A stretch of DNA of 64,000 nt from positions 1 to 64,000 of the forward strand of contig NZ_NFKI01000015.1 in the NCBI RefSeq assembly GCF_002160305.1. The letters run 5' to 3'. Below the pieces are notes generated by a model. The model had not been told where the DNA came from. It saw only the letters and a list, made by a program, of their open reading frames with translations, and did no database searches. Position 1 is the stretch's first letter. Each line of letters starts with the position of its first letter. The position numbers were made by a program, and so were the translations under genes. Positions 1-64,000 of the stretch are shown here, one piece after another. The DNA is from Pseudoflavonifractor sp. An184. GTDB taxonomy: Bacteria; Bacillota; Clostridia; Oscillospirales; Oscillospiraceae.

Positions 1-16
1 AAGGCATTCAGGGCAT

Positions 17-95
17 TCGATCCCACTCGAGGCGGGCTGCCGCCCCCTCGAGCTCCCCCGCCAACACTCGGGCGGACTCGTCTGAACAGAAGTTT
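17..95 (+). repeat. Dispersed GC-rich palindromic repeat, copy A
   Basis: About 80 bases containing a CTCGAGGCGGGC...GCCCCCTCGAGC palindromic core. It matches closely, in inverted orientation, a segment at 58788-58873, including the flanking GGCGGACT and the T-rich end. No coding potential is evident. It lies downstream of the rpsR operon. Confidence 0.75.
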
Positions 96-105
96 TTCGA
101 CAAGC

Positions 106-137
106 TGAACGGGAGTCCGCTCAGCGGACTCCCGTTG
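106..137 (-). terminator. Hairpin downstream of rpsR operon
   Basis: A near-perfect inverted repeat with arms AACGGGAGTCCGCT and AGCGGACTCCCGTT, just past the rpsR stop on the minus strand. There is no clean T-run, so it may be a weak terminator or an mRNA 3' stabiliser. It belongs to the same palindrome-rich tract as the repeat at 17-95. Confidence 0.5.
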
Positions 138-166
138 CAGTCAGATAAAAAAATCTGCGGCGCAGA

Positions 167-412
167 TCAGTCGGTGACGTAGGGCAGCAGGGCGACCTGG
201 CGGGCGCGCTTGATGGCCTCGGTCAGCTGACGCTGATGCATGGCGCAGGTGCCGGTGGTGCGCCGGGGCAGGATCTTGCCCCGCTCAGAGGTGTAGCGGC
301 GCAGCTTGGCGGCGTCCTTGTAGTCGATGCACTCCACCTTGTCCACGCAGAAGGCGCAGACCTTGCGGCGCTTGCGGCCGCGGGGGGCGCGGTTATCACG
401 TTCCATAGCCAT
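167..412 (-). CDS. rpsR: 30S ribosomal protein S18
   Basis: Small-subunit ribosomal protein S18, 81 residues, the usual length. The N-terminal basic stretch [12 protein letters not shown] and the [14 protein letters not shown] segment are typical of the family. S18 binds 16S rRNA as a heterodimer with S6. It is the last gene of rpsF-ssb-rpsR, the standard Firmicute order. An AGGAGG site lies 8 bases before the chosen ATG. Cysteines at CAFC and in GTC resemble the zinc-binding (C+) form of S18, although only part of the classical four-Cys pattern is obvious. Confidence 0.97.
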
Positions 413-449
413 GAGAGAAACCTCCTTTTACGACCAGATACGGTCAAAG

Positions 450-959
450 TTAAAACGGCAGCTCGCCGTCGTCGTCAGAGAGCTCGGCAAACTGGTCGCC
501 GCCCGCAGGGGCGCCAAAGCCGGAGGGTGCCGCGGGCGCGGCCGGGGCGGAATAACCGCCGGAGGAAGCATATCCTCCGCCCGAGTAGCCGCCGGAGGAA
601 TAGCCGGAATTGCCATAGCCTCCGCCGTCGCCGTCCCGCTTGGAGTCGCCAAAGTAGACCTGGTCGGCCACCACCTCGGCGGTGGTGCGCTTGTTGCCGT
701 CTTTGTCGGTCCAGTCGCGGATTTGCAGCCGGCCCTCCACCACGGCCATGCGGCCCTTGGTGAAATAGCGGCTGACAAACTCGGCGGTCTGGCGCCAGGC
801 CACCACGTCGATCCAGTCGGTGGCCCGCTCGCCGGTGTTGCGATCCTTGAAGTCCCGGTCCACAGCCAGACGGAACGAGGCCACAGGGGTCCCGGTCTGG
901 GTCCGGCGGAGCTCCGGGTCACGGGCCAGACGGCCCATCAGGAAAATCTTGTTGAGCAT
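450..959 (-). CDS. ssb: Single-stranded DNA-binding protein
   Basis: Binds single-stranded DNA in replication, repair and recombination and recruits partners through its C-terminal tip. The 169-residue protein has the OB fold at about 1-105 (MLNKIFLMGRLARDPELR, then WIDVVAWRQTAEFV), a Gly/Ser/Tyr/Pro-rich disordered linker at about 110-155, and the acidic tip DDDGELPF, which matches the conserved partner-binding tail. It sits between rpsF and rpsR in one operon. An AAGGAG site lies 11 bases before the ATG. Confidence 0.96.
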   Translation of the reverse strand: MLNKIFLMGRLARDPELRRTQTGTPVASFRLAVDRDFKDRNTGERATDWIDVVAWRQTAEFVSRYFTKGRMAVVEGRLQIRDWTDKDGNKRTTAEVVADQVYFGDSKRDGDGGGYGNSGYSSGGYSGGGYASSGGYSAPAAPAAPSGFGAPAGGDQFAELSDDDGELPF

Positions 960-974
960 AGCTGTGCCCTCTCC

Positions 975-1271
975 TTACTGGTCCTTGCAGACGATCAGGG
1001 AACGCATCACGCCGTCGGTGATCCGGAAGATACGGTCCAGCTCAGCGGGGACGGCCGCGGCGGCGTTGAAGGTCATCAGCACATAGTAGCCCTCCATCAG
1101 GTCGTTGATGGGGTAGGCCAGACGGCGCTTGCCCCACTCGTTCACCTCGGAGACAGTGCCGTTGGCTTCCACCACGGACTGGAACCGGGCCACCAGGGCG
1201 GCAATCTGCTCCTCGCTCAGAGAGGGGTCCAGGATATACAGCGCCTCGTAGTTTGCATTGATCTTTGCCAT
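975..1271 (-). CDS. rpsF: 30S ribosomal protein S6
   Basis: Small-subunit protein that pairs with S18. It has 98 residues, normal for the family, with the opening NANYEALYILDPSLSEEQ, the NEWGKRRLAYPINDLMEGYYVLMTF core and the end DGVMRSLIV. Two in-frame ATGs exist at 1277 and 1271. The AGGAGGT site at 1281-1287 is 9 bases from 1271 but only 3 from 1277, so 1271 is preferred. First gene of the rpsF-ssb-rpsR operon; promoter at 1360-1387. Confidence 0.96.
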   Translation of the reverse strand: MAKINANYEALYILDPSLSEEQIAALVARFQSVVEANGTVSEVNEWGKRRLAYPINDLMEGYYVLMTFNAAAAVPAELDRIFRITDGVMRSLIVCKDQ

Positions 1272-1289
1272 TGTCATTGCACCTCCTTA

Positions 1290-1322
1290 TGGTCTTATGG
1301 CCCCCGGAATGGCCGGGAGCAA
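1290..1322 (-). promoter_or_regulatory. Possible S6:S18 leader hairpin
   Basis: The rpsF 5' UTR contains a short hairpin (arms CCCGG and CCGGG, followed by GGCC) with CCG-rich sequence between promoter and ribosome site. Firmicute rpsF operons often carry an S6:S18-binding leader with a CCG motif. Assignment to that class is inference; a covariance search is needed to settle it. Confidence 0.35.
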
Positions 1323-1359
1323 GGGATGTGCCCGTTTGTATCTGGAAACAGGCTTAACT

Positions 1360-1387
1360 ATTATATAAGATTTTAGGGAAATGTCAA
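1360..1387 (-). promoter_or_regulatory. Sigma-A promoter of rpsF operon
   Basis: Reading the minus strand: TTGACA (1387-1382), 16-base spacer, TATAAT (1365-1360). Both boxes are consensus. It lies about 90 bases upstream of the rpsF start. Confidence 0.85.
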
Positions 1388-1432
1388 GGGGATTTTCTTG
1401 TTTTTCCAAAAAATTGCGGCTCCGGAGGCGGA

Positions 1433-2305
1433 TCAGGTCCCATCCCGCCGATGGAACCACACCCGGCCGGCCACCGCTCCCACCAGGAGGATGTTTCCGC
1501 AGAAGTAGAGCCACACCAGCAGGATGATCAGGGAGGCCAGGGAGCCGTACACCAGGGAGTACCGGGAGGACATGCCGATGAACCAGGAGAACAGCACCGA
1601 GCAGGCCACCAGGGCCCCGGCGGAGAGGAGGGCGGTGAGGCGCAGGACCTTTTTCTCCCGGCGGAGAGGGGGCGGCGTGCCCATGCGGTACACCGCCAGC
1701 ACCAGCAGCAGCACGCAGAAGAACAGCAGCAGGTAGCGCAGCCAGCCCCACAGCTGTGACAGCAGCCGCAGGGGGATCAGCTCGGCCAGGGGAGAGGGCA
1801 GGCGGGCCTCCAGCAGCTGGAAAAACCAATCCCCGGTGAAGATGACCACGATGGACAGGTAGATGGTCAGCAGGAAGAGGATGGAGAGCGCCACGCTGAC
1901 AACAACCCGGCGCAGGCTGCTGACATGGCGGACCTGATAGAGCTCGTCCATGGTTTTCAGCAGGGTGCGCAGCCCCGCCGAGGCGGAGAGCAGGATGGTG
2001 AACAGACTGGCCAGGAGCAGGGGGGTGGACTGGCTCTGGGGGACGCCCGAGACATAGGTCAGGTAGTCCAGAATGATGGACAGACTCTCCCGGGGCAGAA
2101 GGGAGTCCAGGGCGGAGAACACCGCCTCCGGGTCCAGCTCCAGCAGGCCGATGAAGAAGTTGACGCACACAAGCAGGGGAAAGAGGGTCAAAATCAAAAA
2201 ATAGGCCAGGGAGGCGGCGGCCCGGGACACCCCCAGACGGCCGTAGGTCTGGACCATATCCCGGACAAAGAGCACCGGGGGCAGCTGGAAAAACGCTCCG
2301 CGCAT
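1433..2305 (-). CDS. YihY/BrkB family membrane protein
   Basis: Integral membrane protein of the YihY (BrkB) family, whose molecular function is not settled; old links to ribonuclease BN are wrong. The 290 residues show RAAASLAYFLILTLFPLLV near the start, typical of the family, followed by about six hydrophobic segments and LVYGSLASLIILLVWLYFCGNILLVGA at the end. The start at 2305 has GAGGAGGT just upstream; an earlier in-frame ATG would run through the rpsT terminator. It lies downstream of rpsT, separated by that terminator. Confidence 0.88.
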   Translation of the reverse strand: MRGAFFQLPPVLFVRDMVQTYGRLGVSRAAASLAYFLILTLFPLLVCVNFFIGLLELDPEAVFSALDSLLPRESLSIILDYLTYVSGVPQSQSTPLLLASLFTILLSASAGLRTLLKTMDELYQVRHVSSLRRVVVSVALSILFLLTIYLSIVVIFTGDWFFQLLEARLPSPLAELIPLRLLSQLWGWLRYLLLFFCVLLLVLAVYRMGTPPPLRREKKVLRLTALLSAGALVACSVLFSWFIGMSSRYSLVYGSLASLIILLVWLYFCGNILLVGAVAGRVWFHRRDGT

Positions 2306-2392
2306 GGCGGGGACCTCCTCTCCGGATGGTGGGACCAGGATCAAGGATAGCAGGGAAGGGGAGAAAATTCGGGCGGTTTTGGGAGAAAAGCA

Positions 2393-2425
2393 AAAAGCCG
2401 CCTGCAACGCAGACGGCTTGTACCT
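2393..2425 (-). terminator. Rho-independent terminator of rpsT
   Basis: On the minus strand after rpsT: CAAGCCGTCTGC - GTT - GCAGGCGGCTT followed by TTTGCTTTT. A clear stem and T-run 18 bases past the rpsT stop. Confidence 0.85.
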
Positions 2426-2442
2426 TGCCTACAAACAGAAAC

Positions 2443-2706
2443 TCAGGCCAGCTTGCTCAGCTTGATGGTCATGCTGCTCTTCTTGTGGGCGGCATTGTTC
2501 TTGTGCAGCAGGCCCTTCGCGGCAGCCTTGTCCACCGCCTTGACCGCCACCTTGTAAGCGACATCGGCCTCGCTGCGGTTGCCTTCCGCCACCGCGGCCT
2601 CAAACTTCTTGATCTCGGTCTTCAGCGCGGACTTCGCGGCCTTGTTCTGCATGGCCTTGGTCTGGGATACCAGGACACGCTTCTTGGCAGACTTGATATT
2701 CGGCAA
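2443..2706 (-). CDS. rpsT: 30S ribosomal protein S20
   Basis: Primary 16S rRNA-binding protein, 87 residues. The sequence NIKSAKKRVLVSQTKAMQNKAAKS and the C-terminal GLLHKNNAAHKKSSM are diagnostic. The start is a TTG at 2706: GGAGGAGGT lies directly upstream and the next codons give PNIKSAKKR, the normal N terminus. A longer reading from an ATG at 2751 would add 15 atypical residues and swallow the ribosome site. TTG starts are common for rpsT in this group. Confidence 0.95.
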   Translation of the reverse strand: MPNIKSAKKRVLVSQTKAMQNKAAKSALKTEIKKFEAAVAEGNRSEADVAYKVAVKAVDKAAAKGLLHKNNAAHKKSSMTIKLSKLA

Positions 2707-2772
2707 ACCAAACACCTCCTCCGATTTTAAAATAAAGTATGATTTGAGCATCGAAACTCTGTGCGGATATGT

Positions 2773-2801
2773 ATTATAACATTGAGGCCTGGAAAAAGCA
2801 A
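2773..2801 (-). promoter_or_regulatory. Sigma-A promoter of rpsT
   Basis: Minus strand: TTGCTT (2801-2796), 17-base spacer, TATAAT (2778-2773), about 65 bases upstream of the TTG start. Confidence 0.75.
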
Positions 2802-2972
2802 CTGTTTTTTTCAGAAAATTCGAAAAAGGTTTTTCCTGTTCTCCTGTGCAAAAATCCGCCGGGCGGCGGACAGACTAAGGGGAGCAGACGCCCGCCTCAC
2901 GGGGAGCGGCCGGGGATTCGGACGGGGCCCGGCGGAGGAGGGGCGCACAAATTATATAAGGAGGGGACCCAT

Positions 2973-3863
2973 ATGCGCCAGCGGAGGACTGATCTGGCCC
3001 TGGAGGCCAAGGAGCTGTGGGAGGAGAGCGCCCGGCAGACCGCCAGGCTGGAGGGGGTGGCGGCCTTCACGGAGACCCGGGAGGGGTTTTTGACGGAGAC
3101 AGTGGAGATTTTGGACGAGCGGGGGGAGAAGGCCCTGGGCAAGCCGGCGGGGCGGTATGTGACCCTCACCATGGACGGCCTGGCCCGGCGGGAGGAGGGC
3201 GCCTTTCCCCGGGCGGCACGGGCGGTGGGGGGAGAGCTGGCCCGGCTCATGGACGGGGTGCCCGACCGGGGGCTGGCGCTGGTGGTGGGGCTGGGCAACC
3301 GGGCCATCACCCCCGACGCCATCGGGCCCAAGGTCCACGAGCACACCCTGGTGACCCGCCACCTGGTGGAGCAGATCCCAGAGCACTTCGGGGCCTTCCG
3401 GCCGGTGGCCTCCCTGTCCGCCGGGGTGCTGGGCGCCACGGGGATGGAGAGCGGGGAGCTGGCCCAGGCGGTGTGCCGGAGGCTGAAGCCCGCCTGCGTG
3501 GTGGCGGTGGACGCCCTGGCCTCCCGGTCCTTGAAGCGGCTGTGCCGGACGGTGCAGCTGTCCGACACGGGGATCGCCCCCGGCTCCGGGGTGGGCAACC
3601 ACCGGTGGGCCCTGGACCGGGCCTCCCTGGGGGTGCCGGTACTGGCGGTGGGAGTGCCCACGGTGGTGGACGCGTCCACCCTGGCCGCCGACCTGCTGGG
3701 GCAGGAGGAGCTGCCCCCTCTGGGGGAGGGGCGGGACCTGCTGGTCACCCCCAAGGACATCGACAGCCAGGTGGACGATCTGGCCAAAGTCATCGGCTAT
3801 GGCATCAGCTTAGCTCTCCAGCCGGGGCTGGATGTAGCGGACCTGGACCTGCTTCTGAGCTGA
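2973..3863 (+). CDS. gpr: Germination protease (spore protease GPR)
   Basis: Aspartic-type protease (family A25) that degrades small acid-soluble spore proteins at germination; made in the forespore as a zymogen that cleaves itself. The 296-residue protein begins with RQRRTDLALEAKEL, the conserved propeptide region, and contains LVVGLGNRAITPDAIGPKVHEHTLVTRH and SLSAGVLGATGMESGE, family hallmarks. AAGGAGGGG lies 7 bases before the ATG at 2973. rpsT next to gpr is the usual Clostridia order. The last 22 codons are repeated twice downstream (4021-4087 and about 4416-4482), so the 3' end has been rearranged, but the protein itself looks complete. Confidence 0.95.
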   Translation: MRQRRTDLALEAKELWEESARQTARLEGVAAFTETREGFLTETVEILDERGEKALGKPAGRYVTLTMDGLARREEGAFPRAARAVGGELARLMDGVPDRGLALVVGLGNRAITPDAIGPKVHEHTLVTRHLVEQIPEHFGAFRPVASLSAGVLGATGMESGELAQAVCRRLKPACVVAVDALASRSLKRLCRTVQLSDTGIAPGSGVGNHRWALDRASLGVPVLAVGVPTVVDASTLAADLLGQEELPPLGEGRDLLVTPKDIDSQVDDLAKVIGYGISLALQPGLDVADLDLLLS

Positions 3864-4218
3864 ACCGGGCCGATGACTTTGCGGGGGCGCAGCCCCCACG
3901 CGCGAAGCGCGTCAAGCGTTTGCCGCAGGCAAACCTTGGCGGAGGCGGAATTTACTTCCGCCGAGCATTTCAATCCCAACGGGTCCCCAACGCCCTCCCG
4001 GAGGGCGTTGGGCGCATCGGCTATGGCATCAGCTTAGCTCTCCAGCCGGGGCTGGATGTTGCGGACCTGGACCTGCTTCTGAGCTGAACCGAGCCGATGA
4101 CTTTGCGGGGGCGCAGCCCCCGCGCGCGAAGCGCGTCAAGCGTTTGCCGCAGGCAAACCTTGGCGGAGGCGGAATTTACTTCCGCCGAGCATTTCAATCC
4201 CAACGGGTCCCCAACGCC
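3791..4218 (+). repeat. Tandem duplication carrying the gpr 3' end
   Basis: Two direct copies with 224-base period, 3791-3994 and 4015-4218, differing at only a few bases. Each begins with the last 22 codons and stop of gpr, followed by four short palindromes: GCGGGGGCGCAGCCCCC, CGCGCGAAGCGCG, GTTTGCCGCAGGCAAAC and a GGCGGAA/TTCCGCC stem. Copy 1 ends in the perfect hairpin CCAACGCCC-TCCCGGA-GGGCGTTGG. The intergenic stretch 3864-4636 otherwise holds only palindromes and the next promoter. Confidence 0.9.
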
Positions 4219-4406
4219 CAGCTTGTCGAAAAAGACTTTTTCGACAAGCTGACCGCACTTTTCAGAACGTTAAAACGTTCTGAAAAGTGGTTTGATTGCA
4301 CGTGAAAGACAACCCTGACGGTTTTCTTTCACACTATCTTTCCCTCCGAACCTGTTGGCCAACCGTTTTTTGACAGGCTGCCCAGCGCACTTTGTTAGGG
4401 CGTTGG
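4210..4406 (+). repeat. Palindrome cluster inside a CCAACGCCC/GGGCGTTGG pair
   Basis: The arms CCAACGCCC (4210-4218) and GGGCGTTGG (4398-4406), adjacent in the upstream copy, are here separated by about 180 bases. The insert holds a perfect hairpin with arms AGCTTGTCGAAAAAG/CTTTTTCGACAAGCT (4219-4249), a second with arms CACTTTTCAGAACGTT/AACGTTCTGAAAAGTG (about 4256-4289), and an imperfect GTGAAAGA/TCTTTCAC stem (about 4302-4332). Confidence 0.8.
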
Positions 4407-4409
4407 GCG

Positions 4410-4489
4410 CATCGGCTACGGCATCAGTTTGGCCCTCCAGCCGGGGCTGGATGTAGCGGACCTGGACCTGCTTCTGAGCTGAACCGGGC
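4410..4489 (+). repeat. Third, diverged copy of the gpr 3' end
   Basis: Encodes again GYGISLALQPGLDVADLDLLLS and a stop, as in gpr codons 275-296, but with synonymous changes from the other two copies (for example TACGGCATCAGTTTGGCC). No start codon or ribosome site gives it a reading frame of its own, so it is a gene-end remnant. Confidence 0.85.
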
Positions 4490-4527
4490 GGTCTGCCCTA
4501 TTTTTGTCCCGGAGGGGCAGGAACCTC

Positions 4528-4556
4528 TTGACAAAGGGCGAAAAATGGGTTATGAT
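4528..4556 (+). promoter_or_regulatory. Sigma-A promoter for the AMP-binding enzyme gene
   Basis: TTGACA (4528-4533), 17-base spacer, TATGAT (4551-4556). Downstream, GATACTT (4554-4560) and AAGTATC (about 4585-4591) form a spaced inverted repeat overlapping the -10 box, a possible operator. Confidence 0.8.
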
Positions 4557-4636
4557 ACTTTAACGATTTAAAGGTTGAAACCATTGAAGTATCAGTAACG
4601 GGGGGCCCGCCCCCCTTGGGAAAGGACCGACATAAG

Positions 4637-6271
4637 ATGCCTATCACCGATTTGCTGGAGCGCAACAGCAAGCTCTACGGGGACGAGATCGCCCTGGTGG
4701 AGATCAACCCCGAGGTTCAGGAGACCCAGCGGGTCACCTGGAAGGAGTACGCCCTCATTCAGCCCACCTCCACCGCCCCCTACCGCCGGGAGATCACCTG
4801 GTCCGTCTTTGACGAGAAGGCCAACCGGGTGGCCAACCTGCTGCTGGGCCGGGGGATTCAGAAGGGCCAGAAGGTGGCCATTCTGCTGATGAACTGCCTG
4901 GAGTGGCTGCCCATCTACTTTGGAATTTTGAAGGCGGGGGCGGTGGCCGTCCCCCTGAACTTCCGATATACCGCCCAGGAGATCGACTACTGCCTGAAAA
5001 AGGCGGACGTGGACGTGCTGTTTTTCGGTTCCGAGTTCATCGGCCGGGTGGAGGACATCGTCCCCAAGATCTCCAGCCAGATGCTGCTGTTCTTCGTGGG
5101 GGACACCTGCCCCTCCTTCGCCGAGGACTACCACCGGGCCACCGCCAACTGCTCCTCCGCCGCCCCCAAGGTGCTGGTGGACGACGAGGACGACGCGGCC
5201 ATCTACTATTCCTCCGGCACCACCGGCTTCCCCAAGGCCATTCTGCTGCGGCACCAGTGCCTGCTCCAGTCCGCCCGGATGGAGGCCATCCACCACGAGA
5301 CCAAGCACGAGGACGTGTTCCTGTGCATCCCGCCCCTGTACCACACGGGGGCCAAGATGCACTGGTTCGGCTCTCTGTTCACCGGAAGCCGGGCGGTGCT
5401 GCTGAAGGGCAACTCCCCCCAGGCCATCTTTGACGCGGTGTCCGGGGAGAAGTGCACCATTGTATGGCTGCTGGTGCCCTGGTGCCAGGACATCCTGGCC
5501 GCCCTGGACCGTGGGGACCTGAAGATCGAGAACTACCAGCTGTCCCAGTGGCGGCTGATGCACATCGGCGCCCAGCCGGTGCCCCCCTCCCTCATCCGCC
5601 ACTGGATGAAGTATTTCCCCCACCACAAGTACGACACCAACTACGGGCTCTCCGAGTCCACCGGCCCGGGGTGCGTCCATCTGGGGATGGACCACATCCA
5701 CAAGGTGGGGGCCATCGGCGTGCCCGGCTACGGCTGGAAGGTGAAGATCGTGGACGAGAACGACGTCCCCGTGGAGTTCGGGGAGGTGGGCGAGCTGTGC
5801 GTCCAGGGCCCCGGCGTCATGACCTGCTACTACCACGACCCGGAGGCCACCGCTGAGGTGCTCAAGGACGGCTGGCTCCACACCGGGGACATGGCCAAGC
5901 AGGACGAGGACGGCTTCTACTTCCTGGTGGACCGGAAGAAGGACGTGATCATCTCCGGCGGCGAGAACCTGTACCCCGTCCAGATCGAGGACTTCCTCTC
6001 CGCCTACCCCAAGGTCCACGACGTGGCCGTCATCGGCCTGCCCGACCCGCGGCTGGGGGAGATCGCCGCCGCCATCATCCAGGTGAAGGAGGGCATGACC
6101 TGCACCGAGAGCGAGATCAACCAGTTCTGCACCGATCTGCCCCGGTACAAGCGGCCCCGCCGGATCATCTTCGCCCCCGTCCCCCGGAACCCCACCGGAA
6201 AAATCGAGAAGCCCAAGCTGCGGGAGAAGTACTGCGGCGTGCGTCTGGTGGAGGCCCAGAACCGGGGCTGA
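4637..6271 (+). CDS. Class I adenylate-forming acyl-CoA synthetase-like enzyme
   Basis: Predicted to activate a carboxylic acid as acyl-AMP and then acyl-CoA. The 544 residues carry the AMP-binding P-loop YYSSGTTGFPKAI, the YGLSESTGPG A5-type motif, GWLHTGD (A7), DRKKDVIISGGENLYPVQIE (A8) and the catalytic-lysine motif NPTGKIEKPKLRE at the C terminus. All key motifs are intact. AAAGGA lies 10 bases before the ATG at 4637. Monocistronic, with a strong promoter upstream and a terminator downstream. The acid substrate cannot be told from sequence; medium/long-chain or aromatic acyl-CoA ligases share this architecture. Confidence 0.88.
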   Translation: MPITDLLERNSKLYGDEIALVEINPEVQETQRVTWKEYALIQPTSTAPYRREITWSVFDEKANRVANLLLGRGIQKGQKVAILLMNCLEWLPIYFGILKAGAVAVPLNFRYTAQEIDYCLKKADVDVLFFGSEFIGRVEDIVPKISSQMLLFFVGDTCPSFAEDYHRATANCSSAAPKVLVDDEDDAAIYYSSGTTGFPKAILLRHQCLLQSARMEAIHHETKHEDVFLCIPPLYHTGAKMHWFGSLFTGSRAVLLKGNSPQAIFDAVSGEKCTIVWLLVPWCQDILAALDRGDLKIENYQLSQWRLMHIGAQPVPPSLIRHWMKYFPHHKYDTNYGLSESTGPGCVHLGMDHIHKVGAIGVPGYGWKVKIVDENDVPVEFGEVGELCVQGPGVMTCYYHDPEATAEVLKDGWLHTGDMAKQDEDGFYFLVDRKKDVIISGGENLYPVQIEDFLSAYPKVHDVAVIGLPDPRLGEIAAAIIQVKEGMTCTESEINQFCTDLPRYKRPRRIIFAPVPRNPTGKIEKPKLREKYCGVRLVEAQNRG

Positions 6272-6305
6272 GGCGGACACAATTTCTTCATACTTTCTTA
6301 ACACC

Positions 6306-6350
6306 CGGCCGGAAAACCAACAAAAATTTGGTTTTCCGGCCGCCTTTTTC
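6306..6350 (+). terminator. Rho-independent terminator
   Basis: Perfect stem with arms GGCCGGAAAACCAA and TTGGTTTTCCGGCC, loop CAAAAAT, followed by GCCTTTTTC. It ends the AMP-binding enzyme transcript. Confidence 0.9.
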
Positions 6351-6406
6351 ACCGCGGCGTCCGGCAGGTTTCCACAAAAACGCTGAAATTTCCTTTGGAT
6401 ATTCCC

Positions 6407-6536
6407 GTAACTTCCTGTAACTTTTTGAAGGAATCTGTAATCTTAACGATTTCTTAACGGTTTTGGAGAAAATCTTAACACGCAAGCCCTTCCACTTCTG
6501 TGAAATTTGTGGTAAAGTCGACGTAAGCTCGAGCCA
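6407..6536 (+). promoter_or_regulatory. Upstream region of gltS: phased TAAC repeats and candidate promoter
   Basis: The 334-base gap 6272-6605 holds the terminator above and this AT-rich stretch. TAAC or TAAT occurs at 6408, 6418, 6438, 6444, 6455 and 6476; several spacings are about one or two helical turns (10, 11, 20, 21), as in response-regulator direct-repeat boxes. A plausible promoter follows: TTCCAC, 17 bases, TAAAGT (about 6490-6518). Regulator identity is unknown. Confidence 0.45.
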
Positions 6537-6605
6537 ATTCCTATGCAATTTTGTGTATCGGATCTAACAATTTAGCAAGGATATGGGAAGAAGGTAGATA
6601 TCACT

Positions 6606-7838
6606 ATGATGGAAATTAGCCTTAATATGTACCATGCCGTAGCGCTTGGTGCTGTTCTGTTCTGGATCGGCGGCGTCATCACCGATAAGGTGAGCGTCCT
6701 GAACCGCTATTGTATCCCCGCTCCCCTGGTGGGCGGCCTGCTGTTCTCGATCATCAACTGCATCCTGACCGTCAGCGGCGTGGCCAGCATCACCTTTGAC
6801 GGCACTCTGCAGACGGTGTTCCAGAACCTGTTCTTCACCACCGTCGGCTTCACCGTCAGCATCCCCGCTCTGCTCCGCGGCGGCAAGTCCGTGGTTCTGG
6901 TCCTGATTCTGTCCATTATTATGATCCCCATCCAGAATGCTCTGGGCGGCGGCATCATGCTGGCCTTCGGCCAGGATCCCCTCATCGGCATCGGCATCGG
7001 CTCCACCGCTCTGATCGGCGGCCCCGCCACTGCCGCGGCCTATGGTCCTGAGCTGGTAAAGGCCGGCGCCCCTGCCGGCGCCGACGTGGCCGCTCTGGCG
7101 GCCGCCACCTTCGGCCTGGTCTCCGGCTCCCTGATGGGCGGCCCGGTGGCCCGCAGCCTGATCGTCAAGCACAACCTGCGCTCCACTGAGGGCCATGCGG
7201 CTGCGGCCAAGAGTGCTGAGACTCTGGCTGCCGACGTGGCCGGCGAGGATGAGTCCTTCACCTCCGCCAGCCCCCGCTTCGTCAAGGGCTTCATGCTCCT
7301 GCTGGCCGCTCTGGGCATCGGCGCTCAGATCAGCGTGTGGCTGACCGACCTGACCGGTCTGACCTTCCCCTCCTACATCGGCGCCATGCTCACCGCCGTG
7401 GTCATCCGCAACGTGATGATCGCCGTGAAGGTGGAGTATCCCGACCAGGAGATCGACACCATGGGCACCATGTTCCTGTCCATCTTCCTGGCCCTGGCTC
7501 TGTCCAGCCTGAAGCTGTGGGAGCTGGTCGACCTGGCTCTGCCCATGATTATCTGCCTGCTGCTGCAGTGCGTGGTCATGGTCATCTTCTCCTACTTCGT
7601 GGTGTTCAACGTCATGGGCCGCGACTACGAGGCCGCCGTCATGTCCGCCGGCTTCATCGGCTTCGCCATGGGCGCGACTTCCAACGCCATGGCCAACATG
7701 CAGGTGGTCACCAAGAAGTATGGCCCCGCTCCGGTCGCCTACTTCGCCATCCCCATGGTTGGCGGTATGTTCATCGACTTCTTCAATGCGGTGCTCATCA
7801 CCTTCAACATCAATCTGTTTGTGGATATGTTCCACTAA
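6606..7838 (+). CDS. gltS: GltS family sodium/glutamate symporter
   Basis: Predicted Na+-coupled glutamate uptake carrier of the inner membrane. The 410-residue protein has about ten to twelve hydrophobic segments in two inverted halves, with family signatures CIPAPLVGGLLFS near residue 35, GIGSTALIGGPATAAAYGP near 125-145, and a matching second-half GFIGFAMGATSNAMANM near 355. It uses more GCT/TCC-type codons than its neighbours, as for a well-expressed gene. AAGG lies 11 bases before the ATG. Monocistronic between two terminators. Close relatives could carry other dicarboxylic amino acids. Confidence 0.9.
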   Translation: MMEISLNMYHAVALGAVLFWIGGVITDKVSVLNRYCIPAPLVGGLLFSIINCILTVSGVASITFDGTLQTVFQNLFFTTVGFTVSIPALLRGGKSVVLVLILSIIMIPIQNALGGGIMLAFGQDPLIGIGIGSTALIGGPATAAAYGPELVKAGAPAGADVAALAAATFGLVSGSLMGGPVARSLIVKHNLRSTEGHAAAAKSAETLAADVAGEDESFTSASPRFVKGFMLLLAALGIGAQISVWLTDLTGLTFPSYIGAMLTAVVIRNVMIAVKVEYPDQEIDTMGTMFLSIFLALALSSLKLWELVDLALPMIICLLLQCVVMVIFSYFVVFNVMGRDYEAAVMSAGFIGFAMGATSNAMANMQVVTKKYGPAPVAYFAIPMVGGMFIDFFNAVLITFNINLFVDMFH

Positions 7839-7857
7839 TTCAGATCCCCTGTTTACA

Positions 7858-7893
7858 AAATCCCGTCCCGCGCAAGCGGGGCGGGATTTTTTT
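7858..7893 (+). terminator. Rho-independent terminator of gltS
   Basis: AAAATCCCGTCCCGC - GCAA - GCGGGGCGGGATTTTTTT. Strong stem and T-run 20 bases after the gltS stop. A second hairpin at about 8050-8084 (arms ACGGCCTCTGGAATC/GATTCCAGAGGCCGT) may end the minus-strand MATE-DarA transcript. The rest of 7894-8131 shows nothing else recognisable. Confidence 0.9.
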
Positions 7894-8131
7894 ATGCCGG
7901 AAACTTTGGCCTGCCTGGCGGGCGGCGCATGACGGCGCGCGCACCTCCCCTCTCGAAGAGCGGCGCGGACAAGCGGCGAACGTCAGACAGCGCCGGCCCA
8001 AGGGGGCCGGGAAGTGCGGGCCTCTCCGCAAAGGGGCGGGCGCGCGAAACGGCCTCTGGAATCGGCGATTCCAGAGGCCGTTTCACATTTGCGGGCGGCG
8101 GTTCCCGCCGGGGACGCGGGGGGATGGGGGA

Positions 8132-8452
8132 CTAGATCTTTTCAAACTGGGTCACGTCGGATACGAACAGGGTGGCCCCGCCCACCGTGACCTCAGTGGG
8201 GTAGGGGGCGGACGGCGTGGCCAGCTGCACATTGGAGGAGATCTTCTCCGTCCGGCGGGAGCAGTGCTCCCGGATGATGGAGATGGCCTGGGGCACCCGC
8301 TCCTCCGGGGTGCCGATGAGCAGGGTGGTGTTTCCGCCGGTGAGGAAGCCGCCCGTGGAGGACATGCGGGTGAAGTAGTAGCCCGCCTCGGTGAGGGCGG
8401 CGCACACCTCGCCGCTGTCCCGCTTGTTGATAATTGCCGTGATCATTTTCAT
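8132..8452 (-). CDS. darA: Possible separately translated c-di-AMP receptor (nested in fusion)
   Basis: Same frame as the end of the MATE fusion. From the ATG at 8452, 106 residues match stand-alone DarA, which is about 109 residues in Bacillus. AAAGGAG ends 8 bases upstream of this ATG inside the MATE coding sequence, so internal initiation is expected. This suggests an ancestral two-gene operon in which the MATE stop codon was lost, or where both products are made. DarA binds c-di-AMP as a trimer in the cytoplasm; its downstream targets are poorly known. Confidence 0.65.
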   Translation of the reverse strand: MKMITAIINKRDSGEVCAALTEAGYYFTRMSSTGGFLTGGNTTLLIGTPEERVPQAISIIREHCSRRTEKISSNVQLATPSAPYPTEVTVGGATLFVSDVTQFEKI

Positions 8453-9817
8453 AACAACTGCTCCTTTGCGCCGGGCGGTCTGCGCGGCCTGCTCCAGCCG
8501 TCCCCAGATGTGGACGCGCCGGGCGTAGAAAATCAAGCCGAGGGTGCCGGTTATGACCTCCGCAATGGGGAAGGCAAACCAGGCATAGGACAGGTCGATG
8601 CGGGAGAAGAACCAGAATACGGGGATCAGGCAGAAGATCTGCCGGGTCAGAGAGAGGAGGATGCTGGGCAGCGCCGCCCCGATGGCCTGGAAGAACACCG
8701 GGAAGATCAGGGAGAGCACCGCGGGCAGAAAGCTCAGGCCGATGATGTGGAAGGCGTGGGTCCCGATGGCAAAGACCTCCGGCTCTGAGGTGAACAGCCC
8801 CAGAAGCTGTGCCGGGATCAGTTCAAAGCAGGCGATCCCCACCAGCATAAACACCATGGCCAGTACAATGGAGTCCTTTACCACCCGCTGGCAGCGGGAG
8901 TAGGTCCCCTTGGCGTAGGTGTAGCTCAGCAGGGGGACGATGCAGGTCTGAAGGCCGTTGAGGGGGATGAAGAAGAAGGACTGGACCTTGTAGTACAGAC
9001 CCAGGACGGTGACGGCCGCGTCGGAGAAGCCCGCCAGGATCAGATTCAGAGCCATGATGTACACGGTAAAGAGCATCTGCATGAAGATGGAGGGGTAGCC
9101 CAGCTGATAGATCCGGGCCGCGTAGGCCAGAAACAGCCTGGGGGCCGGGGGCCTGCGGAATCCGGAGGAGACGATCACCGCCGCCAGCACCTGACCGGCC
9201 ACGGTGGCGTAGGCCGCCCCGGCCACCCCCAGCTCCGGGATGGGCCCCAGCCCGAAGATCAGAAGGGGGTCCAGCACAATGTTGGTGAGGGCGCCGGCGA
9301 TCTGGGCCGCCATGGGCAGGCGCATGTTGCCCCGGGCCTGGTGCACCTTGCTCCAGTTGCTCTCCAGAAATACGCCGAGGCTGCCCACGCAGACGATCAT
9401 GCCGTAGGTGACGGTGTACTCCGCCACAGCGGGGGTATCGGTGGAGGAGAGGGCGAAGGGCCGCATCAGAAGGGCGCTGAGCAGGGCGAACACCGCCCAG
9501 CTGAACAGGGCCAGCACGGTGCCCATTCCGGCGGTGCGGTCCGCCGTATGGTGCTTTCCCCGCCCGTCCAGATGGGACATCAGGGTGTTGACGCCCACGC
9601 CGGTCCCCACCGCGATGGCGGTGACGATGAGCTGCACCGGGTAGATGATGGACAGGGCGGTCAGGCCGTCGTTGGAGTACTGGCCCACAAAGTAGCTGTC
9701 CACAATGTTGTACATGGCCTGGATCAGCTGGGCCAGCATGACAGGGGGCGCGATCCGCAGCAGGATGGCCCAAATGCTCTCTGTATCAAAAAGACTGTCG
9801 GCAGAACGGGTTTTCAT
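8132..9817 (-). CDS. MATE efflux transporter fused to a DarA-type c-di-AMP receptor domain
   Basis: One uninterrupted 561-residue frame. Residues about 1-445 are a MATE-family cation antiporter (SIWAILLRIAPPVMLAQLIQAMYNIVDSYFVGQ, then twelve hydrophobic segments). Residues 456-561 match the whole of DarA/PstA (PII-like c-di-AMP receptor): KMITAIINKRDS, TGGFLTGGNTTLLIGT and PYPTEVTVGGATLFV. The linker RRKGAVVMKM is encoded by AAAGGAGCAGTTGTT-ATG, a full ribosome site, so free DarA could also be made from an internal start at 8452. The start at 9817 has CAGGAGT upstream; an earlier in-frame ATG at 9889 is unlikely. The promoter at 9908-9936 is consensus. MATE substrates vary (drugs, flavins) and none can be assigned. 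Confidence 0.88.
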   Translation of the reverse strand: MKTRSADSLFDTESIWAILLRIAPPVMLAQLIQAMYNIVDSYFVGQYSNDGLTALSIIYPVQLIVTAIAVGTGVGVNTLMSHLDGRGKHHTADRTAGMGTVLALFSWAVFALLSALLMRPFALSSTDTPAVAEYTVTYGMIVCVGSLGVFLESNWSKVHQARGNMRLPMAAQIAGALTNIVLDPLLIFGLGPIPELGVAGAAYATVAGQVLAAVIVSSGFRRPPAPRLFLAYAARIYQLGYPSIFMQMLFTVYIMALNLILAGFSDAAVTVLGLYYKVQSFFFIPLNGLQTCIVPLLSYTYAKGTYSRCQRVVKDSIVLAMVFMLVGIACFELIPAQLLGLFTSEPEVFAIGTHAFHIIGLSFLPAVLSLIFPVFFQAIGAALPSILLSLTRQIFCLIPVFWFFSRIDLSYAWFAFPIAEVITGTLGLIFYARRVHIWGRLEQAAQTARRKGAVVMKMITAIINKRDSGEVCAALTEAGYYFTRMSSTGGFLTGGNTTLLIGTPEERVPQAISIIREHCSRRTEKISSNVQLATPSAPYPTEVTVGGATLFVSDVTQFEKI

Positions 9818-9856
9818 GGCAAGGCGGTACTCCTGGGGCAGTAGTTTTGGGAGAAA

Positions 9857-9936
9857 AATGGGCGGCGGCCGCCGCATCCGATTCTTCAAACAGGATTTGC
9901 GGGCAAGATTATAGTGGGCCGCCGCCCATTTGTCAA
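9857..9936 (-). promoter_or_regulatory. Consensus promoter with spaced inverted repeat, MATE-DarA gene
   Basis: Minus strand: TTGACA (9936-9931), 17-base spacer, TATAAT (9913-9908). A 15-base inverted repeat has one arm in the promoter spacer (AAATGGGCGGCGGCC) and its exact complement at 9857-9871 in the 5' UTR. It could be a paired operator or a leader hairpin. Confidence 0.85.
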
Positions 9937-9988
9937 GCTCATTTTCGCCCCGATTCCGCCCCGGTCTCTCGGAAAGATTTGTCCATTT

Positions 9989-12900
9989 TCACATGGGCGG
10001 CTGAGTCTGCTCCGGGGAGGGAAACAGACCCTCGGCCAGAGCGGCGGCCCAGGTCTGGTCCCAGGCGTGCCCCTCCAGGCTCCCGGCCTCCACGCCGAAG
10101 CACTGGAAGCCGTAGGCGGCCCGGCCCCGGTCGCTGGTGGGGTCGAAGTAGAGCCACTGTCCGTCGATTTGGGCCAGGTCCCACATGTGGTTTTCCGCCC
10201 CCAGCTTCCCGCTGACGGTGACACAGGGGATGCCCGCCTGTTCCAGCAGCAGCTGGAACGCCTGGGCATAGCCCCCGCAGATGGCCAGACCGTCGTGGAG
10301 GGCCCCGTAGGCGGTGGTGGAGTCGTAGGGCATCTCGCCGGGCGCGCCGTAGTAGCGGAAGTCATAGCGCACCTGCTCGGTCAGGTAGGTATACAGTGCC
10401 TGCGCCTGCTCCCGCTGGCTCATCTCAGGGGTGACTGTCTCCCCATAAATCTGCTCCGCCAGGGCGTCCAGCTCCGCCAGCCGCGCCAGGGCCTGCTGGC
10501 GGGTCAGCCCGCCCTGGGGCGTCACCGTGACGGCCGTCCCGTCCCGGCTGAGCTGGCAGAGGAGGTAGCTCCCACCCACCTGCTGGAGCGCCTTGTTCAT
10601 GTGGTCTACTAGCAACTCAGGATCGGTGATGCGGATGGGAATGCTCTCCTGCGCCAATCCATCCCGCGCCGCCTGCACCAGGCCGGCCAGGGAGCCCACC
10701 TCCGTCCCCTGGAAGCCCTTCGGATAGTCCCCGGTGCGGTAGGGCATATAGGAGATGGTGCAGCGGAGCAGGCCGTCCGCCCCCAACTCCGCGTTTAAAT
10801 CGTAGGCGTAGCTGTAAGTCCGGTTGCCGGACAAAATGCCGTAGTAGAGATTTTTTACCGCCAGTGGAAGCTCCTCCTGTCCGCCCAGCACGGACACGTC
10901 AAAGGCAGGGGGCTGCTCCGCCGCCGCGATGGCCCGGGTCAGTTCCTCCCGGAGCTCCTCCAGGCTGGCCACCGCAGGAGCCCCGGTCTCCGGCTGCTCC
11001 GGAGCCGGGCCGGCGGAGGGGGCCTCCTCCGGCCAGTCCAGCCCCAAATCCTGCCGGATGGCGGAGCGCAGGGCCGTCATATTCGGGTCGGCCCAGAAGA
11101 AGCGCAGCTTCTCCTCGGCCACCGTGTCCCCCTGGGGAACATCGCCCAGCACAAAGACGGCGAAGGTGTCGGCGATGTCCTCGTGGAAGTAGTTGGCCCC
11201 GTACCGGCTCACATAGCGGGTGGGGTTGGCCTCGTAGTCCCCCACGCCGGTGTCCCCCAGCCCGCTCCAGAAGGCATCATAAAAGTTCTTCCGGAAGGAG
11301 CCCTCCACAAAGGCGGCCGGGTCGTGGGTGCCGGCGCCCCTGCTCAGGTCAATCTGGGTCTCGTCCTCCAGCAGGACGTGGCCGTACTCGTGGAGAATGG
11401 TGTAGGTCAGCTTGCTCCAGTCCCGCTTTTCCCCGTTCTCGTCGTACACGTCGTAGTAGTCGATGCTGATGGAGAAGCGGGTGTTGTCGGTGACGTCCCC
11501 CTCCTTGACCGGGGAGGTGTAGGCCAGGATATTGCTGGCGCCGTCGGTGAACAGGTTGAACTCCGCGATCTTCTGCCGGGCCTCCAGGGGGAGGATGGAG
11601 CACAGGAAGTCCCACACCGCCCGGTCCTCCGGGTCGGAGATGCCGGCCTGGCCGCCGCTCACCGGGTAGGAGGCGAGCACGTTGGTGATGCCCAGGCTGT
11701 AATTGCCCACGGAGACCAGACATCCCTCCTCGTCAGAGGAGAGGGTGATGTACTTGCTGTATGCCGGGTCGGCCCAGCTGGCCTGGCCCCCCTCCTCCCG
11801 CTCCGGCGCGCCGTACATGGCCTCAATCAGCCCCCGCACCTCCTCCGGGGGATAGCCGGTCTCCTCCGGGCGGATGGCAATGCGCTCCAAAAAGCCGTTG
11901 CGGTACTGGTAGTAGGTGTTCATGGGGGTCTCCCCGTCAAACCAGCGCATGGAGTAGCGGTAGGTCTCATAGGCGTCGGTCCAGCCGTCTCCGGAGACCT
12001 CCCAGCTGTCCGCCGGCTCCCCGGCCGCGCCGATGTAGGCCTCGGTGTCCGCGCGGGAGCTGCTGAAATAGATGACGTTCTGCCGGGTCTGGCGGTAGGT
12101 GTACCCCTCCCCCTGCGCCCGGGCCAGTTCCCGGTAGGAGGCGGTATCCGGGGAGCAGACCTCCTCCGCCGCCTCCACCGCCGTCTCCGCCGCGGAGGCG
12201 ATGGCGTACAGGTCCAGCTGGTCCGCCGTGTCCGCCGCCGAGTGGTACAGATAGCCCTCCCCGTTCTGCATCAGCAGGACGGAGGGGACTCCGGCCAGCT
12301 GGAAAGAGGCGTGGTCGCTGGCCGTCTCCGCCCCCCGCGCCAGGGACGGGTCCTTCTCCTGGAGCAGGCCGCTGACCCAGTTGGCCTCCCCGTCCATGGT
12401 ACACACCAGGGTGCCGTCCGAGCCCAGGCCGCCCAGCATGTCAAACTGGATGTCGCCGATCATCCGGTCCTTCTCCTCCTCCGACAGGGAGGCGGTGTAG
12501 GCCCGGGAGCCGTTTTTGCCGTTCTCCTCGTCGGTGAAGCTGACAAAGCGCACCTGGGTGTCGGTGGGCACATCCTTCAGGGCCTGGGCCGCATACAGCA
12601 GGGCGGCCACACCGGAGGCGTTGTCGTTGGCCCCGTAGGCGGTGGGCACGCTGTCGTGGTGGGCGGACAGGATCAGAATATCCGCGTCGGGGGAGGCGGC
12701 CTCCTTCACGGCGACCACATTGTGCCCGGAGCGGCCCTGGCTGTCGGTATAGGGCTGGAGGGTGACTTGATAGCCCATCTCCTCGAACCGCCCCTTCAGA
12801 TATTGCACAGCGTCCGCCTCCCCCTGGGAGCCCACAGGCCGGTGGGCCGCCGTGAGGGCCTCCAGATCGGTTCGAAGCTGGCTCACATCGGGCAGGGAGC

Positions 12901-13462
12901 GGGCCTGCTCCAGCATCACCAGGGCCTCCGCCGTGGTGATGGTCCCTGCGGGGGCCAGCTGGTCCGCCACGCGCCCCGACATCACCCCCGCCTGGAGGCA
13001 CCAGAGCACCGGCTCCCGGGCCCACTCGGCCACGCTCCCCGCGTCCCGGAACCGGGAGAGCCCCTGGGCCGCTGTCTCCGGCGAGCCGGCCTGCCGCCAG
13101 AGGATAGCGGCGAACTCCTGCCGGGTCACCGGCCGGTCCGGCGCAAAGGTCCCGTCCCCCACGCCGGAGAGACAGCCCTCCGCCGCCGCCCAGGTCACCG
13201 CGCTGGAATACTCTCCGGACACGTCGGAGAAGGGGCAGGTCCCGGAGACGGCGGGACGCCCCGCCGCCTCGTAGAGCAGCTGGGCCGCCATCCCCCGGGT
13301 GACAGTTTTCCCAGGGACGGCCAGGAGGTCCCGGCTGATGGAGGCCTCCCGGCCCCAGGACAGCGCCTCCTCCGCCCACTGGGGCCAGTCCGCCGCGGGA
13401 GCCGCCAGCCCCGGCGGGACCATCAGGGCGCCGCACAGCAGCAGGGCAAACAGCCGCTTCAT
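9989..13462 (-). CDS. Exported SLH / M28 peptidase / HEXXH / transglutaminase-like protein
   Basis: A 1157-residue secreted or wall-attached protein. Residues 1-21 are a signal peptide. About 25-190 contain SLH-like repeats (CPFSDVSGEYSSAVTWAAAEGCLSGVGDGTFAPDRPVTRQEFAAIL). About 195-435 form an M28 zinc aminopeptidase: H268 and D270, bridging D280, catalytic E312 with ligand E313, D341 and H407 are all present. The middle holds a second metal motif, HEYGH at 691-695, with a likely third ligand E761 in EDIADTFAVF. A Pro/Ala/Glu-rich linker (811-830) leads to a transglutaminase-like domain with Cys1062, His1092 and Asp1107 as triad. GAGGTGAT precedes the ATG. Probably a surface protein-processing enzyme; substrate unknown. 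Confidence 0.88.
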   Translation of the reverse strand: MKRLFALLLCGALMVPPGLAAPAADWPQWAEEALSWGREASISRDLLAVPGKTVTRGMAAQLLYEAAGRPAVSGTCPFSDVSGEYSSAVTWAAAEGCLSGVGDGTFAPDRPVTRQEFAAILWRQAGSPETAAQGLSRFRDAGSVAEWAREPVLWCLQAGVMSGRVADQLAPAGTITTAEALVMLEQARSLPDVSQLRTDLEALTAAHRPVGSQGEADAVQYLKGRFEEMGYQVTLQPYTDSQGRSGHNVVAVKEAASPDADILILSAHHDSVPTAYGANDNASGVAALLYAAQALKDVPTDTQVRFVSFTDEENGKNGSRAYTASLSEEEKDRMIGDIQFDMLGGLGSDGTLVCTMDGEANWVSGLLQEKDPSLARGAETASDHASFQLAGVPSVLLMQNGEGYLYHSAADTADQLDLYAIASAAETAVEAAEEVCSPDTASYRELARAQGEGYTYRQTRQNVIYFSSSRADTEAYIGAAGEPADSWEVSGDGWTDAYETYRYSMRWFDGETPMNTYYQYRNGFLERIAIRPEETGYPPEEVRGLIEAMYGAPEREEGGQASWADPAYSKYITLSSDEEGCLVSVGNYSLGITNVLASYPVSGGQAGISDPEDRAVWDFLCSILPLEARQKIAEFNLFTDGASNILAYTSPVKEGDVTDNTRFSISIDYYDVYDENGEKRDWSKLTYTILHEYGHVLLEDETQIDLSRGAGTHDPAAFVEGSFRKNFYDAFWSGLGDTGVGDYEANPTRYVSRYGANYFHEDIADTFAVFVLGDVPQGDTVAEEKLRFFWADPNMTALRSAIRQDLGLDWPEEAPSAGPAPEQPETGAPAVASLEELREELTRAIAAAEQPPAFDVSVLGGQEELPLAVKNLYYGILSGNRTYSYAYDLNAELGADGLLRCTISYMPYRTGDYPKGFQGTEVGSLAGLVQAARDGLAQESIPIRITDPELLVDHMNKALQQVGGSYLLCQLSRDGTAVTVTPQGGLTRQQALARLAELDALAEQIYGETVTPEMSQREQAQALYTYLTEQVRYDFRYYGAPGEMPYDSTTAYGALHDGLAICGGYAQAFQLLLEQAGIPCVTVSGKLGAENHMWDLAQIDGQWLYFDPTSDRGRAAYGFQCFGVEAGSLEGHAWDQTWAAALAEGLFPSPEQTQPPM

Positions 13463-13608
13463 AACATCACCTCATCTGTAAATATGGTACCATAAGAATA
13501 GACGGTTTTCAGGGAAAAAAGTTTGGCGGATGGGGGCCGCCGCCGGAAAAAACTGGGGCGGAGGGCCCTGCCGCCGGTCCGGAGGACGGAGCCGGCGGGA
13601 GAGAAGCG

Positions 13609-13650
13609 GCAAAAAAGCGGCGAACCCGCAGTCCGGGGTTCGCCGCTTTG
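13609..13650 (-). terminator. Terminator of the truncated TPP-enzyme gene
   Basis: Minus strand: AAAGCGGCGAACCCC - loop - GGGTTCGCCGC followed by TTTTTTGCC. Strong stem and T-run shortly after the stop at 13666. Confidence 0.85.
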
Positions 13651-13665
13651 GCAGCAGAGTTTGGA

Positions 13666-13899
13666 TTACTTGGCGTTGTGGGACTTGGAGTGGCTGGGGG
13701 CCACATACTGGCCGTTCTCCTTCTTGACCAGCTTGCCCTCCTTGACCAGCTCGTTGGGGGTGTAGATGTCGTTGATGTTCCAGCAGCCGGGGGTGGGCAC
13801 CACGATGTTCTCCATGGGGGCCTCCACCAGGAAGGGGCGGCCGGCCCGGTTGGCCTCCATGGCCTTCTCCATGGCGGGCTTGAACTCCTCGGCGGAGGA
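13666..13899 (-). pseudogene. 3' fragment of a thiamine-diphosphate enzyme gene
   Basis: About 76 codons ending in a normal stop and terminator. The readable part, SAEEFKPAMEKAMEANRAGRPFLVEAP..PTPGCWNIND (residues abbreviated), looks like the C-terminal end of an acetolactate-synthase-like ThDP enzyme, normally 550-600 residues; the pyrophosphate-binding and catalytic parts are missing. Upstream similarity stops at the palindrome 13885-13900 and a stop codon follows at 13918-13920. No ribosome site serves the internal ATG at 13872. It abuts an equally truncated gene on the other strand. Exact subfamily uncertain. Confidence 0.6.
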
Positions 13900-13900
13900 G
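13885..13900. other. Palindromic breakpoint between two truncated genes
   Basis: CTCCTC-GGCG-GAGGAG. The minus-strand gene reads SAEEF through it and the plus-strand gene reads SAEEQ through it, so both 5' truncations end at the same short palindrome. This is a likely site of illegitimate recombination or of an assembly join. Confidence 0.7.
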
Positions 13901-14521
13901 CAGCGGAAGGAGGGCGCCTATCTGGCCAACGAGGAGGAGGCCGAGAAGCTGAAGAACGTCATGTGGGACGAGACCGGCCACCGTCTGCCCAACACCGTGG
14001 CCATCAGCCCCCAGAAGCTGGCCGAGGCCGCCGGCTTCACCATCCCCGATGACCGCAAGTTCATCGCCGTCACCGGCGGCGGCATGGAGGGCGTGGGCAA
14101 GGAGCACTTCTTCTCCAGCGAGAAGCTGACCACCCTGCTGACCCTGTTCAAGTACGAGGGCGAGTTCCAGAACGCCCTGGACATGATGCAGGCCATCTTC
14201 AACGTGGGCGGCAAGGGCCACTCCTGCGGCATCTACTCCTGGGACGACGACCACATCAACCGCCTGGGTATGTGCGCCCCCGTCTCCCGGATCATGGTCC
14301 GCCAGCCCAACAACCGGGGCAACTCCGGTTCCTCCACCAACGGCATGCCCCCCACGTCCTCCATGGGCTGCGGCACCTGGGGCGGCAACATCGTCTCTGA
14401 GAACATCACCCTGAAGCGCTACATGAACACCACTTGGGTGGCCCGTCCTCTGCCTGAGGATATGCCCTCCAACGAGGAGCTGTTCGGCGAGTTCAACAAG
14501 CCGGATATGGACGTGGAGTAA
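13889..14521 (+). pseudogene. 3' fragment of a CoA-acylating aldehyde dehydrogenase gene
   Basis: About 210 codons without a start, beginning SAEEQRKEGAYLANEEEAEKLKNVM. The segment GGKGHSCGIYSWDDDHINRLG, APVSRIMVRQP, then GCGTWGGNIVSENITLKRYMN identifies the C-terminal half of an acylating aldehyde dehydrogenase of the succinate-semialdehyde / sulfoacetaldehyde dehydrogenase group (about 460-490 residues). In that family the catalytic cysteine lies about 20 residues before the point where this fragment starts, so the NAD-binding half and catalytic Cys are missing. A terminator follows. Substrate cannot be assigned. Confidence 0.75.
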
Positions 14522-14621
14522 TCGCTCTCAACATATGCCTCCCACGGCGCGCGGGCGGCAGTTCGGGACAGGTCACCTGGCAGCAGGGCTCTGATCCGGG
14601 GCTGCCGCCCCGCCGCGCGGG

Positions 14622-14678
14622 GGGATAAAGCGATACCGCTGTTTGAACGGCGTGTCAAACAGCGGTATCGCTTTTGTA
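14622..14678 (+). terminator. Bidirectional terminator hairpin
   Basis: AAAGCGATACCGCTGTTTGA - ACGGCGTG - TCAAACAGCGGTATCGCTTT, perfect 20-base arms with A-run and T-run on the two sides. It can end both the dehydrogenase fragment (+) and the flavodoxin operon (-). Confidence 0.85.
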
Positions 14679-14693
14679 TTCAGGCGGAAAAGG

Positions 14694-15125
14694 TCAGTCC
14701 CGGGCGAACCCGGCGCCGAAGGCCCGGCACTGGGCCAGCCCCTCCTCGTCGGGGGTCTCGTTGAGGATCAGGCCCTCGTCCTGATAGACCACGGCGTTGG
14801 CTCCGTCGGCGCGGGCCTTCCAGTCCCGCATCCACTGGCCGTCGCCCCAGCCGTAGGAGCCGAACAGAGCCACCCGCTTGCCCCCCAGGCGGCCCTCCAG
14901 GGCGGTGAAGAAGGGCTCGAACTCGGCCTCCTCCAGCACCTCGGCCCCCATGGCGGGGCAGCCCAGGGCCAGCTTGTCGTACTCCAGGGCCTGGTCCACG
15001 GTGACCTGGTCCACGGAGAACAGGTCCGCCTGGGCCCCGGCCTCCCGGGCGCCGTCGGCGATGGCCTCGGCCATGGCCTGGGTGTTGCCAGTCATGCTCC
15101 AATAGATCACTGCCATCTTGCTCAT
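14694..15125 (-). CDS. Flavodoxin
   Basis: Small FMN electron carrier that often replaces ferredoxin when iron is scarce. The 143 residues start MAVIYWSMTGNTQAMAEAI, with the FMN phosphate loop SMTGNTQ, and contain ALGCPAMGAEVLEE and VALFGSYGWGDGQWMRDW, the isoalloxazine loops. GGAGGT lies 8 bases before the ATG. It is downstream of the DUF3793 gene in the same direction (78-base gap), probably one operon under the operators at 15789-15859. Confidence 0.95.
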   Translation of the reverse strand: MSKMAVIYWSMTGNTQAMAEAIADGAREAGAQADLFSVDQVTVDQALEYDKLALGCPAMGAEVLEEAEFEPFFTALEGRLGGKRVALFGSYGWGDGQWMRDWKARADGANAVVYQDEGLILNETPDEEGLAQCRAFGAGFARD

Positions 15126-15203
15126 CTTGCATAACCTCCATATGACATCGGATTAAAAAGTTGATATCTGTAAGCGCCGCAGCGGCGGCGGTCACATATG
15201 AAT

Positions 15204-15770
15204 TTACGCCACCCGGAACACCTGGGCCAGGGCCTTCCCCTCCCGCAGGCGGCGGCACAGGGCGGCCCGGCACAGCCCGTACCGGCGGAAGCACTGGCGG
15301 GCCCGCTCCACGTCGGAGTACACCTTCCAGCAGCCGGCCAGCTTGTAGTCCCGCCCCCGGTGGAGGCGGAAGCCCTCCACGTCCTCGGGGGGATAGCCCA
15401 GAAAGAGGCCCACCTCGTGGGGGAAGTCCCCCTGATTCAGACGGCGGCCGAGGGTCTCCAGCATGGCCTCCAGGCCGCCCTGGGCCGGGTAGCCCTCCCG
15501 CAGGAGCAGTGCCCGCACCGCCGGGTCGTTCAGCTGCCGCTCCAGCCGGTCCGGCCGGTAGACCAGCAGCAGGCACCGGGGACAGCCGGTCCAGATTACC
15601 CGCAGCTGGATGCCCCGCCGGGCCAGCTGACGCTGATACTGACGGAAGAGGGGAGTGGAGCAGGCCTCCGGGCTGCCCCAGGCGATCAGGTCGGCGGACT
15701 TGATGCCCGCCATGGCCGGAGCCCCGTGGTAGGCCAGGGTGCGCTCCAGGTCCAGCTCAGTGTGGTTCAT
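15204..15770 (-). CDS. DUF3793 family protein
   Basis: A 188-residue soluble protein of a family common in Clostridia and of unknown function. Recognised from the segment EVGLFLGYPPEDVEGF, the RDYKLAGCWKVYSDVERA core and the C-terminal FRRYGLCRAALCRRL. Several cysteines (ACS, GCPRC, GCW, LCRAALC) might bind metal, which is only a suggestion. DUF3793 genes are frequently found beside flavodoxin genes, as here, and this pair shares one regulated promoter, pointing to an iron- or redox-linked role. Confidence 0.85.
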   Translation of the reverse strand: MNHTELDLERTLAYHGAPAMAGIKSADLIAWGSPEACSTPLFRQYQRQLARRGIQLRVIWTGCPRCLLLVYRPDRLERQLNDPAVRALLLREGYPAQGGLEAMLETLGRRLNQGDFPHEVGLFLGYPPEDVEGFRLHRGRDYKLAGCWKVYSDVERARQCFRRYGLCRAALCRRLREGKALAQVFRVA

Positions 15771-15788
15771 GGGAGACCTCCTTCTTAG

Positions 15789-15802
15789 TTAGCTGAGGCT
15801 AA
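15789..15802 (-). promoter_or_regulatory. Downstream TTAGC-N4-GCTAA operator
   Basis: TTAGC-TGAG-GCTAA in the 5' UTR of the DUF3793 gene. Same half-sites as the operator at 15840-15859. It resembles the core of DtxR/IdeR-family iron boxes. Confidence 0.5.
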
Positions 15803-15839
15803 CGGACGTGAAAAGAAAAAGCGGGTTGCGCCCTCGATA

Positions 15840-15859
15840 TAGTTAGCATAAGCTAACTA
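15840..15859 (-). promoter_or_regulatory. Palindromic operator over the transcription start
   Basis: Perfect arms TAGTTAGC and GCTAACTA around ATAA, located immediately downstream of the -10 box of the flavodoxin operon promoter, the expected place for a repressor. A DtxR-like metal regulator is the best guess. Confidence 0.65.
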
Positions 15860-15864
15860 ACGAG

Positions 15865-15893
15865 AGAATACCACACCTCCGGCCGTCTGTCAA
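15865..15893 (-). promoter_or_regulatory. Promoter of DUF3793-flavodoxin operon
   Basis: Minus strand: TTGACA (15893-15888), 17-base spacer, TATTCT (15870-15865). Confidence 0.8.
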
Positions 15894-16045
15894 TCCTAAA
15901 TTTATAGAAACTGCGTTCGCCCGACGGACCATTTTCGTTGCCCTGGCTCCGGTTTTATGCTATACTGTTCTTGTCGCTTTTGTGCAAAAAGCGGCGGCGC
16001 CAGCCGTGTGCGGCTGGAGGATTCTTACGAATGGGAGGGGCCGCC

Positions 16046-17407
16046 ATGAACCTGGAGTTATCGCTGAAACAGACGCTGAAGCTCAGTCCCCAGATGCTCC
16101 AGTCCATGGAGATTTTGCAGATGAGCACCCTGGAGCTCAATGAATACATCCAGGAGCTGGTCCAGGAGAACCCGGCCGCCGAGCTGGCCGAGCCGCCCGA
16201 CCCGGGGGATGAGAGCGAGGAGCTGTGGCGGCGTATGCAGTCCCTGGCGGATCTGGACCACCAGAACCGGCAGTACGTCACCGCCGACCGGGATGAGCTG
16301 GACCCCCTGGCCCGGGTGGGAACGGACGGGGGGCTGGCCGACACCCTGCTGCTCCATCTGACGAGGCAGCTGGAGCGGAGCCACGCCTCCACCATCGTCC
16401 TCCGGGGGGCCCAGTTCCTGGCCGCCAGCCTGGATGAGGACGGCTATCTCCGGGACGACGTGGCCGACCTGGCCCAGGCGGCGGGGCTGCCCGCCTCCAT
16501 TCTGGAGGAGGGGCTCTCCCTGCTTCAGACCCTGGACCCGCCGGGGGTGGGGGCCAGGGATCTGTCCCAGTGCCTGGCCCTTCAGCTTCAGCGGCTGGGG
16601 GAGACGGGCCCCGCCCTGGCCATTGTCCAGCGGCACCTGGAGCATCTGGCCCGGAAGCAGTACCACGCCATCGCCCAGGACCTGGGGATCTCCCGGGCGG
16701 AGGTGCGGGAGGCGGAGCGGCAGATCCAGGCCCTGGACCCGCGCCCCGGCTCCGCCTTTGCCGGGCGGGAGGAGCCCAGCTACCTGATCCCCGATCTGGC
16801 GGTGGTGGAGGCGGAGGAGGGGCTGACGGTGGTCTATCAGAACGCCTACGCCCCCACCCTGCAGCTGAGCGGCTACTACTGCGACCTGCAGCAGCGCAGT
16901 ACCGACCCGGAGGTGAAGCAGTACCTCACCGACAAGATCAAGCAGGCCCAGTTCGTCATCCAGGCGGTGGAGCAGCGGCGCTCCACCCTGCTGGACTGCG
17001 CCCGGGCCATCGTCCGGCGGCAGGAGGCCTTTTTCCGCTCCGCCGGCGGCCACCTGGTCCCCCTGCGTCTGAGCGACGTAGCCCAGGAACTGGCCATCCA
17101 CGAGTCCACCGTCAGCAGGGCCATCCGGGAAAAGTATCTCCAGTGCGCCCGGGGAGTCTACCCCCTCAGTTTCTTCTTCTCCCGGGAGGTGGGGGCCGCC
17201 GGGGAGGGGACCTCCGTCCACCAGATCAAGAGCCGGCTCAGGGAGCTGGTGGAGGGGGAGGACAAGGCCCGCCCCCTGTCCGACCAGAAGCTGTGCCAGC
17301 TGCTGGAGGGGGAGGGGGTCACCATCTCCCGCCGCACGGTGGCCAAATACCGGGACGAGCTGGGCATCTCCAGCGCCAGCGGCCGGCGGGCCCGTCCCAA
17401 GGAATAA
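16046..17407 (+). CDS. rpoN: RNA polymerase sigma-54 factor
   Basis: Sigma-N directs RNA polymerase to -24/-12 promoters and needs AAA+ activators. The 453-residue protein has the Gln/Leu-rich activator-contact region at 1-50 (LSLKQTLKLSPQMLQSMEILQMSTLELNEYI, abbreviated), the core-binding domain, the DNA-binding helix-turn-helix near LSDVAQELAIHESTVSRAIREKY, and the RpoN box as SRRTVAKYRDELGI at about 430-445. The start at 16046 has GGGAGGGG upstream; the frame is open further but the extra residues are not sigma-54-like. No obvious -24/-12 target is seen nearby. The HAD gene follows after 9 bases. Confidence 0.96.
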   Translation: MNLELSLKQTLKLSPQMLQSMEILQMSTLELNEYIQELVQENPAAELAEPPDPGDESEELWRRMQSLADLDHQNRQYVTADRDELDPLARVGTDGGLADTLLLHLTRQLERSHASTIVLRGAQFLAASLDEDGYLRDDVADLAQAAGLPASILEEGLSLLQTLDPPGVGARDLSQCLALQLQRLGETGPALAIVQRHLEHLARKQYHAIAQDLGISRAEVREAERQIQALDPRPGSAFAGREEPSYLIPDLAVVEAEEGLTVVYQNAYAPTLQLSGYYCDLQQRSTDPEVKQYLTDKIKQAQFVIQAVEQRRSTLLDCARAIVRRQEAFFRSAGGHLVPLRLSDVAQELAIHESTVSRAIREKYLQCARGVYPLSFFFSREVGAAGEGTSVHQIKSRLRELVEGEDKARPLSDQKLCQLLEGEGVTISRRTVAKYRDELGISSASGRRARPKE

Positions 17408-17416
17408 GGAGACCAT

Positions 17417-18076
17417 ATGAAAGCATACCGCGCCATCTGTTTTGATTTTGACTACACCCTGGGAGACTCCACCGACTCCATTGTGGCGGGCTTCCAGTAC
17501 GGCTTTGCCCGGCTGGGGCAGCCCGTCCCGGACCGGGAGACGGTGCGGGGCACCATCGGCTACCTGCTGGAGGACGCCTATGAGCTCCTCACCGGGGATG
17601 GGGACCCGGACCACAAGGCCCAGTTCCGGGCCTATTTCCTGGAGGTGGCCAAGCCCCGCCAGCGGGAGGAGACCACCCTGTTTCCCGGGGCGGCGGAGCT
17701 GCTCCGGGGACTCCACAGCCGGGGCGTCCGCCTGGGCATCGTCAGCACCAAGACGGGGGAGACCATCGAGTACATCATGGACCGCTATGGGCTGAAGGAT
17801 ACTTTGGAGTTTGTCATCGGCAGCTACGACGTGACCCGCCACAAGCCCCACCCGGAGGGGATTCTCAAGGCCCTGGACCGGATGGGGGTCTCCAAGGAGG
17901 AGTTCCTCTACTGCGGGGACACGGTGCTGGACGCGGAAGCCGCCCAGCGGGCGGGGGTGGACTTCGCCGCCGTCTTGAATGGCACCACCCCGGGAGAGGA
18001 TTTTGCGCCGTGGCCCTGCGTGCAGATCGCCAGGGACCTGCCCGAGCTGGCCCGGGCTCTGACCCCGAACCAATAA
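17417..18076 (+). CDS. HAD family hydrolase, phosphoglycolate-phosphatase-like
   Basis: Predicted Mg2+-dependent phosphomonoesterase of the haloacid dehalogenase superfamily. The 219 residues have motif I DFDYTLGDS (residues 9-17, nucleophile Asp9), motif II Ser in LGIVSTKT, the motif III lysine in RHKPHPEG, and motif IV YCGDTVLDAEAA. A helical cap lies between motifs I and II. It is 9 bases after rpoN, with AAGGAG before the ATG, and so probably cotranscribed. The natural substrate cannot be told; Gph and pyrophosphatase PpaX-like enzymes share these features. Confidence 0.88.
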   Translation: MKAYRAICFDFDYTLGDSTDSIVAGFQYGFARLGQPVPDRETVRGTIGYLLEDAYELLTGDGDPDHKAQFRAYFLEVAKPRQREETTLFPGAAELLRGLHSRGVRLGIVSTKTGETIEYIMDRYGLKDTLEFVIGSYDVTRHKPHPEGILKALDRMGVSKEEFLYCGDTVLDAEAAQRAGVDFAAVLNGTTPGEDFAPWPCVQIARDLPELARALTPNQ

Positions 18077-18112
18077 AAAAATCCCGGATGCACCGCATCC
18101 GGGATTTTTTAT
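18075..18112. terminator. Bidirectional Rho-independent terminator
   Basis: AAAAAAATCCCGGATGC - ACC - GCATCCGGGATTTTTTA between the convergent HAD and secG genes; works on both strands. Confidence 0.92.
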
Positions 18113-18123
18113 ACGCAATGTGG

Positions 18124-18357
18124 TTAGATCAGGCTCAGTACCAGAGTGAGCACCACAAACAGAAGGGCAACCCACTTGGTCAGCTTGGCCAGCTTGGAGT
18201 CCCAGGTCTTGGCCTTGTTCTTGGACAGGAAGGTGTCCACGCCGCCGGCGATGGCGCCGGACAGGCCGGCGCTCTTGCCGGACTGGAGCATGACCACCGC
18301 AATCAGAATCAGGCCGCACAGCACCTGTACAATGGTAAGGGCGAGCTTTGGAGTCAT
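18124..18357 (-). CDS. secG: Protein translocase subunit SecG
   Basis: Small membrane subunit of the SecYEG channel. The 77 residues show two hydrophobic helices: LALTIVQVLCGLILIAVVMLQ, ending in the hallmark LQSGKSAGLSGAIAGG loop, and LTKWVALLFVVLTLVLSLI. The start at 18357 has AAAGGAA upstream; a longer reading from 18381 would remove this site. Promoter at 18433-18461. Confidence 0.95.
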   Translation of the reverse strand: MTPKLALTIVQVLCGLILIAVVMLQSGKSAGLSGAIAGGVDTFLSKNKAKTWDSKLAKLTKWVALLFVVLTLVLSLI

Positions 18358-18432
18358 GGTTATCGTTCCTTTCAAGCCCACAGCCGGGCGAAAAATCAGA
18401 TTTGCGGCGGCGGTTCACCGGACGCGGAAAAC

Positions 18433-18461
18433 ATTATACTACAAAAATATCCGGAATGCAA
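18433..18461 (-). promoter_or_regulatory. Sigma-A promoter of secG
   Basis: Minus strand: TTGCAT (18461-18456), 17-base spacer, TATAAT (18438-18433). Confidence 0.8.
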
Positions 18462-18487
18462 GGGGGAAATGGGCCGTTTTTCCGGTT

Positions 18488-18865
18488 TTACAGCTGGGCG
18501 ATGGCCTCGATCTCCACCTTGGCGTCCTTGGGCAGGCGGGCCGCCTGGACGGCGGAGCGGGCGGGGAAGGGCTCCTGGAAGAACTGGGCGTACACCTCGT
18601 TCATGGCGGCAAAGTCGTTCATGTCCGCCAGGAACACAGTGGTCTTGACCACCGCGCCCATGTTGGTGCCGGCGGCGTTGAGGATGGCCTTCAGGTTGTT
18701 CAGGGACTGCTGGGCCTGGGCCTTGACGTCTCCCTCCACGATGGCGCCGGTGCTGGGGTCGATGGGCACCTGGCCGGAGACAAAGAGGAGGTCGCCGATC
18801 TGGATGGCCTGGGAGTAGGGGCCGATGGCGGCGGGGGCGCTGTCAGTGTGGATGACCTGCTTCAT
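18488..18865 (-). CDS. ridA: RidA family deaminase
   Basis: Hydrolyses reactive enamine/imine intermediates (2-aminoacrylate and 2-iminobutanoate type) released by PLP enzymes to keto acids and ammonia. The 125 residues contain [24 protein letters not shown], the [29 protein letters not shown] core and the C-terminal [15 protein letters not shown]. The catalytic arginine of the family is expected in [14 protein letters not shown] second RidA homologue lies at 22384-22803. The gene stands alone on the minus strand. Confidence 0.93.
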
Positions 18866-19087
18866 AGGATATGAGCTCCTTTCTCAATTTGCGGATGGAC
18901 GGCGGAGCCGAGCGGTGCGGCCTGCGGCCGCGCAAAGGTCCGCCAGCCTTATTGTAGCATGCTTTTTCTCTGGCCGTCAATGTGGGAACGCCTTGCTGGG
19001 GCGGCGGTTTCATGCTATTATGGAAACAGGTCCCGGGGCTGGAGGACCGGTATTCCGGGACAAAATTTGGAAAGGGAGCGGATAGGG

Positions 19088-19567
19088 ATGATTCGGAGGG
19101 CACGGCAAACTGATTTTTCCCGCGTCTGTGAGATCTATGCCATCGCCAGGGCCTTTATGGCCAAAACCGGCAACGCCACCCAGTGGGGGGACTCCTTCCC
19201 GCCGGAGGAGCTGCTCCGGGAGGACATCCGGCTGGGCCGCCTCTATGTGGTGGAGGAGGCGGGGAACGTCCACGGGGCCTTTGCCTTCCTGCTGGGGGAG
19301 GACCCCACCTATCAGGTGATCGAGGGCGGAACCTGGAAGTCGGGCGCGCCCTACGGAACCCTCCACCGGGTGGCCGGCAGCGGGGAGGTCCGGGGGCTGT
19401 TTGGACAGATGGTGGACTACGCCTGGGGGGTGATCCCCCACCTGCGCATCGACACCCACGAGAACAACGCCGTGATGCGCCACCTGGTGGCAAAGCACGG
19501 CTTTCAGCGGTGCGGCGTCATCCATCTGGAGGACGGGGCTCCCCGCATCGCCTTTGAGCGAATTTGA
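19088..19567 (+). CDS. GNAT family N-acetyltransferase
   Basis: Predicted acetyl-CoA-dependent N-acetyltransferase, 159 residues. It begins IRRARQTDFSRVCEIYAIARAFMAKTGN and ends with IPHLRIDTHENNAVMRHLVAKHGFQRCGVI, the usual GNAT strand-helix ending (H/N-x-x-M-x-x-x-x-x-x-x-GF). The acetyl-CoA loop is less canonical than in most members. AAGGGAG precedes the ATG at 19088; the frame is open upstream but without supporting features. Target unknown. Confidence 0.82.
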   Translation: MIRRARQTDFSRVCEIYAIARAFMAKTGNATQWGDSFPPEELLREDIRLGRLYVVEEAGNVHGAFAFLLGEDPTYQVIEGGTWKSGAPYGTLHRVAGSGEVRGLFGQMVDYAWGVIPHLRIDTHENNAVMRHLVAKHGFQRCGVIHLEDGAPRIAFERI

Positions 19568-19593
19568 GAGGGGGGCGCGGCCCGGAATTGGTC

Positions 19594-19622
19594 TGGACAA
19601 ACGCGCCCCGCTGTGATAGGAT
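19594..19622 (+). promoter_or_regulatory. Promoter of queT
   Basis: TGGACA (19594-19599), 17-base spacer, TAGGAT (19617-19622), about 120 bases upstream of the queT start. Confidence 0.6.
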
Positions 19623-19627
19623 ACCTC

Positions 19628-19730
19628 CTGACGAGTCTCCACACCTCGTCCAAGCACGAAGGTCCTGCCGGACCTTCGTGTTCGTTCGGGGAGCTTCTTC
19701 AGGCTCCGCCGTTCTCTAAATAACAAAATG
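19628..19730 (+). promoter_or_regulatory. Structured queT leader, possible preQ1-sensing RNA
   Basis: The 110-base leader can fold into three stems: GACGAG/CTCGTC, a strong ACGAAGGTCC/GGACCTTCGT hairpin, and GGAGC/GGCTCC. queT genes are often controlled by preQ1 riboswitches (classes I to III). I cannot match a class by eye, so this is a candidate only. Confidence 0.35.
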
Positions 19731-19742
19731 GAGGTTTTCCCA

Positions 19743-20276
19743 ATGCGCAAGTTTTCCACCCGCGATCTCACTCTCTCCGCCATGGTGGCGGCCCTGTACG
19801 CCGTAATGGGGTACTTCGGAAGCATCTTCGGCCTGACCTTCGGCGTGGTTCAGTTTCGGTTCGCCGAGGCCCTCACGGTTCTGCCCTTCCTGTTTCCGGC
19901 CACTGCGCCGGGCCTGATTGTAGGTTGTCTAATCACCAACCTGCTCTCCCCCTACGGCCCCATCGACATCGTCATGGGCACTCTGGCCACCGCTATCGCC
20001 GCGTTTCTGACTGCCAAGATGCCCAAGTGGTATCTGGCCGCCCTGCCGCCTATTTTGGTAAACATGGTCATTCTGGCCCCCATGTGGTCCTGGGCGGAGA
20101 CCGGCGCGATCAACGGCGCTTTTTGGGCGCTGTGCGGCTTCAATGCCGGCACCTTCGTGATTGGCGAGGCTGCGGTGTGCTACGTCCTGGGCACCATCCT
20201 GCTCCAGGTGCTGCCCCGGGTGTCCTTCTTCCGCCCTATGGTGCCGGAGAACCGGCTGCCTCGGGCTGCTGTGTAA
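19743..20276 (+). CDS. queT: QueT family queuosine-precursor transporter
   Basis: Substrate-binding membrane subunit (ECF-like S component) predicted to take up preQ0/preQ1 or queuine for tRNA queuosine. The 177 residues have five or six hydrophobic helices and the family segments VQFRFAEALTVLPFLFP, LIVGCLITNLLSPYGPIDIVMGTLAT and NMVILAPMW. GGAGGT lies 7 bases before the ATG at 19743; an ATG 15 bases earlier would put the ribosome site inside the gene. No energising ECF genes occur in the window, so it would use a shared module elsewhere. Confidence 0.9.
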   Translation: MRKFSTRDLTLSAMVAALYAVMGYFGSIFGLTFGVVQFRFAEALTVLPFLFPATAPGLIVGCLITNLLSPYGPIDIVMGTLATAIAAFLTAKMPKWYLAALPPILVNMVILAPMWSWAETGAINGAFWALCGFNAGTFVIGEAAVCYVLGTILLQVLPRVSFFRPMVPENRLPRAAV

Positions 20277-20297
20277 ACAGTACAGTATATACAGTAC

Positions 20298-20340
20298 ATG
20301 AAATACCCCGGACGGGTGGACGTCCGGGGTATTTTGTTTT
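20298..20340 (+). terminator. Rho-independent terminator of queT
   Basis: AAATACCCCGGACG - GGTGGA - CGTCCGGGGTATTTTGTTTT. Strong stem and T-rich tail. Confidence 0.9.
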
Positions 20341-20474
20341 CTGGGGATGTTCACAAATTATCAACGAAATATTCACATACTACCATAGATTTTTCCCCGT
20401 AAACCCGTACAATACAATTAACCTGTTAACGGCATCCGCAAATTCCCATCTCTCAAAATAAAGGATTGATATGT

Positions 20475-22319
20475 ATGCAAGAGTTGAAGCAGCCCTCCAA
20501 AAAACCGCTGATCTTCTATTATGTGGTCATCGTTCTGGTCATCATGCTGCTGAATGCCACGCTGTTTCCCATGATGTGGGAGACTCCGGTGCAGGAGGTG
20601 GACTACACCACCTTCATGTCCATGACCTATGACGACAACATCGGATTGGTTCAGATTGATACGGACGAGATCATCTTCACCGACAAGGCCCAGGAGAATT
20701 TCTACAAGACGGTGCCCATCCCCAGCGACATGGACCTGGTGAACCGGGTGTACGAGCACGGCGGCCAGCTGAGCAGCATCGACACCGGCGGCCAGACCAA
20801 TTCTCTGCTCTATATCCTGCTGAGCTGGATTCTGCCCTTCCTGCCCTTCCTGGTCATCGGCTATTTCCTGAACAAGCGGATGAAGAACGCCATGGGGGGC
20901 GGCGACGGCATGATGTTCGGCATGGGCGGCAATTCCGGGGCCAAAGTGTACGTGCCCTCCTCCACCGGCATCCGCTTTGCCGATGTGGCCGGGGAGGACG
21001 AGGCCAAGGAGCTGCTGGGGGAGATCGTGGACTTTCTCCACGACCCGGAGAAGTACCGCTCCATCGGCGCCAAGCTGCCCAAGGGCGCCCTGCTGGTGGG
21101 CCCTCCGGGCACCGGCAAGACCCTGCTGGCCAAGGCGGTGGCTGGCGAGGCCAACGTGCCCTTCTTCTCCATCGCCGGCTCCGAGTTCGTGGAGATGTTC
21201 GTGGGCCGGGGCGCGGCCAAGGTGCGGGACCTGTTCAAGCAGGCCAACGAGAAGGCCCCCTGCATTGTGTTCATTGACGAGATCGACACCATCGGCAAGA
21301 AGCGGGACGGCCAGTTCTCCGGCAACGACGAGCGGGAGCAGACCCTGAACCAGCTCTTGACCGAGATGGACGGCTTTGACGGCTCCAAGGGCGTGGTGGT
21401 GCTGGCCGCCACCAACCGCCCCGACTCCCTGGACCCCGCCCTGCTGCGTCCGGGCCGCTTTGACCGGCGCATCCCCGTGGAGCTCCCCGACCTCCAGGGC
21501 CGTATCGACATTCTGAAGGTCCACGCCAAGAAGATCCGCCTGGCGGAGGACGTGGACTTCGAGCCCATCGCCAAGACGGCGGCCGGGGCCTCCGGCGCGG
21601 AGCTGGCCAACATCGTCAACGAGGCCGCCCTCCGGGCGGTGCGGGCGGGGCGGCAGTATGCCACCCAAGAGGATCTGCAGGAGAGCGTGGAGGTGGTCAT
21701 CGCCGGCTATCAGAAAAAGAGCCGGGTCCTCTCCGATGAGGAGAAGAAGATCGTGGCCTACCACGAGACGGGCCACGCCCTGGTGGCCGCCATGCAGACC
21801 CACTCCGCCCCGGTGCAGAAGATCACCATCATCCCCCGCACCTCCGGCGCTCTGGGCTACACCCTCCAGGTGGACGACGGGGACCACTTCCTCATGAGCA
21901 AGGACGAGCTTTTGAACAAGATCGCCACCTACACCGGCGGCCGGGCCGCCGAGGAGCTGGTGTTCCACTCCGTCACCACGGGGGCCTCCAACGACATCGA
22001 GCAGGCCACCAAGCTGGCCCGGTCCATGATCTCCCGCTTCGGCATGAGCGACGAGTTCGGCTTTGTGGCCTTTGAGACGGTGAGCAACCAGTATCTGGGC
22101 GGGGACGCCTCCCTGGCCTGCTCCCCGGAGACCCAGGCCCTCATGGACAAGAAGGTCACCCAGCTGGTGGAGGAGCAGCACCAGAAGGCCCTGAACATTT
22201 TAAAGGAGAACGAGGGCAAGCTCCACGAGCTGGCCGGCTACCTGTACCAGCACGAGACCATCACCGGCCAGGAGTTTATGGACATCCTGGAGCGGAAGGC
22301 CCTGCCGGAGCAGAAATAA
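20475..22319 (+). CDS. ftsH: ATP-dependent zinc metalloprotease FtsH
   Basis: Membrane-anchored AAA+ protease that degrades misfolded and regulatory proteins. The 614 residues contain a first membrane helix at about 14-30, an extracytoplasmic segment, a second helix (LLYILLSWILPFLPFLVIGYF), Walker A GPPGTGKT at about 209-216, Walker B IVFIDEIDTIG, the SRH region ATNRPDSLDPALLRPGRFDR, and zinc motif HETGH at about 430-434 with a downstream Asp in ASNDIEQAT. Complete and typical in length. AAGGA is about 10 bases before the ATG at 20475. Monocistronic, with a terminator after it. Confidence 0.97.
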   Translation: MQELKQPSKKPLIFYYVVIVLVIMLLNATLFPMMWETPVQEVDYTTFMSMTYDDNIGLVQIDTDEIIFTDKAQENFYKTVPIPSDMDLVNRVYEHGGQLSSIDTGGQTNSLLYILLSWILPFLPFLVIGYFLNKRMKNAMGGGDGMMFGMGGNSGAKVYVPSSTGIRFADVAGEDEAKELLGEIVDFLHDPEKYRSIGAKLPKGALLVGPPGTGKTLLAKAVAGEANVPFFSIAGSEFVEMFVGRGAAKVRDLFKQANEKAPCIVFIDEIDTIGKKRDGQFSGNDEREQTLNQLLTEMDGFDGSKGVVVLAATNRPDSLDPALLRPGRFDRRIPVELPDLQGRIDILKVHAKKIRLAEDVDFEPIAKTAAGASGAELANIVNEAALRAVRAGRQYATQEDLQESVEVVIAGYQKKSRVLSDEEKKIVAYHETGHALVAAMQTHSAPVQKITIIPRTSGALGYTLQVDDGDHFLMSKDELLNKIATYTGGRAAEELVFHSVTTGASNDIEQATKLARSMISRFGMSDEFGFVAFETVSNQYLGGDASLACSPETQALMDKKVTQLVEEQHQKALNILKENEGKLHELAGYLYQHETITGQEFMDILERKALPEQK

Positions 22320-22327
22320 GTGAAACC

Positions 22328-22371
22328 AAAAAACGCACGCCTCCGAGTCCCCTCAGAGGCGTGCGTTTGTC
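22328..22371 (+). terminator. Terminator between ftsH and ridA-like gene
   Basis: AAACGCACGCCTC - CGAGTCCCCT - GAGGCGTGCGTTT with A-run before and TGTCTT after; likely bidirectional between converging transcripts. Confidence 0.85.
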
Positions 22372-22383
22372 TTATAACCAGGT

Positions 22384-22803
22384 TTATTCGGCGGCGGCCA
22401 CGAGCTGGACCTCCACCGGGGCGTTGCCGGGGAGGGTGGCCAGGCCGATGGCGGCCCGGGCGCCGACGCCCGCGTCCCCCAGCTGCTCATACAGCCAGCC
22501 CGAGACGATATCCCCCACCTTGGCGTGGGTGGTGTAGTCCTCGGTGGCGTTGAGGTAGACGGTGAGGGACAGGATCTGTACGATCTTCTCCCCCTCGCCC
22601 AGGGTGTTCTGGGCGGCGGTGAGGGCGTTGGAGGCGGCCTGGATCACCGCGTCCCGGTAGTCGTCCAGGGGGCGGTCCGGGCTGATCTTGCCGGACATGA
22701 GGAGCACCCCGTCCTTCCGGGGGGTCATGCCGGCGGTGAAGATGAGATTGCCGTAGCGGACGGCGGGCTTGTACTTGCCCTGGGGGATGGGATTCTTGCT
22801 CAT
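22384..22803 (-). CDS. RidA family protein (second paralogue)
   Basis: A 139-residue RidA-superfamily member (IPQGKYKPAVRYGNLIFTAGMTPRKDG, ARAAIGLATLPGNAPVEVQLVA). The C-terminal segment carries the family's conserved Arg, here ARAAIG. It overlaps the aminotransferase gene by 4 bases (ATGA), so translation is coupled. It is more diverged than the stand-alone ridA at 18488-18865 and probably clears imines released by its partner enzyme. Confidence 0.88.
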   Translation of the reverse strand: MSKNPIPQGKYKPAVRYGNLIFTAGMTPRKDGVLLMSGKISPDRPLDDYRDAVIQAASNALTAAQNTLGEGEKIVQILSLTVYLNATEDYTTHAKVGDIVSGWLYEQLGDAGVGARAAIGLATLPGNAPVEVQLVAAAE

Positions 22804-24020
22804 ACGCGGTACCTCTCAATCATGGTGATGATCCGGTCCACGGCCGCCTCGGCGGCCTTCCGGTCCTGGGAGAAATTGATGCGGAAGCTGTCGGTGAACT
22901 GGGGGCCGAACTCAGTGCCCGGGGTGACGGTGACGTCGGCGTGGGCCCGGAGGATTTTCACAAAGTCCTCGCCGGAGACGGCCAGGGGGGGCAGCTTGGG
23001 GAACAGGTAGCTCCCCGCCTCGGTGGTGCGGGCGGTGACTCCGGGGCAGGCGAGAAATTTGGAGAGCAGGGAGTCCCGGATGGCCTGGTGGCCGGCCACC
23101 CGCTGCTCCATCCAGCCCTGGGGCTCGGCAAACCAGGAGGCGAACACCGCCTGGCAGTAGCCGGGGGCCCGGAGGGAGACGATGGCCTGGAGCTTCTCCA
23201 TGCGCTCGATGATGGCGGCGGAGCCGAAGGCCACGCCCAGGCGGTAGCCGCTCAGAGACTCGGTCTTGGAGGGGCCGATGATGGTCACCAGGTTGTCGGG
23301 CCGCTCGGGCTGGGCGCACAGGTGGGTGTAGGCCCGGCCGTCAAACACCTGGCGGGAGTAGAGCTCGTCCACGATGAGGGTGGCCCCGTACTCCTTGGCC
23401 AGAGAGGCGATCTTGACGATCTCCTCCCGGGAGTAGATCACGCCGGTGGGGTTGTTGGGGTTGGAGAACAGGAACAGCTTGACCCCGCTCTGAAAGGCCT
23501 GCTCCAGCCCGGTCAGGTCCAGACCGGCCCGGCCCTGGTCCTGGGCGCCGTAGTAGTCCATCTGGATGGGGCACAGCTCGCCGCCGAAGAACTCCACCAG
23601 CTTCCGGTTGGCGAAGTAGTCGGGCTCCACGATGGCCACCTTGTCCCCGGGGACCATGTTGGCCCCAATGGCCAGGAACAGGGCGCCCTGGGTGCCGGGG
23701 GTGAGGATGATGTTCTCCTCCGGGTCGATGGCCGCCCCGGTGAAGGCGGAGATCTTACGGGCCAGATCTTCCCGGGTGCTCTTGCCGCCCCGGTACTCGG
23801 TGTAGGCCTGGTGGCCCCCGATCTTCTCCACACCGGCCACGAAATCAGCCAGAGTGCCCGGAATGGGGGGGTGGGCGTCCACGTCCCCGTGGGAGAAGTC
23901 CACCGGGGTGCCCGACAGCTTCTCACCCCGCAGCTCCAGCGCCGCCGCCTTCTGGCGGCTCTCCTGGCCCGGGGCGTTGTCACAGCCCAGCTTCGCGAAT
24001 TTTTCCAGCAGCGTATCCAT
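22800..24020 (-). CDS. PLP-dependent aminotransferase, class I/II fold
   Basis: Fold-type I PLP enzyme, 406 residues. Features are NIILTPGTQGALFLAIG, LFLFSNPNNPTGVIYSREEI, LIVDELYSRQ (PLP-N1 aspartate), the PLP lysine in IIGPSKTESLSGYRLGVAFG, and a C-terminal arginine near DSFRINFS. Such enzymes transaminate amino acids or act as C-S or decarboxylating lyases. The 4-base overlap with a RidA gene and divergence from a LysR gene suggest an inducible enzyme with a reactive imine intermediate. Substrate not assignable. Promoter at 24085-24114. Confidence 0.92.
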   Translation of the reverse strand: MDTLLEKFAKLGCDNAPGQESRQKAAALELRGEKLSGTPVDFSHGDVDAHPPIPGTLADFVAGVEKIGGHQAYTEYRGGKSTREDLARKISAFTGAAIDPEENIILTPGTQGALFLAIGANMVPGDKVAIVEPDYFANRKLVEFFGGELCPIQMDYYGAQDQGRAGLDLTGLEQAFQSGVKLFLFSNPNNPTGVIYSREEIVKIASLAKEYGATLIVDELYSRQVFDGRAYTHLCAQPERPDNLVTIIGPSKTESLSGYRLGVAFGSAAIIERMEKLQAIVSLRAPGYCQAVFASWFAEPQGWMEQRVAGHQAIRDSLLSKFLACPGVTARTTEAGSYLFPKLPPLAVSGEDFVKILRAHADVTVTPGTEFGPQFTDSFRINFSQDRKAAEAAVDRIITMIERYRV

Positions 24021-24084
24021 GCCGTTCCGCTCCTTTCCTGTGTCTGATCCGGCCGTTCAAAACGTCCGGTTCTGGTTCTTTTCT

Positions 24085-24114
24085 ACTATACCACAGAGAG
24101 GCGGTCCCGTCCAA
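24085..24114 (-). promoter_or_regulatory. Promoter of aminotransferase-RidA operon
   Basis: Minus strand: TTGGAC (24114-24109), 18-base spacer, TATAGT (24090-24085). Confidence 0.65.
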
Positions 24115-24136
24115 TTCCCATTTCTTTATCTCGTGT

Positions 24137-24152
24137 TATCAAAATATTGATA
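24137..24152. promoter_or_regulatory. Candidate LysR operator
   Basis: TATCAA-AATA-TTGATA between the divergent aminotransferase and lysR genes. It fits the dyadic AT-rich T-N11-A pattern bound by LysR-type regulators and lies 23 bases upstream of the -35 box facing minus. Confidence 0.55.
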
Positions 24153-24170
24153 CCCCCGAAGCTCCGCCCC

Positions 24171-24199
24171 GTGACTTTTTTCAGAATCTGCGGTAAAAT
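24171..24199 (+). promoter_or_regulatory. Promoter of the lysR-type gene
   Basis: GTGACT (24171-24176), 17-base spacer, TAAAAT (24194-24199), 27 bases before the ATG. Confidence 0.5.
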
Positions 24200-24226
24200 G
24201 AAGAAAACCAGGAGAGGAGTACCCCC

Positions 24227-25183
24227 ATGCTGATGCTCAAAGAGATGGAATATGTCTACGCGGTGTATGAGGAGCAGAGCTTCTCCAAGGCCGCCCGGAA
24301 GCTCTATCTGTCCCAGCCCGCCCTGAGCGCGGCGGTGCGCCGGGCGGAGGCGGAGATCCACACCCCCATCTTCGACCGCAGCACCAACCCCATCCGCCTG
24401 ACGGCGGCGGGGGCCTACTACATCGACGCGGTCAAGCGCATCCTGGACATCCGGCAGGAGATGGAGTCCTACTTCGATGCCCTGGCCGGGGAGTGCCGGG
24501 GGAGCGTCCGGGTGGGGGCGGCCTCCTTCTTCTGCGCCCATGTGCTGCCCGATATCGCGGAGGAGTTTCAGCGTCAGTACCCCGCCTGGCGGGCCAGCAT
24601 GCTGGAGGTGAACGCCCCCGACCTGTACCCCTGCCTCCAGTCCGGCACCATCGACCTGAGTCTGAGCGTGGAGGCGGCCGACCCCCGCCTGTTCCACTCC
24701 ACCGTCTGGCATGAGGAGCAGATTCTCCTGGCCGTCCCCGCCGCCTTTTCGGTGAACCGGGGGCTGGAGGCCTTCCAGCTCACCGCCGCCCAGGTGCGGG
24801 AGGGGGTCCATCTCCAGGAAAATTTCCCGGCGGTGGACCTGTCCCGCTTCGCCCAGGAGCCCTTCCTGCTGCTCAAGCAGGGAAACGACCTGAACCAGCG
24901 GGCGTACAAGCTGTGCCGGAACGCGGGCTTCCGCCCCAAGACCGTCCTGGAGCTGGACCAGCTGCTCACCGCCTGCTGCATCGCCCGGGACGGCAAGGGG
25001 TGCACCTTCCTGCGGGACGGCATGGCCCGGTTCCTGGAGGACGGCGGGCGGCTGGTCTACTACAAGCTGGGGGACCCCGCCGCCCACCGGCCGGTGATGC
25101 TGGCCTGGCGGAAGTCGGCGGAGCTGTCCCGCCCCGCCAAGGCCCTGCTGGAGTTTCTCACCGGAACACAGCCGCAGGCGTAG
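24227..25183 (+). CDS. LysR family transcriptional regulator
   Basis: A 318-residue regulator with N-terminal winged helix-turn-helix (YVYAVYEEQSFSKAARKLYLSQPALSAAVRRAE, abbreviated, residues about 8-45) and a periplasmic-binding-like effector domain from about residue 90 (GSVRVGAASFFCAHVLPDIAEEF). It is divergent from the aminotransferase-RidA operon with a dyad between them, so it probably controls that operon in response to an amino-acid-like ligand. GAGAGGAG lies before the ATG. Confidence 0.93.
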   Translation: MLMLKEMEYVYAVYEEQSFSKAARKLYLSQPALSAAVRRAEAEIHTPIFDRSTNPIRLTAAGAYYIDAVKRILDIRQEMESYFDALAGECRGSVRVGAASFFCAHVLPDIAEEFQRQYPAWRASMLEVNAPDLYPCLQSGTIDLSLSVEAADPRLFHSTVWHEEQILLAVPAAFSVNRGLEAFQLTAAQVREGVHLQENFPAVDLSRFAQEPFLLLKQGNDLNQRAYKLCRNAGFRPKTVLELDQLLTACCIARDGKGCTFLRDGMARFLEDGGRLVYYKLGDPAAHRPVMLAWRKSAELSRPAKALLEFLTGTQPQA

Positions 25184-25217
25184 AAGGCCAGGCTCTGATG
25201 GAGAAAGTGAGGTACAG

Positions 25218-25583
25218 ATGAAATTCGGCACAAAAATTCTTGCCCTCCTTGCGGCAGTCATACTGGCAGTAGGCGGCTTTTCCGCCGGGAGATACGCAGA
25301 GAATCAGGAAAATATGCAGACCCGGCAGCAGCGGTGCCGCATGCTGATTGGATTTGCTGTGGATAAGGCGGAATCTGAGGACCTCAGCGATCCGGACACC
25401 ATGGAGGCGCTGATCAGCAACGTCTATGCGGCATATTACTACTGTGACGAACCCGCCGCCGCCGAACAGCTGCACGACCTCTGGAACACATTGATCTTTG
25501 AGCCGGAAACTTACACCGGCGGGGAGGAGGTCCTGGCTGAGGCGCTGCAAGGCGTCGCCCACTCGGTGGGAACGGCCCCATGA
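25218..25583 (+). CDS. Small membrane-anchored or exported protein, unknown
   Basis: 121 residues. An N-terminal hydrophobic segment (KILALLAAVILAVGGFSAGRYA, abbreviated in meaning: residues about 6-26) is a signal anchor, followed by an acidic helical domain with DPDTMEALISNVYAAYYYCDEPAAAEQLHDLWNTL-type heptads (residues 50-85). No family recognised. It lies 34 bases after the LysR gene and could be cotranscribed; a terminator follows. Confidence 0.7.
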   Translation: MKFGTKILALLAAVILAVGGFSAGRYAENQENMQTRQQRCRMLIGFAVDKAESEDLSDPDTMEALISNVYAAYYYCDEPAAAEQLHDLWNTLIFEPETYTGGEEVLAEALQGVAHSVGTAP

Positions 25584-25627
25584 CCTGCCCGGGCTGCGGG
25601 CAGGGACCGGCGCTTTCCCCTATGAAT

Positions 25628-25677
25628 GAAAACGAGGGATGTCCCGCCATTCCGGCGGCGGACATCCCTCGTTTTTC
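25628..25677. terminator. Bidirectional terminator
   Basis: GAAAACGAGGGATGTCC - loop - GGACATCCCTCGTTTTTC between convergent genes; perfect long stem with A- and T-runs. Confidence 0.92.
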
Positions 25678-25696
25678 ACGATGCGCCCGGGCTCTG

Positions 25697-26281
25697 CTAT
25701 ACCAGCTGATACAGCAGCCCCTGCTTCTGGGAGTACCACAGGAGCATCCCGTGGTTTCTCCCCGGAATGCGGGTCTGGAGGTCCCACTCCGGGTACTGCT
25801 TCACCACCTGGAGCCGGTCCCCGGTGGCGAAGGCCACAAAGGAGACGTAGTCCTCCTTGCGCATGGGGTGGTCTCCGGTGACGTACCAGTCGTTCTCCAC
25901 CCCCTCCACGGTGAGCTTCTCCTCCTCACGGGCCTTCCGGGGCTCCAGGGGAGCGAGCTTCCGGCCGCAGCAGGATACCTCCGCCGCACCGGTGCAGAAT
26001 GTGAGCCCGCCGCACACCGGGCAGGCGTAATAGGTCATCTTTTTCATATTGCCTCCTACCATCTCATTGGGGGCCAGGTCCCCCTGGAGCAGCTTTTCCA
26101 GGTCCACTCCAAAGAGCCGGGACAGCTGGGGCAGAAAGGACACGTCTGGGCACCCCAGGCCGCGCTCCCATTTGCTCACCGCCTTGTCGGTGACCCCCAG
26201 GGCCTCCGCCAGCTCCCGCTGCGTCATGCCGGCCTCCCGGCGCAGCGCCCGGATCAGGCTCCCCAGCTTTGTGTTGTCCAT
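25697..26281 (-). CDS. XRE-type regulator with zinc-ribbon-like C-terminal domain
   Basis: 194 residues. About 5-60 form an XRE helix-turn-helix (LGSLIRALRREAGMTQRELA, VTDKAVSKWERGLGCPDVSFL). About 80-108 hold cysteines in CPVCGG...SCCG that look metal-binding, followed by a beta-rich C-terminal domain ending GMLLWYSQKQGLLYQLV. This HTH plus zinc-ribbon arrangement is common in Clostridia. The start at 26281 has a G-rich ribosome site; an open frame upstream has no domain. DNA target and signal unknown. Confidence 0.88.
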   Translation of the reverse strand: MDNTKLGSLIRALRREAGMTQRELAEALGVTDKAVSKWERGLGCPDVSFLPQLSRLFGVDLEKLLQGDLAPNEMVGGNMKKMTYYACPVCGGLTFCTGAAEVSCCGRKLAPLEPRKAREEEKLTVEGVENDWYVTGDHPMRKEDYVSFVAFATGDRLQVVKQYPEWDLQTRIPGRNHGMLLWYSQKQGLLYQLV

Positions 26282-26367
26282 CTCAAAATCCCCCCCCTTG
26301 TTCCCTGACAGCATACCAGAAAACCGCCCCCGCCGCAAGAAACGCTCCGTAGAGTTTTCTCTCCTCC

Positions 26368-27753
26368 TCAGCCCAGCAGGGCGGCCAGCTCCTCCAGCCC
26401 CCGGGCCATCTGCTCCGGGTCCAGGGCCGGGTAGTTGACGATCAGCGTGTGGGGCGGCGCGCTGCCCTCCCGGTGCTGGTAGTCGGTTAAAAAGGACAGG
26501 CGGACTCCCCGCTCCGCCGCCAGCCCGGCCAGCTCCCGGTCGGGCCGGTGGGTCTCCAGCTCCAGCAGGAAGTGGAGCCCGGCCTCTTGGTGGAGAATCC
26601 GGCACCGCCCCGCCAGGGGGCTGGCCTGGATGGCCGCCGCCACCCGGTCCCGCCGGTCCCGGTAAAAGACCCGCATCCGGTTCAGGTGGGCGTCGAAGTA
26701 CCCCTCGCTCAAGAAGAGGGCCAGGGTGTACTGCTCGATGGCCGGGACGGTGCAGGAGTAGAAGCCCAGCCGGTCCCGGTAGCGATCCAGCAGGGCGGGA
26801 GGGAGCACCAGATAGCCGATGCGCAGGGAGGGGGCCAGGGAGCGGGAGAAGGTGTTCATGTAGAGGACCCGACCGCTCTGGTCGATGCTCTGCATGGGGG
26901 GGATGGGGCGGCCGGAGAAGCGGAACTCGCTGTCGTAGTCGTCCTCGATCAGGTACCGGTCCCCCGCCTGGGCCCACCGAAGCATGGCCTGCCGCCGGGA
27001 GATGGGGGTGACCGCCCCGGTGGGAAACTGGTGGTTGGGGGAGAGGTGGAGCACCTGGACGCCGCTCCCCTCCAGCGCCTCCGGCGGCACCCCCGCCCCG
27101 TCCACCGGGAGGAAGCGGCACTCCGCCTCATTGAGGGCGTAGACCCGCCCCGCCTTGGAGTAGCCCGGGTCCTCCAGGCCGTAGACCCGCTCCCGCCCCA
27201 GCAGCTGGACCAGCAGGTTGTACAGGTACTCCGCCCCCGCCCCCACCACGATCTGCTCGGGGGAGACCTGGATGCCCCGCAGCTCGTAGAGGTGCCGGGC
27301 CAGGGCCCGGCGCAGCTCGGACACCCCGCTGTGGGGAACGGCCCGCAGCAGGGCGGGGCCCCGCTCGGTGAGCACCCGGCGGGTCAGCTTGGCCCACACG
27401 GAGAAGGGGAAGCCCTCGATGCCGCTCCCCACCCCCCGCAGGTCCAGGAGCCAGCGCCGCTCCGGCGCCGTCTGGACCGGGGCCGGAGGGGGAGGGGGGC
27501 TCTGCCGGGTCTCCACCTGGGCCACATAGCAGCCCGACCGCTCCCTTGAGGTCAGGTAGCCCTCCGCCAGCAGCTGGGCGTAGGCGTTCTCCACCGTCAC
27601 CACCGCCGTCCCCAAATGGGCGGCCAGGGCCCGCTTGGAGGGCAGCTTCTCCCCCGCCGCCAGGCGGCCGGACAGGATGTCCCCCTTGATGCAGCGGTAC
27701 AGATAGTCATAGCGGGGCAGGTCCCCCCGCCGCTCCAAATCGTAGGTCAGCAT
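26368..27753 (-). CDS. MocR/PdxR-type regulator (GntR HTH plus aminotransferase domain)
   Basis: 461 residues: N-terminal GntR winged helix at about 10-80 (LYRCIKGDILSGRLAAGEKLPSKRALA.. abbreviated; VTVENAYAQLLAEGYL), then a fold-type I aminotransferase-like domain with YLIEDDYDSEFRF and the PLP-lysine region NTFSRSLAPSLRIGYL. In this last segment the usual SFSK Lys is replaced: the sequence reads TFSRSLAP, so Schiff-base formation with PLP is doubtful. MocR proteins of the PdxR branch control vitamin B6 genes; the divergent ECF gene fits this. Confidence 0.88.
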   Translation of the reverse strand: MLTYDLERRGDLPRYDYLYRCIKGDILSGRLAAGEKLPSKRALAAHLGTAVVTVENAYAQLLAEGYLTSRERSGCYVAQVETRQSPPPPPAPVQTAPERRWLLDLRGVGSGIEGFPFSVWAKLTRRVLTERGPALLRAVPHSGVSELRRALARHLYELRGIQVSPEQIVVGAGAEYLYNLLVQLLGRERVYGLEDPGYSKAGRVYALNEAECRFLPVDGAGVPPEALEGSGVQVLHLSPNHQFPTGAVTPISRRQAMLRWAQAGDRYLIEDDYDSEFRFSGRPIPPMQSIDQSGRVLYMNTFSRSLAPSLRIGYLVLPPALLDRYRDRLGFYSCTVPAIEQYTLALFLSEGYFDAHLNRMRVFYRDRRDRVAAAIQASPLAGRCRILHQEAGLHFLLELETHRPDRELAGLAAERGVRLSFLTDYQHREGSAPPHTLIVNYPALDPEQMARGLEELAALLG

Positions 27754-27772
27754 GGCCGTTCCTTTCTGGCCC

Positions 27773-27795
27773 TATCAAAAAATATTATTTTGATA
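27773..27795. promoter_or_regulatory. Candidate MocR operator
   Basis: Inverted repeat TATCAAAA - 7 bases - TTTTGATA between the divergent MocR-type gene and the ECF S-component gene. Confidence 0.55.
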
Positions 27796-27879
27796 CTTTT
27801 TTTAAGGTCAGATATCATTAAAATACAGGACAGAACAAATGTCAACCCCCGGCCGGGACGGCATGAAAGGAGAATCCCT

Positions 27880-28401
27880 ATGACCGATCAAAAGCTGAGA
27901 AAACTGGTCCTGGCGGCCCTGTTTGCCGCCCTGACCACAGTGATGACCATGGTGATCCGCATCCCGTCCCCCATGTCCGGCTATGTGAATCTGGGGGACT
28001 GCGCGGTCCTCCTGTCCGCCTGGATTCTGGGTCCCGGACTGGGCTGCGCGGCGGCCGGGATCGGCTCCATGCTGGCCGATCTGCTGGGCTACCCCCTGTA
28101 CGCGCCGGGGACCCTGGTGGTGAAGGGGCTGATGGCCCTGGCGGCCGGACTGCTGTTCCGCCGGCTCCGCCGGGGGGAGAGCTCTCACGCCCTCCCCGCT
28201 CTGCTGGCCAGCGGCGCGGCAGGGGAGGCGGTGATGGTGGCGGGCTACTTCCTCTATGAGGCCGCCCCCATCCCGGTGGGCCTGGGGCTGGGGGCCCTGG
28301 CCAACGTCTCCTTCAACCTGGTGCAGGGGGTGTTTGGACTGGCGTCCGCCGGAGCGGTCTATCTGGCCCTGTTCCGCACCCGGGCGCTGGCCCGCCTGTA
28401 A
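27880..28401 (+). CDS. ECF transporter S component, possibly vitamin B6-related
   Basis: 173-residue integral membrane protein with six hydrophobic segments. RKLVLAALFAALTTVMTMVIRIP, GYVNLGDCAVLLSAWILGPG and MLADLLGYPLYAPGTLVVKG are typical of small ECF substrate-binding subunits (COG4720-like). Such proteins capture a vitamin and work with shared EcfA/EcfT units. AAAGGAG precedes the ATG at 27880. Divergence from a MocR/PdxR-type regulator suggests a pyridoxine-type substrate; this is inference. Confidence 0.8.
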   Translation: MTDQKLRKLVLAALFAALTTVMTMVIRIPSPMSGYVNLGDCAVLLSAWILGPGLGCAAAGIGSMLADLLGYPLYAPGTLVVKGLMALAAGLLFRRLRRGESSHALPALLASGAAGEAVMVAGYFLYEAAPIPVGLGLGALANVSFNLVQGVFGLASAGAVYLALFRTRALARL

Positions 28402-28411
28402 GCGGCTCGGT

Positions 28412-28459
28412 TTACGCCGTCCGCCTGTCTGGTTTCAGACGGGCGGGCGGCGTTTTTTG
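28412..28459 (+). terminator. Rho-independent terminator
   Basis: ACGCCGTCCGCCTGTCT - GGTTTC - AGACGGGCGGGCGGCGT followed by TTTTTGA, after the ECF gene. Confidence 0.88.
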
Positions 28460-28540
28460 ATTTGAAGGGGGAGGTTTCGCCGCGCAGAGGGGCGGACGGG
28501 AAAAAACTCCGGCCAAACCCGGGCGCGGCGCGCTTTTTCG

Positions 28541-28569
28541 TTGCTTTTTATGGCGGTTTGGTGTAAACT
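28541..28569 (+). promoter_or_regulatory. Promoter of zinc-ribbon protein and punA genes
   Basis: TTGCTT (28541-28546), 17-base spacer, TAAACT (28564-28569). Confidence 0.65.
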
Positions 28570-28616
28570 AAGGCGAACCAATTTTTTCATGCCAGTCCAG
28601 AAAGGAGCGCGTGACC

Positions 28617-29009
28617 ATGGACGACAAGGTGAGGGAACTGCTGGACCGGGTGCGGGACACCGCGGTGGGCGCCGCGGACGCGGCCAATCAGACCGCCCGG
28701 GCGGCCGGAAAGAAGGCCGGCCAGATGGTGGACGTAGCCAAGCTGAACGTACAGCTCTTTGACCTGAACGGAGAATTCAACGACGTGCTGCGCCAGCTGG
28801 GCCAGGTGATGTACGACACCCACCGGGGCCAGGCGGAGGACGGGGAGCAGATCACCGCCCTGCTGGACCGGGCCGACGAACTCAGCGAGAAGACCGCCGA
28901 GCTGAAGGAGCGCATCGCCGCCCTGCGCCAGGCCAGGATCTGCCCCGCCTGCGGCGCGGCGTGCGGCCGGGACGACCAGTTCTGCCGCCGGTGCGGCGGA
29001 AGCCTGTAA
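28617..29009 (+). CDS. Helical protein with C-terminal zinc ribbon
   Basis: 130 residues. About 1-105 are predicted helix, Ala/Lys/Glu-rich with coiled-coil character (residues 5-40 and 75-105). The C terminus ICPACGAACGRDDQFCRRCG has two Cys pairs forming a zinc ribbon. Proteins of this plan are frequent in Clostridia, with no assigned role. An AAAGGAG site serves the ATG at 28617. The purine phosphorylase gene follows after 11 bases, so they are probably cotranscribed. Confidence 0.82.
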   Translation: MDDKVRELLDRVRDTAVGAADAANQTARAAGKKAGQMVDVAKLNVQLFDLNGEFNDVLRQLGQVMYDTHRGQAEDGEQITALLDRADELSEKTAELKERIAALRQARICPACGAACGRDDQFCRRCGGSL

Positions 29010-29020
29010 AGGAGCGCCCG

Positions 29021-29845
29021 ATGGAATTTACCATGGAGCAATACCGGGAGAGCGCCGGCTTCCTGCGGGAGCGGCTGGGGGACTTCGCGCCGAAGATCGC
29101 CATGGTGCTGGGCTCCGGCCTGGGCTATCTGGGGGATCAGGTGGAGCGCCCCATTTTTGTGGACTACCGGGATATCCCCCACTTCAAGGCCTCCACCGCC
29201 CCCGGACACAAGGGGCGGCTGGTGTTCGGCTTCCTGGAGGGACAGCCGGTGGCCGTGATGCAGGGGCGGATGCACCACTACGAGGGGTACTCCTATGAGG
29301 AGGTCACCTACGCGGTGCGGGTGCTCCGCCTGCTGGGGTGCGAGACTCTGGTGGTCACCAACGCCGCCGGCTGTGTCAACACCAGCTGGCAGGCGGGGGA
29401 CCTGATGCTCATTACCGACCACATCAAGCTGTTCTCCGTCTCCCCCCTGCGGGGAGAGAACCTGCCCGAGTTCGGAACCCGCTTCCCGGACGCCTCCCGC
29501 CTGTACACCCCCCGGCTCCAGGAGCTGGCCCGGGAGACGGCGGCGGAGCTGGGCATCCCTCTGCGGGAGGGGGTCTACTTCTACTGCTACGGCCCCCAGT
29601 ACGAGACCCCCGCCGAGGTCCGGGCCGCCCGCATTCTGGGGGGTGACGCGGTGGGCATGTCCACCGCCCCCGAGGTGGTGGCGGCCGGACACTGCGGCAT
29701 GGAGGTGCTGGGGCTCACCCTGCTCTCCAACATGGCCGCGGGTATTCTGGACCAGCCCCTCTCCGAGCAGGAGGTGCTGGACGCCGCCGAGGCGGCCAGA
29801 GAGAAGTTCTCCGGGCTCATTCGGGCGTGTCTGAGGAAAATGTGA
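29021..29845 (+). CDS. punA: Purine-nucleoside phosphorylase, trimeric type
   Basis: Phosphorolysis of inosine and guanosine to base plus ribose-1-phosphate. 274 residues with the phosphate-binding segments AMVLGSGLG and APGHKGRLVFG, the MQGRMHHYEGYS motif, VVTNAAGCVNTSW and the specificity segment FYCYGPQYETPAEVRA..GDAVGMSTAPEVVAA (abbreviated), all as in the low-mass trimeric class. AAAGGAG precedes the ATG at 29021. A second ATG at 29033 is less likely. With the deaminase-like gene at 30944 it suggests purine or methylthioadenosine salvage. Confidence 0.95.
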   Translation: MEFTMEQYRESAGFLRERLGDFAPKIAMVLGSGLGYLGDQVERPIFVDYRDIPHFKASTAPGHKGRLVFGFLEGQPVAVMQGRMHHYEGYSYEEVTYAVRVLRLLGCETLVVTNAAGCVNTSWQAGDLMLITDHIKLFSVSPLRGENLPEFGTRFPDASRLYTPRLQELARETAAELGIPLREGVYFYCYGPQYETPAEVRAARILGGDAVGMSTAPEVVAAGHCGMEVLGLTLLSNMAAGILDQPLSEQEVLDAAEAAREKFSGLIRACLRKM

Positions 29846-30676
29846 GGTTTTAGCAGGGGATTTCGCCGCCTGCGGGCGGCGAGTTCCTTTGCCCATGGCG
29901 GCTCGTCGTCGCAAAGTCCACTCCACTCCGTTTCCGCCTGGCGGCGAAAACTGCGTTCGTTCCCTTGCTCCTCCTCTTCCCGGCGAACCCGCTTCGCTGG
30001 GCTTCGCCGGGAGTAACGAGGGATTGGGCAAAACGCACCGGGGACGGCTCAAGGTGGGCACTCCGTGCCCACATTCGCCTTTCCCCGGACCCCTATTACG
30101 GGGGTTACCCCTTGGGCCAGACAGAAACCTTCCGGCGCGCAAAATCTGAGTGGCAATCTAAATTCCTGCCGGGCCACTGGGTCCTGGGTTTGCAAAAATT
30201 GCAATTGGTGCGGTTCCAATTTTGCGCCTGACTTTGCCGAACCAACACTCCCGGTGCTGGATACGCCGTAGGGGCGACCCTTGCGGTCGCCCGAGATGGA
30301 TGCGGAATCGGGTTTCGGTTCCCTTTGTAGGGGCGGCTATCAGCCGCCCGCAAGCCTTCCCCCTCCAAGGGGGAAGGACGATTCCCCCTATCAGGGGGAA
30401 ATGTCCCGGAGGGACAAAAGGGGTAGGGGGGCCCGAAGGGCCGGATGAGGGTGACTTCTTGATATGCACCGCCCCGGCGGGAGCCCCAAGGGGTTCCCCT
30501 ACGCAAAATTGAAACCGTTCCGGCCCTGTCGCAGGGGAGGGGCTGAAGGTGAATTGCCCCGAAAGGCCAAGAGAAGGGGCCTGGGCCATTGGCTTCTTTC
30601 TGGGCATCCAGAAAGAAGCCCGCCGTCCGCAGACAGCGAAACGCCCCCGCCGGTCTGAAACTCAGGAGGGATTTTC
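29846..30676. repeat. Gene-free tract of short palindromes
   Basis: 831 bases with no supportable gene, made largely of short hairpins: CGCCGCC/GGGCGGCG (29869-29886), a CCCGGCGAA/TTCGCCGGG stem (about 29979-30013), TGGGCAC/GTGCCCA (30055-30071), GGGCGACC/GGTCGCCC (about 30271-30291), GGGCGGCT/AGCCGCCC (about 30331-30349), CCTTCCCCCT/AGGGGGAAGG (about 30355-30377), TTCCCCCT/AGGGGGAA (about 30383-30401) and GTCCC/GGGAC, ending with TTCTTTCTGG/CCAGAAAGAA (about 30595-30619). Two begin with GTAGGGGCG, a form seen again at 55738-55800. Confidence 0.7.
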
Positions 30677-30934
30677 GTGCTCACCATCTTCAACCGCGCG
30701 GAGCTTCTCATCACCTACGACCTCGCCCGCTTCTGCCAGGTGCGGGACGCCCTGGAGGCGGCGGGGATCGACTTTACTTGCAAAGTCAGAAACCGTACCA
30801 GTCCCACCATGACGGCGTCCGGCAGCCGGGAGCGGTTTAGAAACGCAAATATCCGGCACGACGCCCATATGGAGTACCGCCTGTTTGTCCACCGGGACCA
30901 ACTGGACTGGGCGCAAACTTTTTTGAAGCAATAG
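30677..30934 (+). CDS. Small conserved-looking protein, unknown function
   Basis: 85 residues from a GTG start with AGGAGGG 6 bases upstream. The pattern LTIFNRAELLITYDLARFCQVRDALEAAGID followed by short strands and YRLFVHRDQLDWAQTFL (abbreviated) resembles small ferredoxin-like proteins of the DUF2007 type, which have a 'signal transducing' label but no known job. The gene lies 9 bases before the amidohydrolase, in the same direction. Confidence 0.7.
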   Translation: MLTIFNRAELLITYDLARFCQVRDALEAAGIDFTCKVRNRTSPTMTASGSRERFRNANIRHDAHMEYRLFVHRDQLDWAQTFLKQ

Positions 30935-30943
30935 GAGCAATTC

Positions 30944-32257
30944 ATGTCTGTTTTATTTGAGCATGTCACCGCCGTCACCATGGATGAGGAGCGGCGGATT
31001 TTAAAGGACGCCTATGTGGCGGTGGAGGGGAGCAGGATCGCCTCCGTGGGGACCCAGCGCCCCCAGGGGGCGTTTGACCGGGTGATCGACGGCGCCGGCA
31101 AGGTGCTGATGCCCGGCTTTGTGAACGCCCACACCCACCTGCCCATGACCCTCATGCGGGGGTACGGCGGGGGCCAGGACCTTCAGCACTGGCTGAACGA
31201 CTTCATTTTCCCCGCCGAGGCCAAGCTGGACCAGCGGGCGGTGGCCGCCGGGACCGGCCTGGGCCTGGCGGAGATGATCGCCTCGGGGGTCACCTGTGTG
31301 GCAGACATGTATATGAAGACGGGGACCATCGCCCGGCAGATCGTGGAGGCGGGCATCTCCGCCAACCTGTCCTGCGGGGGGGTGTATTTCGGCGCCCCGG
31401 AGGACTTCTCCCCTGAAACCTGCGGCGACTGCCGGAACCAGATCGCGCTGACTGAGGAGTGGCACGGCGCCAATGACGGACAGATCCTGGTGGACGCCTC
31501 CGTCCACGCCGAGTACACCTCCAACCCGCCGCTGTGGAGGTGGATGGCGGACTACGCCATGGAGCACCGCCTCAATATGCATGTCCACGTGTCTGAGACG
31601 GCCTCAGAGCACCAGGCGTGTCTGGAGCGGTGGGGCAGGACGCCGACCCAGGTTCTGGACCAGTACGGGGTGTGGGACAGCGGGAGGGCTCTGGCCGCCC
31701 ACTGTGTGTACACCACGCCGGAGGACTGGGCCATCATGTCGAAAAAGCACGTCTCCTGCGTCCACAACCCCTGGTCCAATCTGAAGCTGGGCTCCGGGGT
31801 GGCCCCCGTCCCGGATATGCTTCGGGCGGGGGTGAACGTGGCCCTGGGCACCGACGGCATGTCCTCCCACAACAGCGCCGACCTGTTTTCCGATGTGAAG
31901 CTGGCCGCCTGCCTCCAGGCCGGGGTGCGCCGGGACCCCATGGCCCTGTCCGCCTGTCAGGCCCTGGAGATGGCCACGGTGAACGGGGCGGAGGCCCTGG
32001 GCCGGGACACAGGGGTCATCGCCCCGGGCAAGACGGCCGACCTGATCCTGGTGGACTTCTCCGCCCCCAACCTGACCCCCTGCCACGACGTGGCGGAAAA
32101 TCTGGTCTATGCCGCCCACGGCTCCAACGTGGACATGAATATGGCCCGGGGGAAGGTCATATATGAGAAGGGGGAGTTTTTCACCCTGGACCTGGAGCGC
32201 ATCCGGTACGAGGTGGAGCGCTATGCCCTCCCTCTGCTCTTTGGCTCCAACGCCTGA
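30944..32257 (+). CDS. mtaD: Amidohydrolase, SAH/MTA-deaminase-like
   Basis: Metal-dependent TIM-barrel deaminase, 437 residues. Metal ligands appear in PGFVNAHTHLPMTLMRGYG (HxH), MHVHVSE, AHCVY and the Asp of ALGTDGMSSHNSADLF. The C-terminal GVIAPGKTADLILVDF completes the small beta domain. This is the 5-methylthioadenosine / S-adenosylhomocysteine deaminase group; relatives in the ATZ/TRZ family act on other aminopurines or triazines. Near punA, a purine or methionine-cycle salvage role fits. The exact substrate is inferred. Confidence 0.88.
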   Translation: MSVLFEHVTAVTMDEERRILKDAYVAVEGSRIASVGTQRPQGAFDRVIDGAGKVLMPGFVNAHTHLPMTLMRGYGGGQDLQHWLNDFIFPAEAKLDQRAVAAGTGLGLAEMIASGVTCVADMYMKTGTIARQIVEAGISANLSCGGVYFGAPEDFSPETCGDCRNQIALTEEWHGANDGQILVDASVHAEYTSNPPLWRWMADYAMEHRLNMHVHVSETASEHQACLERWGRTPTQVLDQYGVWDSGRALAAHCVYTTPEDWAIMSKKHVSCVHNPWSNLKLGSGVAPVPDMLRAGVNVALGTDGMSSHNSADLFSDVKLAACLQAGVRRDPMALSACQALEMATVNGAEALGRDTGVIAPGKTADLILVDFSAPNLTPCHDVAENLVYAAHGSNVDMNMARGKVIYEKGEFFTLDLERIRYEVERYALPLLFGSNA

Positions 32258-32307
32258 TTTTGATTCCCTCTCTCTTAACTCCTATCTCAACCTAAGGAGG
32301 TCTCCGA

Positions 32308-34200
32308 ATGGCGCAGCACGATCAGCCCCCGCGCCGGGTGGCCCGTACGTCCAAGCCCAACACCTTTTTCGGCGGAGCCGCGATCCTGGCCGTAGGCATT
32401 CTGGTGGTCAAGCTCATCGGCATGTTCTACAAGATCCCGCTCCTGAACATCATCGGGGAGCAGGGCTCCGCCGACTTCAACAACGCCTATAACATCTACT
32501 CCGTCCTGCTCACCATCTCCACCGCGGGCCTGCCCGTGGCGGTGTCCAAGCTGGTGAGCGAGGCCGACGCCCTGGGCCGCCGGAACCAGGTGCGCCGCAC
32601 CTTCCGGCTGGCCCTGGCCCTGTTCCTGATTCTGGGGGTCCTGTCCTTCCTGGTGATGTTCTTCGGCTCGGAACAGCTGGCCGGCCTGATGAACGACAGC
32701 ATGGCCGCCCCCGGCATCCGGGCCCTGGCTCCGGCGGTGATCTGCGTGGGCTGCCTGTCCGCCTTCCGGGGCTATGCCCAGGGGCACGGGAACATGACCC
32801 CCACCGCCGTCTCCCAGATCATCGAGGCCCTGTGCAAGCTCACCGTGGGCTTGGGGCTGGCCTACTGGCTGGTGGGCCACGGGGCGGACGCCAGCCACGC
32901 CGCCGCCGGCGCCATCACAGGCGTGACGGTGGGCACCATCGTGGCCCTGGCCTATATGCTGATGAACTTTTTGATCACCCGCAGCCAGGAGCCCCAGCTG
33001 GCCGACGACCAGCCCGACGAGCCGTCCACCATCCTCAAGCACCTGCTGATGATCGCCGTCCCCATCACCATCAGTTCCTCCATGGTGGGCATCGTCACCG
33101 TCATCGACACCTCCCTGGTCCAGGGACAGCTCCAGCGGGCCCTGCTGGAGAACCAGGACACCTGGACCCTGTATCAGGACTTTGTGGACTTCGCCTCCCT
33201 GAAGGAGGCCCTGTCCGCCTGGCAGGCCGCCCTGCCCGATGGCAGCGCCGTCTCCATGTCCCTGCTGGACCAGTACGCGGCCCAGGCCGAGGCCCTGCGG
33301 GATCAGCAGTCCGCCCTCACCGACCTGCAGTCCGCCTCCCTGGAGCTCCACGCCGCCCTGGAGAACATCAGCCGCACGCTGTATGGCAACTACTCCGGCG
33401 CTCTGAACATCTATAACCTGCCCACCTCCCTGATGGCCGCCGTCACGGCCGCCGTCATTCCCGCCGTCTCCGGGGCGCTGGCCCGCCGGGACCGCCGGGG
33501 GGCGGGGCGGATCACCGGCTCCGCCCTGCGGATCTCCGCTCTGGCCGCCTGTCCCATGGCGGTGGGGCTGTTTGTCCTGGGCGAGCCCATCATGGCCCTC
33601 ATCTTCCCCAACCTGAATCCCCAGCTGGCCGGTCCTCTGCTGTCCACTCTGGGCCTGGCCACCCTGTTCGTGTGCATGATGCTGGTGTGCAACTCCGTTC
33701 TCCAGGCACACGGCTTTGTGAGCCTGCCGGTGATCATCATGGTGGCGGGAGGCGTGGTAAAGATCATTACCAACTACAACGTGGTGATCCAGCCCACCAT
33801 CGGCATCTACGGGGCCCCCATGGGGAACATCCTGTGCTTCGCCCTGTGCATGACGCTGGATCTGGTGGTGATGTCCCGGGTTCTTCCCCGCCGGCCCAGG
33901 TATATCCAGGTCTTTGCCAAGCCGCTGGCCGCATCCGCCCTCATGGGGCTGGGGGCCTGGGCGGTATACGGCCTGATGTCCAAGTTGTTTGAGGCCACCG
34001 GGATATTTATGTCCGCGGACCCGGTTACCCATGAGGTATTGGGGCTGAGCCGCACCGGCAACGCCGCGGCCACCCTCCTGGCCATTCTGGTGGCGGTGGT
34101 CATCTACGGCGTTTTGGTGATCGCCCTCCGCGCGATTACAAAAGACGATCTGATGCTGATGCCCAAGGGCGAAAAGATTGCCCGGATGCTCCATCTCTGA
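32308..34200 (+). CDS. MurJ/SpoVB-like lipid flippase
   Basis: Polytopic membrane protein of the MOP superfamily, oligosaccharide/lipid flippase type, 630 residues. It opens TFFGGAAILAVGILVVKLIGMFYKIPLLNIIG, with the Gly/Lys pattern of SpoVB and MurJ, followed by about 14 helices. About residues 267-360 form an unusually long hydrophilic, Gln/Ala/Leu-rich insertion (DQYAAQAEALRDQQSALTDL in part) with coiled-coil character before NLPTSLMAAVTAAVIPAVSGAL. The ribosome site AAGGAGG precedes the ATG. Likely moves lipid-linked cell-wall or spore-cortex precursors; which one is unknown. Confidence 0.88.
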   Translation: MAQHDQPPRRVARTSKPNTFFGGAAILAVGILVVKLIGMFYKIPLLNIIGEQGSADFNNAYNIYSVLLTISTAGLPVAVSKLVSEADALGRRNQVRRTFRLALALFLILGVLSFLVMFFGSEQLAGLMNDSMAAPGIRALAPAVICVGCLSAFRGYAQGHGNMTPTAVSQIIEALCKLTVGLGLAYWLVGHGADASHAAAGAITGVTVGTIVALAYMLMNFLITRSQEPQLADDQPDEPSTILKHLLMIAVPITISSSMVGIVTVIDTSLVQGQLQRALLENQDTWTLYQDFVDFASLKEALSAWQAALPDGSAVSMSLLDQYAAQAEALRDQQSALTDLQSASLELHAALENISRTLYGNYSGALNIYNLPTSLMAAVTAAVIPAVSGALARRDRRGAGRITGSALRISALAACPMAVGLFVLGEPIMALIFPNLNPQLAGPLLSTLGLATLFVCMMLVCNSVLQAHGFVSLPVIIMVAGGVVKIITNYNVVIQPTIGIYGAPMGNILCFALCMTLDLVVMSRVLPRRPRYIQVFAKPLAASALMGLGAWAVYGLMSKLFEATGIFMSADPVTHEVLGLSRTGNAAATLLAILVAVVIYGVLVIALRAITKDDLMLMPKGEKIARMLHL

Positions 34201-34254
34201 TGGCGCAAAAAGGCCCTGAACGTCTGTTTTCAGGGCGGCGCCGGGGCCTTCCAT

Positions 34255-34285
34255 GTATTTCCGGCCCCTGTGGGGGCGGAAATAC
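34255..34285 (+). terminator. Hairpin between flippase gene and mazG
   Basis: GTATTTCCGGCCCC - TGT - GGGGGCGGAAATAC. Strong stem without a clear T-run; a weaker GCCCTGAA/TTCAGGGC stem precedes it at 34213-34236. May be an attenuator or mRNA end structure. Confidence 0.55.
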
Positions 34286-34336
34286 GCAAAAGAATTGGGC
34301 TAAAAGCAAAAAATACCTTGCGAAGGAAGCGAGAAT

Positions 34337-35140
34337 GTGGTAGATTTTCAGTATATGGAGCGCTATGACATCCAGGATCTGCGCCGCATCATGGCCCTGC
34401 TCCGGGCTCCGGGGGGCTGCCCCTGGGACCGGGAGCAGACCCACGAGAGCATCCGGCGGAACATGCTGGAGGAGGCCTATGAGGTGGTGGAGGCCATCGA
34501 CGAGAAGGACCCCGAGCACCTGAAGGAGGAGCTGGGGGACGTCCTGCTCCAGGTGGTGTTCCACGCCCAGATGGCCCGGGAGGAGGGGCTCTTCACCTTT
34601 GACGACGTGGTGGACGGCGTAGCCCAGAAGATGGTGTTCCGCCACCCCCACGTCTTTGGACAGGCCCACGCCGACGACTGCGCCCAGGCGCTGGACACCT
34701 GGGACGCCCAGAAGCGGGAGGAGAAGGACCAGCGCACCGCCTCGGACACCCTGAAGGGGGTGGCCCGCTCCCTTCCCGCCCTGATCCGGGCGGAGAAGAT
34801 CCAGAGCAAGGCCGCCAAGGCGGGCTTTGACTGGCCGGACCCGGCCCCCGCCCTGGACAAGCTGGCCGAGGAGGCGGACGAGCTCCGCCGGGCCGCCCAG
34901 GGGGACGGGGACCCGGAGGAGGAACTGGGCGACCTGCTGTTCGCCGCGGTGAAGGCGGGGCGCTTCCTGGGCCTGGACAGCGAGCAGGCTCTGACCCGGG
35001 CCTGCGACAAGTTCATCCGCCGCTTCCAGACGGTGGAGGAGCGCGCCGGAGGCCGCCCTCTGGGGGAACTGCCCCTGGAGGAGCTGGAGGCCCTTTGGGC
35101 CCAGGCCAAGGCGGAGGAAGCTCCAACGCAGAAGCCGTGA
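34337..35140 (+). CDS. mazG: Nucleoside triphosphate pyrophosphohydrolase MazG
   Basis: Hydrolyses NTPs (and aberrant dNTPs) to NMP and pyrophosphate. 267 residues with two MazG repeats: RAPGGCPWDREQTHESIRRN plus EEAYEVVEAID and EELGDVLLQVVFHA in the first half, and LAEEADELRRAAQ plus EEELGDLLFAAVKAGR in the second (EExxE..ExxD metal sites). The GTG at 34337 has AGGAAG 8 bases upstream, whereas the ATG at 34355 has none. Upstream of hupA and rqcP, a Clostridia arrangement. Confidence 0.95.
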   Translation: MVDFQYMERYDIQDLRRIMALLRAPGGCPWDREQTHESIRRNMLEEAYEVVEAIDEKDPEHLKEELGDVLLQVVFHAQMAREEGLFTFDDVVDGVAQKMVFRHPHVFGQAHADDCAQALDTWDAQKREEKDQRTASDTLKGVARSLPALIRAEKIQSKAAKAGFDWPDPAPALDKLAEEADELRRAAQGDGDPEEELGDLLFAAVKAGRFLGLDSEQALTRACDKFIRRFQTVEERAGGRPLGELPLEELEALWAQAKAEEAPTQKP

Positions 35141-35224
35141 TGGGGACAAGCGCCCCAGATCAGCGCACCAACCAAAGACAGGCCGCCGTTTGGGGCCGTC
35201 AACTTTCTTAGGAGGAATACGACC

Positions 35225-35500
35225 ATGAATAAGACCGAACTGATCGCCGCAGTGGCCGAGAAGGCCGACCTGTCCAAGAAGGACGCCGAGGCCGCCATTA
35301 CCGCCACCGTGGACGCCATTGCCGAGGCCCTGACCCAGGGGGAGAAGGTTCAGCTGGTGGGCTTTGGCTCCTTCGAGGTAAAGACCCGGGCCGCCCGGGT
35401 GGGCCGCAACCCCCGCACCGGCGAGGAGATCCCCATCTCCGAGGCCAAGCTGCCCGTGTTCAAGGCCGGCAAGGCCCTGAAGGACGCGGTGGCCCAGTAA
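35225..35500 (+). CDS. hup: HU family DNA-binding protein
   Basis: Nucleoid protein, 91 residues. [46 protein letters not shown] and [16 protein letters not shown] are the HU helix-dimer and DNA-binding arm signatures. The PxxGxxxxI arm tip ([10 protein letters not shown]) is intact. Preceded by AGGAGG and followed by a terminator-like hairpin, then rqcP. Confidence 0.97.
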
Positions 35501-35513
35501 AGCCATGCCATCC

Positions 35514-35547
35514 CGGGAGCGCCGCTTGGCGGCGCTCCTTTTTTTGA
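35514..35547 (+). terminator. Terminator or attenuator after hup
   Basis: GGGAGCGCCGC - TTGG - CGGCGCTCC followed by TTTTTTTG, located 14 bases after the hup stop and only 20 bases before rqcP. Partial readthrough would let hup be expressed above rqcP. Confidence 0.85.
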
Positions 35548-35566
35548 ACAGAGGAGTTTTCTGATT

Positions 35567-35809
35567 ATGCGACTGGACAAATGGCTGAAGGTGTCCCGGC
35601 TCATCAAGCGTCGGACGGTGGCCAACGAGGCCTGTGACAACGGCCGGGTCACCGCCAACGGCCGGCCGGTAAAGGCCAGCTACGACGTGAAGGCCGGGGA
35701 CCTTCTGGAATTGAAATTCGGCGAGCGCACCGTGAAGGTGGAAGTGCTGGCCGTGGCGGACAGCGTGGGCAAGGCGGACGCCTCCGCCCTGTACCGGGAA
35801 GTCCTTTGA
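35567..35809 (+). CDS. rqcP: S4-domain RNA-binding protein RqcP
   Basis: 80-residue S4-fold protein (MRLDKWLKVSRLIKRRTVANEACDNGRVTANG... opening abbreviated). RqcP (YabO, Hsp15-like) holds tRNA-bearing 50S subunits during RqcH-driven alanine tailing in ribosome rescue. The size and location next to hup and mazG match the Firmicute gene. GAGGAG precedes the ATG. Confidence 0.92.
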   Translation: MRLDKWLKVSRLIKRRTVANEACDNGRVTANGRPVKASYDVKAGDLLELKFGERTVKVEVLAVADSVGKADASALYREVL

Positions 35810-35820
35810 GGCGGCCGGAT

Positions 35821-36870
35821 ATGGAGCGCGGAGGGGGGAGAACCCGGGCCGGATTCCTGGCGGCGGGGCTGGCCGCCGCGGTACTGCTGGGCGGCTGCGC
35901 CCAGAGGACGGCGGAGCCGGCGTCCGGCCAGATCTTCGCCATGGACACCATCATGTCCATGGACGTGTATGGAGAGGGCGGGGAGGAGGCCCTGGCCCGG
36001 GCGGAGGAGACCATCTACCGCCTGGAGGACCTGTGGGCGGTCACCGACGAGAACAGCGAGATCTGGGCCCTGAACCACAGCGGCGGGGCGTGGGTGGACC
36101 TGTCCCAGGAGACGGCAGACCTGCTCTCCCGGGCCCTGGAGCTGTGCGCCCTCACGGACGGGGCCCTGGACCTGACCGCCTACTCGGCGGTGCAGGCCTG
36201 GGGGTTCACCACCGGGGAGTACCGGGTGCCCTCCCAGGGGGAGCTGGACGCCCTGATCCCGCGCATTGACTACACCCGGCTGGAGCTGGACGGGGACGGC
36301 CTGCGGGCCCGCCTGCCTGAGAACATGGAGCTGGACCTGGGGGCGGTGGCCAAGGGGTACGCCGGGACATATCTGGCCGAGCAGCTGCGCCAGGCGGGGG
36401 TGACCTCCGCCATCCTCCGCCTGGGGGGCAACATCCAGGCGGTGGGGACCCGGCCCGACGGAAACCCCTGGCGGGTGGCCATTCAGGACCCGGACAGCCA
36501 GCAGGAGGCCACCCTGGGGGTGGTGGAGATCGCCGACCAGGCGGTCATCACCTCGGGGGGCTATCAGCGGTACTTTGAGGAGGGCGGAGAGACCTACTGG
36601 CACATCATGGACCCGGACACCGCCGCCCCCGCCCGCAGCGGCCTGACCTCGGTGACGGTCATCGGGGCGGACGGCACCGTGTGCGACGCCCTGTCCACCG
36701 CCCTGTTTGTCATGGGGCCGGAGGAGGCCGTCGGCTTCTGGCGGGCACACCCCGAGCTGGGGGTGGAGCTGATTTTGGTGCTGGAGGACGGCACGGTCCA
36801 AATCACCCAGGGGCTGGAGGAGACTTTCACCCTGTCCCAGGACCGGACAATGGAGGTGATCGCCCCGTGA
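35821..36870 (+). CDS. apbE: FAD:protein FMN transferase (ApbE), lipoprotein
   Basis: Transfers FMN from FAD to Thr/Ser of extracytosolic flavoproteins. 349 residues; signal peptide with lipobox LLGGC (about residues 22-26) places it outside the membrane. AMDTIMSMDVYG, the ELDLGAVAKGYAGTYLAE segment, LGGNIQAVGTRPDGNPWRVAIQDP and DALSTALFVMG are ApbE motifs, including the metal-site Asp. The ATG at 35821 follows a GAGG site. The next gene overlaps by 4 bases (GTGA). No FMN-binding target protein is encoded nearby. Confidence 0.94.
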   Translation: MERGGGRTRAGFLAAGLAAAVLLGGCAQRTAEPASGQIFAMDTIMSMDVYGEGGEEALARAEETIYRLEDLWAVTDENSEIWALNHSGGAWVDLSQETADLLSRALELCALTDGALDLTAYSAVQAWGFTTGEYRVPSQGELDALIPRIDYTRLELDGDGLRARLPENMELDLGAVAKGYAGTYLAEQLRQAGVTSAILRLGGNIQAVGTRPDGNPWRVAIQDPDSQQEATLGVVEIADQAVITSGGYQRYFEEGGETYWHIMDPDTAAPARSGLTSVTVIGADGTVCDALSTALFVMGPEEAVGFWRAHPELGVELILVLEDGTVQITQGLEETFTLSQDRTMEVIAP

Positions 36871-37247
36871 ACCGGAGAACGGCCATTCTGGCGGGGGCGC
36901 TGGCCCTGGTGGTGCTGGCCTGCGCCGGGTTCCTTCTGTGGCAGAGGGCCAACGCCCAGGCGGGGGTGTCGGTCAGAATCTATCAGTACGGGGAATTGGT
37001 GGAGGAGGTCCGCCTGGACCAGGTGACCGAGCCCTACACCATCCCCCTCAGCGGGGAGGACGGGGCGGAGAATCTGGTGGAGGTGGCCCCCGGCCGGGTC
37101 CGGATGCAGAGCGCCAACTGCCCCGACCAGGTGTGCGTGAATCAGGGGTGGATCTCCGACGCCTCGGTGCCGGTGGTCTGCCTGCCCCACCAGGTCGTCC
37201 TTGAGATCACAGGGGGGGAGAGCCATGCGGACGCCGCCGCAGGATAA
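36867..37247 (+). CDS. NusG domain II-containing membrane-anchored protein
   Basis: 126 residues. A GTG start overlaps the apbE stop, with GGAGGTGAT 7 bases upstream. Residues 6-26 are a membrane anchor (AILAGALALVVLACAGFLLW). The rest is the NusG domain II-like extracytosolic fold with the characteristic cysteine motif NCPDQVCVNQGWI and VVCLPHQVVLEI. Found repeatedly with apbE and Gx transporter genes. Function unknown; a role in assembling extracytosolic flavoproteins is a published suggestion for such clusters. Confidence 0.9.
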   Translation: MNRRTAILAGALALVVLACAGFLLWQRANAQAGVSVRIYQYGELVEEVRLDQVTEPYTIPLSGEDGAENLVEVAPGRVRMQSANCPDQVCVNQGWISDASVPVVCLPHQVVLEITGGESHADAAAG

Positions 37248-37749
37248 GGGGACCCGCCGCCTCACCCGGCTGGCCCTGCTCACCGCCATCGCCCTGACCA
37301 TTTTTATGGTGGAGGCCCAGATCCCCGTGCCCATCCCTATCCCCGGGGTGAAGCTGGGGCTGGCCAACATTGTCACGGTGTACGCCGTCTTTGTGCTGGG
37401 GCCCTGGGACGCCCTGTCCATTCTGGTGGTCCGGGTGTTTCTGGGGGCGGTGTTCTCCGGGCAGATGATGACCCTCTTTTACAGCCTGGGGGGAGGGCTG
37501 CTGTGCTGGGCGGTGCTGGTCCTCCTGCGCCGGCTGTTCACCAAGAACCAGATCTGGCTGTGCAGCCCGGTGTCCGCCATCTTCCACAACCTGGGGCAGC
37601 TGCTGGTGGCCGCCGCCCTCATGGGCACCTGGGTGGTGATGGCCTATCTGCCCTATCTGGTGATTGCCGGGGCGGTCAGCGGCCTGTTCACCGGCCTGTG
37701 CGCCCAGTTTCTCATCGGACGGCTGGACAAGATCTCCCACTCCCCATAA
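37225..37749 (+). CDS. Gx transporter family membrane protein
   Basis: 174 residues with about five hydrophobic helices: LTRLALLTAIALTIFMVEAQIP, VKLGLANIVTVYAVFVLGPWDALSILVVRV and FYSLGGGLLCWAVLVLL regions (abbreviated). The ECF S-component-like pattern and older name 'heptaprenyl diphosphate synthase component I' belong to this family. It overlaps the NusG domain II gene by 23 bases, so translation is coupled. In apbE clusters it may import a flavin or related cofactor; not proven. Confidence 0.88.
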   Translation: MRTPPQDKGTRRLTRLALLTAIALTIFMVEAQIPVPIPIPGVKLGLANIVTVYAVFVLGPWDALSILVVRVFLGAVFSGQMMTLFYSLGGGLLCWAVLVLLRRLFTKNQIWLCSPVSAIFHNLGQLLVAAALMGTWVVMAYLPYLVIAGAVSGLFTGLCAQFLIGRLDKISHSP

Positions 37750-37754
37750 TGGAA

Positions 37755-38020
37755 AACAAAATCCCGCGGCATATGCCGCGGGATTCAGCTTGGTGAAAAA
37801 GCCCTCCTGCAAGGAGTTCCGTCGTCCGCAGACGACGGAATAAGATGAAATCCTGTCATTTCCGAGGACATGCGCCTCGGAAATGACACCTCTCACGAAA
37901 TTTTTTCCGACAATTTCGCAAGAAATCGAGGTGAAAATTTCGTGCAACCTAACTCGAAAAAGTGGCTCTGCCACTTTTTCGACAGCCTAAAATCCCGCGG
38001 CATTTGCCGCGGGATTTTGT
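37755..38020. repeat. Palindrome array flanked by two copies of one terminator hairpin
   Basis: AATCCCGCGGCATATGCCGCGGGATT (described as arms AATCCCGCGGCA/TGCCGCGGGATT) at about 37767-37792 and nearly the same at about 37990-38015. Between them lie CCGTCGTC/GACGACGG (37822-37841), GTCATTTCCGAGG/CCTCGGAAATGAC (37855-37887), a CGAAATTTT/AAAATTTCG stem (about 37897-37943) and CGAAAAAGTGG/CCACTTTTTCG (37956-37982). The outer hairpins end the Gx (+) and YitT (-) transcripts. Confidence 0.8.
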
Positions 38021-38028
38021 TGTATGTA

Positions 38029-38904
38029 TTATTCCAAATTCTCGTCGTCCAGCCGGTGGAAGTCCTTGTTGTGGCCGAACACATGGGTGAGGGGGTAGAC
38101 CTTGATGAAGCAGTCGAAGCCCTGGTCCCGCATGAACTCCCGCAGCTGGACGTACTCCCGGGAGTTGCACACGCAGTCCAGCTGGGTCTTGGGCTCCTTG
38201 GAGTAGCCGCCGATGACCTGGTCGATGGTGGCGCTCTTGTGGATCTCGTCGATGATGAACCGCTCGATCTCGGCGGGGTGGTCGCAGATGATCTCCACCT
38301 CGTAGAGCTTGGGCCCCAGGTTGAAGACCATGTAGTTCATGCAGTTGATGTAGATGATCTGCCCCACAAAGGCGTAGGCCACCACGTCCAGGCTGAAGGC
38401 GGACAGCATGACCACCATGATGGTCCCCTCCAGCGTCAGCATGATGTTTTTCAGCTCCACCGCCCGGAAGACCTTTTTCTTCAAAATCTTGGCCAGGGTG
38501 TCCGTCCCCCCGTAGGAGTACCCCAGGCGGTAGGTGATTCCAGCCCCTACCCCGTAGATCACGCCGAAGAGCATGACGGCGATGAGCTTCTCCTGCAAAA
38601 TGATCTCCACCTGCACGTGGTTGAGCACCCACAGCACCAGGGGGTAGAGCACCGACAGGAAAATGATGTTGGAGACCTCCTTGTACCCCAGGGTCAGGAA
38701 GGTGCACAGCAGCATCAGCAGGGTCAGGCCGTAGAAGATCAGGGCGTAGTTGATCCCCACAAAGCTGGCTGCCGTCATGGACAGTCCGGTGAGCCCCGTC
38801 ACCACGAAGCCGTTGGGCAGGGCCACCCAGTTTACCGCAATACTGCACAATACGCAGCTGAGCACCATATAGAACAGCGTCAAGAAACGATTGCGCTTCT
38901 TCAT
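38029..38904 (-). CDS. YitT family membrane protein
   Basis: 291 residues. About 1-190 contain five or six hydrophobic helices with the family pattern LPNGFVVTGLTGLSMTAASFVGINYAL and GITYRLGYSYGGTDTLAKIL (abbreviated). About 205-285 form the soluble DUF2179 (GlnB-like) domain: VEIICDHPAEIERFIIDE and YSKEPKTQLDCVCNSREYVQLREFM. Function unknown. GGAGGGGGA precedes the ATG at 38904; promoter at 38955-38983. Confidence 0.92.
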   Translation of the reverse strand: MKKRNRFLTLFYMVLSCVLCSIAVNWVALPNGFVVTGLTGLSMTAASFVGINYALIFYGLTLLMLLCTFLTLGYKEVSNIIFLSVLYPLVLWVLNHVQVEIILQEKLIAVMLFGVIYGVGAGITYRLGYSYGGTDTLAKILKKKVFRAVELKNIMLTLEGTIMVVMLSAFSLDVVAYAFVGQIIYINCMNYMVFNLGPKLYEVEIICDHPAEIERFIIDEIHKSATIDQVIGGYSKEPKTQLDCVCNSREYVQLREFMRDQGFDCFIKVYPLTHVFGHNKDFHRLDDENLE

Positions 38905-38954
38905 TCGGAATCCCCCTCCGTCGTCCGAGGTTGCGCTGTCAGTCCACATCGGAG

Positions 38955-38983
38955 AGGATACCTTAATTCGACCCAAAAAGCAA
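38955..38983 (-). promoter_or_regulatory. Promoter of the yitT-type gene
   Basis: Minus strand: TTGCTT (38983-38978), 17-base spacer, TATCCT (38960-38955). Confidence 0.65.
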
Positions 38984-39031
38984 GATGTCCCGAAAAGATT
39001 TTACGTTTTGCCTGGTGCCCAACACATTGTC

Positions 39032-40141
39032 TCACTGGGGCAGGGTCAGGTCCCCCTCTTTGATCCAGCCGATCTTCCGGAAGAACAGCCCAAAGATCCA
39101 GGTGAGGACGGCGGGGAGGACAAAGGAGATCAGGATGAGCCCCGCCCAGTCAAAGGCGCTGGGGGCGATGGCGGCCGCCCCGTTGGCCAGGGCGGTCTCG
39201 CTGGGATTCACCCAGCCCGTCCAGACGCCCAGCTGGCCGCACAGGCCGCAGGTGCCCATGCCCGAGTTGATGGGGTCCCCGTTCATCTCCAGCCGGAACA
39301 CACAGGTGGCCAGGGGGCCGGTGACGGCGGAGGTGAGGATGGCGGGGAGCCAGATCCGGGGATTTTTCACGATGTTGGGCATCTGGAGCATGGAGGTGCC
39401 GATGCCCTGGCTCACCAGGCCGCCCCACCGGTTCTCCCGGAAGGACAGCACCGCGAAGCCCACCATGTTGGCGCAGCACCCGGCCACCGCCGCCCCCCCG
39501 GCCAGGCCGGTGAGACCCAGAGCGGCGCAGATGGCCGCCGAGGAGATGGGCAGGGTGAGGGCGATGCCCACCAGGACGGACACCAGCACCCCCATGAAGA
39601 AGGGCTGGAGCTCGGTGGTGCGCATGATGAGCTGACCGAAGGCGCTGGCCGCCCCGCCGATGGGGGGCGCGATGATCCAGGAGGCCCCCAGTCCCGCCAG
39701 AATGGTGACGATGGGGGTGACCAGAATGTCCACCCGGGTCTCCTTGGACACGGCCTTGCCCACCTCGGCGGCGATGATGGCCACGAACAGCACCGCCAGC
39801 GGTCCGCCCGCGCCCCCCAGGGCGTTGCAGGCGTAGCCCACCGTCACCAGGGAGAACAGCACCAGAGGCGGGGCCTGGAGGGCATAGCCGATGGCCACCG
39901 CCATGGCCGGGCCGCTCATAAAGGAGGCCAGCCCCCCAGCAGTATACCCCACGCCGTTGATGGTGATGAGCTGAGCGGTGAGAAAGCCGATGCCGAACTG
40001 GCTGCCCAGGGTGTTCAAAATCGTCCCGATGAGCAGCGAGCAGAAAAGGCCCTGGGCCATGGCCCCCAGGGCGTCGATGCCGTAGCGCTTGGCGGAGATC
40101 ACAATGTTCTTCCGCCGCAGAAATCCTTGAACTGTTTCCAC
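39032..40141 (-). CDS. PTS EIIC-like membrane protein (PF13303 type), NiaR-linked
   Basis: 369 residues, about ten hydrophobic segments: GIDALGAMAQGLFCSLLIGTILN, GPAMAVAIGYALQAPPLVLFSLV (abbreviated), VDILVTPIVTILAG, SSAAICAALGLTGLAGGAAVAGCCANMVGFAV. The pattern is that of 'PTS transporter subunit IIC' proteins without EIIA/EIIB partners, none of which are nearby. The GTG start at 40141 follows AGGTGG; an ATG at 40213 would read through the operator palindrome. The operator at 40175-40200 shares its core with the niaR promoter, so this is probably a NiaR-controlled transporter for a niacin-type compound. The substrate is inference. Confidence 0.78.
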   Translation of the reverse strand: METVQGFLRRKNIVISAKRYGIDALGAMAQGLFCSLLIGTILNTLGSQFGIGFLTAQLITINGVGYTAGGLASFMSGPAMAVAIGYALQAPPLVLFSLVTVGYACNALGGAGGPLAVLFVAIIAAEVGKAVSKETRVDILVTPIVTILAGLGASWIIAPPIGGAASAFGQLIMRTTELQPFFMGVLVSVLVGIALTLPISSAAICAALGLTGLAGGAAVAGCCANMVGFAVLSFRENRWGGLVSQGIGTSMLQMPNIVKNPRIWLPAILTSAVTGPLATCVFRLEMNGDPINSGMGTCGLCGQLGVWTGWVNPSETALANGAAAIAPSAFDWAGLILISFVLPAVLTWIFGLFFRKIGWIKEGDLTLPQ

Positions 40142-40174
40142 GTCTACCACCTGTTTCAGTGCAAAATAAAATAG

Positions 40175-40200
40175 TACACAGGTGTCAAGACACCTGTGTA
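40175..40200 (-). promoter_or_regulatory. Probable NiaR operator of the EIIC-like gene
   Basis: Perfect 26-base palindrome: arm TACACAGGTGTC, centre AA, then the reverse complement of the arm. It lies between the niaR stop and the EIIC-like gene start and contains a TTGACA that may serve as -35 box. The AGGTGTCAAGA core recurs at 40784-40794 in front of niaR. Confidence 0.75.
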
Positions 40201-40253
40201 CAACATCATACACGGCCCGGCGGGCCCTGTCAACCTATTTTTTCAAAATGCTT

Positions 40254-40766
40254 TTATCCCTTCCACAGCAGTCCCGCCTCGTCCAGGGCGGCCCGTACCC
40301 TCTGAAAGGCCTCCTCGCTGGGGCAGCGCAGGGTGTGCAGGTGGATGCCTCCGGTGAGGTCGGAGAGGAGATTGGCCTGATTTTTCGAGACTGAGCGGAT
40401 AAATTCCTGTACATCATACCGGGAGGAGAGGTGGAGCTGTCCGGCCAGCTGGCCGTAGATGGGGTGCTCCACCACCACGTCCACCACCTGGCAGCCCTGG
40501 TCCACCATGATCTCCAGCTCCCGGGCCATCCCCTCCCGGTCGTGGACGCAGGCCACGGTGCGCAGCAGGGCGGCGCTGTCCCGGGGGAGCACATAGCCCC
40601 GGGGGGTGGCGGCGATGTCCGCTCCGCCCGCCCGCAGCAGGGCCACGTCCCCCACGATGATCTGGCGGCTGACGGCAAACTCCCGGGCCAGGGCGGCGGC
40701 GCTGACCGGATGGTCGTTCTGTTCCAATCTGGATAAAATGGCGGCCCGGCGGGCGGCAGCATCCAT
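40254..40766 (-). CDS. niaR: NiaR-type niacin-responsive repressor
   Basis: 170 residues: N-terminal winged helix (HTH_11) at about 5-60 (RRAAILSRLEQNDHPVSAAALAREF, abbreviated) and the C-terminal 3H domain with conserved histidines (VACVHDREGMARELEIMV, VVEHPIYGQL and TGGIHLHTL). This is the family that binds nicotinic acid and represses niacin uptake and NAD synthesis genes in Firmicutes. It lies directly upstream of the EIIC-like gene. A half-site of that gene's palindrome sits next to its own -10 box, suggesting autoregulation. Confidence 0.92.
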   Translation of the reverse strand: MDAAARRAAILSRLEQNDHPVSAAALAREFAVSRQIIVGDVALLRAGGADIAATPRGYVLPRDSAALLRTVACVHDREGMARELEIMVDQGCQVVDVVVEHPIYGQLAGQLHLSSRYDVQEFIRSVSKNQANLLSDLTGGIHLHTLRCPSEEAFQRVRAALDEAGLLWKG

Positions 40767-40782
40767 GAAAATCCCTCCTTGT

Positions 40783-40830
40783 CAGGTGTCAAGATAGCGC
40801 TATTGTACCACAAAGCCGGGGAGAGGGCAA
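40783..40830 (-). promoter_or_regulatory. niaR promoter with adjoining half-operator
   Basis: Minus strand: TTGCCC (40830-40825), 17-base spacer, TACAAT (40807-40802). Just downstream, TCTTGACACCTG (40794-40783) equals one arm and centre of the palindrome at 40175-40200; the other arm is degenerate. Confidence 0.65.
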
Positions 40831-40849
40831 CGCCGTCTCCGCTGGGGGG

Positions 40850-40886
40850 CGTAAAAAACGCCCGCCCCAGGGCGTGGGGCGGGCGG
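40850..40886 (-). terminator. Rho-independent terminator of obg
   Basis: Minus strand after the obg stop: CGCCCGCCCC - ACGCCCT - GGGGCGGGCG followed by TTTTTTACG. Confidence 0.9.
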
Positions 40887-40893
40887 AAATGCG

Positions 40894-42174
40894 TCAGCGC
40901 TGATATTCAAACTCCAGGTCGTACAGGGAGACGGTGTCCCCGTCCTGGATGCCCATGGCCTCCAGCTTGTCAAAGAGTCCGGAGGCGCGCAGCTGCCGGT
41001 CGAACCAGCTGCGGCTCTCGTAGTCGGAGAAGTTCACGTTGGCCATGAGGCGCTGGAGCCAGGGGGCCTCCACCACCCAGGTGTCGTCGAACTGCTCGAT
41101 GGACACCTCGCCGGAGGTGTCCACCTCCGGGGGGCGCTCCACATAGGTGGGCTCGAACACCGCCACGGGGGGCAGGTCCTGGAGCTCCTGGGCGCAGCGC
41201 TTCACCAGCTCCCGGGTGCCCTGGTGGGCGGCGGCGGAGATCTCAAAGAACTCCAGCCCCTGGGCCTGGACGTGCTCCCGCAGGCGCTGGAGCAGCTCCG
41301 GGTCCTGCATGATGTCCACCTTGTTGGCGGCGACGATCATCTTCCGGGAGGCCAGCTCAGGGGAGTACTGCCGCAGCTCCTGGTTGATGGCCTCGAAGTC
41401 CTCAACCGGGTCCCGGCCCTCCGAGCCGGACACGTCCACCACATGGATGAGCAGCCGGCACCGGTCGATGTGCCGCAGGAAGTCGTGGCCCAGGCCGGCA
41501 CCATCCGCGGCCCCCTCGATGATGCCGGGGATGTCGGCCATGACGAAGGAGACCCCCTCCTCCACATAGACCACCCCCAGGTTGGGGAACAGGGTGGTAA
41601 AGTGGTAGTTGGCGATCTTGGGCTGGGCCCGGCTCACCACGCTGAGGAGGGTGGACTTGCCCACGTTGGGAAAGCCCACCAGCCCCACGTCGGCCAGCAG
41701 CTTCAGCTCCAGAATGACCTCCCGGGTCTCGCCGGGGTAGCCCGCCTTGGCGAAGCGGGGCACCTGACGGGTGGGGGTGGCGAAGTGCTGGTTGCCCCAG
41801 CCCCCCCGGCCGCCCTTACAGAGGATGAAGGGCTCGTCCCCGGAGATGTCCTGGATGATCTCCTGGGTCTCCGCGTCCCGGATGACGGTGCCCCGGGGGA
41901 CCTTCAGGACCAGATCGGTCCCGTTCTTGCCGGTGCAGCGCTTGCCGGAGCCGTCCATGCCGTTTTCCGCCACATATTTGCGCTTATAGCGGAAGTCCAT
42001 GAGGGTGGACATGTGGTCGTCGGCCACCACCACCACGTTGCCGCCCCGGCCGCCGTCGCCCCCGTCGGGGCCGCCGGCCGCCACGTACTTCTCCCGGTGG
42101 AAGGAGACCACCCCGTTGCCCCCGTTGCCGGAGCGCACGGTGATCTTGGCGGTATCTACAAAGGGTGCTGCCAT
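40894..42174 (-). CDS. obg: GTPase Obg
   Basis: Essential ribosome-assembly GTPase, 426 residues. The Gly-rich Obg fold covers about 1-158 (VRSGNGGNGVVSFHREKYV; GGDGGRGGNVVV), the G domain about 160-330 (G1 GFPNVGKST, G3 DIPGIIEGA, G4 AANKVD) and a C-terminal OCT domain ends VSLYDLEFEYQR. All motifs intact. AAGGAGGTG lies 7 bases before the ATG. Genes rplU-prp-rpmA-PPC-obg share one direction, an order close to that of other Firmicutes. Confidence 0.97.
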   Translation of the reverse strand: MAAPFVDTAKITVRSGNGGNGVVSFHREKYVAAGGPDGGDGGRGGNVVVVADDHMSTLMDFRYKRKYVAENGMDGSGKRCTGKNGTDLVLKVPRGTVIRDAETQEIIQDISGDEPFILCKGGRGGWGNQHFATPTRQVPRFAKAGYPGETREVILELKLLADVGLVGFPNVGKSTLLSVVSRAQPKIANYHFTTLFPNLGVVYVEEGVSFVMADIPGIIEGAADGAGLGHDFLRHIDRCRLLIHVVDVSGSEGRDPVEDFEAINQELRQYSPELASRKMIVAANKVDIMQDPELLQRLREHVQAQGLEFFEISAAAHQGTRELVKRCAQELQDLPPVAVFEPTYVERPPEVDTSGEVSIEQFDDTWVVEAPWLQRLMANVNFSDYESRSWFDRQLRASGLFDKLEAMGIQDGDTVSLYDLEFEYQR

Positions 42175-42208
42175 CTTCGGGCACCTCCTTTTTCTGAAAA
42201 ATCACATA

Positions 42209-42631
42209 TTAAAATTCAAACAGGTTCAGACCCACGGTATCGCTGAACCTCCGGTCCACGTCCCCGTCCCACACCTGGAGAAACAGCTCCAGGGTGGCGC
42301 TGATGACGGCGGAGGTCAGGTGCCCGGCGTGGACCTCGCCGGTGACCGGGTTGCCGATGGTGATGTGCAGATGGAGGTAGGGTTCCCCCTCCTTCCGGGA
42401 CACATTCCCCACCAGGGCGGAGATCTCATAGTCCCCCTGGTACCGGCGGGAGTGGTACTGCTTCTCCCGGGTATTGAAAATACCGATGGTCACATCCCCC
42501 GCCGCGCCCAGGGCGGACACGCTGCCCAGACGCACGTTCTCCCGATTCACCAGGGCGGTGAGCTGCTCCACGATCTCCTCCCCCGGGTCCAGGCGCATCA
42601 CATAGCCCTGGGGGAACTTCCGATATTCCAT
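42209..42631 (-). CDS. PPC (DUF296) domain protein
   Basis: 140 residues covering a single PPC/PCC domain: YVMRLDPGEEIVEQLTALV, ALGAAGDVTIGIFNTRE, LHLHITIGNPVTGEVHAGHL and a C-terminal strand. The HLHxxxxxxxxxxxxGHL histidines can bind zinc in archaeal and bacterial homologues. Often called 'DNA-binding' because of plant AT-hook proteins, but this one has no AT hook. It lies between rpmA and obg; role unknown. Confidence 0.9.
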   Translation of the reverse strand: MEYRKFPQGYVMRLDPGEEIVEQLTALVNRENVRLGSVSALGAAGDVTIGIFNTREKQYHSRRYQGDYEISALVGNVSRKEGEPYLHLHITIGNPVTGEVHAGHLTSAVISATLELFLQVWDGDVDRRFSDTVGLNLFEF

Positions 42632-42702
42632 GACTCAAAACCTCCTTTTGAAACGCGCCTTTGCTTCCTGCCGGCGCCCCCCAGCGGGGGCGGGAACACA
42701 GA

Positions 42703-42740
42703 AAAAAGCCGCAAACGGTCCATACGTTTGCGGCTTCCTG
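42703..42740 (-). terminator. Terminator after rpmA
   Basis: Minus strand: AAGCCGCAAACG - TATGGAC - CGTTTGCGGCTT followed by TTTTCTG. Strong hairpin immediately after rpmA, so the PPC-obg pair is separately transcribed or depends on readthrough. Confidence 0.92.
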
Positions 42741-42749
42741 TACAGCAAA

Positions 42750-43040
42750 TTACTGGGCGATCTCCATCTCAACAATGGAAACCTGCTTGCGGTCCTTGCC
42801 CAGACGCTCAAACTTCACCTTGCCGGACTTGAGGGCGAACAGGGTGTCGTCGCTGCCCTTGCCCACGTTCACGCCGGGGTGGATATGGGTGCCGCGCTGC
42901 CGGACCAGGACGTTGCCGGCCAGAACGAACTGACCGTCGCCCCGCTTCACGCCCAGACGCTTGGACTCGGAGTCGCGGCCGTTGCGGGTGGAGCCAACGC
43001 CCTTTTTATGGGCGAAAAACTGCAGACCGATATTCAGCAT
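42750..43040 (-). CDS. rpmA: 50S ribosomal protein L27 precursor
   Basis: 96 residues. The N-terminal extension MLNIGLQFF precedes [21 protein letters not shown], the mature L27 start. In Firmicutes this extension is removed by Prp after the FF pair so that the L27 tail can reach the peptidyl-transferase centre; the gene for Prp is directly upstream. [17 protein letters not shown] is the conserved core. Confidence 0.97.
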
Positions 43041-43043
43041 GTG

Positions 43044-43373
43044 TTACACCTCCAAAACGGTAATATGATCGGGATATTCCTCCGCCAGCTGGACAAAGTG
43101 GACCATGAGGGCGGCCAGAAGGGTCTGGCAGGTGCTCTCGTGGGTCTGTCCCAGATTGGCGGGGAGTTTCAATGTGATGGACGCGTCCTTCTGCCGCACC
43201 TTGACGGAGGCCTCCAGCCCCAGCACGTCGTTGACGGCGCACTCCACCAGGCGCACTGCGCTGGTGACGGCGGCACAGACGATGTCCTCCCCCTCCGGGG
43301 CGTAGCCGCTGTGCCCCCGGACGGTGAATCCGGTGATGCGGCGGCCCTCGGTGTGGAATTCTGCGGTGGTCAT
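43044..43373 (-). CDS. prp: Ribosomal-processing cysteine protease Prp
   Basis: 109 residues. Cleaves the N-terminal extension of L27. The catalytic pair appears as His21 in RGHSGYAPEGEDIVC and Cys33 in DIVCAAVTS. Located between rplU and rpmA, with 3-4 base gaps, the fixed Firmicute order. Confidence 0.96.
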   Translation of the reverse strand: MTTAEFHTEGRRITGFTVRGHSGYAPEGEDIVCAAVTSAVRLVECAVNDVLGLEASVKVRQKDASITLKLPANLGQTHESTCQTLLAALMVHFVQLAEEYPDHITVLEV

Positions 43374-43377
43374 TGGA

Positions 43378-43689
43378 TTAGGCCTTGATGGCGCTGATCT
43401 GGACCTTGGTATAGGGCTGGCGGTGGCCCTGACGCTTCCGGTAGCCCTTCTTGGGGGTGTACTTGAAGACGCGCACCTTCTTGCTCTTGCCGTTCTTCAC
43501 CACAGTGGCGGTCACGGAAGCGCCCTCCACAGCGGGAGCGCCGAAGGTGGCGTTGTCCCCGTCCAGCACAGCCAGAACCTGATCGAACACGATCTCCTGG
43601 CCGGCCTCGGCCTCCAGCTTCTCGATGAACAGAGTGTCGCCCTCCGCCACCTTGTACTGCTTGCCGCCGGTAACGATGATTGCCTGCAT
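43378..43689 (-). CDS. rplU: 50S ribosomal protein L21
   Basis: 103 residues starting [20 protein letters not shown] and ending with [22 protein letters not shown], the 23S rRNA-binding tail. The ATG at 43689 follows AAAGGAG with 9-base spacing; the open frame upstream is leader sequence. First gene of rplU-prp-rpmA. Confidence 0.97.
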
Positions 43690-43691
43690 GT

Positions 43692-43770
43692 CATTCAACT
43701 CCTTTATTACGGGCTCGCTCTCGCAGGAGGAGAGAGATCTCACTTTGCAAATTACCCTGCTCAAAGCGGC
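43692..43770 (-). ncRNA. Possible L21 leader
   Basis: About 80 bases of leader between the promoter and rplU with a short hairpin (CTCTC...GAGAG around 43722-43742). Firmicute rplU operons frequently carry the L21 leader RNA. The match is by position and rough shape only. Confidence 0.4.
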
Positions 43771-43776
43771 TCTAAA

Positions 43777-43805
43777 ATTATATCAGTGTCCCAACTTACT
43801 GTCAA
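43777..43805 (-). promoter_or_regulatory. Consensus promoter of the rplU operon
   Basis: Minus strand: TTGACA (43805-43800), 17-base spacer, TATAAT (43782-43777); perfect match in both boxes. Confidence 0.9.
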
Positions 43806-43980
43806 GGAAATTTTGAAAAAATCAGCGGGCGGAGCGGGGCGGACGGAGAATTTTTCTCCCCGTCTTGCTTTTTCTCCATAGACCTTCTATAATACCGACT
43901 GTATCATGCGGAAGTGCCGCCTGCGGGAGAAAAACGCCTGTGGGCCGCGCAAGAACGCTCTGTGAAGGAGGTGTCCCGCC

Positions 43981-44649
43981 ATGAAGCGCGCCGCAGTGCC
44001 GCTGATCCTGTTTCTCTTCGGTTTTCTGCTGGGCCTGCTGTGCCTGTTCCCCATGTCCAGCCGGCCGCCGGACACCGCTCCGGTCCTCTCCGTTCAGGGG
44101 AGCGAGGGGGAGGACGGGGGAGAGGTTCCCACCTTCACTTCCAAGGACACCGCCGCCCTGCTGCGCTCCGCCGCCGGCGTGGCGGAGGCCTTGAAGTATA
44201 AGGACTACGAGGCGCTGGCCGGCTATGTCCATCCGGAGCGGGGGGTCACCTTTACCGCCTATTCCACGGTGAATCTGGAGACCGACCAGAACTTTTCCGC
44301 CGATCAGATCCGGGAGCTGGCCCAGGACGACACCCGCTACCTGTGGGGGTATGAGGACGGCCGGGGAGAGCCGATCCAGCGGACCATCGCGCAGTTTTTA
44401 GAGGAGTTTATCTTCTCCGTGGACTACACCCAGGCCACCTCCGTGGGGGTGGACGAGATCGTCATGAGCGGGAATTCCCTAGAGAATTTAAAGGAGGCCT
44501 ATCCGGACTGCCGGTTTGTGGACCTGTGCTACCCCAGTCTGGACCCGGCCTATGAGGGGCTGGACTGGTGCTCGCTGAAGATCGTGTTCGCACCCACCCA
44601 GTCCGGCTGGTATCTGGTGGGGCTGATCCACAGCCAGTGGACCATCTGA
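43981..44649 (+). CDS. Exported protein of unknown function
   Basis: 222 residues. An N-terminal hydrophobic segment (VPLILFLFGFLLGLLCLFPM) acts as signal or anchor, then a low-complexity acidic stretch and a globular domain with YVHPERGVTFTAYSTV and a C-terminal KIVFAPTQSGWYLVGLIHSQWTI (abbreviated). The HPxxGVxFxxY motif recurs in Firmicute lipoproteins of unknown role. GAAGGAGGTG precedes the ATG. Lies 72 bases before trkA, same direction. Confidence 0.8.
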   Translation: MKRAAVPLILFLFGFLLGLLCLFPMSSRPPDTAPVLSVQGSEGEDGGEVPTFTSKDTAALLRSAAGVAEALKYKDYEALAGYVHPERGVTFTAYSTVNLETDQNFSADQIRELAQDDTRYLWGYEDGRGEPIQRTIAQFLEEFIFSVDYTQATSVGVDEIVMSGNSLENLKEAYPDCRFVDLCYPSLDPAYEGLDWCSLKIVFAPTQSGWYLVGLIHSQWTI

Positions 44650-44721
44650 GGGGGGAAGGCGGCCCCTTCGGAGGAAGACCGCATCCGCCAAACCGCATCC
44701 GGCCGCAAGAATCACATTAAC

Positions 44722-46194
44722 ATGCAGAGGGAGGGCCGCCCCTGGGGGGCGGGCAATGCCATGAAGGAAAAAGAGAAGGAGAAGCAGTCCCTGAAGGTCG
44801 TCATCGTGGGCAACGGAAAGGTGGGCTTCTCTCTGGCTGAACAGCTGGTGAAGGAGAAGTACGACGTCACCATCGTGGATATGCGGGAGGACAGCCTGCG
44901 CCGGGCCTCGGACGCCCTGGACATTATGAGCATCCGGGGCAACGGCGTGTCCGCCGCCACCCTGGCCGACGCGGGGGCCGCCGAGGCCGACCTGCTGGTG
45001 GCCGCCACCAACTCCGACGAGGTGAACATGGTGTGCTGCCTCACCGCCAAGCACATGGGGGCCAAGTTTACCATCGCCCGCATCCGCAACCCGGAGTACA
45101 GCATGGGGCTCAACGACCTGAAAAAGGACCTGGGCATCGACATGATCATCAATCCGGAGAACGCCACCGCCATTGAGATCTCCCGGCTGCTCCGGTTCCC
45201 CTCCGCCGCCAACATCGAGACCTTCTGCCGGGGGCGGGTGGAGCTCATGGGCTTCCGCATCCAGGAGGGGGATTTTATGGCGGGGAAGCCCCTGTACGAC
45301 CTGTCCGACCAGGTCAAGCGGCTCTCCCTGCTGTTCTGCGCCGTGGACCGGGAGGGCGAGGTCACCATCCCCAACGGCTCCTTTGTGCCCCAGGTGGGGG
45401 ATAAGCTCTATCTGGTGGGCCGCCCCGCCAGCCTGGACCAGTTTTTCCGCCTGTTGGGCCGCTACACCCCCAAGGTGAAGGACGTGTTCATCGCCGGCGG
45501 GGGCAAGGTGTCCCTCTATCTGGCCGCCATCCTGGAGAAGATGCGCATGCGGGTGAAGATCGTGGAGATCAGCGAGGAGCGCTGCCGCCACATCAGCGAG
45601 ACCTTCCCCCACACCACCGTCATCTGCGGCGACGGCACCGACCAGGAGCTGCTGGAGTCGGAGCGGATGTCCGCCGCCGACGCCTTTGTGGCCCTCACCG
45701 ACCGGGATGAGGACAACCTGATCATCTCCCTGTACGCCATGCAGCAGGGGGTGCAGAAGGTGGTGGCCAAGTCCAACCGCCAGAACTACGCGGGCATCGC
45801 CCGGGCGGTGGGGCTGGACAGCGTCATCTCCCCCAAGCTGATCACCGCCGCCCAGATCCTCCAGGTGGTCCGGGGGATGCAGAACTCCCAGGGCAGCGTG
45901 ATGAACACCTTCTACCGCATTGCCGACGGCTCCGCCGAGGCCATGGAGTTCACCGTCCGGGACACCACCCGCCACCTGAGGACCCCTCTGAAGGACCTCC
46001 ACCTGAAAAACGGGATCCTGCTGGCGGTCATCATGCGCGGCCGGGAGATCATCATTCCCGAGGGCTCCTCCTACATCCAGGAGGGGGATTCGGTGATCCT
46101 CATCTCCCGGGGCTGGCGCATTCTGGATCTGAACGATATTTATGAGGAGGAGATCCCCATGCCCTCTGCGGCCTCCCTCAACGGACGGGGATGA
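44722..46194 (+). CDS. trkA: Trk potassium uptake regulatory subunit TrkA
   Basis: Cytosolic NAD(H)/ATP-binding ring subunit that gates TrkH. 490 residues (477 from the second ATG at 44761; ribosome sites do not decide). Two RCK units: first Rossmann site VVIVGNGKVGFSLAEQLV and RGNGVSAATLADAG; second VFIAGGGKVSLYLAAIL with ICGDGTDQELLE. Each is followed by a TrkA-C domain, the last ending EGDSVILISRGW. It overlaps trkH by 4 bases (ATGA). Two TrkH genes follow, so one TrkA may serve both. Confidence 0.94.
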   Translation: MQREGRPWGAGNAMKEKEKEKQSLKVVIVGNGKVGFSLAEQLVKEKYDVTIVDMREDSLRRASDALDIMSIRGNGVSAATLADAGAAEADLLVAATNSDEVNMVCCLTAKHMGAKFTIARIRNPEYSMGLNDLKKDLGIDMIINPENATAIEISRLLRFPSAANIETFCRGRVELMGFRIQEGDFMAGKPLYDLSDQVKRLSLLFCAVDREGEVTIPNGSFVPQVGDKLYLVGRPASLDQFFRLLGRYTPKVKDVFIAGGGKVSLYLAAILEKMRMRVKIVEISEERCRHISETFPHTTVICGDGTDQELLESERMSAADAFVALTDRDEDNLIISLYAMQQGVQKVVAKSNRQNYAGIARAVGLDSVISPKLITAAQILQVVRGMQNSQGSVMNTFYRIADGSAEAMEFTVRDTTRHLRTPLKDLHLKNGILLAVIMRGREIIIPEGSSYIQEGDSVILISRGWRILDLNDIYEEEIPMPSAASLNGRG

Positions 46195-47630
46195 ACCTGC
46201 GTTTTGTCTTCAAGCTGGTGGGGCGCGTGGAGCTGATGGTCGCCGCCTCGCTTCTCCTCCCGCTGGCGGTGGCCCTGTTTTACGGCGAGAGCCCCTGGCC
46301 CTTTGTCCTCACCATGGGGCTGATCCTGTGCATCTGCGCCCCCCTGGCCCGGATGCCTGCCCGGCCGGTGTTTTTCCAGAGAGAGGGATTTGTGATCGTG
46401 GGCCTCATCTGGGTGGTCACCTGCCTGTTCGGAAGCCTGCCCTTCTGGTTCTCCGGGTGCTTTGCCTCCTTTGTGGACTGCCTCTTTGAGGCCAGCTCCG
46501 GCTTTACCACCACCGGGGCCACCATTCTGCCCGATATTGAGATCCTGCCCCGGGGCATTCAGTTCTGGCGGTGCTTCACCCACTGGCTGGGGGGCATGGG
46601 AGTGCTGGTGCTGGCCACGGCGGTGTTCCCATCCCTGGGGGCCCGCTCCCAGTACCTGACACGGGCGGAGACGCCGGGGCCCATGGTGGTCAAGCTGGTG
46701 CCCAAGCAGGCCAAGACCTCCAAGATCCTCTACGGCATCTACTGCGCGATGACCCTGGCGGTCATCGCCCTGCTGTGGGGGGCGGGCATGCCCCTGTACG
46801 ACGCGGCGGTCCACGCCTTCTCCATCGCCGGCACCGGCGGCTTCTCCAGCAGGAACGCCAGCTTTGCCGCCTACCCCCTGCCGGGGGTGGACCTGATCGT
46901 GGCCACGGCCACCCTGCTGTTTTCCCTGAACTTCGGGCTATTTTTCCTGGCCCTGCGCCGCCGGTTCCGAGAGATCTGGAGGAGCGAGGAGCTGCGCTTC
47001 TTTCTGGCGGTGGTGGCACTGGCCACCGTGCTCATCGCCTGGGATCTGGACCCGGTCTACCACCAGGGGGCGCTGGAGTCCCTGCGGTACGCCTTCTTCC
47101 ATGTGACCTCCGTCATCTCCACCAGCGGCTTTTTCACCGAGGACTACGCCCTGTGGCCCCACTTCTCCCAGATGGTGCTGGTGCTGCTCATGTTCTGCGG
47201 CTCCTGCTCCAGTTCCACCGGCGGCGGCATCAAGTGCGCCCGGGTGCTCATCCTCCTGCGGATTCTCCGCCGGGAGGTGCGGCGCATCGCCCATCCCCGG
47301 TGCGTGGAGGTCATCAAAATGGACGGCCGGGTGGTGGAGAGCTCCACCATCCGGGGGACGCTGGTCTTCCTGGGGTGCTATATGCTGATTCTGCTGGCCG
47401 CCGGGCTGATCATCTCTCTGGACGGATACTCCTTTTCCATCTCCTTCTCCTCCGCCCTGGCCAGCCTGAGCAATGTGGGGCCGGGGCTGGAGCTGGTGGG
47501 GCCCACCGGAAACTTTTCCCTCCTCTCGCCCCTGTCCAAAGTCACCATGTCCCTGTGTATGGTGACCGGGCGTCTGGAGATTTTCCCCATTCTGGTCCTG
47601 TTCAGCCGCGCTGTGTGGCGGCATACTTAA
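46191..47630 (+). CDS. trkH: Trk potassium channel subunit TrkH (first copy)
   Basis: K+ translocating subunit, 479 residues, with the four pore-loop repeats of the family: FEASSGFTTTGATIL, AFSIAGTGGFSSRNAS, VTSVISTSGFFTEDYA, and ASLSNVGPGLELVGPTG in the last repeat. The glycines of each filter are present. It overlaps trkA and is followed by a paralogue 22 bases later. Confidence 0.94.
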   Translation: MNLRFVFKLVGRVELMVAASLLLPLAVALFYGESPWPFVLTMGLILCICAPLARMPARPVFFQREGFVIVGLIWVVTCLFGSLPFWFSGCFASFVDCLFEASSGFTTTGATILPDIEILPRGIQFWRCFTHWLGGMGVLVLATAVFPSLGARSQYLTRAETPGPMVVKLVPKQAKTSKILYGIYCAMTLAVIALLWGAGMPLYDAAVHAFSIAGTGGFSSRNASFAAYPLPGVDLIVATATLLFSLNFGLFFLALRRRFREIWRSEELRFFLAVVALATVLIAWDLDPVYHQGALESLRYAFFHVTSVISTSGFFTEDYALWPHFSQMVLVLLMFCGSCSSSTGGGIKCARVLILLRILRREVRRIAHPRCVEVIKMDGRVVESSTIRGTLVFLGCYMLILLAAGLIISLDGYSFSISFSSALASLSNVGPGLELVGPTGNFSLLSPLSKVTMSLCMVTGRLEIFPILVLFSRAVWRHT

Positions 47631-47652
47631 AGCATATCGTGGTGTTTTTGCT

Positions 47653-49095
47653 ATGAATATCAAGCTGGTTCTGAAGGTTTTGGGACGGGTGGAGCTGGTG
47701 GTGGCCGCCTCGATGGCGCTGCCGCTGGCCTGCGCCCTGCTCTACGGAGAGGACATCGCCCCATTCCTCTGGAGTATTGCAATCATTCTGTGCGTCAGCC
47801 TGCCCCTGTCCTTTCTGCCCACACACAGCTCCTTTTTCCTGCGGGAGGGCTTTGCCACTGTGGGCCTCATCTGGCTGTTTACCGGCGTGGCCGGGGGGCT
47901 CCCCTTCTTCTTCAACGGAGGCGGGGGCTTCAACACCATTTGGGACTGTATCTTTGAGGCCAGCTCGGGCTTCACCACCACCGGGGCCACCATCCTCACC
48001 GACATCGAGTCCCTGCCCAAGGGCATCCTCCTGTGGCGGGCCTTCACCCACTGGCTGGGGGGCATGGGCATTCTGGTGCTGGCCACGGCGCTGCTCCCCT
48101 CCATGGGGGTGCGCTCCCACTACCTGGCCCAGGCGGAGAGCCCGGGACCGGTGTTCTCCAAGCTGGTGCCCAAGCAGTCCCAGACCTCCAAGATCCTGTA
48201 CAGCATCTACTGCGTCATGACGGCGGTGGAGGTGGCGCTGCTGAAGCTGGCGGGGATGCCCTTCTACGACGCCCTGGTCCACGCCTTCTCCACCGCCGGC
48301 ACCGGCGGCTTCTCCAACCGGGCGGCCAGCGTGGGGGCCTATGACAGCGCGGTGATCGACCTGATCATCGGGGTGTTCTGTCTGCTGTTCTCCATCAACT
48401 TCGCCCTGTACTTCCTGGTGCTTCAGCGCCGGATCTGGGAGGCCCTGAAGAGCGACGAGCTGCGCTTCTTCCTGGTGGTGGTGGCCCTGGCCACCGTAGC
48501 CATCGCGGTGGACATCCTGCCCCAGTACGGCAGCATTCTGCAGAGCCTGCGCTACTCCTTCTTCCAGGTGGCCTCCATCATCTCCACCACCGGCTTTGCC
48601 ACAGCGGACTATGTGCTCTGGCCCCAGACATCCCAGTATATCCTGATCCTGCTCATGTTCTGCGGGGCCTGTGCCGGCTCCACCGGCGGCGGCGTCAAGT
48701 GCTCCCGCATGCTCATCCTGCTGCGCACCATCCGCCGGGAGATCCACCAGATCGCCCACCCCCGCTCGGTGGAGGTGGTCCGGCTGGAGGGCAAGGTGGT
48801 GGATGAGAACACCCTGCGGTCGGTTCTGACCTTTATCGGCTGTTATGTGTTGATCCTGCTGGGGGCGGGGCTCATCGTCTCTCTGGACGACGTGTCCTTC
48901 TCCGTCTCCTTCTCCGCCGCCCTCACCTGCCTGAGCAACGTGGGCCCCGGCCTTCAGGAGATCGGCCCGGTGGGCAGCTTCGCGGAGTTCTCCCCCCTGT
49001 CCAAGGTGGTGCTGTCGGTGACCATGATCGCCGGCCGTCTGGAGCTCTTCCCCATTCTGGTGCTGTTCAGCCGCCGGACCTGGAGCCGCAGCTGA
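47653..49095 (+). CDS. trkH: Trk potassium channel subunit TrkH (second copy)
   Basis: 480 residues, a full-length paralogue of the preceding gene: FEASSGFTTTGATIL, AFSTAGTGGFSNRAAS, VASIISTTGFATADYV and TCLSNVGPGLQEIGPVG. Filters are intact in both copies, so both are probably active and may differ in affinity or in K+/Na+ preference. The tandem pair reads as an old duplication: segments align end to end with frequent substitutions. A terminator follows. Confidence 0.94.
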   Translation: MNIKLVLKVLGRVELVVAASMALPLACALLYGEDIAPFLWSIAIILCVSLPLSFLPTHSSFFLREGFATVGLIWLFTGVAGGLPFFFNGGGGFNTIWDCIFEASSGFTTTGATILTDIESLPKGILLWRAFTHWLGGMGILVLATALLPSMGVRSHYLAQAESPGPVFSKLVPKQSQTSKILYSIYCVMTAVEVALLKLAGMPFYDALVHAFSTAGTGGFSNRAASVGAYDSAVIDLIIGVFCLLFSINFALYFLVLQRRIWEALKSDELRFFLVVVALATVAIAVDILPQYGSILQSLRYSFFQVASIISTTGFATADYVLWPQTSQYILILLMFCGACAGSTGGGVKCSRMLILLRTIRREIHQIAHPRSVEVVRLEGKVVDENTLRSVLTFIGCYVLILLGAGLIVSLDDVSFSVSFSAALTCLSNVGPGLQEIGPVGSFAEFSPLSKVVLSVTMIAGRLELFPILVLFSRRTWSRS

Positions 49096-49106
49096 CCCCG
49101 CGCATC

Positions 49107-49147
49107 TTCGCGCCCCGCCGCAGATTCAGCGGCGGGGCGCCTTTTGA
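49107..49147 (+). terminator. Terminator of the trk operon
   Basis: GCGCCCCGCCGC - AGATTCA - GCGGCGGGGCGC followed by CTTTTGATTTG. Confidence 0.85.
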
Positions 49148-49286
49148 TTTGTTCAATGCGACAAAATGACAGGCGATATACTTCCTCTTTTTGTTCAGAT
49201 ATGGTAAAATGGAACCAGCCGCCGCGCAGGCGGGACGGACAGCGCTCCGCCCGCCGGAGGCGCGGAATCCGAGGGGAGTGTATCAC

Positions 49287-51248
49287 ATGGAACAGCTGTA
49301 TTTGGTTGGATTTCTGGGGGCTGCGGCTGCGATCCTGTTTGCCTGGGTCCAGAGCCGCCGGGTGCTGTCCTACTCCGAGGGCAGCGAGGCCATGCGGAAG
49401 ATAGCCGCCGCCATCCGCTCCGGCGCGGACGCCTACCTGAAGCACCAGTATGCCACGGTGGCCAAGGTGTTTCTGGTGGTCTTTGTCCTACTGCTGCTCA
49501 TGGCCTTCGGCACGGGCGGGGAGATGCTCTCCCAATTCACCCCCTTTGCCTTCCTCACCGGGGGGGTGTGGTCCATGCTCTCCGGCCTGGTGGGCATGAA
49601 GATCGCCACCAGCGCCAACGCCCGCACCGCCCAGGCGGCCAGCGAGAGCCTGAACCACGGCCTGCGGGTGGCCTTCTCCTCCGGCTCGGTGATGGGCTTC
49701 ACGGTGGTGGGGCTGGGGATGCTGGACATCTCCCTGTGGTTCTTCTTCCTGCGGGCCGCCGCGGGGATTGACGACCCCATGACCCTGGGCAATATTATGG
49801 TGATGAACGGCATGGGGGCCTCCTTTATGGCCCTGTTCGCCCGGGTGGGCGGAGGCATCTATACCAAAGCCGCCGACGTGGGGGCCGACCTGGTGGGCAA
49901 GGTGGAGGCCGGCATCCCCGAGGACGACCCCCGGAACCCCGCCACCATCGCCGACAACGTGGGGGACAACGTGGGAGACGTGGCCGGCATGGGGGCCGAC
50001 CTGTATGAGTCCTATGTGGGCTCCATCCTGGCCACCTTCTCCCTGGGAGCCTGCGCCGGATACGGCTGGGAAGGGATGATCCTCCCCATTCTCCTGGCGG
50101 TGTGCGGAATCCTGTGCTCCATTGTGGGCACCTTCTTTGTAAAGACCGAGGAGAACGCCAGCCAGAAGTCCCTGCTGCGCTCCCTGCGCACCGGCACCTA
50201 TTTGGCCGCCGTCCTCTCCGCCCTGGCCGCCGCCCCCCTCACCTACTTTATGGTGGGGAACTGGGGTGTCTACGCCGCCATCCTGTGCGGCCTCATCGGG
50301 GGATGCGCCATCGGCTACTTTACGGAATACTACACCTCGGACACCTATAAGCCCACCCAGAAGCTGGCCGCCGCCGCGGAGACGGGCTCGGCCACCGTCA
50401 TCATCGGGGGGCTGTCCCTGGGCATGCTGTCCACCATCGCCTCCATTCTCATCGTAGCCATTGCCATCCTCATCAGCTTCTACGCCGCCGGAGGCGGGGC
50501 CTCCTTTGACCGGGGGCTCTACGGCATCGGCATCTCCGCCGTGGGCATGCTGTCCACCCTGGGCAACACCACCGCCGCCACGGGGAAGGGCTTCGCCATC
50601 GGCTCGGCCTCCCTCACCGCCCTGGCCCTGCTGGTCTCCTATGTGAACATCGCCGCGGAGAAGTCCGGGGAGGCCCTGGACCTGTCCCTCACCAACCCCC
50701 TGATCCTGGTGGGGCTGTTTCTGGGGGCCATGCTCACCTTCGTGTTCTCCGCCCTGACCATGCGCGCGGTGCAGACCGCCGCCCAGTCCATTGTGGTGGA
50801 GGTGCGCCGCCAGTTCCGGGAGATCGCCGGCATCATGGAGTACAAGGCCGACCCGGACTACGCCTCCTGCGTGGCCCTGTGCACCCGGGGGGCCCTCCGT
50901 GAGATGGTGGTCCCCGCCCTGCTGGCCATCATCGTCCCCATCCTCACCGGCCTGCTTCTGGGGCCCGAGGGCGTGGTGGGGCTGCTGGGGGGCGTGTCGG
51001 TCACCGGCTTTGCCATGGCGGTGTTCATGTCCAATGCCGGCGGCGCCTGGGACAACGCGAAAAAGTACATCGAGGCGGGCCGCCACGGGGGCAAGGGCTC
51101 CGACTGCCACAAGGCCGCCGTGGTGGGGGACACGGTGGGGGACCCCTTCAAGGACACCTCCGGCCCCTCGCTGAACATCCTCATCAAGCTGGTGTCCACC
51201 GTGTCCATTGTATTTTCCGGACTGATCGTGGCGTTCCACATCCTGTGA
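49287..51248 (+). CDS. hppA: Membrane-bound ion-translocating pyrophosphatase
   Basis: Couples pyrophosphate hydrolysis to H+ and/or Na+ pumping. 653 residues, about 16 helices. The substrate loop DVGADLVGKVEAGIPEDDPR, the IADNVGDNVGDVAG motif and the C-terminal GDTVGDPFKDTSGPS loop are all intact. The motif GNTTAATGKG has Ala (not Lys) at the diagnostic position, so it is the K+-dependent type. Whether it pumps H+, Na+ or both cannot be told here. The ATG at 49287 has GAGGGGAG upstream. It follows the K+ uptake genes. Confidence 0.95.
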   Translation: MEQLYLVGFLGAAAAILFAWVQSRRVLSYSEGSEAMRKIAAAIRSGADAYLKHQYATVAKVFLVVFVLLLLMAFGTGGEMLSQFTPFAFLTGGVWSMLSGLVGMKIATSANARTAQAASESLNHGLRVAFSSGSVMGFTVVGLGMLDISLWFFFLRAAAGIDDPMTLGNIMVMNGMGASFMALFARVGGGIYTKAADVGADLVGKVEAGIPEDDPRNPATIADNVGDNVGDVAGMGADLYESYVGSILATFSLGACAGYGWEGMILPILLAVCGILCSIVGTFFVKTEENASQKSLLRSLRTGTYLAAVLSALAAAPLTYFMVGNWGVYAAILCGLIGGCAIGYFTEYYTSDTYKPTQKLAAAAETGSATVIIGGLSLGMLSTIASILIVAIAILISFYAAGGGASFDRGLYGIGISAVGMLSTLGNTTAATGKGFAIGSASLTALALLVSYVNIAAEKSGEALDLSLTNPLILVGLFLGAMLTFVFSALTMRAVQTAAQSIVVEVRRQFREIAGIMEYKADPDYASCVALCTRGALREMVVPALLAIIVPILTGLLLGPEGVVGLLGGVSVTGFAMAVFMSNAGGAWDNAKKYIEAGRHGGKGSDCHKAAVVGDTVGDPFKDTSGPSLNILIKLVSTVSIVFSGLIVAFHIL

Positions 51249-51289
51249 CCCCGGCTGGGCACATTTCCCAAAACTTCCCGGAAGACCCG

Positions 51290-51318
51290 TTGCCGGATTG
51301 GAAAAGTTGTGCTATGAT
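51290..51318 (+). promoter_or_regulatory. Promoter of the pfkB-type kinase gene
   Basis: TTGCCG (51290-51295), 17-base spacer, TATGAT (51313-51318). Confidence 0.65.
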
Positions 51319-51383
51319 TTTCTTGAACTCCCGACCCGCACAGATGCGCGTTTATTTTGAAAGTAAGGGGGCGTGATGCCGCT

Positions 51384-52328
51384 ATGCTGGACATCACCAC
51401 CATTGGAGAAGTACTCATTGACCTGACCCAGACGGGGTGCAGCGAACAGGGGGTCCCCCTGTTTGCCGCCTACCCCGGCGGGGCGCCTGCCAACGTGGCA
51501 GTGGCCGCCGCCAAGCTGGGGGCCTCCACCGCCTTTGTGGGCAAGACCGGCCAGGACGAGTTCGGCAGTTATCTGCGGCGGGTGCTGGCGGAGCACGGGG
51601 TGGACGTCACCGGCCTGCACACCGACCGCTCCCCCACCTCTTTGGCGGTGGTCTCCGTCTCCCCAGGCGGGGAGCGGTCTTTCCGCTTCATGCGGGGGGC
51701 GGACACCAACCTGTCCCCGGACGAGATCGACGAGGGCTGGGTGGACCGGAGTAAAGTGCTCCACTTCGGCTCTGTGAGCCTCACCGCGGGCATGTCCCGC
51801 TCGGCCACCATCTTTGCCGCCCGGCGGGCCCACAAGACGGGCAAGCTGGTGAGCTACGATCCCAACTACCGGCCCAGCCTGTGGCGGGGGAGGGAGGAGG
51901 CCATGCAGTGGCTCCAGATCCCCCTGCCCCTGGCCGGCCTGGTAAAGATGTCCCAGGAGGAGCTCCCCCTGCTCACCGGGTCGGAGGACCTGGAGCGGGG
52001 CAGCCAGATTCTGGAGGACATGGGCATCCGCCTGGTGGTGGTCACCCTGGGGGACCGGGGGGCCTTCTACCGCTGGAGGGGCCGCACCGGCCTGGTGCCC
52101 GGCGTGGATGTGGAGGCGGTGGACACCAACGGGGCGGGGGACACCTTCCTGGGCGCCCTGCTCTACCGGCTGACCCGCCGGGGGGACTCCCCCCTGGAGG
52201 GGCTCACCGTCTCCGAGCTGGAGGAGGCGCTGGACTTCTCAAACCGGGCCGCCGCCCTCACCTGCACCCGGCCGGGGGCCATTCCAGCCATGCCCACCCT
52301 GGAGGAGCTGTCCGGAGCCGGGGAGTGA
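51384..52328 (+). CDS. PfkB family carbohydrate kinase, fructokinase-like
   Basis: Phosphorylates a sugar with ATP. 314 residues: TIGEVLIDLTQTG opening, AYPGGAPANVAVAAAKLG (PfkB signature 1), FVGKTGQDEFG, and DTNGAGDTFLGALLYRL (signature 2, catalytic Asp at about 253). The order and motifs resemble fructokinase (ScrK-like) best; 2-keto-3-deoxygluconate or ribokinase activity is not excluded. It lies upstream of ptsH-ptsI, which fits a PTS sugar route. Confidence 0.92.
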   Translation: MLDITTIGEVLIDLTQTGCSEQGVPLFAAYPGGAPANVAVAAAKLGASTAFVGKTGQDEFGSYLRRVLAEHGVDVTGLHTDRSPTSLAVVSVSPGGERSFRFMRGADTNLSPDEIDEGWVDRSKVLHFGSVSLTAGMSRSATIFAARRAHKTGKLVSYDPNYRPSLWRGREEAMQWLQIPLPLAGLVKMSQEELPLLTGSEDLERGSQILEDMGIRLVVVTLGDRGAFYRWRGRTGLVPGVDVEAVDTNGAGDTFLGALLYRLTRRGDSPLEGLTVSELEEALDFSNRAAALTCTRPGAIPAMPTLEELSGAGE

Positions 52329-52386
52329 ACCCGTCTCTTCCGCCCGCTGGGGCGGAGTTGCAATACCGAGCAGAGGAGCGTTTGTT

Positions 52387-52644
52387 ATGCAGCAGTTTAC
52401 CTATACGATTACCGACCCCATCGGTCTCCATGCCCGGCCCGCCGGCCTGCTGGTCCGGGCGGCCAGAGCCCTGGACAGCACCGTCACCATCCGAAGAGGG
52501 GACAGATCCGTCTCCGCCGTCGAGCTGATGAACCTGATGAGCATGGGGGTCCGGCAGGGGGAGCAGGTCACCGTCACCATTGAGGGGGGCGATGAGGAGG
52601 CCAGCCGGAGGGCAATGGAGCAGTTTTTTCAGGAGAACCTGTAA
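52387..52644 (+). CDS. ptsH: HPr family phosphocarrier with Glu46
   Basis: Phosphocarrier between enzyme I and EIIA proteins. 85 residues. The phosphorylated His15 is in PIGLHARPAGLLV, with Arg17 conserved. At the regulatory position, where Firmicute HPr has Ser46 for HPr kinase, this protein has Glu46 (SVSAVELMNLMSMGV), and the usual Gly of the IMGV motif is Asn. A fixed negative charge imitates phosphoserine. The gene is 18 bases upstream of ptsI, so it is the partner of enzyme I. Ribosome site GAGGAG lies upstream. Confidence 0.94.
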   Translation: MQQFTYTITDPIGLHARPAGLLVRAARALDSTVTIRRGDRSVSAVELMNLMSMGVRQGEQVTVTIEGGDEEASRRAMEQFFQENL

Positions 52645-52662
52645 CGCAAGGAGGACGCTGGA

Positions 52663-54315
52663 ATGAAAGTCGCCACGGGAACTTCCATTCTGAGGGGAAT
52701 CGCCATTGGCAGACTGAAGCTCCACCGCAAGGAGGCGGTGGAGACAAGCCGCACCTCCTCACTCGCTCCGGAGGAGGAGTACGCCCGCTTCCAGGCCGCC
52801 CAGAAGGCCGCTCAGGAGCAGCTGGGGCAGCTGTATGAGAAGGCCCTGGACGAGGTGGGGGAGGACAACGCCGCCATCTTTGAGATCCACCAGATGATGC
52901 TGGAGGACGAGGACTATGTGGACGCCGTCAAGGGCATCCTGGACAGCCAGGGGGCCACGGCGGAGTATGCGGTGACCGCCACAGGGGAAAATTTTGCCGC
53001 CGCCTTTGCCGCCATGGAGGACCCCTATATGCAGGCCCGGTCCGCCGACGTGAAGGACATCTCCCGCCGGGTGGTGAATATCCTGACCGGGACCGGCGCC
53101 GGAGCCGTTCAGGGGGACGAGCCCGCCATCCTGATGGCCGACGACCTGACCCCCAGCGAGACGGTGCAGATGGACAAGAGCAAGCTGCTGGGCTTTATCA
53201 CCCGGGGGGGCTCCGCCAACAGCCACACCGCCATCCTGGCCCGGACCATGGGCATCCCCGCCCTCGTCGGGGTGGACTTTGACGAGAGCTGGGACGGGCA
53301 GCTGGCCATCCTGGACGGCTGCAACCACTGTGTGTATGTGGACCCGGCGCCGGAGCTGCTCGCCGCCATGGAGGCCAAGCGCCGCGCCGACCTGGAGCAG
53401 GAGGCCCTCCTCCAGGGGCTGAAAAAGAAGCCCAACGTCACCCTGGACGGCACCGAGATCCAGGTGTACGCCAATATCGGCGGCGTGGGGGACGTGGGGC
53501 TGGTGCTCCAGAACGACGCCCAGGGCATCGGATTGTTCCGCAGCGAGTTCCTCTACCTGGACGGGGACGACTACCCCGCCGAGGAGGAGCAGTTCGCCGC
53601 CTATAAGCGGGTGGTGGAGACCATGGCCGGCAAGAAGGTCATCATCCGCACCCTGGACGTCGGGGCGGACAAGCAGGCGGACTACTTTGGGCTGGACTAC
53701 GAGGAGAACCCCGCCCTGGGCTACCGGGCCATCCGCATCTGCCTCACCCGCCGGGACGTGTTCAAGACCCAGCTCCGGGCCATCCTCCGGGCCAGCGCCT
53801 TCGGCACAGTGTCCATCATGTTCCCCATGATTATCTCCGTGCGGGAGGTGCGGGACGCCAAAGAGATCCTGGAGGAGTGCCGCGCCGAGCTGAAGGCCCA
53901 GGGCGTCCCTATGGGGGAGGTGGAGATCGGCGTGATGATCGAGACCCCCGCCTCTGTGATGATCGCCGACGAGCTGGCCCAGGAGGTGCAGTTCTTCTCC
54001 CTGGGTACCAACGACCTGACCCAGTACACGTTGGCCATCGACCGGCAGAATCCCAAGCTGGACGCCTTCTACAACCCCCACCACCCGGCCATCCTGCGGA
54101 TGATCCGGCATACCATTGAGGCGGGCCACCGCCACGGCTGCTGGGTGGGCATCTGCGGGGAGCTGGGGGCCGACCCGGCGCTCACCGAGACCTTTTTACA
54201 CATGGGCATTGACGAGTTGTCCGTCTCACCGGCGGCGATTCTCCCCTTGCGCAAGCGCATCCGGGAGCTGGACCTGAGCAGGCCCGCCGCCTCGGAGCCT
54301 CTGGACGGGGCGTGA
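52663..54315 (+). CDS. ptsI: Phosphoenolpyruvate-protein phosphotransferase (enzyme I)
   Basis: First enzyme of the PTS: takes phosphate from PEP and passes it to HPr. 550 residues: N-terminal HPr-binding region about 1-145, the phospho-His site GGSANSHTAILARTMGIPALVG with His188 (abbreviated), PEP-binding barrel with LFRSEFLYLD, TLDVGADKQ, GYRAIRICL, FFSLGTNDLTQYTLAIDR and active Cys at about 498 in GICGELGADP. Complete. Cotranscribed with ptsH (18-base gap). Confidence 0.97.
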   Translation: MKVATGTSILRGIAIGRLKLHRKEAVETSRTSSLAPEEEYARFQAAQKAAQEQLGQLYEKALDEVGEDNAAIFEIHQMMLEDEDYVDAVKGILDSQGATAEYAVTATGENFAAAFAAMEDPYMQARSADVKDISRRVVNILTGTGAGAVQGDEPAILMADDLTPSETVQMDKSKLLGFITRGGSANSHTAILARTMGIPALVGVDFDESWDGQLAILDGCNHCVYVDPAPELLAAMEAKRRADLEQEALLQGLKKKPNVTLDGTEIQVYANIGGVGDVGLVLQNDAQGIGLFRSEFLYLDGDDYPAEEEQFAAYKRVVETMAGKKVIIRTLDVGADKQADYFGLDYEENPALGYRAIRICLTRRDVFKTQLRAILRASAFGTVSIMFPMIISVREVRDAKEILEECRAELKAQGVPMGEVEIGVMIETPASVMIADELAQEVQFFSLGTNDLTQYTLAIDRQNPKLDAFYNPHHPAILRMIRHTIEAGHRHGCWVGICGELGADPALTETFLHMGIDELSVSPAAILPLRKRIRELDLSRPAASEPLDGA

Positions 54316-54452
54316 TCCCCCGCTCCGGAGTTTTCTGCCTGTGTTTCCCCGCGCCGCGCGGCCCGTTTCGGCTGTGCGGCGCGGATTTTGTCCGCTTCGC
54401 CCCATTTTTTCCCGATTCCGGCACTTTTTTTCCCAAACCCCCGGTCCCCTCC

Positions 54453-54481
54453 TTTACAATTCTTCCCGGTTCGGATATAAT
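54453..54481 (+). promoter_or_regulatory. Promoter of prfB
   Basis: TTTACA (54453-54458), 17-base spacer, TATAAT (54476-54481). A second TATAAT occurs at about 54490-54495 without a good -35 box. Confidence 0.8.
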
Positions 54482-54545
54482 ATTTAGGCTATAATGGAAT
54501 CTTATAGGGTTTAATCTGTCTTCAGAGAATGAGAGTGAGGAACGT

Positions 54546-55667
54546 ATGCTTCAATTTGACGAATATAAAGTCCGGCTGAACAACCTGGCCCCCGTTCTGG
54601 AGGAGCTGGGCCAGGCCCTGGACCTGGAGAGCGCCGAGCGGGAGCTGGACATGCTCCAGGCGGAGTCCGCCTCCGACGGCTTTTGGAACAATTTGGAGAA
54701 GGCCCAGAAGGTGCAGCAGCGTATCAAGACCCTCCAGCACAAGGTGGACAGCCAGCACAAGCGCAAGCAGCACTGGGACGACCTGATGGCCCTGTGCGAG
54801 ATGGGCAACGAGTTTGAGGACGAGTCCCTGCTCCCTGAACTGGAGGAGGGCTTCGCCCAGCTGGAGGCCGAGATGGAGGAGGCCCGGCTCCAGACTCTGC
54901 TCACCGGGGAGTACGACAGCTCCAATGTGATCCTCACCATCCACCCCGGCGCCGGCGGCACCGAGGCCCAGGACTGGGCCCAGATGCTCTACCGCATGTA
55001 CACCCGCTGGACCGAGCGCCACGGCTTCACCTATCAGATCATGGACTATCAGGACGGGGACGAGGCGGGCATCAAGTCGGCCACCATTATGATCGAGGGG
55101 GAGAACGCATACGGCTACTTGCGGGGAGAGCACGGGGTGCACCGCCTGGTGCGGGTGTCCCCCTTTGACGCCAACGCCCGGCGGCAGACCTCCTTCGCCT
55201 CGGTGGAGGTCATGCCCGACCTGCCCGAGGACGTGGAGATCGAGATCCGCCCCGAGGACATCGAGATGCAGGTCTACCGGGCCAGCGGCGCCGGCGGCCA
55301 GCACGTGAATAAGACCTCCTCCGCCGTCCGGCTCATCCACAAGCCTACCGGCATCGTCGTCGCCTCTCAGCAGGAGCGCTCCCAGTTCCAGAACAAGGAC
55401 AACTGTATGAAGATGCTCCGGGCCAAGCTGGTGGAGCTTCAGATGCAGGAGAAGGCGGAGAAGATCTCCGACCTGAAGGGGGTCCAGCTGAAGATCGAGT
55501 GGGGCAGCCAGATCCGCTCCTATGTCTTCATGCCCTATCAGCTGGTGAAGGACAACCGCACCGGCTATGAGACCAGCGCCATCAACTCCGTCATGGACGG
55601 GGACCTGGACGGGTTCATCAACGCCTATCTCACCGCCGAGGCCACCGGAAACTGGGCCACAAAGTGA
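54546..55667 (+). CDS. prfB: Peptide chain release factor 2
   Basis: Releases finished protein at UAA/UGA codons. 373 residues in one continuous frame: coiled N-terminal domain, the stop-codon reading motif SPF in VRVSPFDANARRQTSF (about 205), and the GGQ motif in ASGAGGQHVNKTSSAVRL (about 249-251). No in-frame UGA and no frameshift site exist near codon 26, so the autoregulatory +1 frameshift of many RF2 genes is absent here. GTGAGGAA precedes the ATG. Confidence 0.97.
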   Translation: MLQFDEYKVRLNNLAPVLEELGQALDLESAERELDMLQAESASDGFWNNLEKAQKVQQRIKTLQHKVDSQHKRKQHWDDLMALCEMGNEFEDESLLPELEEGFAQLEAEMEEARLQTLLTGEYDSSNVILTIHPGAGGTEAQDWAQMLYRMYTRWTERHGFTYQIMDYQDGDEAGIKSATIMIEGENAYGYLRGEHGVHRLVRVSPFDANARRQTSFASVEVMPDLPEDVEIEIRPEDIEMQVYRASGAGGQHVNKTSSAVRLIHKPTGIVVASQQERSQFQNKDNCMKMLRAKLVELQMQEKAEKISDLKGVQLKIEWGSQIRSYVFMPYQLVKDNRTGYETSAINSVMDGDLDGFINAYLTAEATGNWATK

Positions 55668-55737
55668 GAGCAGAGAGCAATTAAGAATCGTTTGGCGGCG
55701 GGAGCCGCAGTCAATCCAACACGTCCCGATTGCGGCC

Positions 55738-55800
55738 CCGTGAGGGCACGGGGCCCTACCAATGAGAGTTTGTAGGGCCCGATGCCCCCATCGGGCCGCA
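55738..55800. repeat. Pair of GTAGGG-type hairpins
   Basis: GGCCCCGTG-AGGG-CACGGGGCC-CTAC and GTAGGG-CCCGATG-CCCC-CATCGGGCC lie between prfB and the M50-like gene, in opposite orientation. They resemble GTAGGGGCG-headed hairpins at about 30267-30350. No gene here. Confidence 0.65.
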
Positions 55801-55825
55801 TCGTATTTTTATGAAGGAATTGTCT

Positions 55826-56980
55826 ATGAGACAGAAAAAACAGATTCCCTGGAAAACCATCGGACTGACTCTTCTGGCCGCCTTGGTGGGCGGTGCGGTG
55901 GGCTACTGGGGCATGTGTCAGGTGGACGCCCTGGGCCTTCCGGGGCTTTTGGTCCTGCTGCTCCTGTTGGTGCTGGCATACGTCCTCCAGGTCGTGGTCC
56001 ACGAGGGGGGACACCTGGTGTGCGGCCTGCTCACCGGCTACCGGGCGCTGTCCTTCCGCATCGGGAGGGTGCTGCTGGTGAAGCTGGACGGCCGCTGGAA
56101 GCTGCGCGCCTACCACATTCCCGGCACCGGGGGGCAGTGCCTCATGGCCCCGCCCGCCCAGGAAAATCCCCCCTACCGCCTGTACCACCTGGGGGGCGGG
56201 CTGGCCAATCTGCTGCTGGCCGCCCTGGCTCTGCCGGTTTTTCTGCTCACCGGCGCCCCGCTGCTGCGGGTGTTTGCGGGGGCCCTGGTTCTGATTGGGG
56301 GGTGGATCGCCGGGACCAACCTGCTCCCCATGAAAATGGGCGGCGTGGCCAACGACGGGTACAACGCCAGAAATCTGGGAAAAGATCCCCTGGCCCTCCA
56401 GTGCAGCTGTGTCCAGCTCTGGATCGTAGAGGCCCTGCAGGAGGGGTACTCCCTGGCCGGCATGCCGGAGGAGTGGTTTGACCTGCCCCCCAAGGCCGAC
56501 CTGCAAAACGTGCTGATTATGGGGACGGCCATCCAGCGGGCCTCCCGCCTGATGGCCCGGGGTGAGCTGGAGGAGGCCGACCAGGCCATCCGGGCGCTGC
56601 TGCGCGGCGGCCATGAGCTGCTGGGCCTGCACCGCCTGGAGCTCACCTGCGAGGAGATCTACTGCGCTCTGGTGCTGGGCCGGGTGCGGGAGGCGGAGCG
56701 CCTCTTTACGCCGGAGGTGCGCCGCTACTGCAGGCAGACCAGGAAATACTGTCCCGGCCGGGTGCGCCAGGCCTACGCCTGGGCCCTGCTGGCGGAGCGG
56801 GATGTGGAGAAGGCCCGCGATCTGCGGGCCGAGTTTGAGCGGGCGGCCGCCCGGTACCCCTATTCCGGAGAGCTGACCGGGGAGCGAAACCTGCTGGACC
56901 GGGCGGACCAGGCATTCCGGGCTTCCAGCATCCAGGACAGCCGGGCGGAGGCTCCGGCGGAAAAAGTGGAAAAAATTTAA
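55826..56980 (+). CDS. M50-like membrane zinc metallopeptidase with helical C-terminal domain
   Basis: 384 residues. Two helices near the N terminus are followed by the zinc motif VVHEGGHLVCGLLTGY (His59, Glu60, His63). Further helices lead to NLLPMKMGGVANDGYNARNL (about 168-187), which matches the N-x-x-P...DG third-ligand motif of site-2-type proteases. The C-terminal half is cytosolic and helical (LMARGELEEADQAIRALLRG, VLGRVREAERLF), like TPR repeats. It would cleave proteins in or at the membrane; substrate unknown. The ATG at 55826 has GAAGGA upstream; the earlier ATG at 55811 does not. Confidence 0.82.
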   Translation: MRQKKQIPWKTIGLTLLAALVGGAVGYWGMCQVDALGLPGLLVLLLLLVLAYVLQVVVHEGGHLVCGLLTGYRALSFRIGRVLLVKLDGRWKLRAYHIPGTGGQCLMAPPAQENPPYRLYHLGGGLANLLLAALALPVFLLTGAPLLRVFAGALVLIGGWIAGTNLLPMKMGGVANDGYNARNLGKDPLALQCSCVQLWIVEALQEGYSLAGMPEEWFDLPPKADLQNVLIMGTAIQRASRLMARGELEEADQAIRALLRGGHELLGLHRLELTCEEIYCALVLGRVREAERLFTPEVRRYCRQTRKYCPGRVRQAYAWALLAERDVEKARDLRAEFERAAARYPYSGELTGERNLLDRADQAFRASSIQDSRAEAPAEKVEKI

Positions 56981-57031
56981 GGTTGTCCCGAATGATTTGC
57001 AGAAAATTCATAGTTTCTCTGGGAAAAAGTC

Positions 57032-57060
57032 TTGACGTAGCCCGTATTTCCGTGTATAGT
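57032..57060 (+). promoter_or_regulatory. Promoter of the M23/LysM gene
   Basis: TTGACG (57032-57037), 17-base spacer, TATAGT (57055-57060). Confidence 0.75.
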
Positions 57061-57145
57061 TGCATTTGTAACCAAATTGTAATCTTTTCTTTTCCGGTCT
57101 GTTACTTTTCAGACGGGATGTTTGGAAACGATGGCGAGGTACGGC

Positions 57146-58660
57146 ATGGAGAATATCATGAACGATCACAAGTTTACCGGCCGGCCCTCCTCTGAGCGGA
57201 TGACCTTGGGGGAGCGCTGGGCCCGTTTCAAGCGCAGAGCCCCCCTCTACCGCCGCGCGCTGCGGGAGTGGGGCCGCATCCACGGCCGCCGGATCACCCA
57301 CCAATTCCACAATGTGGTGGCGGGCAACCGGGCCGCCGGGCCGGTCACCTTCCTGGCCTGCTCCGGCGCTCTGGCGGTGGCATTGACCATGACCACGCTG
57401 TACACCCCCGCATACTCGGTCACCCTGGACGGGGAGAGCGTGGGGGTGGTGGCGGACGCGGAGGTGGTCCAGCAGGCCATGGAGACGGTGGAGGCCACCG
57501 GCACCTCCCTGCTGGGACACGACTATCAGATTGAGGGGAACCTGGAGTATGAGTTCGCCCTCACCCTCCGCTCCGACCTGACCTCGGAGGAGGACATCCA
57601 GAACTACTTCTACGGAAAGCTGGACAGCGTCAGCGGCGAGCTGCGCCAGTACCAGGTGGTGGTGGACGGCCAGGCCGTGGGCGCGGTGAAGGACGAGGAC
57701 GGCCTGAACCGTCTGCTGGAGGAGCTGAAGGCCAAGTATACCAGTGAAAACACCGTCTCGGTGGAATTCATGGACACGGTGACCATTGAGCCGGTGTATG
57801 AGGCGGAGAATCTGATGACCCTGAGCGAGATGAGAACGGCCCTCCAGGCCAACCAGGGGGGCTCTACCACCTACACGGTGGTGGCGGGGGACACCTTCTA
57901 TGGAATCGCCTACGCCAACGACATGTCCATGAGCGACCTGGAGGCCCTGAACCCGGGCATCGACATCAACCGGCTGATGGTGGGAGACGTGCTCAACGTG
58001 AAGGAGCTCACCCCGGTGCTGTCGGTCCAGACGGTGGAGGAGGTCACCTATACCCAGTCCATCCCCTGCCCGGTGGAGGAGGTGGAGGACTCCTCCATGT
58101 ATGTGGGCGAGACCCGGACCATCACCCAGGGCGTGGAGGGCCAGGAGGAGGTCAACGCCACAATCACCTATGTGAACGGCCAGGAGACGGAGCGGACTGT
58201 GAACTCTACCACCACCCTTCAGGAGCCCACCACCACCGTCAAGGCCGTGGGTACCAAGGAGAAGCCACGCACCGCCTCCTCGGGCAGCTATCAGTGGCCC
58301 ATCTACGGGCGGATCACCTCCTACTTCGGCGGCCGGTATATCTTCGGCAGTTACAGCTACCACTCCGGCATCGACATCTCCGCCTCCTACGGGGCGGCGG
58401 TGTGTGCCGCCGACGGCGGAACGGTGACCTACGCCGGTTACCGGGGCAGCTATGGCAACCTGGTGGTCATCACCCACGACAACGGGACCCAGACCTACTA
58501 CGGCCATAACTCCTCCCTGACCGTGTCCGTGGGCGACAAGGTGTACAAGGGACAGCAGATCGCCCGGGCGGGCAGCACGGGCCGCTCCACCGGCGTCCAC
58601 TGCCACTTCGAGATCCGGGTGAACGGCACCTCGGTCAATCCCCTGTCCTATCTGCCGTAA
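57146..58660 (+). CDS. M23 peptidase with LysM and G5 domains
   Basis: Predicted surface peptidoglycan hydrolase, about 504 residues. Order: cytosolic basic N terminus; membrane anchor (PVTFLACSGALAVALTMTTLY); alpha/beta region; LysM (TYTVVAGDTFYGIAYANDMS to LMVGDVLNV, about 245-290) that binds peptidoglycan; G5 domain (about 300-375); C-terminal lysostaphin-type M23 domain with zinc ligands in YHSGIDIS and VHCHFEI. All M23 residues are present, so it should be active. Starts at 57131, 57146 and 57158 are possible; GAGG and GGAG sites favour the last two. Confidence 0.9.
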   Translation: MENIMNDHKFTGRPSSERMTLGERWARFKRRAPLYRRALREWGRIHGRRITHQFHNVVAGNRAAGPVTFLACSGALAVALTMTTLYTPAYSVTLDGESVGVVADAEVVQQAMETVEATGTSLLGHDYQIEGNLEYEFALTLRSDLTSEEDIQNYFYGKLDSVSGELRQYQVVVDGQAVGAVKDEDGLNRLLEELKAKYTSENTVSVEFMDTVTIEPVYEAENLMTLSEMRTALQANQGGSTTYTVVAGDTFYGIAYANDMSMSDLEALNPGIDINRLMVGDVLNVKELTPVLSVQTVEEVTYTQSIPCPVEEVEDSSMYVGETRTITQGVEGQEEVNATITYVNGQETERTVNSTTTLQEPTTTVKAVGTKEKPRTASSGSYQWPIYGRITSYFGGRYIFGSYSYHSGIDISASYGAAVCAADGGTVTYAGYRGSYGNLVVITHDNGTQTYYGHNSSLTVSVGDKVYKGQQIARAGSTGRSTGVHCHFEIRVNGTSVNPLSYLP

Positions 58661-58676
58661 CATTCCAAAGGGAAAA

Positions 58677-58712
58677 ACCGGCCGTCTCCGTGGAGACGGC
58701 CGGTTTTCTACC
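58677..58712 (+). terminator. Rho-independent terminator
   Basis: AAACCGGCCGTCTCC - GTGG - AGACGGCCGGTTTTC, 17 bases after the M23 gene stop. Confidence 0.9.
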
Positions 58713-58749
58713 TCTAGGCCTCAAAACAAAAGCGGGAGCAATGTACAGA

Positions 58750-58945
58750 CGGGGCGCGGCCAACGGCCGCGCCCCGCAGTATGTTAAAAAACCTGTGCGA
58801 AACAAAGTCCGCCCGAGTCTGGGCGGGGGAGCTCGAGGGGGCAGCCGCCCGCCTCGAATGGGATCAAATGCCCCGGAAGTCTTGCTTTGCAAGGCTTCCG
58901 GCACGCGGAGCGTGGACTTTTGCGCCGCTGTGCGGCGCAAAAGTA
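58750..58945. repeat. Palindrome array with inverted copy of the 17-95 repeat
   Basis: Contains GGGGCGCGGCC/GGCCGCGCCCC (58751-58776), then 58788-58873, which read on the minus strand matches 17-95 closely, then CGGAAG..CTTTGCAAGG..CTTCCG (58874-58900) and CTTTTGCGCCGC/GCGGCGCAAAAG (58917-58943). No gene. The last hairpin directly follows the proS stop and may end its minus-strand transcript. Confidence 0.8.
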
Positions 58946-58953
58946 ACGGCATT

Positions 58954-60399
58954 TTAATAGGCTACGCCCCAGTAGATCATGTGCTTGGCGGGCTTGCCGC
59001 AGCACACACAGACGTCGCCCACGCTCTCCTGCTCCAGGGGCATGCACCGGGAGGTGACCCCGGCCTCCTCCTTCATCTTCAGCTCGCAGGCCAGGTCGCC
59101 GCACCACATGGTCTTGGCGAAGCCGCCCTCGGTCTCCATGAAGGTCTTGACCTCCTCCAGGGTGTGGCACACCTTGGTGTGGTCCTCCAGGTTCTGCTTG
59201 GCCCGCTGATAGAGGCCGTCGTGGACCGCGTCCAGCAGCTCCCGGACCTTGCTCTCCAGCTCGTCCAGAGAGACAAAGACCTTCTCCCCGGAGTCCCGGC
59301 GGCAGATGCAGCACTGGTTCTTCTCCATGTCCTTGGGCCCGATCTCCACCCGCAGGGGCACGCCTTTCATCTCATACTGGGCGGCCTTCCAGCCCATGGA
59401 CTGGTCGGAGTCGTCCATGCCCGCCCGGATGCCGGCGGCCTTCAGACGGGCCAGAAGGGCGGAGGCGGCCTCCAGCACGCCCTCCTTGTGCTGGGCCACG
59501 GGGATGACCATGGCCTGGATGGGGGCGATGCGGGGGGGCAGCACCAGGCCGTTGTTGTCCCCGTGGGTCATGATGATGCCGCCGATCATCCGGGTGGACA
59601 CGCCCCAGGAGGTCTGGTGGGGGTGGTGGAGCTGGTTGTCCTTGCCGGTGAAGGTGATGTCGAAGGCCCGGGCGAAGCCGTCGCCGAAGTAGTGGCTGGT
59701 GCCCGCCTGGAGGGCCTTCCGGTCGTGCATCATGCACTCCACGGTGTAGGTCTCCTCGGCGCCGTTGAACTTCTCCTTGTCGGTCTTGCGGCCCTTGACC
59801 ACGGGCATGGCCAGCACGTTCTCCATGAAGTCCGCGTAGATGTTCAGCATCCGCATGGTCTCCTGGCGGGCCTCCTCCTCGGTGGCGTGCATGGTGTGGC
59901 CCTCCTGCCACAGGAACTCCCGGTGGCGCAGGAAGGGACGGCTGGTCTTTTCCCAGCGCAGGACGGAGCACCACTGGTTGTACAGCTTGGGCAGGTCCCG
60001 GTGGGAGTGGATGATGTTCTTATAGTGCTCGCAGAACAGGGTCTCGGAGGTGGGGCGGATGCAGTAGCGCTCCTCCAGCTTCTCGCTGCCGCCGTAGGTC
60101 ACCCAGGCGCACTCGGGGGCGAAGCCCTCCACGTGGTCCTTCTCCTTCTGGAGCAGGCTCTCGGGGATGAGCATGGGCAGGTACACGTTCTCGTGGCCGG
60201 TCTCTTTAAAGCGCTTGTCCAGCTCGCGCTGGATGTTCTCCCAGAGGGCGTAGCCGTAGGGGCGGTAGATGAACATGCCCTTGATGGAGGAGTAGTCGAT
60301 GAGCTCCGCCTTCCGGCACACGTCGGTGTACCACTGAGCAAAGTCCACCTCCATGTCGGTGATCTGCTCCACCTGCTTCTTGTTGGGGTTTTGAGCCAT
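58954..60399 (-). CDS. proS: Prolyl-tRNA synthetase, short (class 3) type
   Basis: Charges tRNA-Pro. 481 residues, the archaeal/eukaryal-like form without the bacterial editing insertion. Class II motifs: motif 1 region [18 protein letters not shown], motif 2 [25 protein letters not shown], motif 3 region [27 protein letters not shown] (abbreviated). Anticodon-binding domain and a C-terminal zinc-like domain with Cys pairs (CCIC, CVCCG) ending WGVAY, where the terminal Tyr is conserved. Promoter at 60454-60482. Confidence 0.97.
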
Positions 60400-60453
60400 G
60401 TCGTTTCAGTCCTTTATTATAAAGTCAAAGAGAATGGAAAACTCGTACCAACT

Positions 60454-60482
60454 ATTGTATAAATTCAGGGGAGAAAAGTCAA
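60454..60482 (-). promoter_or_regulatory. Promoter of proS
   Basis: Minus strand: TTGACT (60482-60477), 17-base spacer, TACAAT (60459-60454). No T-box leader is seen; the 5' UTR is only about 50 bases. Confidence 0.8.
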
Positions 60483-60499
60483 GTTTTCCCGCTTAATAA

Positions 60500-60532
60500 A
60501 ATATCCCCGCCGCAGCTGCGGCGGGGAACCTG
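60500..60532 (-). terminator. Terminator of the lipoprotein gene
   Basis: Minus strand: CCCCGCCGCA - GC - TGCGGCGGGG then ATATTTTATTAAG. It lies 11 bases after the stop at 60543. Confidence 0.8.
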
Positions 60533-60542
60533 GAGCAAATTG

Positions 60543-61235
60543 TCATGCATAGGAGCCATAGTAGTCGATCATAACCTCGTCCAGCTTCTGCATGCCCGAG
60601 TCCACCAGGGAGTAGTAGCCGTCGGATTCCTTCATCTGGAGCATGATGACCTGATCCTGACCGTAGGTGAGCTGGGGGATCAGGGCCTCCAGCTGGTCCA
60701 GCAGGGCATTGGCGTACTGCTCGTCCAGAACCTGGTACTCCTGGTCCGACATGGCGGCGATGGCCTCGTCGCTGGCGCCGGAGGCCTGCTTCACAGACGT
60801 CCAGGCCGCCGCCATCTGATCCTCCGTCAGGAGGGGGATGATCTCGATGGGGGAGACGGTGACCTCCACGGCGATGTCGCCGCTGCTCAGCTGCTCCGCG
60901 TCGGCCACAGTGTACTGGGCGTGGGAGTAGATCTCATCCACGATCTCCTGGGCACGCTGGGTCACTGCGTCGGTGGGGAGCTCCACCGCCAAGAAGGACA
61001 GCAGATAGCCGGCCTCAATCTCCAGGTTGTTCTCGTGATCGGCCTGGGCCTGCTCCTGAGTCATGTCCTCCACCACGTCAATGTAGTCCTGGCTGATCTC
61101 CCCCTTGTAGTTGGCGTCCAGCAGCCCCTGGACATAGACGGTTGCGTCGTCGGTGATGCTGCTCCCGCAGGCGGTCAGTCCCAGCAGCAGCGCCCCGGCG
61201 GCCAGCAGCGCTCCGGCCCGTTTCCAAACTCTCAT
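60543..61235 (-). CDS. Lipoprotein, DUF5105-like
   Basis: 230 residues. Lipobox LGLTACG (Cys at about 23) anchors it outside the membrane. The rest is acidic and alpha-helical with repeated segments of the kind ATVYVQGLLDANYKGE and SDQEYQVLDEQYANALLDQL, as in Firmicute DUF5105/DUF4854-type lipoproteins. No catalytic motif. Function unknown. It is alone on the minus strand. Confidence 0.82.
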   Translation of the reverse strand: MRVWKRAGALLAAGALLLGLTACGSSITDDATVYVQGLLDANYKGEISQDYIDVVEDMTQEQAQADHENNLEIEAGYLLSFLAVELPTDAVTQRAQEIVDEIYSHAQYTVADAEQLSSGDIAVEVTVSPIEIIPLLTEDQMAAAWTSVKQASGASDEAIAAMSDQEYQVLDEQYANALLDQLEALIPQLTYGQDQVIMLQMKESDGYYSLVDSGMQKLDEVMIDYYGSYA

Positions 61236-61380
61236 CTCAGTTCCCCCTTATGCAGTCTCTCGAAAACTTGTGTGCGAAATCAACAAATTCCATGAAAATA
61301 TTTTAAGGTGTATAGGCGCAGAAGTCAATTATATCCTCCGATCTTTCACAGGAACTTTACAGAAATCCCAGTGGAGCCGG

Positions 61381-61881
61381 TCATTCCATGCGGATCAAAA
61401 CAGTGTAGCTGCTGTTTCCCTCAAAGTCGGGCATGCGGTCCCAGCTGGCCCGGATCTCATAGATCCAGCCGCCGGGGTTCAGAGTGAGGGCATCTCCCTC
61501 CACGGCCGCCTCCTCCCCCTGGGCGGACACATCTCCCCAAGAACTCTCCGGCCAGCACTGGGCGGTGAGAGCGTCCGACTCCAGAGGAAAGGAGAGGAGC
61601 GCCTGGGATTCGGCGGCGGTCAGCTGGGGCGTCATCTCCTGGCAGTCCAGGGGGTGGGCGCTGTCGGAGATGGTGCTGGAATACTGGTCCTCCCCCTCCC
61701 GGATGGTCCAGGACCAGCCGCCCCGCAGGGCGGTGCAGGACTGGTTCCCAACCGTGACGGTCAGCTCCGGCGGGGCGGTGAGCGCGGTCTCAGGAGCGGG
61801 GGCCTCAGGCTGAGGGGAGCAGGCGGACAGCAGGCCGAGAACGGCGGCAAGCGTAAAAAAGAAGGTATTCCTGTGGGACAT
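61381..61881 (-). CDS. Small lipoprotein of unknown function
   Basis: 166 residues. Signal peptide with lipobox LLSACS (Cys at about 21), a Pro/Ala/Glu-rich spacer, then a domain with GNQSCTALRGGWSWTIREGE and GGWIYEIRASWD, probably beta-rich. Four cysteines beyond the lipobox could form disulphides. No family assigned; similar domains are seen in Clostridia lipoproteins. It ends with a partner-less transcript; nothing else is seen in 61236-61380. Confidence 0.78.
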   Translation of the reverse strand: MSHRNTFFFTLAAVLGLLSACSPQPEAPAPETALTAPPELTVTVGNQSCTALRGGWSWTIREGEDQYSSTISDSAHPLDCQEMTPQLTAAESQALLSFPLESDALTAQCWPESSWGDVSAQGEEAAVEGDALTLNPGGWIYEIRASWDRMPDFEGNSSYTVLIRME

Positions 61882-61956
61882 AAAAATCCTCCTCTCAAAT
61901 AGAACTCTGACAATATAGACGGAGAAAGGAGGCTCACGTTGCGGGAAAAGGGAAAA

Positions 61957-61995
61957 AAGACCCCGGGCGGTAATATGGAACCGCCCGGGGGACAG
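61957..61995 (-). terminator. Terminator of the lysO-like gene
   Basis: Minus strand: CCCCCGGGCGGT - TCCATAT(T) - ACCGCCCGGGG followed by TCTTTTTTCC. Confidence 0.85.
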
Positions 61996-62038
61996 GATTC
62001 AGAGGGGGTATGCCGTGAACGCGGCCATTTAGCAGCGG

Positions 62039-63016
62039 TCAGAACGGCAGGGCGATGATGGCCGGGATGAGCACCGGTACGGACAGGGACAGAATGACCC
62101 CCGAGGCGAAGGAGTAGATGGCCATGCGGTCGCAGGTGGCGCTGACCACCACGGGCAGGACGGTGTCCATGGCGGTGGCGCCGGGGAGGGCCACCGCCTC
62201 GATGTAGCCCAGCTTCTTGGCCGCCACGGGGACGGCCACAATGGAGAAGAGCTCGTGCATGATGTTGGAGAGGAACGCGGTGGCCGACACGGTGAGGGAG
62301 TAGGGGGCCAGCAGGGTGGGGGCCAGGGAGTACCACCCGAAGCCGGCGGAGGCGGCCACGCAGTCCTTGGGGCCCAGGGGGAGGAAGATGCCCGCCAGGG
62401 CGGTCATGGCGAAGGTGCCCACCATTACGGCCAGGGGGACCAGGAGGACCCGGAACCCGGCTGCCTTCACGTCCTGGAGCATGGTGCCCTGCCGCCCCAT
62501 GTCCACCCCCACCAGAAGCAGAAGCAGGTAGAGGCCGAAGTTGATGACCGTCCCGCAGTGGGCGGTGACCGAGTCGGGGAGGACAAAGTATCCGCCCAGC
62601 ATGCCCAGGACCACGGCGGCCACGATCAAGACAGTGAGGCTGTGGTCCACGTGGGCCTTCTCGTGGCTGGCCTGGGCCTCCTCCGCCTGGGCCTCCTGGG
62701 CGGTGCGGCCAAAGGCGTCCATTTTCAGGATGTACTTCCGAAGGGCGTGGACCGCCAGCATGCTGCCGATCATGGAGGTGATGGTGATGGCGAAGGCGTT
62801 CAGGCCGATGGAGCCCAGAGAGGACACGATCTCCTCGTTGGCCCCCAGCTCCGCCCCCAGGGTGAAGATCAGCAGCAGCAGGGCCGCCGTCTGAAACCGC
62901 CCCAGCCAGGGCATGGGCCGGGAGCGCACCCCGGGGCGGGAGCCGATAAAGGCCCCCAGCACCACCAGGGCCAGGTAGATCACCAGATTGGTCAGTGTGC
63001 CGGACATCTGCTGCAA
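62039..63016 (-). CDS. LysO-like amino acid exporter family protein
   Basis: 325 residues with about eight to nine helices: LVIYLALVVLGAFIGSRPG, TLGAELGANEEIVSSLGSIGLNAF (abbreviated), FGLYLLLLLVGVDMGRQG and SAGFGWYSLAPTLLAPY, typical of the LysO (YbjE) lysine-export family. A hydrophilic stretch at about 105-125 (QEAQAEEAQASHEKAHVDH) splits the two halves. Start: TTG at 63016, 8 bases after GGAGG; the ATG at 63007 is the alternative. Lysine as substrate is by family only; the neighbourhood is cobalamin genes. Confidence 0.85.
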   Translation of the reverse strand: MQQMSGTLTNLVIYLALVVLGAFIGSRPGVRSRPMPWLGRFQTAALLLLIFTLGAELGANEEIVSSLGSIGLNAFAITITSMIGSMLAVHALRKYILKMDAFGRTAQEAQAEEAQASHEKAHVDHSLTVLIVAAVVLGMLGGYFVLPDSVTAHCGTVINFGLYLLLLLVGVDMGRQGTMLQDVKAAGFRVLLVPLAVMVGTFAMTALAGIFLPLGPKDCVAASAGFGWYSLAPTLLAPYSLTVSATAFLSNIMHELFSIVAVPVAAKKLGYIEAVALPGATAMDTVLPVVVSATCDRMAIYSFASGVILSLSVPVLIPAIIALPF

Positions 63017-63133
63017 GGGAAATTCCTCCTTTGGTTTGAGACGCAGAAAGGGCCGGGCAGCGATCTCCGCCGTCCGGCCGCGAGTATTGCACATTGTACC
63101 ACAACTTTGTGGAAAAGTCCACGAAAATCCGCG

Positions 63134-63787
63134 CTATTTCCGCATCCCGGCCGCCTGGTAGAGCAGGGCGTTGCAGATGGCGGCCGCCACGGTGGAGCCC
63201 CCCTTCCGGCCCATGGCCGCGATGGCGGGGACGCCCATGCGGCGGCACAGGGCCCAGATGCGCTCCTTGCTCTCCACCACGTTGACAAAGCCCACGGGGA
63301 CCCCGATGACCAGGGCGGGGCGGAGGGCCCCCGCCTCCATGAGCTCCGCCATGCGCAGCAGGGCGGTGGGGGCGTTGCCCACCGCGCAGACGGCCCCGGG
63401 GTGCTCCGAGGCCCACCGGTCCACCGCCGCCGCCGCCCGGGTGGTGCTCTGTTCTCTGGCCTGACGGGCTACCTCCGGGTCGGCCATATAGCACAGGCGC
63501 TCCACTCCCAGGGCCTCACAGGCCGTCCGGTTGATCCCGGAGCGGGCCATATTGGTGTCGGTGACAATGGGGGTCCCGGCCTTCAGGGCGGCCACACCCG
63601 CCTCCACCGCCCCGGGGGTAAACCAGAGGTTTTGGGCGTAGTCAAAGTCCGCCGTGGTGTGGATGGCCCGGAGCACCGCCGCCGCCCGCTCCGGGGGGAG
63701 GGTGACGCCCATAGCGGCCAGTTCCTCCCGGATAATGCGCATGCTCTCCCCCTCAATGTCCATGGGGGTCCCGTGTTCCAACTTCAT
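63134..63787 (-). CDS. cbiC: Precorrin-8X / cobalt-precorrin-8 methylmutase
   Basis: Moves a methyl group on the corrin ring in the anaerobic cobalamin pathway. 217 residues: GTPMDIEGESMRIIREEL, RAIHTTADFDYAQNL (with the catalytic His), VTDTNMARSGINR, VGNAPTALL and GVPVGFVNVVESKE are diagnostic. The ATG at 63787 overlaps the upstream cbiT stop (ATGA), showing an operon. The longer open frame lacks homology. Confidence 0.95.
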   Translation of the reverse strand: MKLEHGTPMDIEGESMRIIREELAAMGVTLPPERAAAVLRAIHTTADFDYAQNLWFTPGAVEAGVAALKAGTPIVTDTNMARSGINRTACEALGVERLCYMADPEVARQAREQSTTRAAAAVDRWASEHPGAVCAVGNAPTALLRMAELMEAGALRPALVIGVPVGFVNVVESKERIWALCRRMGVPAIAAMGRKGGSTVAAAICNALLYQAAGMRK

Positions 63788-64000
63788 ACCAGCGCCTCCC
63801 TGTGTCCCGTGATGATCCACACCGGGTTCTGTCCCAGCATCAGGTTGAGCCCTCCGGCGGGTCTGCTGCGGGCCACGGTGAGCTGGGTGATCCTGGGCTC
63901 CATGCCCAGCTGAGTGAGGGCGGCCGCAGCGGCCCCCAGGGTCTCCACCGCGATGGCGGTGAGACACACCCGCACGGCGGGATTCTTTTCCACAGCCGCC
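63784..64000 (-). CDS. cbiT: Cobalt-precorrin-6B/7 decarboxylating methyltransferase, C-terminal part
   Basis: Partial: runs off the window end. The visible 71 residues include LTAIAVETLGAAAAALTQLG, TQLTVARSRPAGGLNLM and GQNPVWIITG, the C-terminal end of CbiT (or the CbiT half of a CbiET fusion). The enzyme methylates C15 and decarboxylates the corrin intermediate. It overlaps cbiC by 4 bases. Confidence 0.85.
   Translation of the reverse strand, partial: AAVEKNPAVRVCLTAIAVETLGAAAAALTQLGMEPRITQLTVARSRPAGGLNLMLGQNPVWIITGHREALV

Follow-up and report, generated by a model that had tools for sequence, protein, structure and literature searches.

A single gene of Pseudoflavonifractor sp. An184 joins a full MATE transporter of the DinF-like kind in frame to a DarA/PstA receptor domain for c-di-AMP. 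The stop-free joint was found in a small set of gut bacteria, at least 13 genomes (the source genome included), with 64-99% identity to the protein of the window, by which is meant the whole 64-kb stretch of DNA analysed, and 12 of the 13 genes are intact. The reading towards which we lean on balance is that of a c-di-AMP-responsive DinF-like MATE exporter, in which one gene would give two products and the tethered DarA would complete its trimer with free DarA. The interpretation offered in a preliminary description of this DNA, a second-messenger-gated MATE exporter with free DarA also made from an inner start, is partly supported.

The fusion gene and its surroundings

The frame of 561 codons without a stop reported in the preliminary description was confirmed in its coordinates, its joint and both its domains by a frame check and by Pfam (Table 1). 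It begins with an ATG at 9817, the stop codon ends at 8132 and there are no inner stops. The joint reads CGC AAA GGA GCA GTT GTT ATG, i.e. R-K-G-A-V-V-M (AAAGGAGCAGTTGTT-ATG in the DNA). MatE matched the first part in two stretches, the better being residues 25-185 (E 2.2e-42, 145 bits against a cut-off of 24.9), and the NCBIfam matE model scored 165.4 bits, above its cut-off of 147.4. CdAMP_rec (PF06153) matched residues 456-561 over the whole profile (1-109 of 109; E 8.3e-30, 103.6 bits against a Pfam cut-off of 27). Because the DarA half scored 103.2 bits against the NCBIfam DarA equivalog cut-off of 140, it is filed as what its sequence indicates, a relative of DarA and not a strict equivalog. 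A sequence search of the PDB placed the first part closest to the MATE BH2163 (DinF-BH; E 1.1e-39) and the second closest to Listeria PstA (Lmo2692; E 5.6e-24).

Table 1. Features of the MATE-DarA locus, in positions of the window
Feature	Position	Strand	Basis
MATE-DarA fusion gene, 561 codons and stop	8132..9817	-	Frame, Pfam, 12 further genomes
MATE transporter part, residues 1-440 (MatE, DinF-like)	8498..9817	-	Pfam, NCBIfam, PDB match, model, Foldseek
Linker, variable	8453..8497	-	Alignment; in the model the last helix continues to residue 452, pLDDT about 70
Shine-Dalgarno-like AAAGGAG, 8 nt 5' of the inner ATG	8461..8467	-	Sequence comparison
DarA/PstA c-di-AMP receptor domain, 106 aa (456-561), own ATG; presumed free second product	8132..8452	-	Pfam, PDB match, contact residues
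Promoter-like TTGACA-17 nt-TATAAT, 12 of 12 matches	9908..9936	-	Consensus match only
Hairpin, 20 bp, 3-nt loop, directly 3' of the stop, without a T run	8044..8086	-	-37.6 kcal/mol, z -8.5

Perfect TTGACA-17-TATAAT sites occur three times in the 64-kb window and were absent from 100 shuffles. The hairpin behind the gene is a possible terminator; a simple terminator scan gave no terminator call for it. The neighbours of the fusion are a convergent gene for a sodium/glutamate symporter (6606-7838, +) and a gene (9989-13462, -) whose product combines S-layer homology, M28 peptidase and transglutaminase domains. When eight loci were compared for operon partners, flanking frames matched in one pair only, the window and L074, which is nearly identical to it. 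At another locus (L076:547-4773) three MATE genes in a row lie directly upstream of the fusion, making four in tandem.

Distribution and conservation

Among the 64 genomes of the genus that were searched, a MATE at least 54% identical was found in nine. Six of these nine were fused to DarA (in the source genome, G030, G060, G037, G038 and G005), two (G023, G035) were joined to a kinase-like domain and one (G029) ended alone. A draw of 400 genomes from the family gave a close MATE (E up to 1e-110) in eight, with the fusion in three of the eight (the source genome, G005 and G411, the last from another genus). A named genome collection was also scanned with an alignment of six fusion members, and the best 80 of 125 confirmed relatives were kept. 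Reading the MATE frames of the fetched loci to their stops gave 15 fusion loci in 12 genomes, with duplicate ids for the same contig in the pairs L009/L074, L010/L077 and L012/L078. Identity to the window protein was 99% in Pseudoflavonifractor capillosus An827, 83% in Oscillibacter valericigenes An411, 81% in Candidatus Oscillibacter pullicola, 72% in a MAG named Candidatus Blautia intestinigallinarum, 69% in Anaeromassilibacillus sp. An250 and 64% in Clostridia bacterium UC5.1-1E11. A protein-level search of plasmid records added a 13th member, 65% identical (L219, WP_213543713.1), carried by pMM59_01, a 504-kb plasmid from Pusillibacter faecalis MM59 that is predicted to be conjugative. On this plasmid the fusion (NZ_AP023421.1:7249-8934) lies directly upstream of one gene for a DNA methylase and another for a putative restriction endonuclease.

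The linker from the conserved Trp to the Met measures 17-19 codons in 12 genomes, those of L012, L079 and L093 differing from 18 by whole codons, and it is open in all 13 (the 13th being the plasmid member), with neither a stop nor a frame shift. The stop-less junction first noticed in the window therefore holds wherever the fusion was found, and the stop codon in relatives that would have refuted the preliminary description did not turn up. Since linkers vary by whole codons and stay open, the through-frame and the inner start both appear to be conserved. One MAG (L077, the same contig as L010) carries a deletion close to the C-terminus of DarA that puts the gene out of frame, and the conserved GGAT and Phe99 are gone. 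The closest MATEs that lack DarA (L081, L082, L069) reach a stop 6 to 14 codons past the corresponding place. No DarA remnants were found near 12 DarA-less MATE relatives, several of which have little or no DNA behind the MATE. Of 56 pattern matches among viral contigs, none encodes a relative. A class-level search of 391 genomes for long DarA frames gave none above 219 codons among the matches listed, which are those with the better scores and omit even the source genome's own fusion, so that weaker-scoring fusions could be missed.

Origin of the fusion

Phylogenetic analysis was carried out on both halves. The MATE tree was built from 61 MATEs of sufficient length with identities above 45%, without duplicate contigs and L219. 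Twelve fused MATEs fell into one group of 14 (support 96/82) together with two that lack DarA. The fusion label requires at least two changes on this tree; a single fused clade was not rejected (AU p 0.342). Of the 13 fused domains, 10 entered the DarA tree of 75 rows (L076, L077 and L219 omitted), for which the program warned of few columns and of long branches elsewhere. There the 10 fused domains form one clade (support 100/99), apart from 61 free-standing DarA, from the second DarA of the source genome, from that of L085 and from the Listeria and B. subtilis proteins. These results are best accounted for by one old fusion event followed by transfer between genomes, in which plasmids may have had a part.

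The inner translation start

Met456, the first residue of the DarA half, is conserved in 13 of 13 members, and in the stretch that leads to it from the last conserved Trp six aligned proteins have only Lys451 and Gly452 (AAA GGA) in common. The Shine-Dalgarno-like site is AAAGGAG in nine of 12 genomes; the others have CAAGGAGAT (L080, with Gln for Lys), AAAGGACGT (L013) and AAGGGGGAC (L093), and the plasmid member has AAGGGAGAG. Codon tests, done after the pairing-energy test described below, used nine representatives, the near copies L074, L077 and L076 being omitted; as the nine are related, the codon counts are not independent. Gly at position -4 is encoded by GGA in eight of the nine, and of 36 columns with Gly in at least eight it is the sole one with a single codon in at least eight. 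The share of GGA among the Gly codons of GC-rich fusion genes is 10-20%. Lys at -5 is AAA in seven of the nine. In five GC-rich genes (GC3 0.84-0.92) the five codons 5' of Met456 have a GC3 of 0.20, the minimum among 554 windows, and the next-lowest windows either overlap that of the inner start or lie at the start of the gene. The plasmid member shows no GC3 dip before its inner Met.

Pairing with the anti-Shine-Dalgarno sequence was compared among the in-frame inner ATGs. In nine of 12 genes no other inner ATG equals the DarA start, and in three one does. The DarA starts of the nine representatives have values of -6.3 to -10.5; among 128 further in-frame ATGs inside these genes, 12 reach -6.3 or better and five reach -7.9 or better. 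When codons were shuffled synonymously with the amino acids fixed, the pairing energy was not significant (Fisher p 0.14 over the nine representatives), because Lys-Gly codons pair with the anti-Shine-Dalgarno sequence anyway. Local folding at the inner start was not unusually open (z -1.2). The inner ribosome site proposed in the preliminary description seems unlikely to be due to chance: the Met and the codon choice are conserved, even if the pairing-energy test gives it no support.

These mixed results bear on the reading that the fusion is real and responsive to c-di-AMP and that its inner start is unused, Met and Lys-Gly being kept for the protein and the 561-residue chain being the only product. 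The pairing energy and the local folding agree with it, the Met may be structural since the first DarA strand of the model begins at Met456, and start-like codons also occur near the joint in MATE-kinase fusions (three of the six scored have a GTG no more than 17 codons from the kinase motif). Protein needs do not, however, explain the conserved silent positions (GGA and AT-ending codons), nor the retention of AAGGAG in L080 despite the change of Lys to Gln, and in none of the six MATE-kinase fusions scored out of 15 does an ATG lie within 17 codons of the joint. We consider an unused inner start unlikely. Because conserved silent positions do not serve the protein, a selected translation start is suggested; the codon pattern speaks for an inner start under selection, and the gene probably yields both MATE-DarA and free DarA.

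The ligand pocket and the supply of c-di-AMP

In the Listeria PstA study (PMC4475381), the contacts with c-di-AMP include Thr28, the Gly35-Phe36-Leu37 turn, Asn41, Gly47, Thr97 and Phe99; binding is weakened by F36A and N41A, and Arg26 is called dispensable. These residues, whose loss would by the preliminary description have refuted it, are mostly kept. In 10 fused sequences T28, G35, F36, L37, G47 and F99 are kept in all 10, and N41 and T97 in nine. The phosphate-contacting His of Listeria PstA (numbered 108 in PMC4475381 and 107 in the chain sequence used) is Glu in all 10; the same exchange occurs in 43 of 61 free-standing relatives and so does not set the fusion apart. The source genome has one diadenylate cyclase domain, for which the best NCBIfam match was CdaA at 157 bits, below the cut-off of 189, the domain piece only being scored. 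With such a domain in the genome, c-di-AMP should be available.

Structure model

AlphaFold2, run with a 40-row alignment, gave a MATE fold with a mean pLDDT of 85 and a pTM of 0.73. The last helix spans residues 415-452, and the strands and helices of DarA begin at 456. Confidence was lower in the linker (441-460, pLDDT about 70) and beyond residue 520 (43-66). The best solved structures in a Foldseek search were MATEs (E 3.5e-18, TM by target length 0.90), DinF-BH (4lz6) among them at 28% identity; no PstA was present among the 50 matches listed, all of which are MATE and MurJ/Wzx-like transporters. Asp40 of the fusion, present in six of six aligned members, aligns with Asp40 of DinF-BH, which we take to be the proton site of that transporter. 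MATE C-termini are cytosolic, and the DarA half would therefore lie on the side where c-di-AMP is found.

Proposed mechanism and alternatives

The computed basis of the favoured reading is the fusion and its conservation, the mostly kept pocket, the codon choice at the inner start and the cyclase domain, and from these we infer the use of the inner start, mixed trimers, binding of c-di-AMP and gating. The full product would be an exporter of the DinF-like MATE type with a last transmembrane helix that extends into a cytosolic DarA, and the second product would be free DarA from the conserved start at the joint. According to two reports, DarA/PstA forms trimers that bind the ligand where subunits adjoin (PMC4475381; PMC12435418), so tethered DarA would most likely complete a trimer with free DarA. 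About three residues separate the last MATE helix from the first DarA strand in the model, and three 12-helix transporters on one DarA trimer may therefore crowd; going by the model, one tethered and two free subunits could relieve this. c-di-AMP bound between subunits would alter their loops, and export would thereby be switched or tuned. The further proposal that a mixed trimer of tethered and free DarA from one gene gates the MATE exporter, and that transporters are the sought targets of free-standing DarA/PstA, is tentative and more likely wrong than right.

A general association of DarA and MATE genes is unsupported. The neighbourhoods of free-standing DarA were surveyed in 63 stretches, of which 62 had a DarA match and many end at contig ends, and a MATE was present in five of the 62 (L155, L185, L206, L207, L210), the random expectation by a rough hand estimate being two to three. 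Because free-standing DarA shows no clear link with MATE, what the fusion teaches about DarA and transporters can be carried elsewhere only hypothetically. In one of the five stretches (L155:3935-7915, contig G000:C46) the second, free-standing DarA of the source genome has two further genes behind it on its strand, first one for a K+/H+ antiporter that has TrkA_C domains and next one for a MATE; by eye a hairpin and a T-rich stretch after DarA seem to part it from the antiporter. None of the other 62 stretches gave a match to this antiporter. At L085:4983-6692 a separate DarA gene lies directly upstream of a MATE gene of the same branch, the frame of which has a TAG shortly after its likely GTG start.

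It may also be supposed that free DarA is the functional receptor and that the fusion is mainly a device for expression or tethering, with MATE and DarA coming from a single message and the MATE not being gated by DarA. The conserved codons at the inner start would agree with this, as would the free-standing form that the DarA half keeps from its first Met on and the closest MATE relatives (L081, L082, L069), which end without DarA. A coupling of two genes would, however, tolerate stops and shifts, and the linkers of all 13 members are open and differ in length by whole codons; moreover the source genome (G000), G005 and G411 also encode a separate free-standing DarA. We judge this explanation improbable. 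That the joint is an artefact, i.e. a stop lost or a frame shifted by an error in an assembly that is indeed a draft of 162 contigs, and with a deletion within DarA of L077 to suggest such errors, has almost no chance of being correct, because the same open joint recurs in 12 further genomes, which include those of isolates and MAGs as well as one named plasmid record (L074-L080, L093, L219).

Comparison with known systems

The DarA half of the fusion resembles DarA/PstA (CdAMP_rec, PF06153) in the whole domain, the first Met, the GGFL turn, Asn41 (in nine of 10), GGA(T/I) and Phe99. Compared with Listeria PstA it has a shorter B-loop and Glu in place of the phosphate-binding His. Known members are free-standing homotrimers with unknown targets according to two articles (PMC7857571, PMC12802241), whereas the DarA of the fusion is joined to a transporter. 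These articles state that the function of DarA and the partners of PstA were unknown in 2021 (PMC7857571) and in December 2025 (PMC12802241). A conserved covalent partner makes the question of the DarA target testable with one purified protein.

The transporter half shares with DinF-type MATEs (BH2163, 4lz6/5c6o) the top PDB sequence match and Asp40, but the chain of BH2163 (446-464 residues) lacks any appended sensor domain. A parallel in layout is provided by MATE-Cytidylate_kin2 fusions (PF01554 + PF13189), in which a MATE relative likewise carries a C-terminal cytosolic domain. A match to one kinase tail identified 15 of them among the 61 MATEs of the tree (L092, L096, L097, L105, L108, L109, L111, L114-L118, L121, L124, L125), and Pfam bore out PF13189 in both that were submitted to it (L092, L117). 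The kinase-fusion label changes several times on the MATE tree, and by sequence this branch of MATEs is one that has gained cytosolic domains repeatedly. Unlike the MATE-DarA joint, those scored in the kinase fusions (six of 15) have no ATG nearby, and three of the six have a GTG. That of L092 stands two codons before the kinase motif with a strong Shine-Dalgarno-like pairing of -9.5, so that an inner start may exist in this fusion as well.

In KtrC, KhtT and OpuCA the receptor for c-di-AMP is an RCK_C or a CBS domain, whereas in the MATE fusion it is DarA. The fusion would be like such ion and osmolyte transporters controlled by c-di-AMP, in which an attached or partner domain often carries the control. 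The binding of c-di-AMP by potassium transporters is described in PMC7857571. No description of a MATE-DarA fusion was found in the literature as judged by titles and abstract openings, a scope outside which most subscription papers fall, and this agrees with the preliminary description, which knew of none; the NCBI name of WP_213543713.1 is 'cyclic-di-AMP receptor' only and omits the MATE half. A transporter with an attached second-messenger receptor is thus of a known kind, and the pairing of DarA with MATE is apparently new.

GlnK differs from the fused DarA in that it binds ATP and is not joined to its transporter. With that difference, PII (GlnK) on AmtB resembles the proposed complex as a trimeric PII-like regulator on a transporter, AmtB being named as a PII target in PMC12435418. 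With its layout, the MATE-DarA gene would offer a simple means of fixing the ratio between tethered and free subunits in an oligomer. SctQ is unrelated to the fusion in sequence and in role, and the likeness of the proposed gene to SctQ/HrcQ of type III secretion lies in an internal start by which one gene is reported to give both a full-length protein and its C-terminal part.
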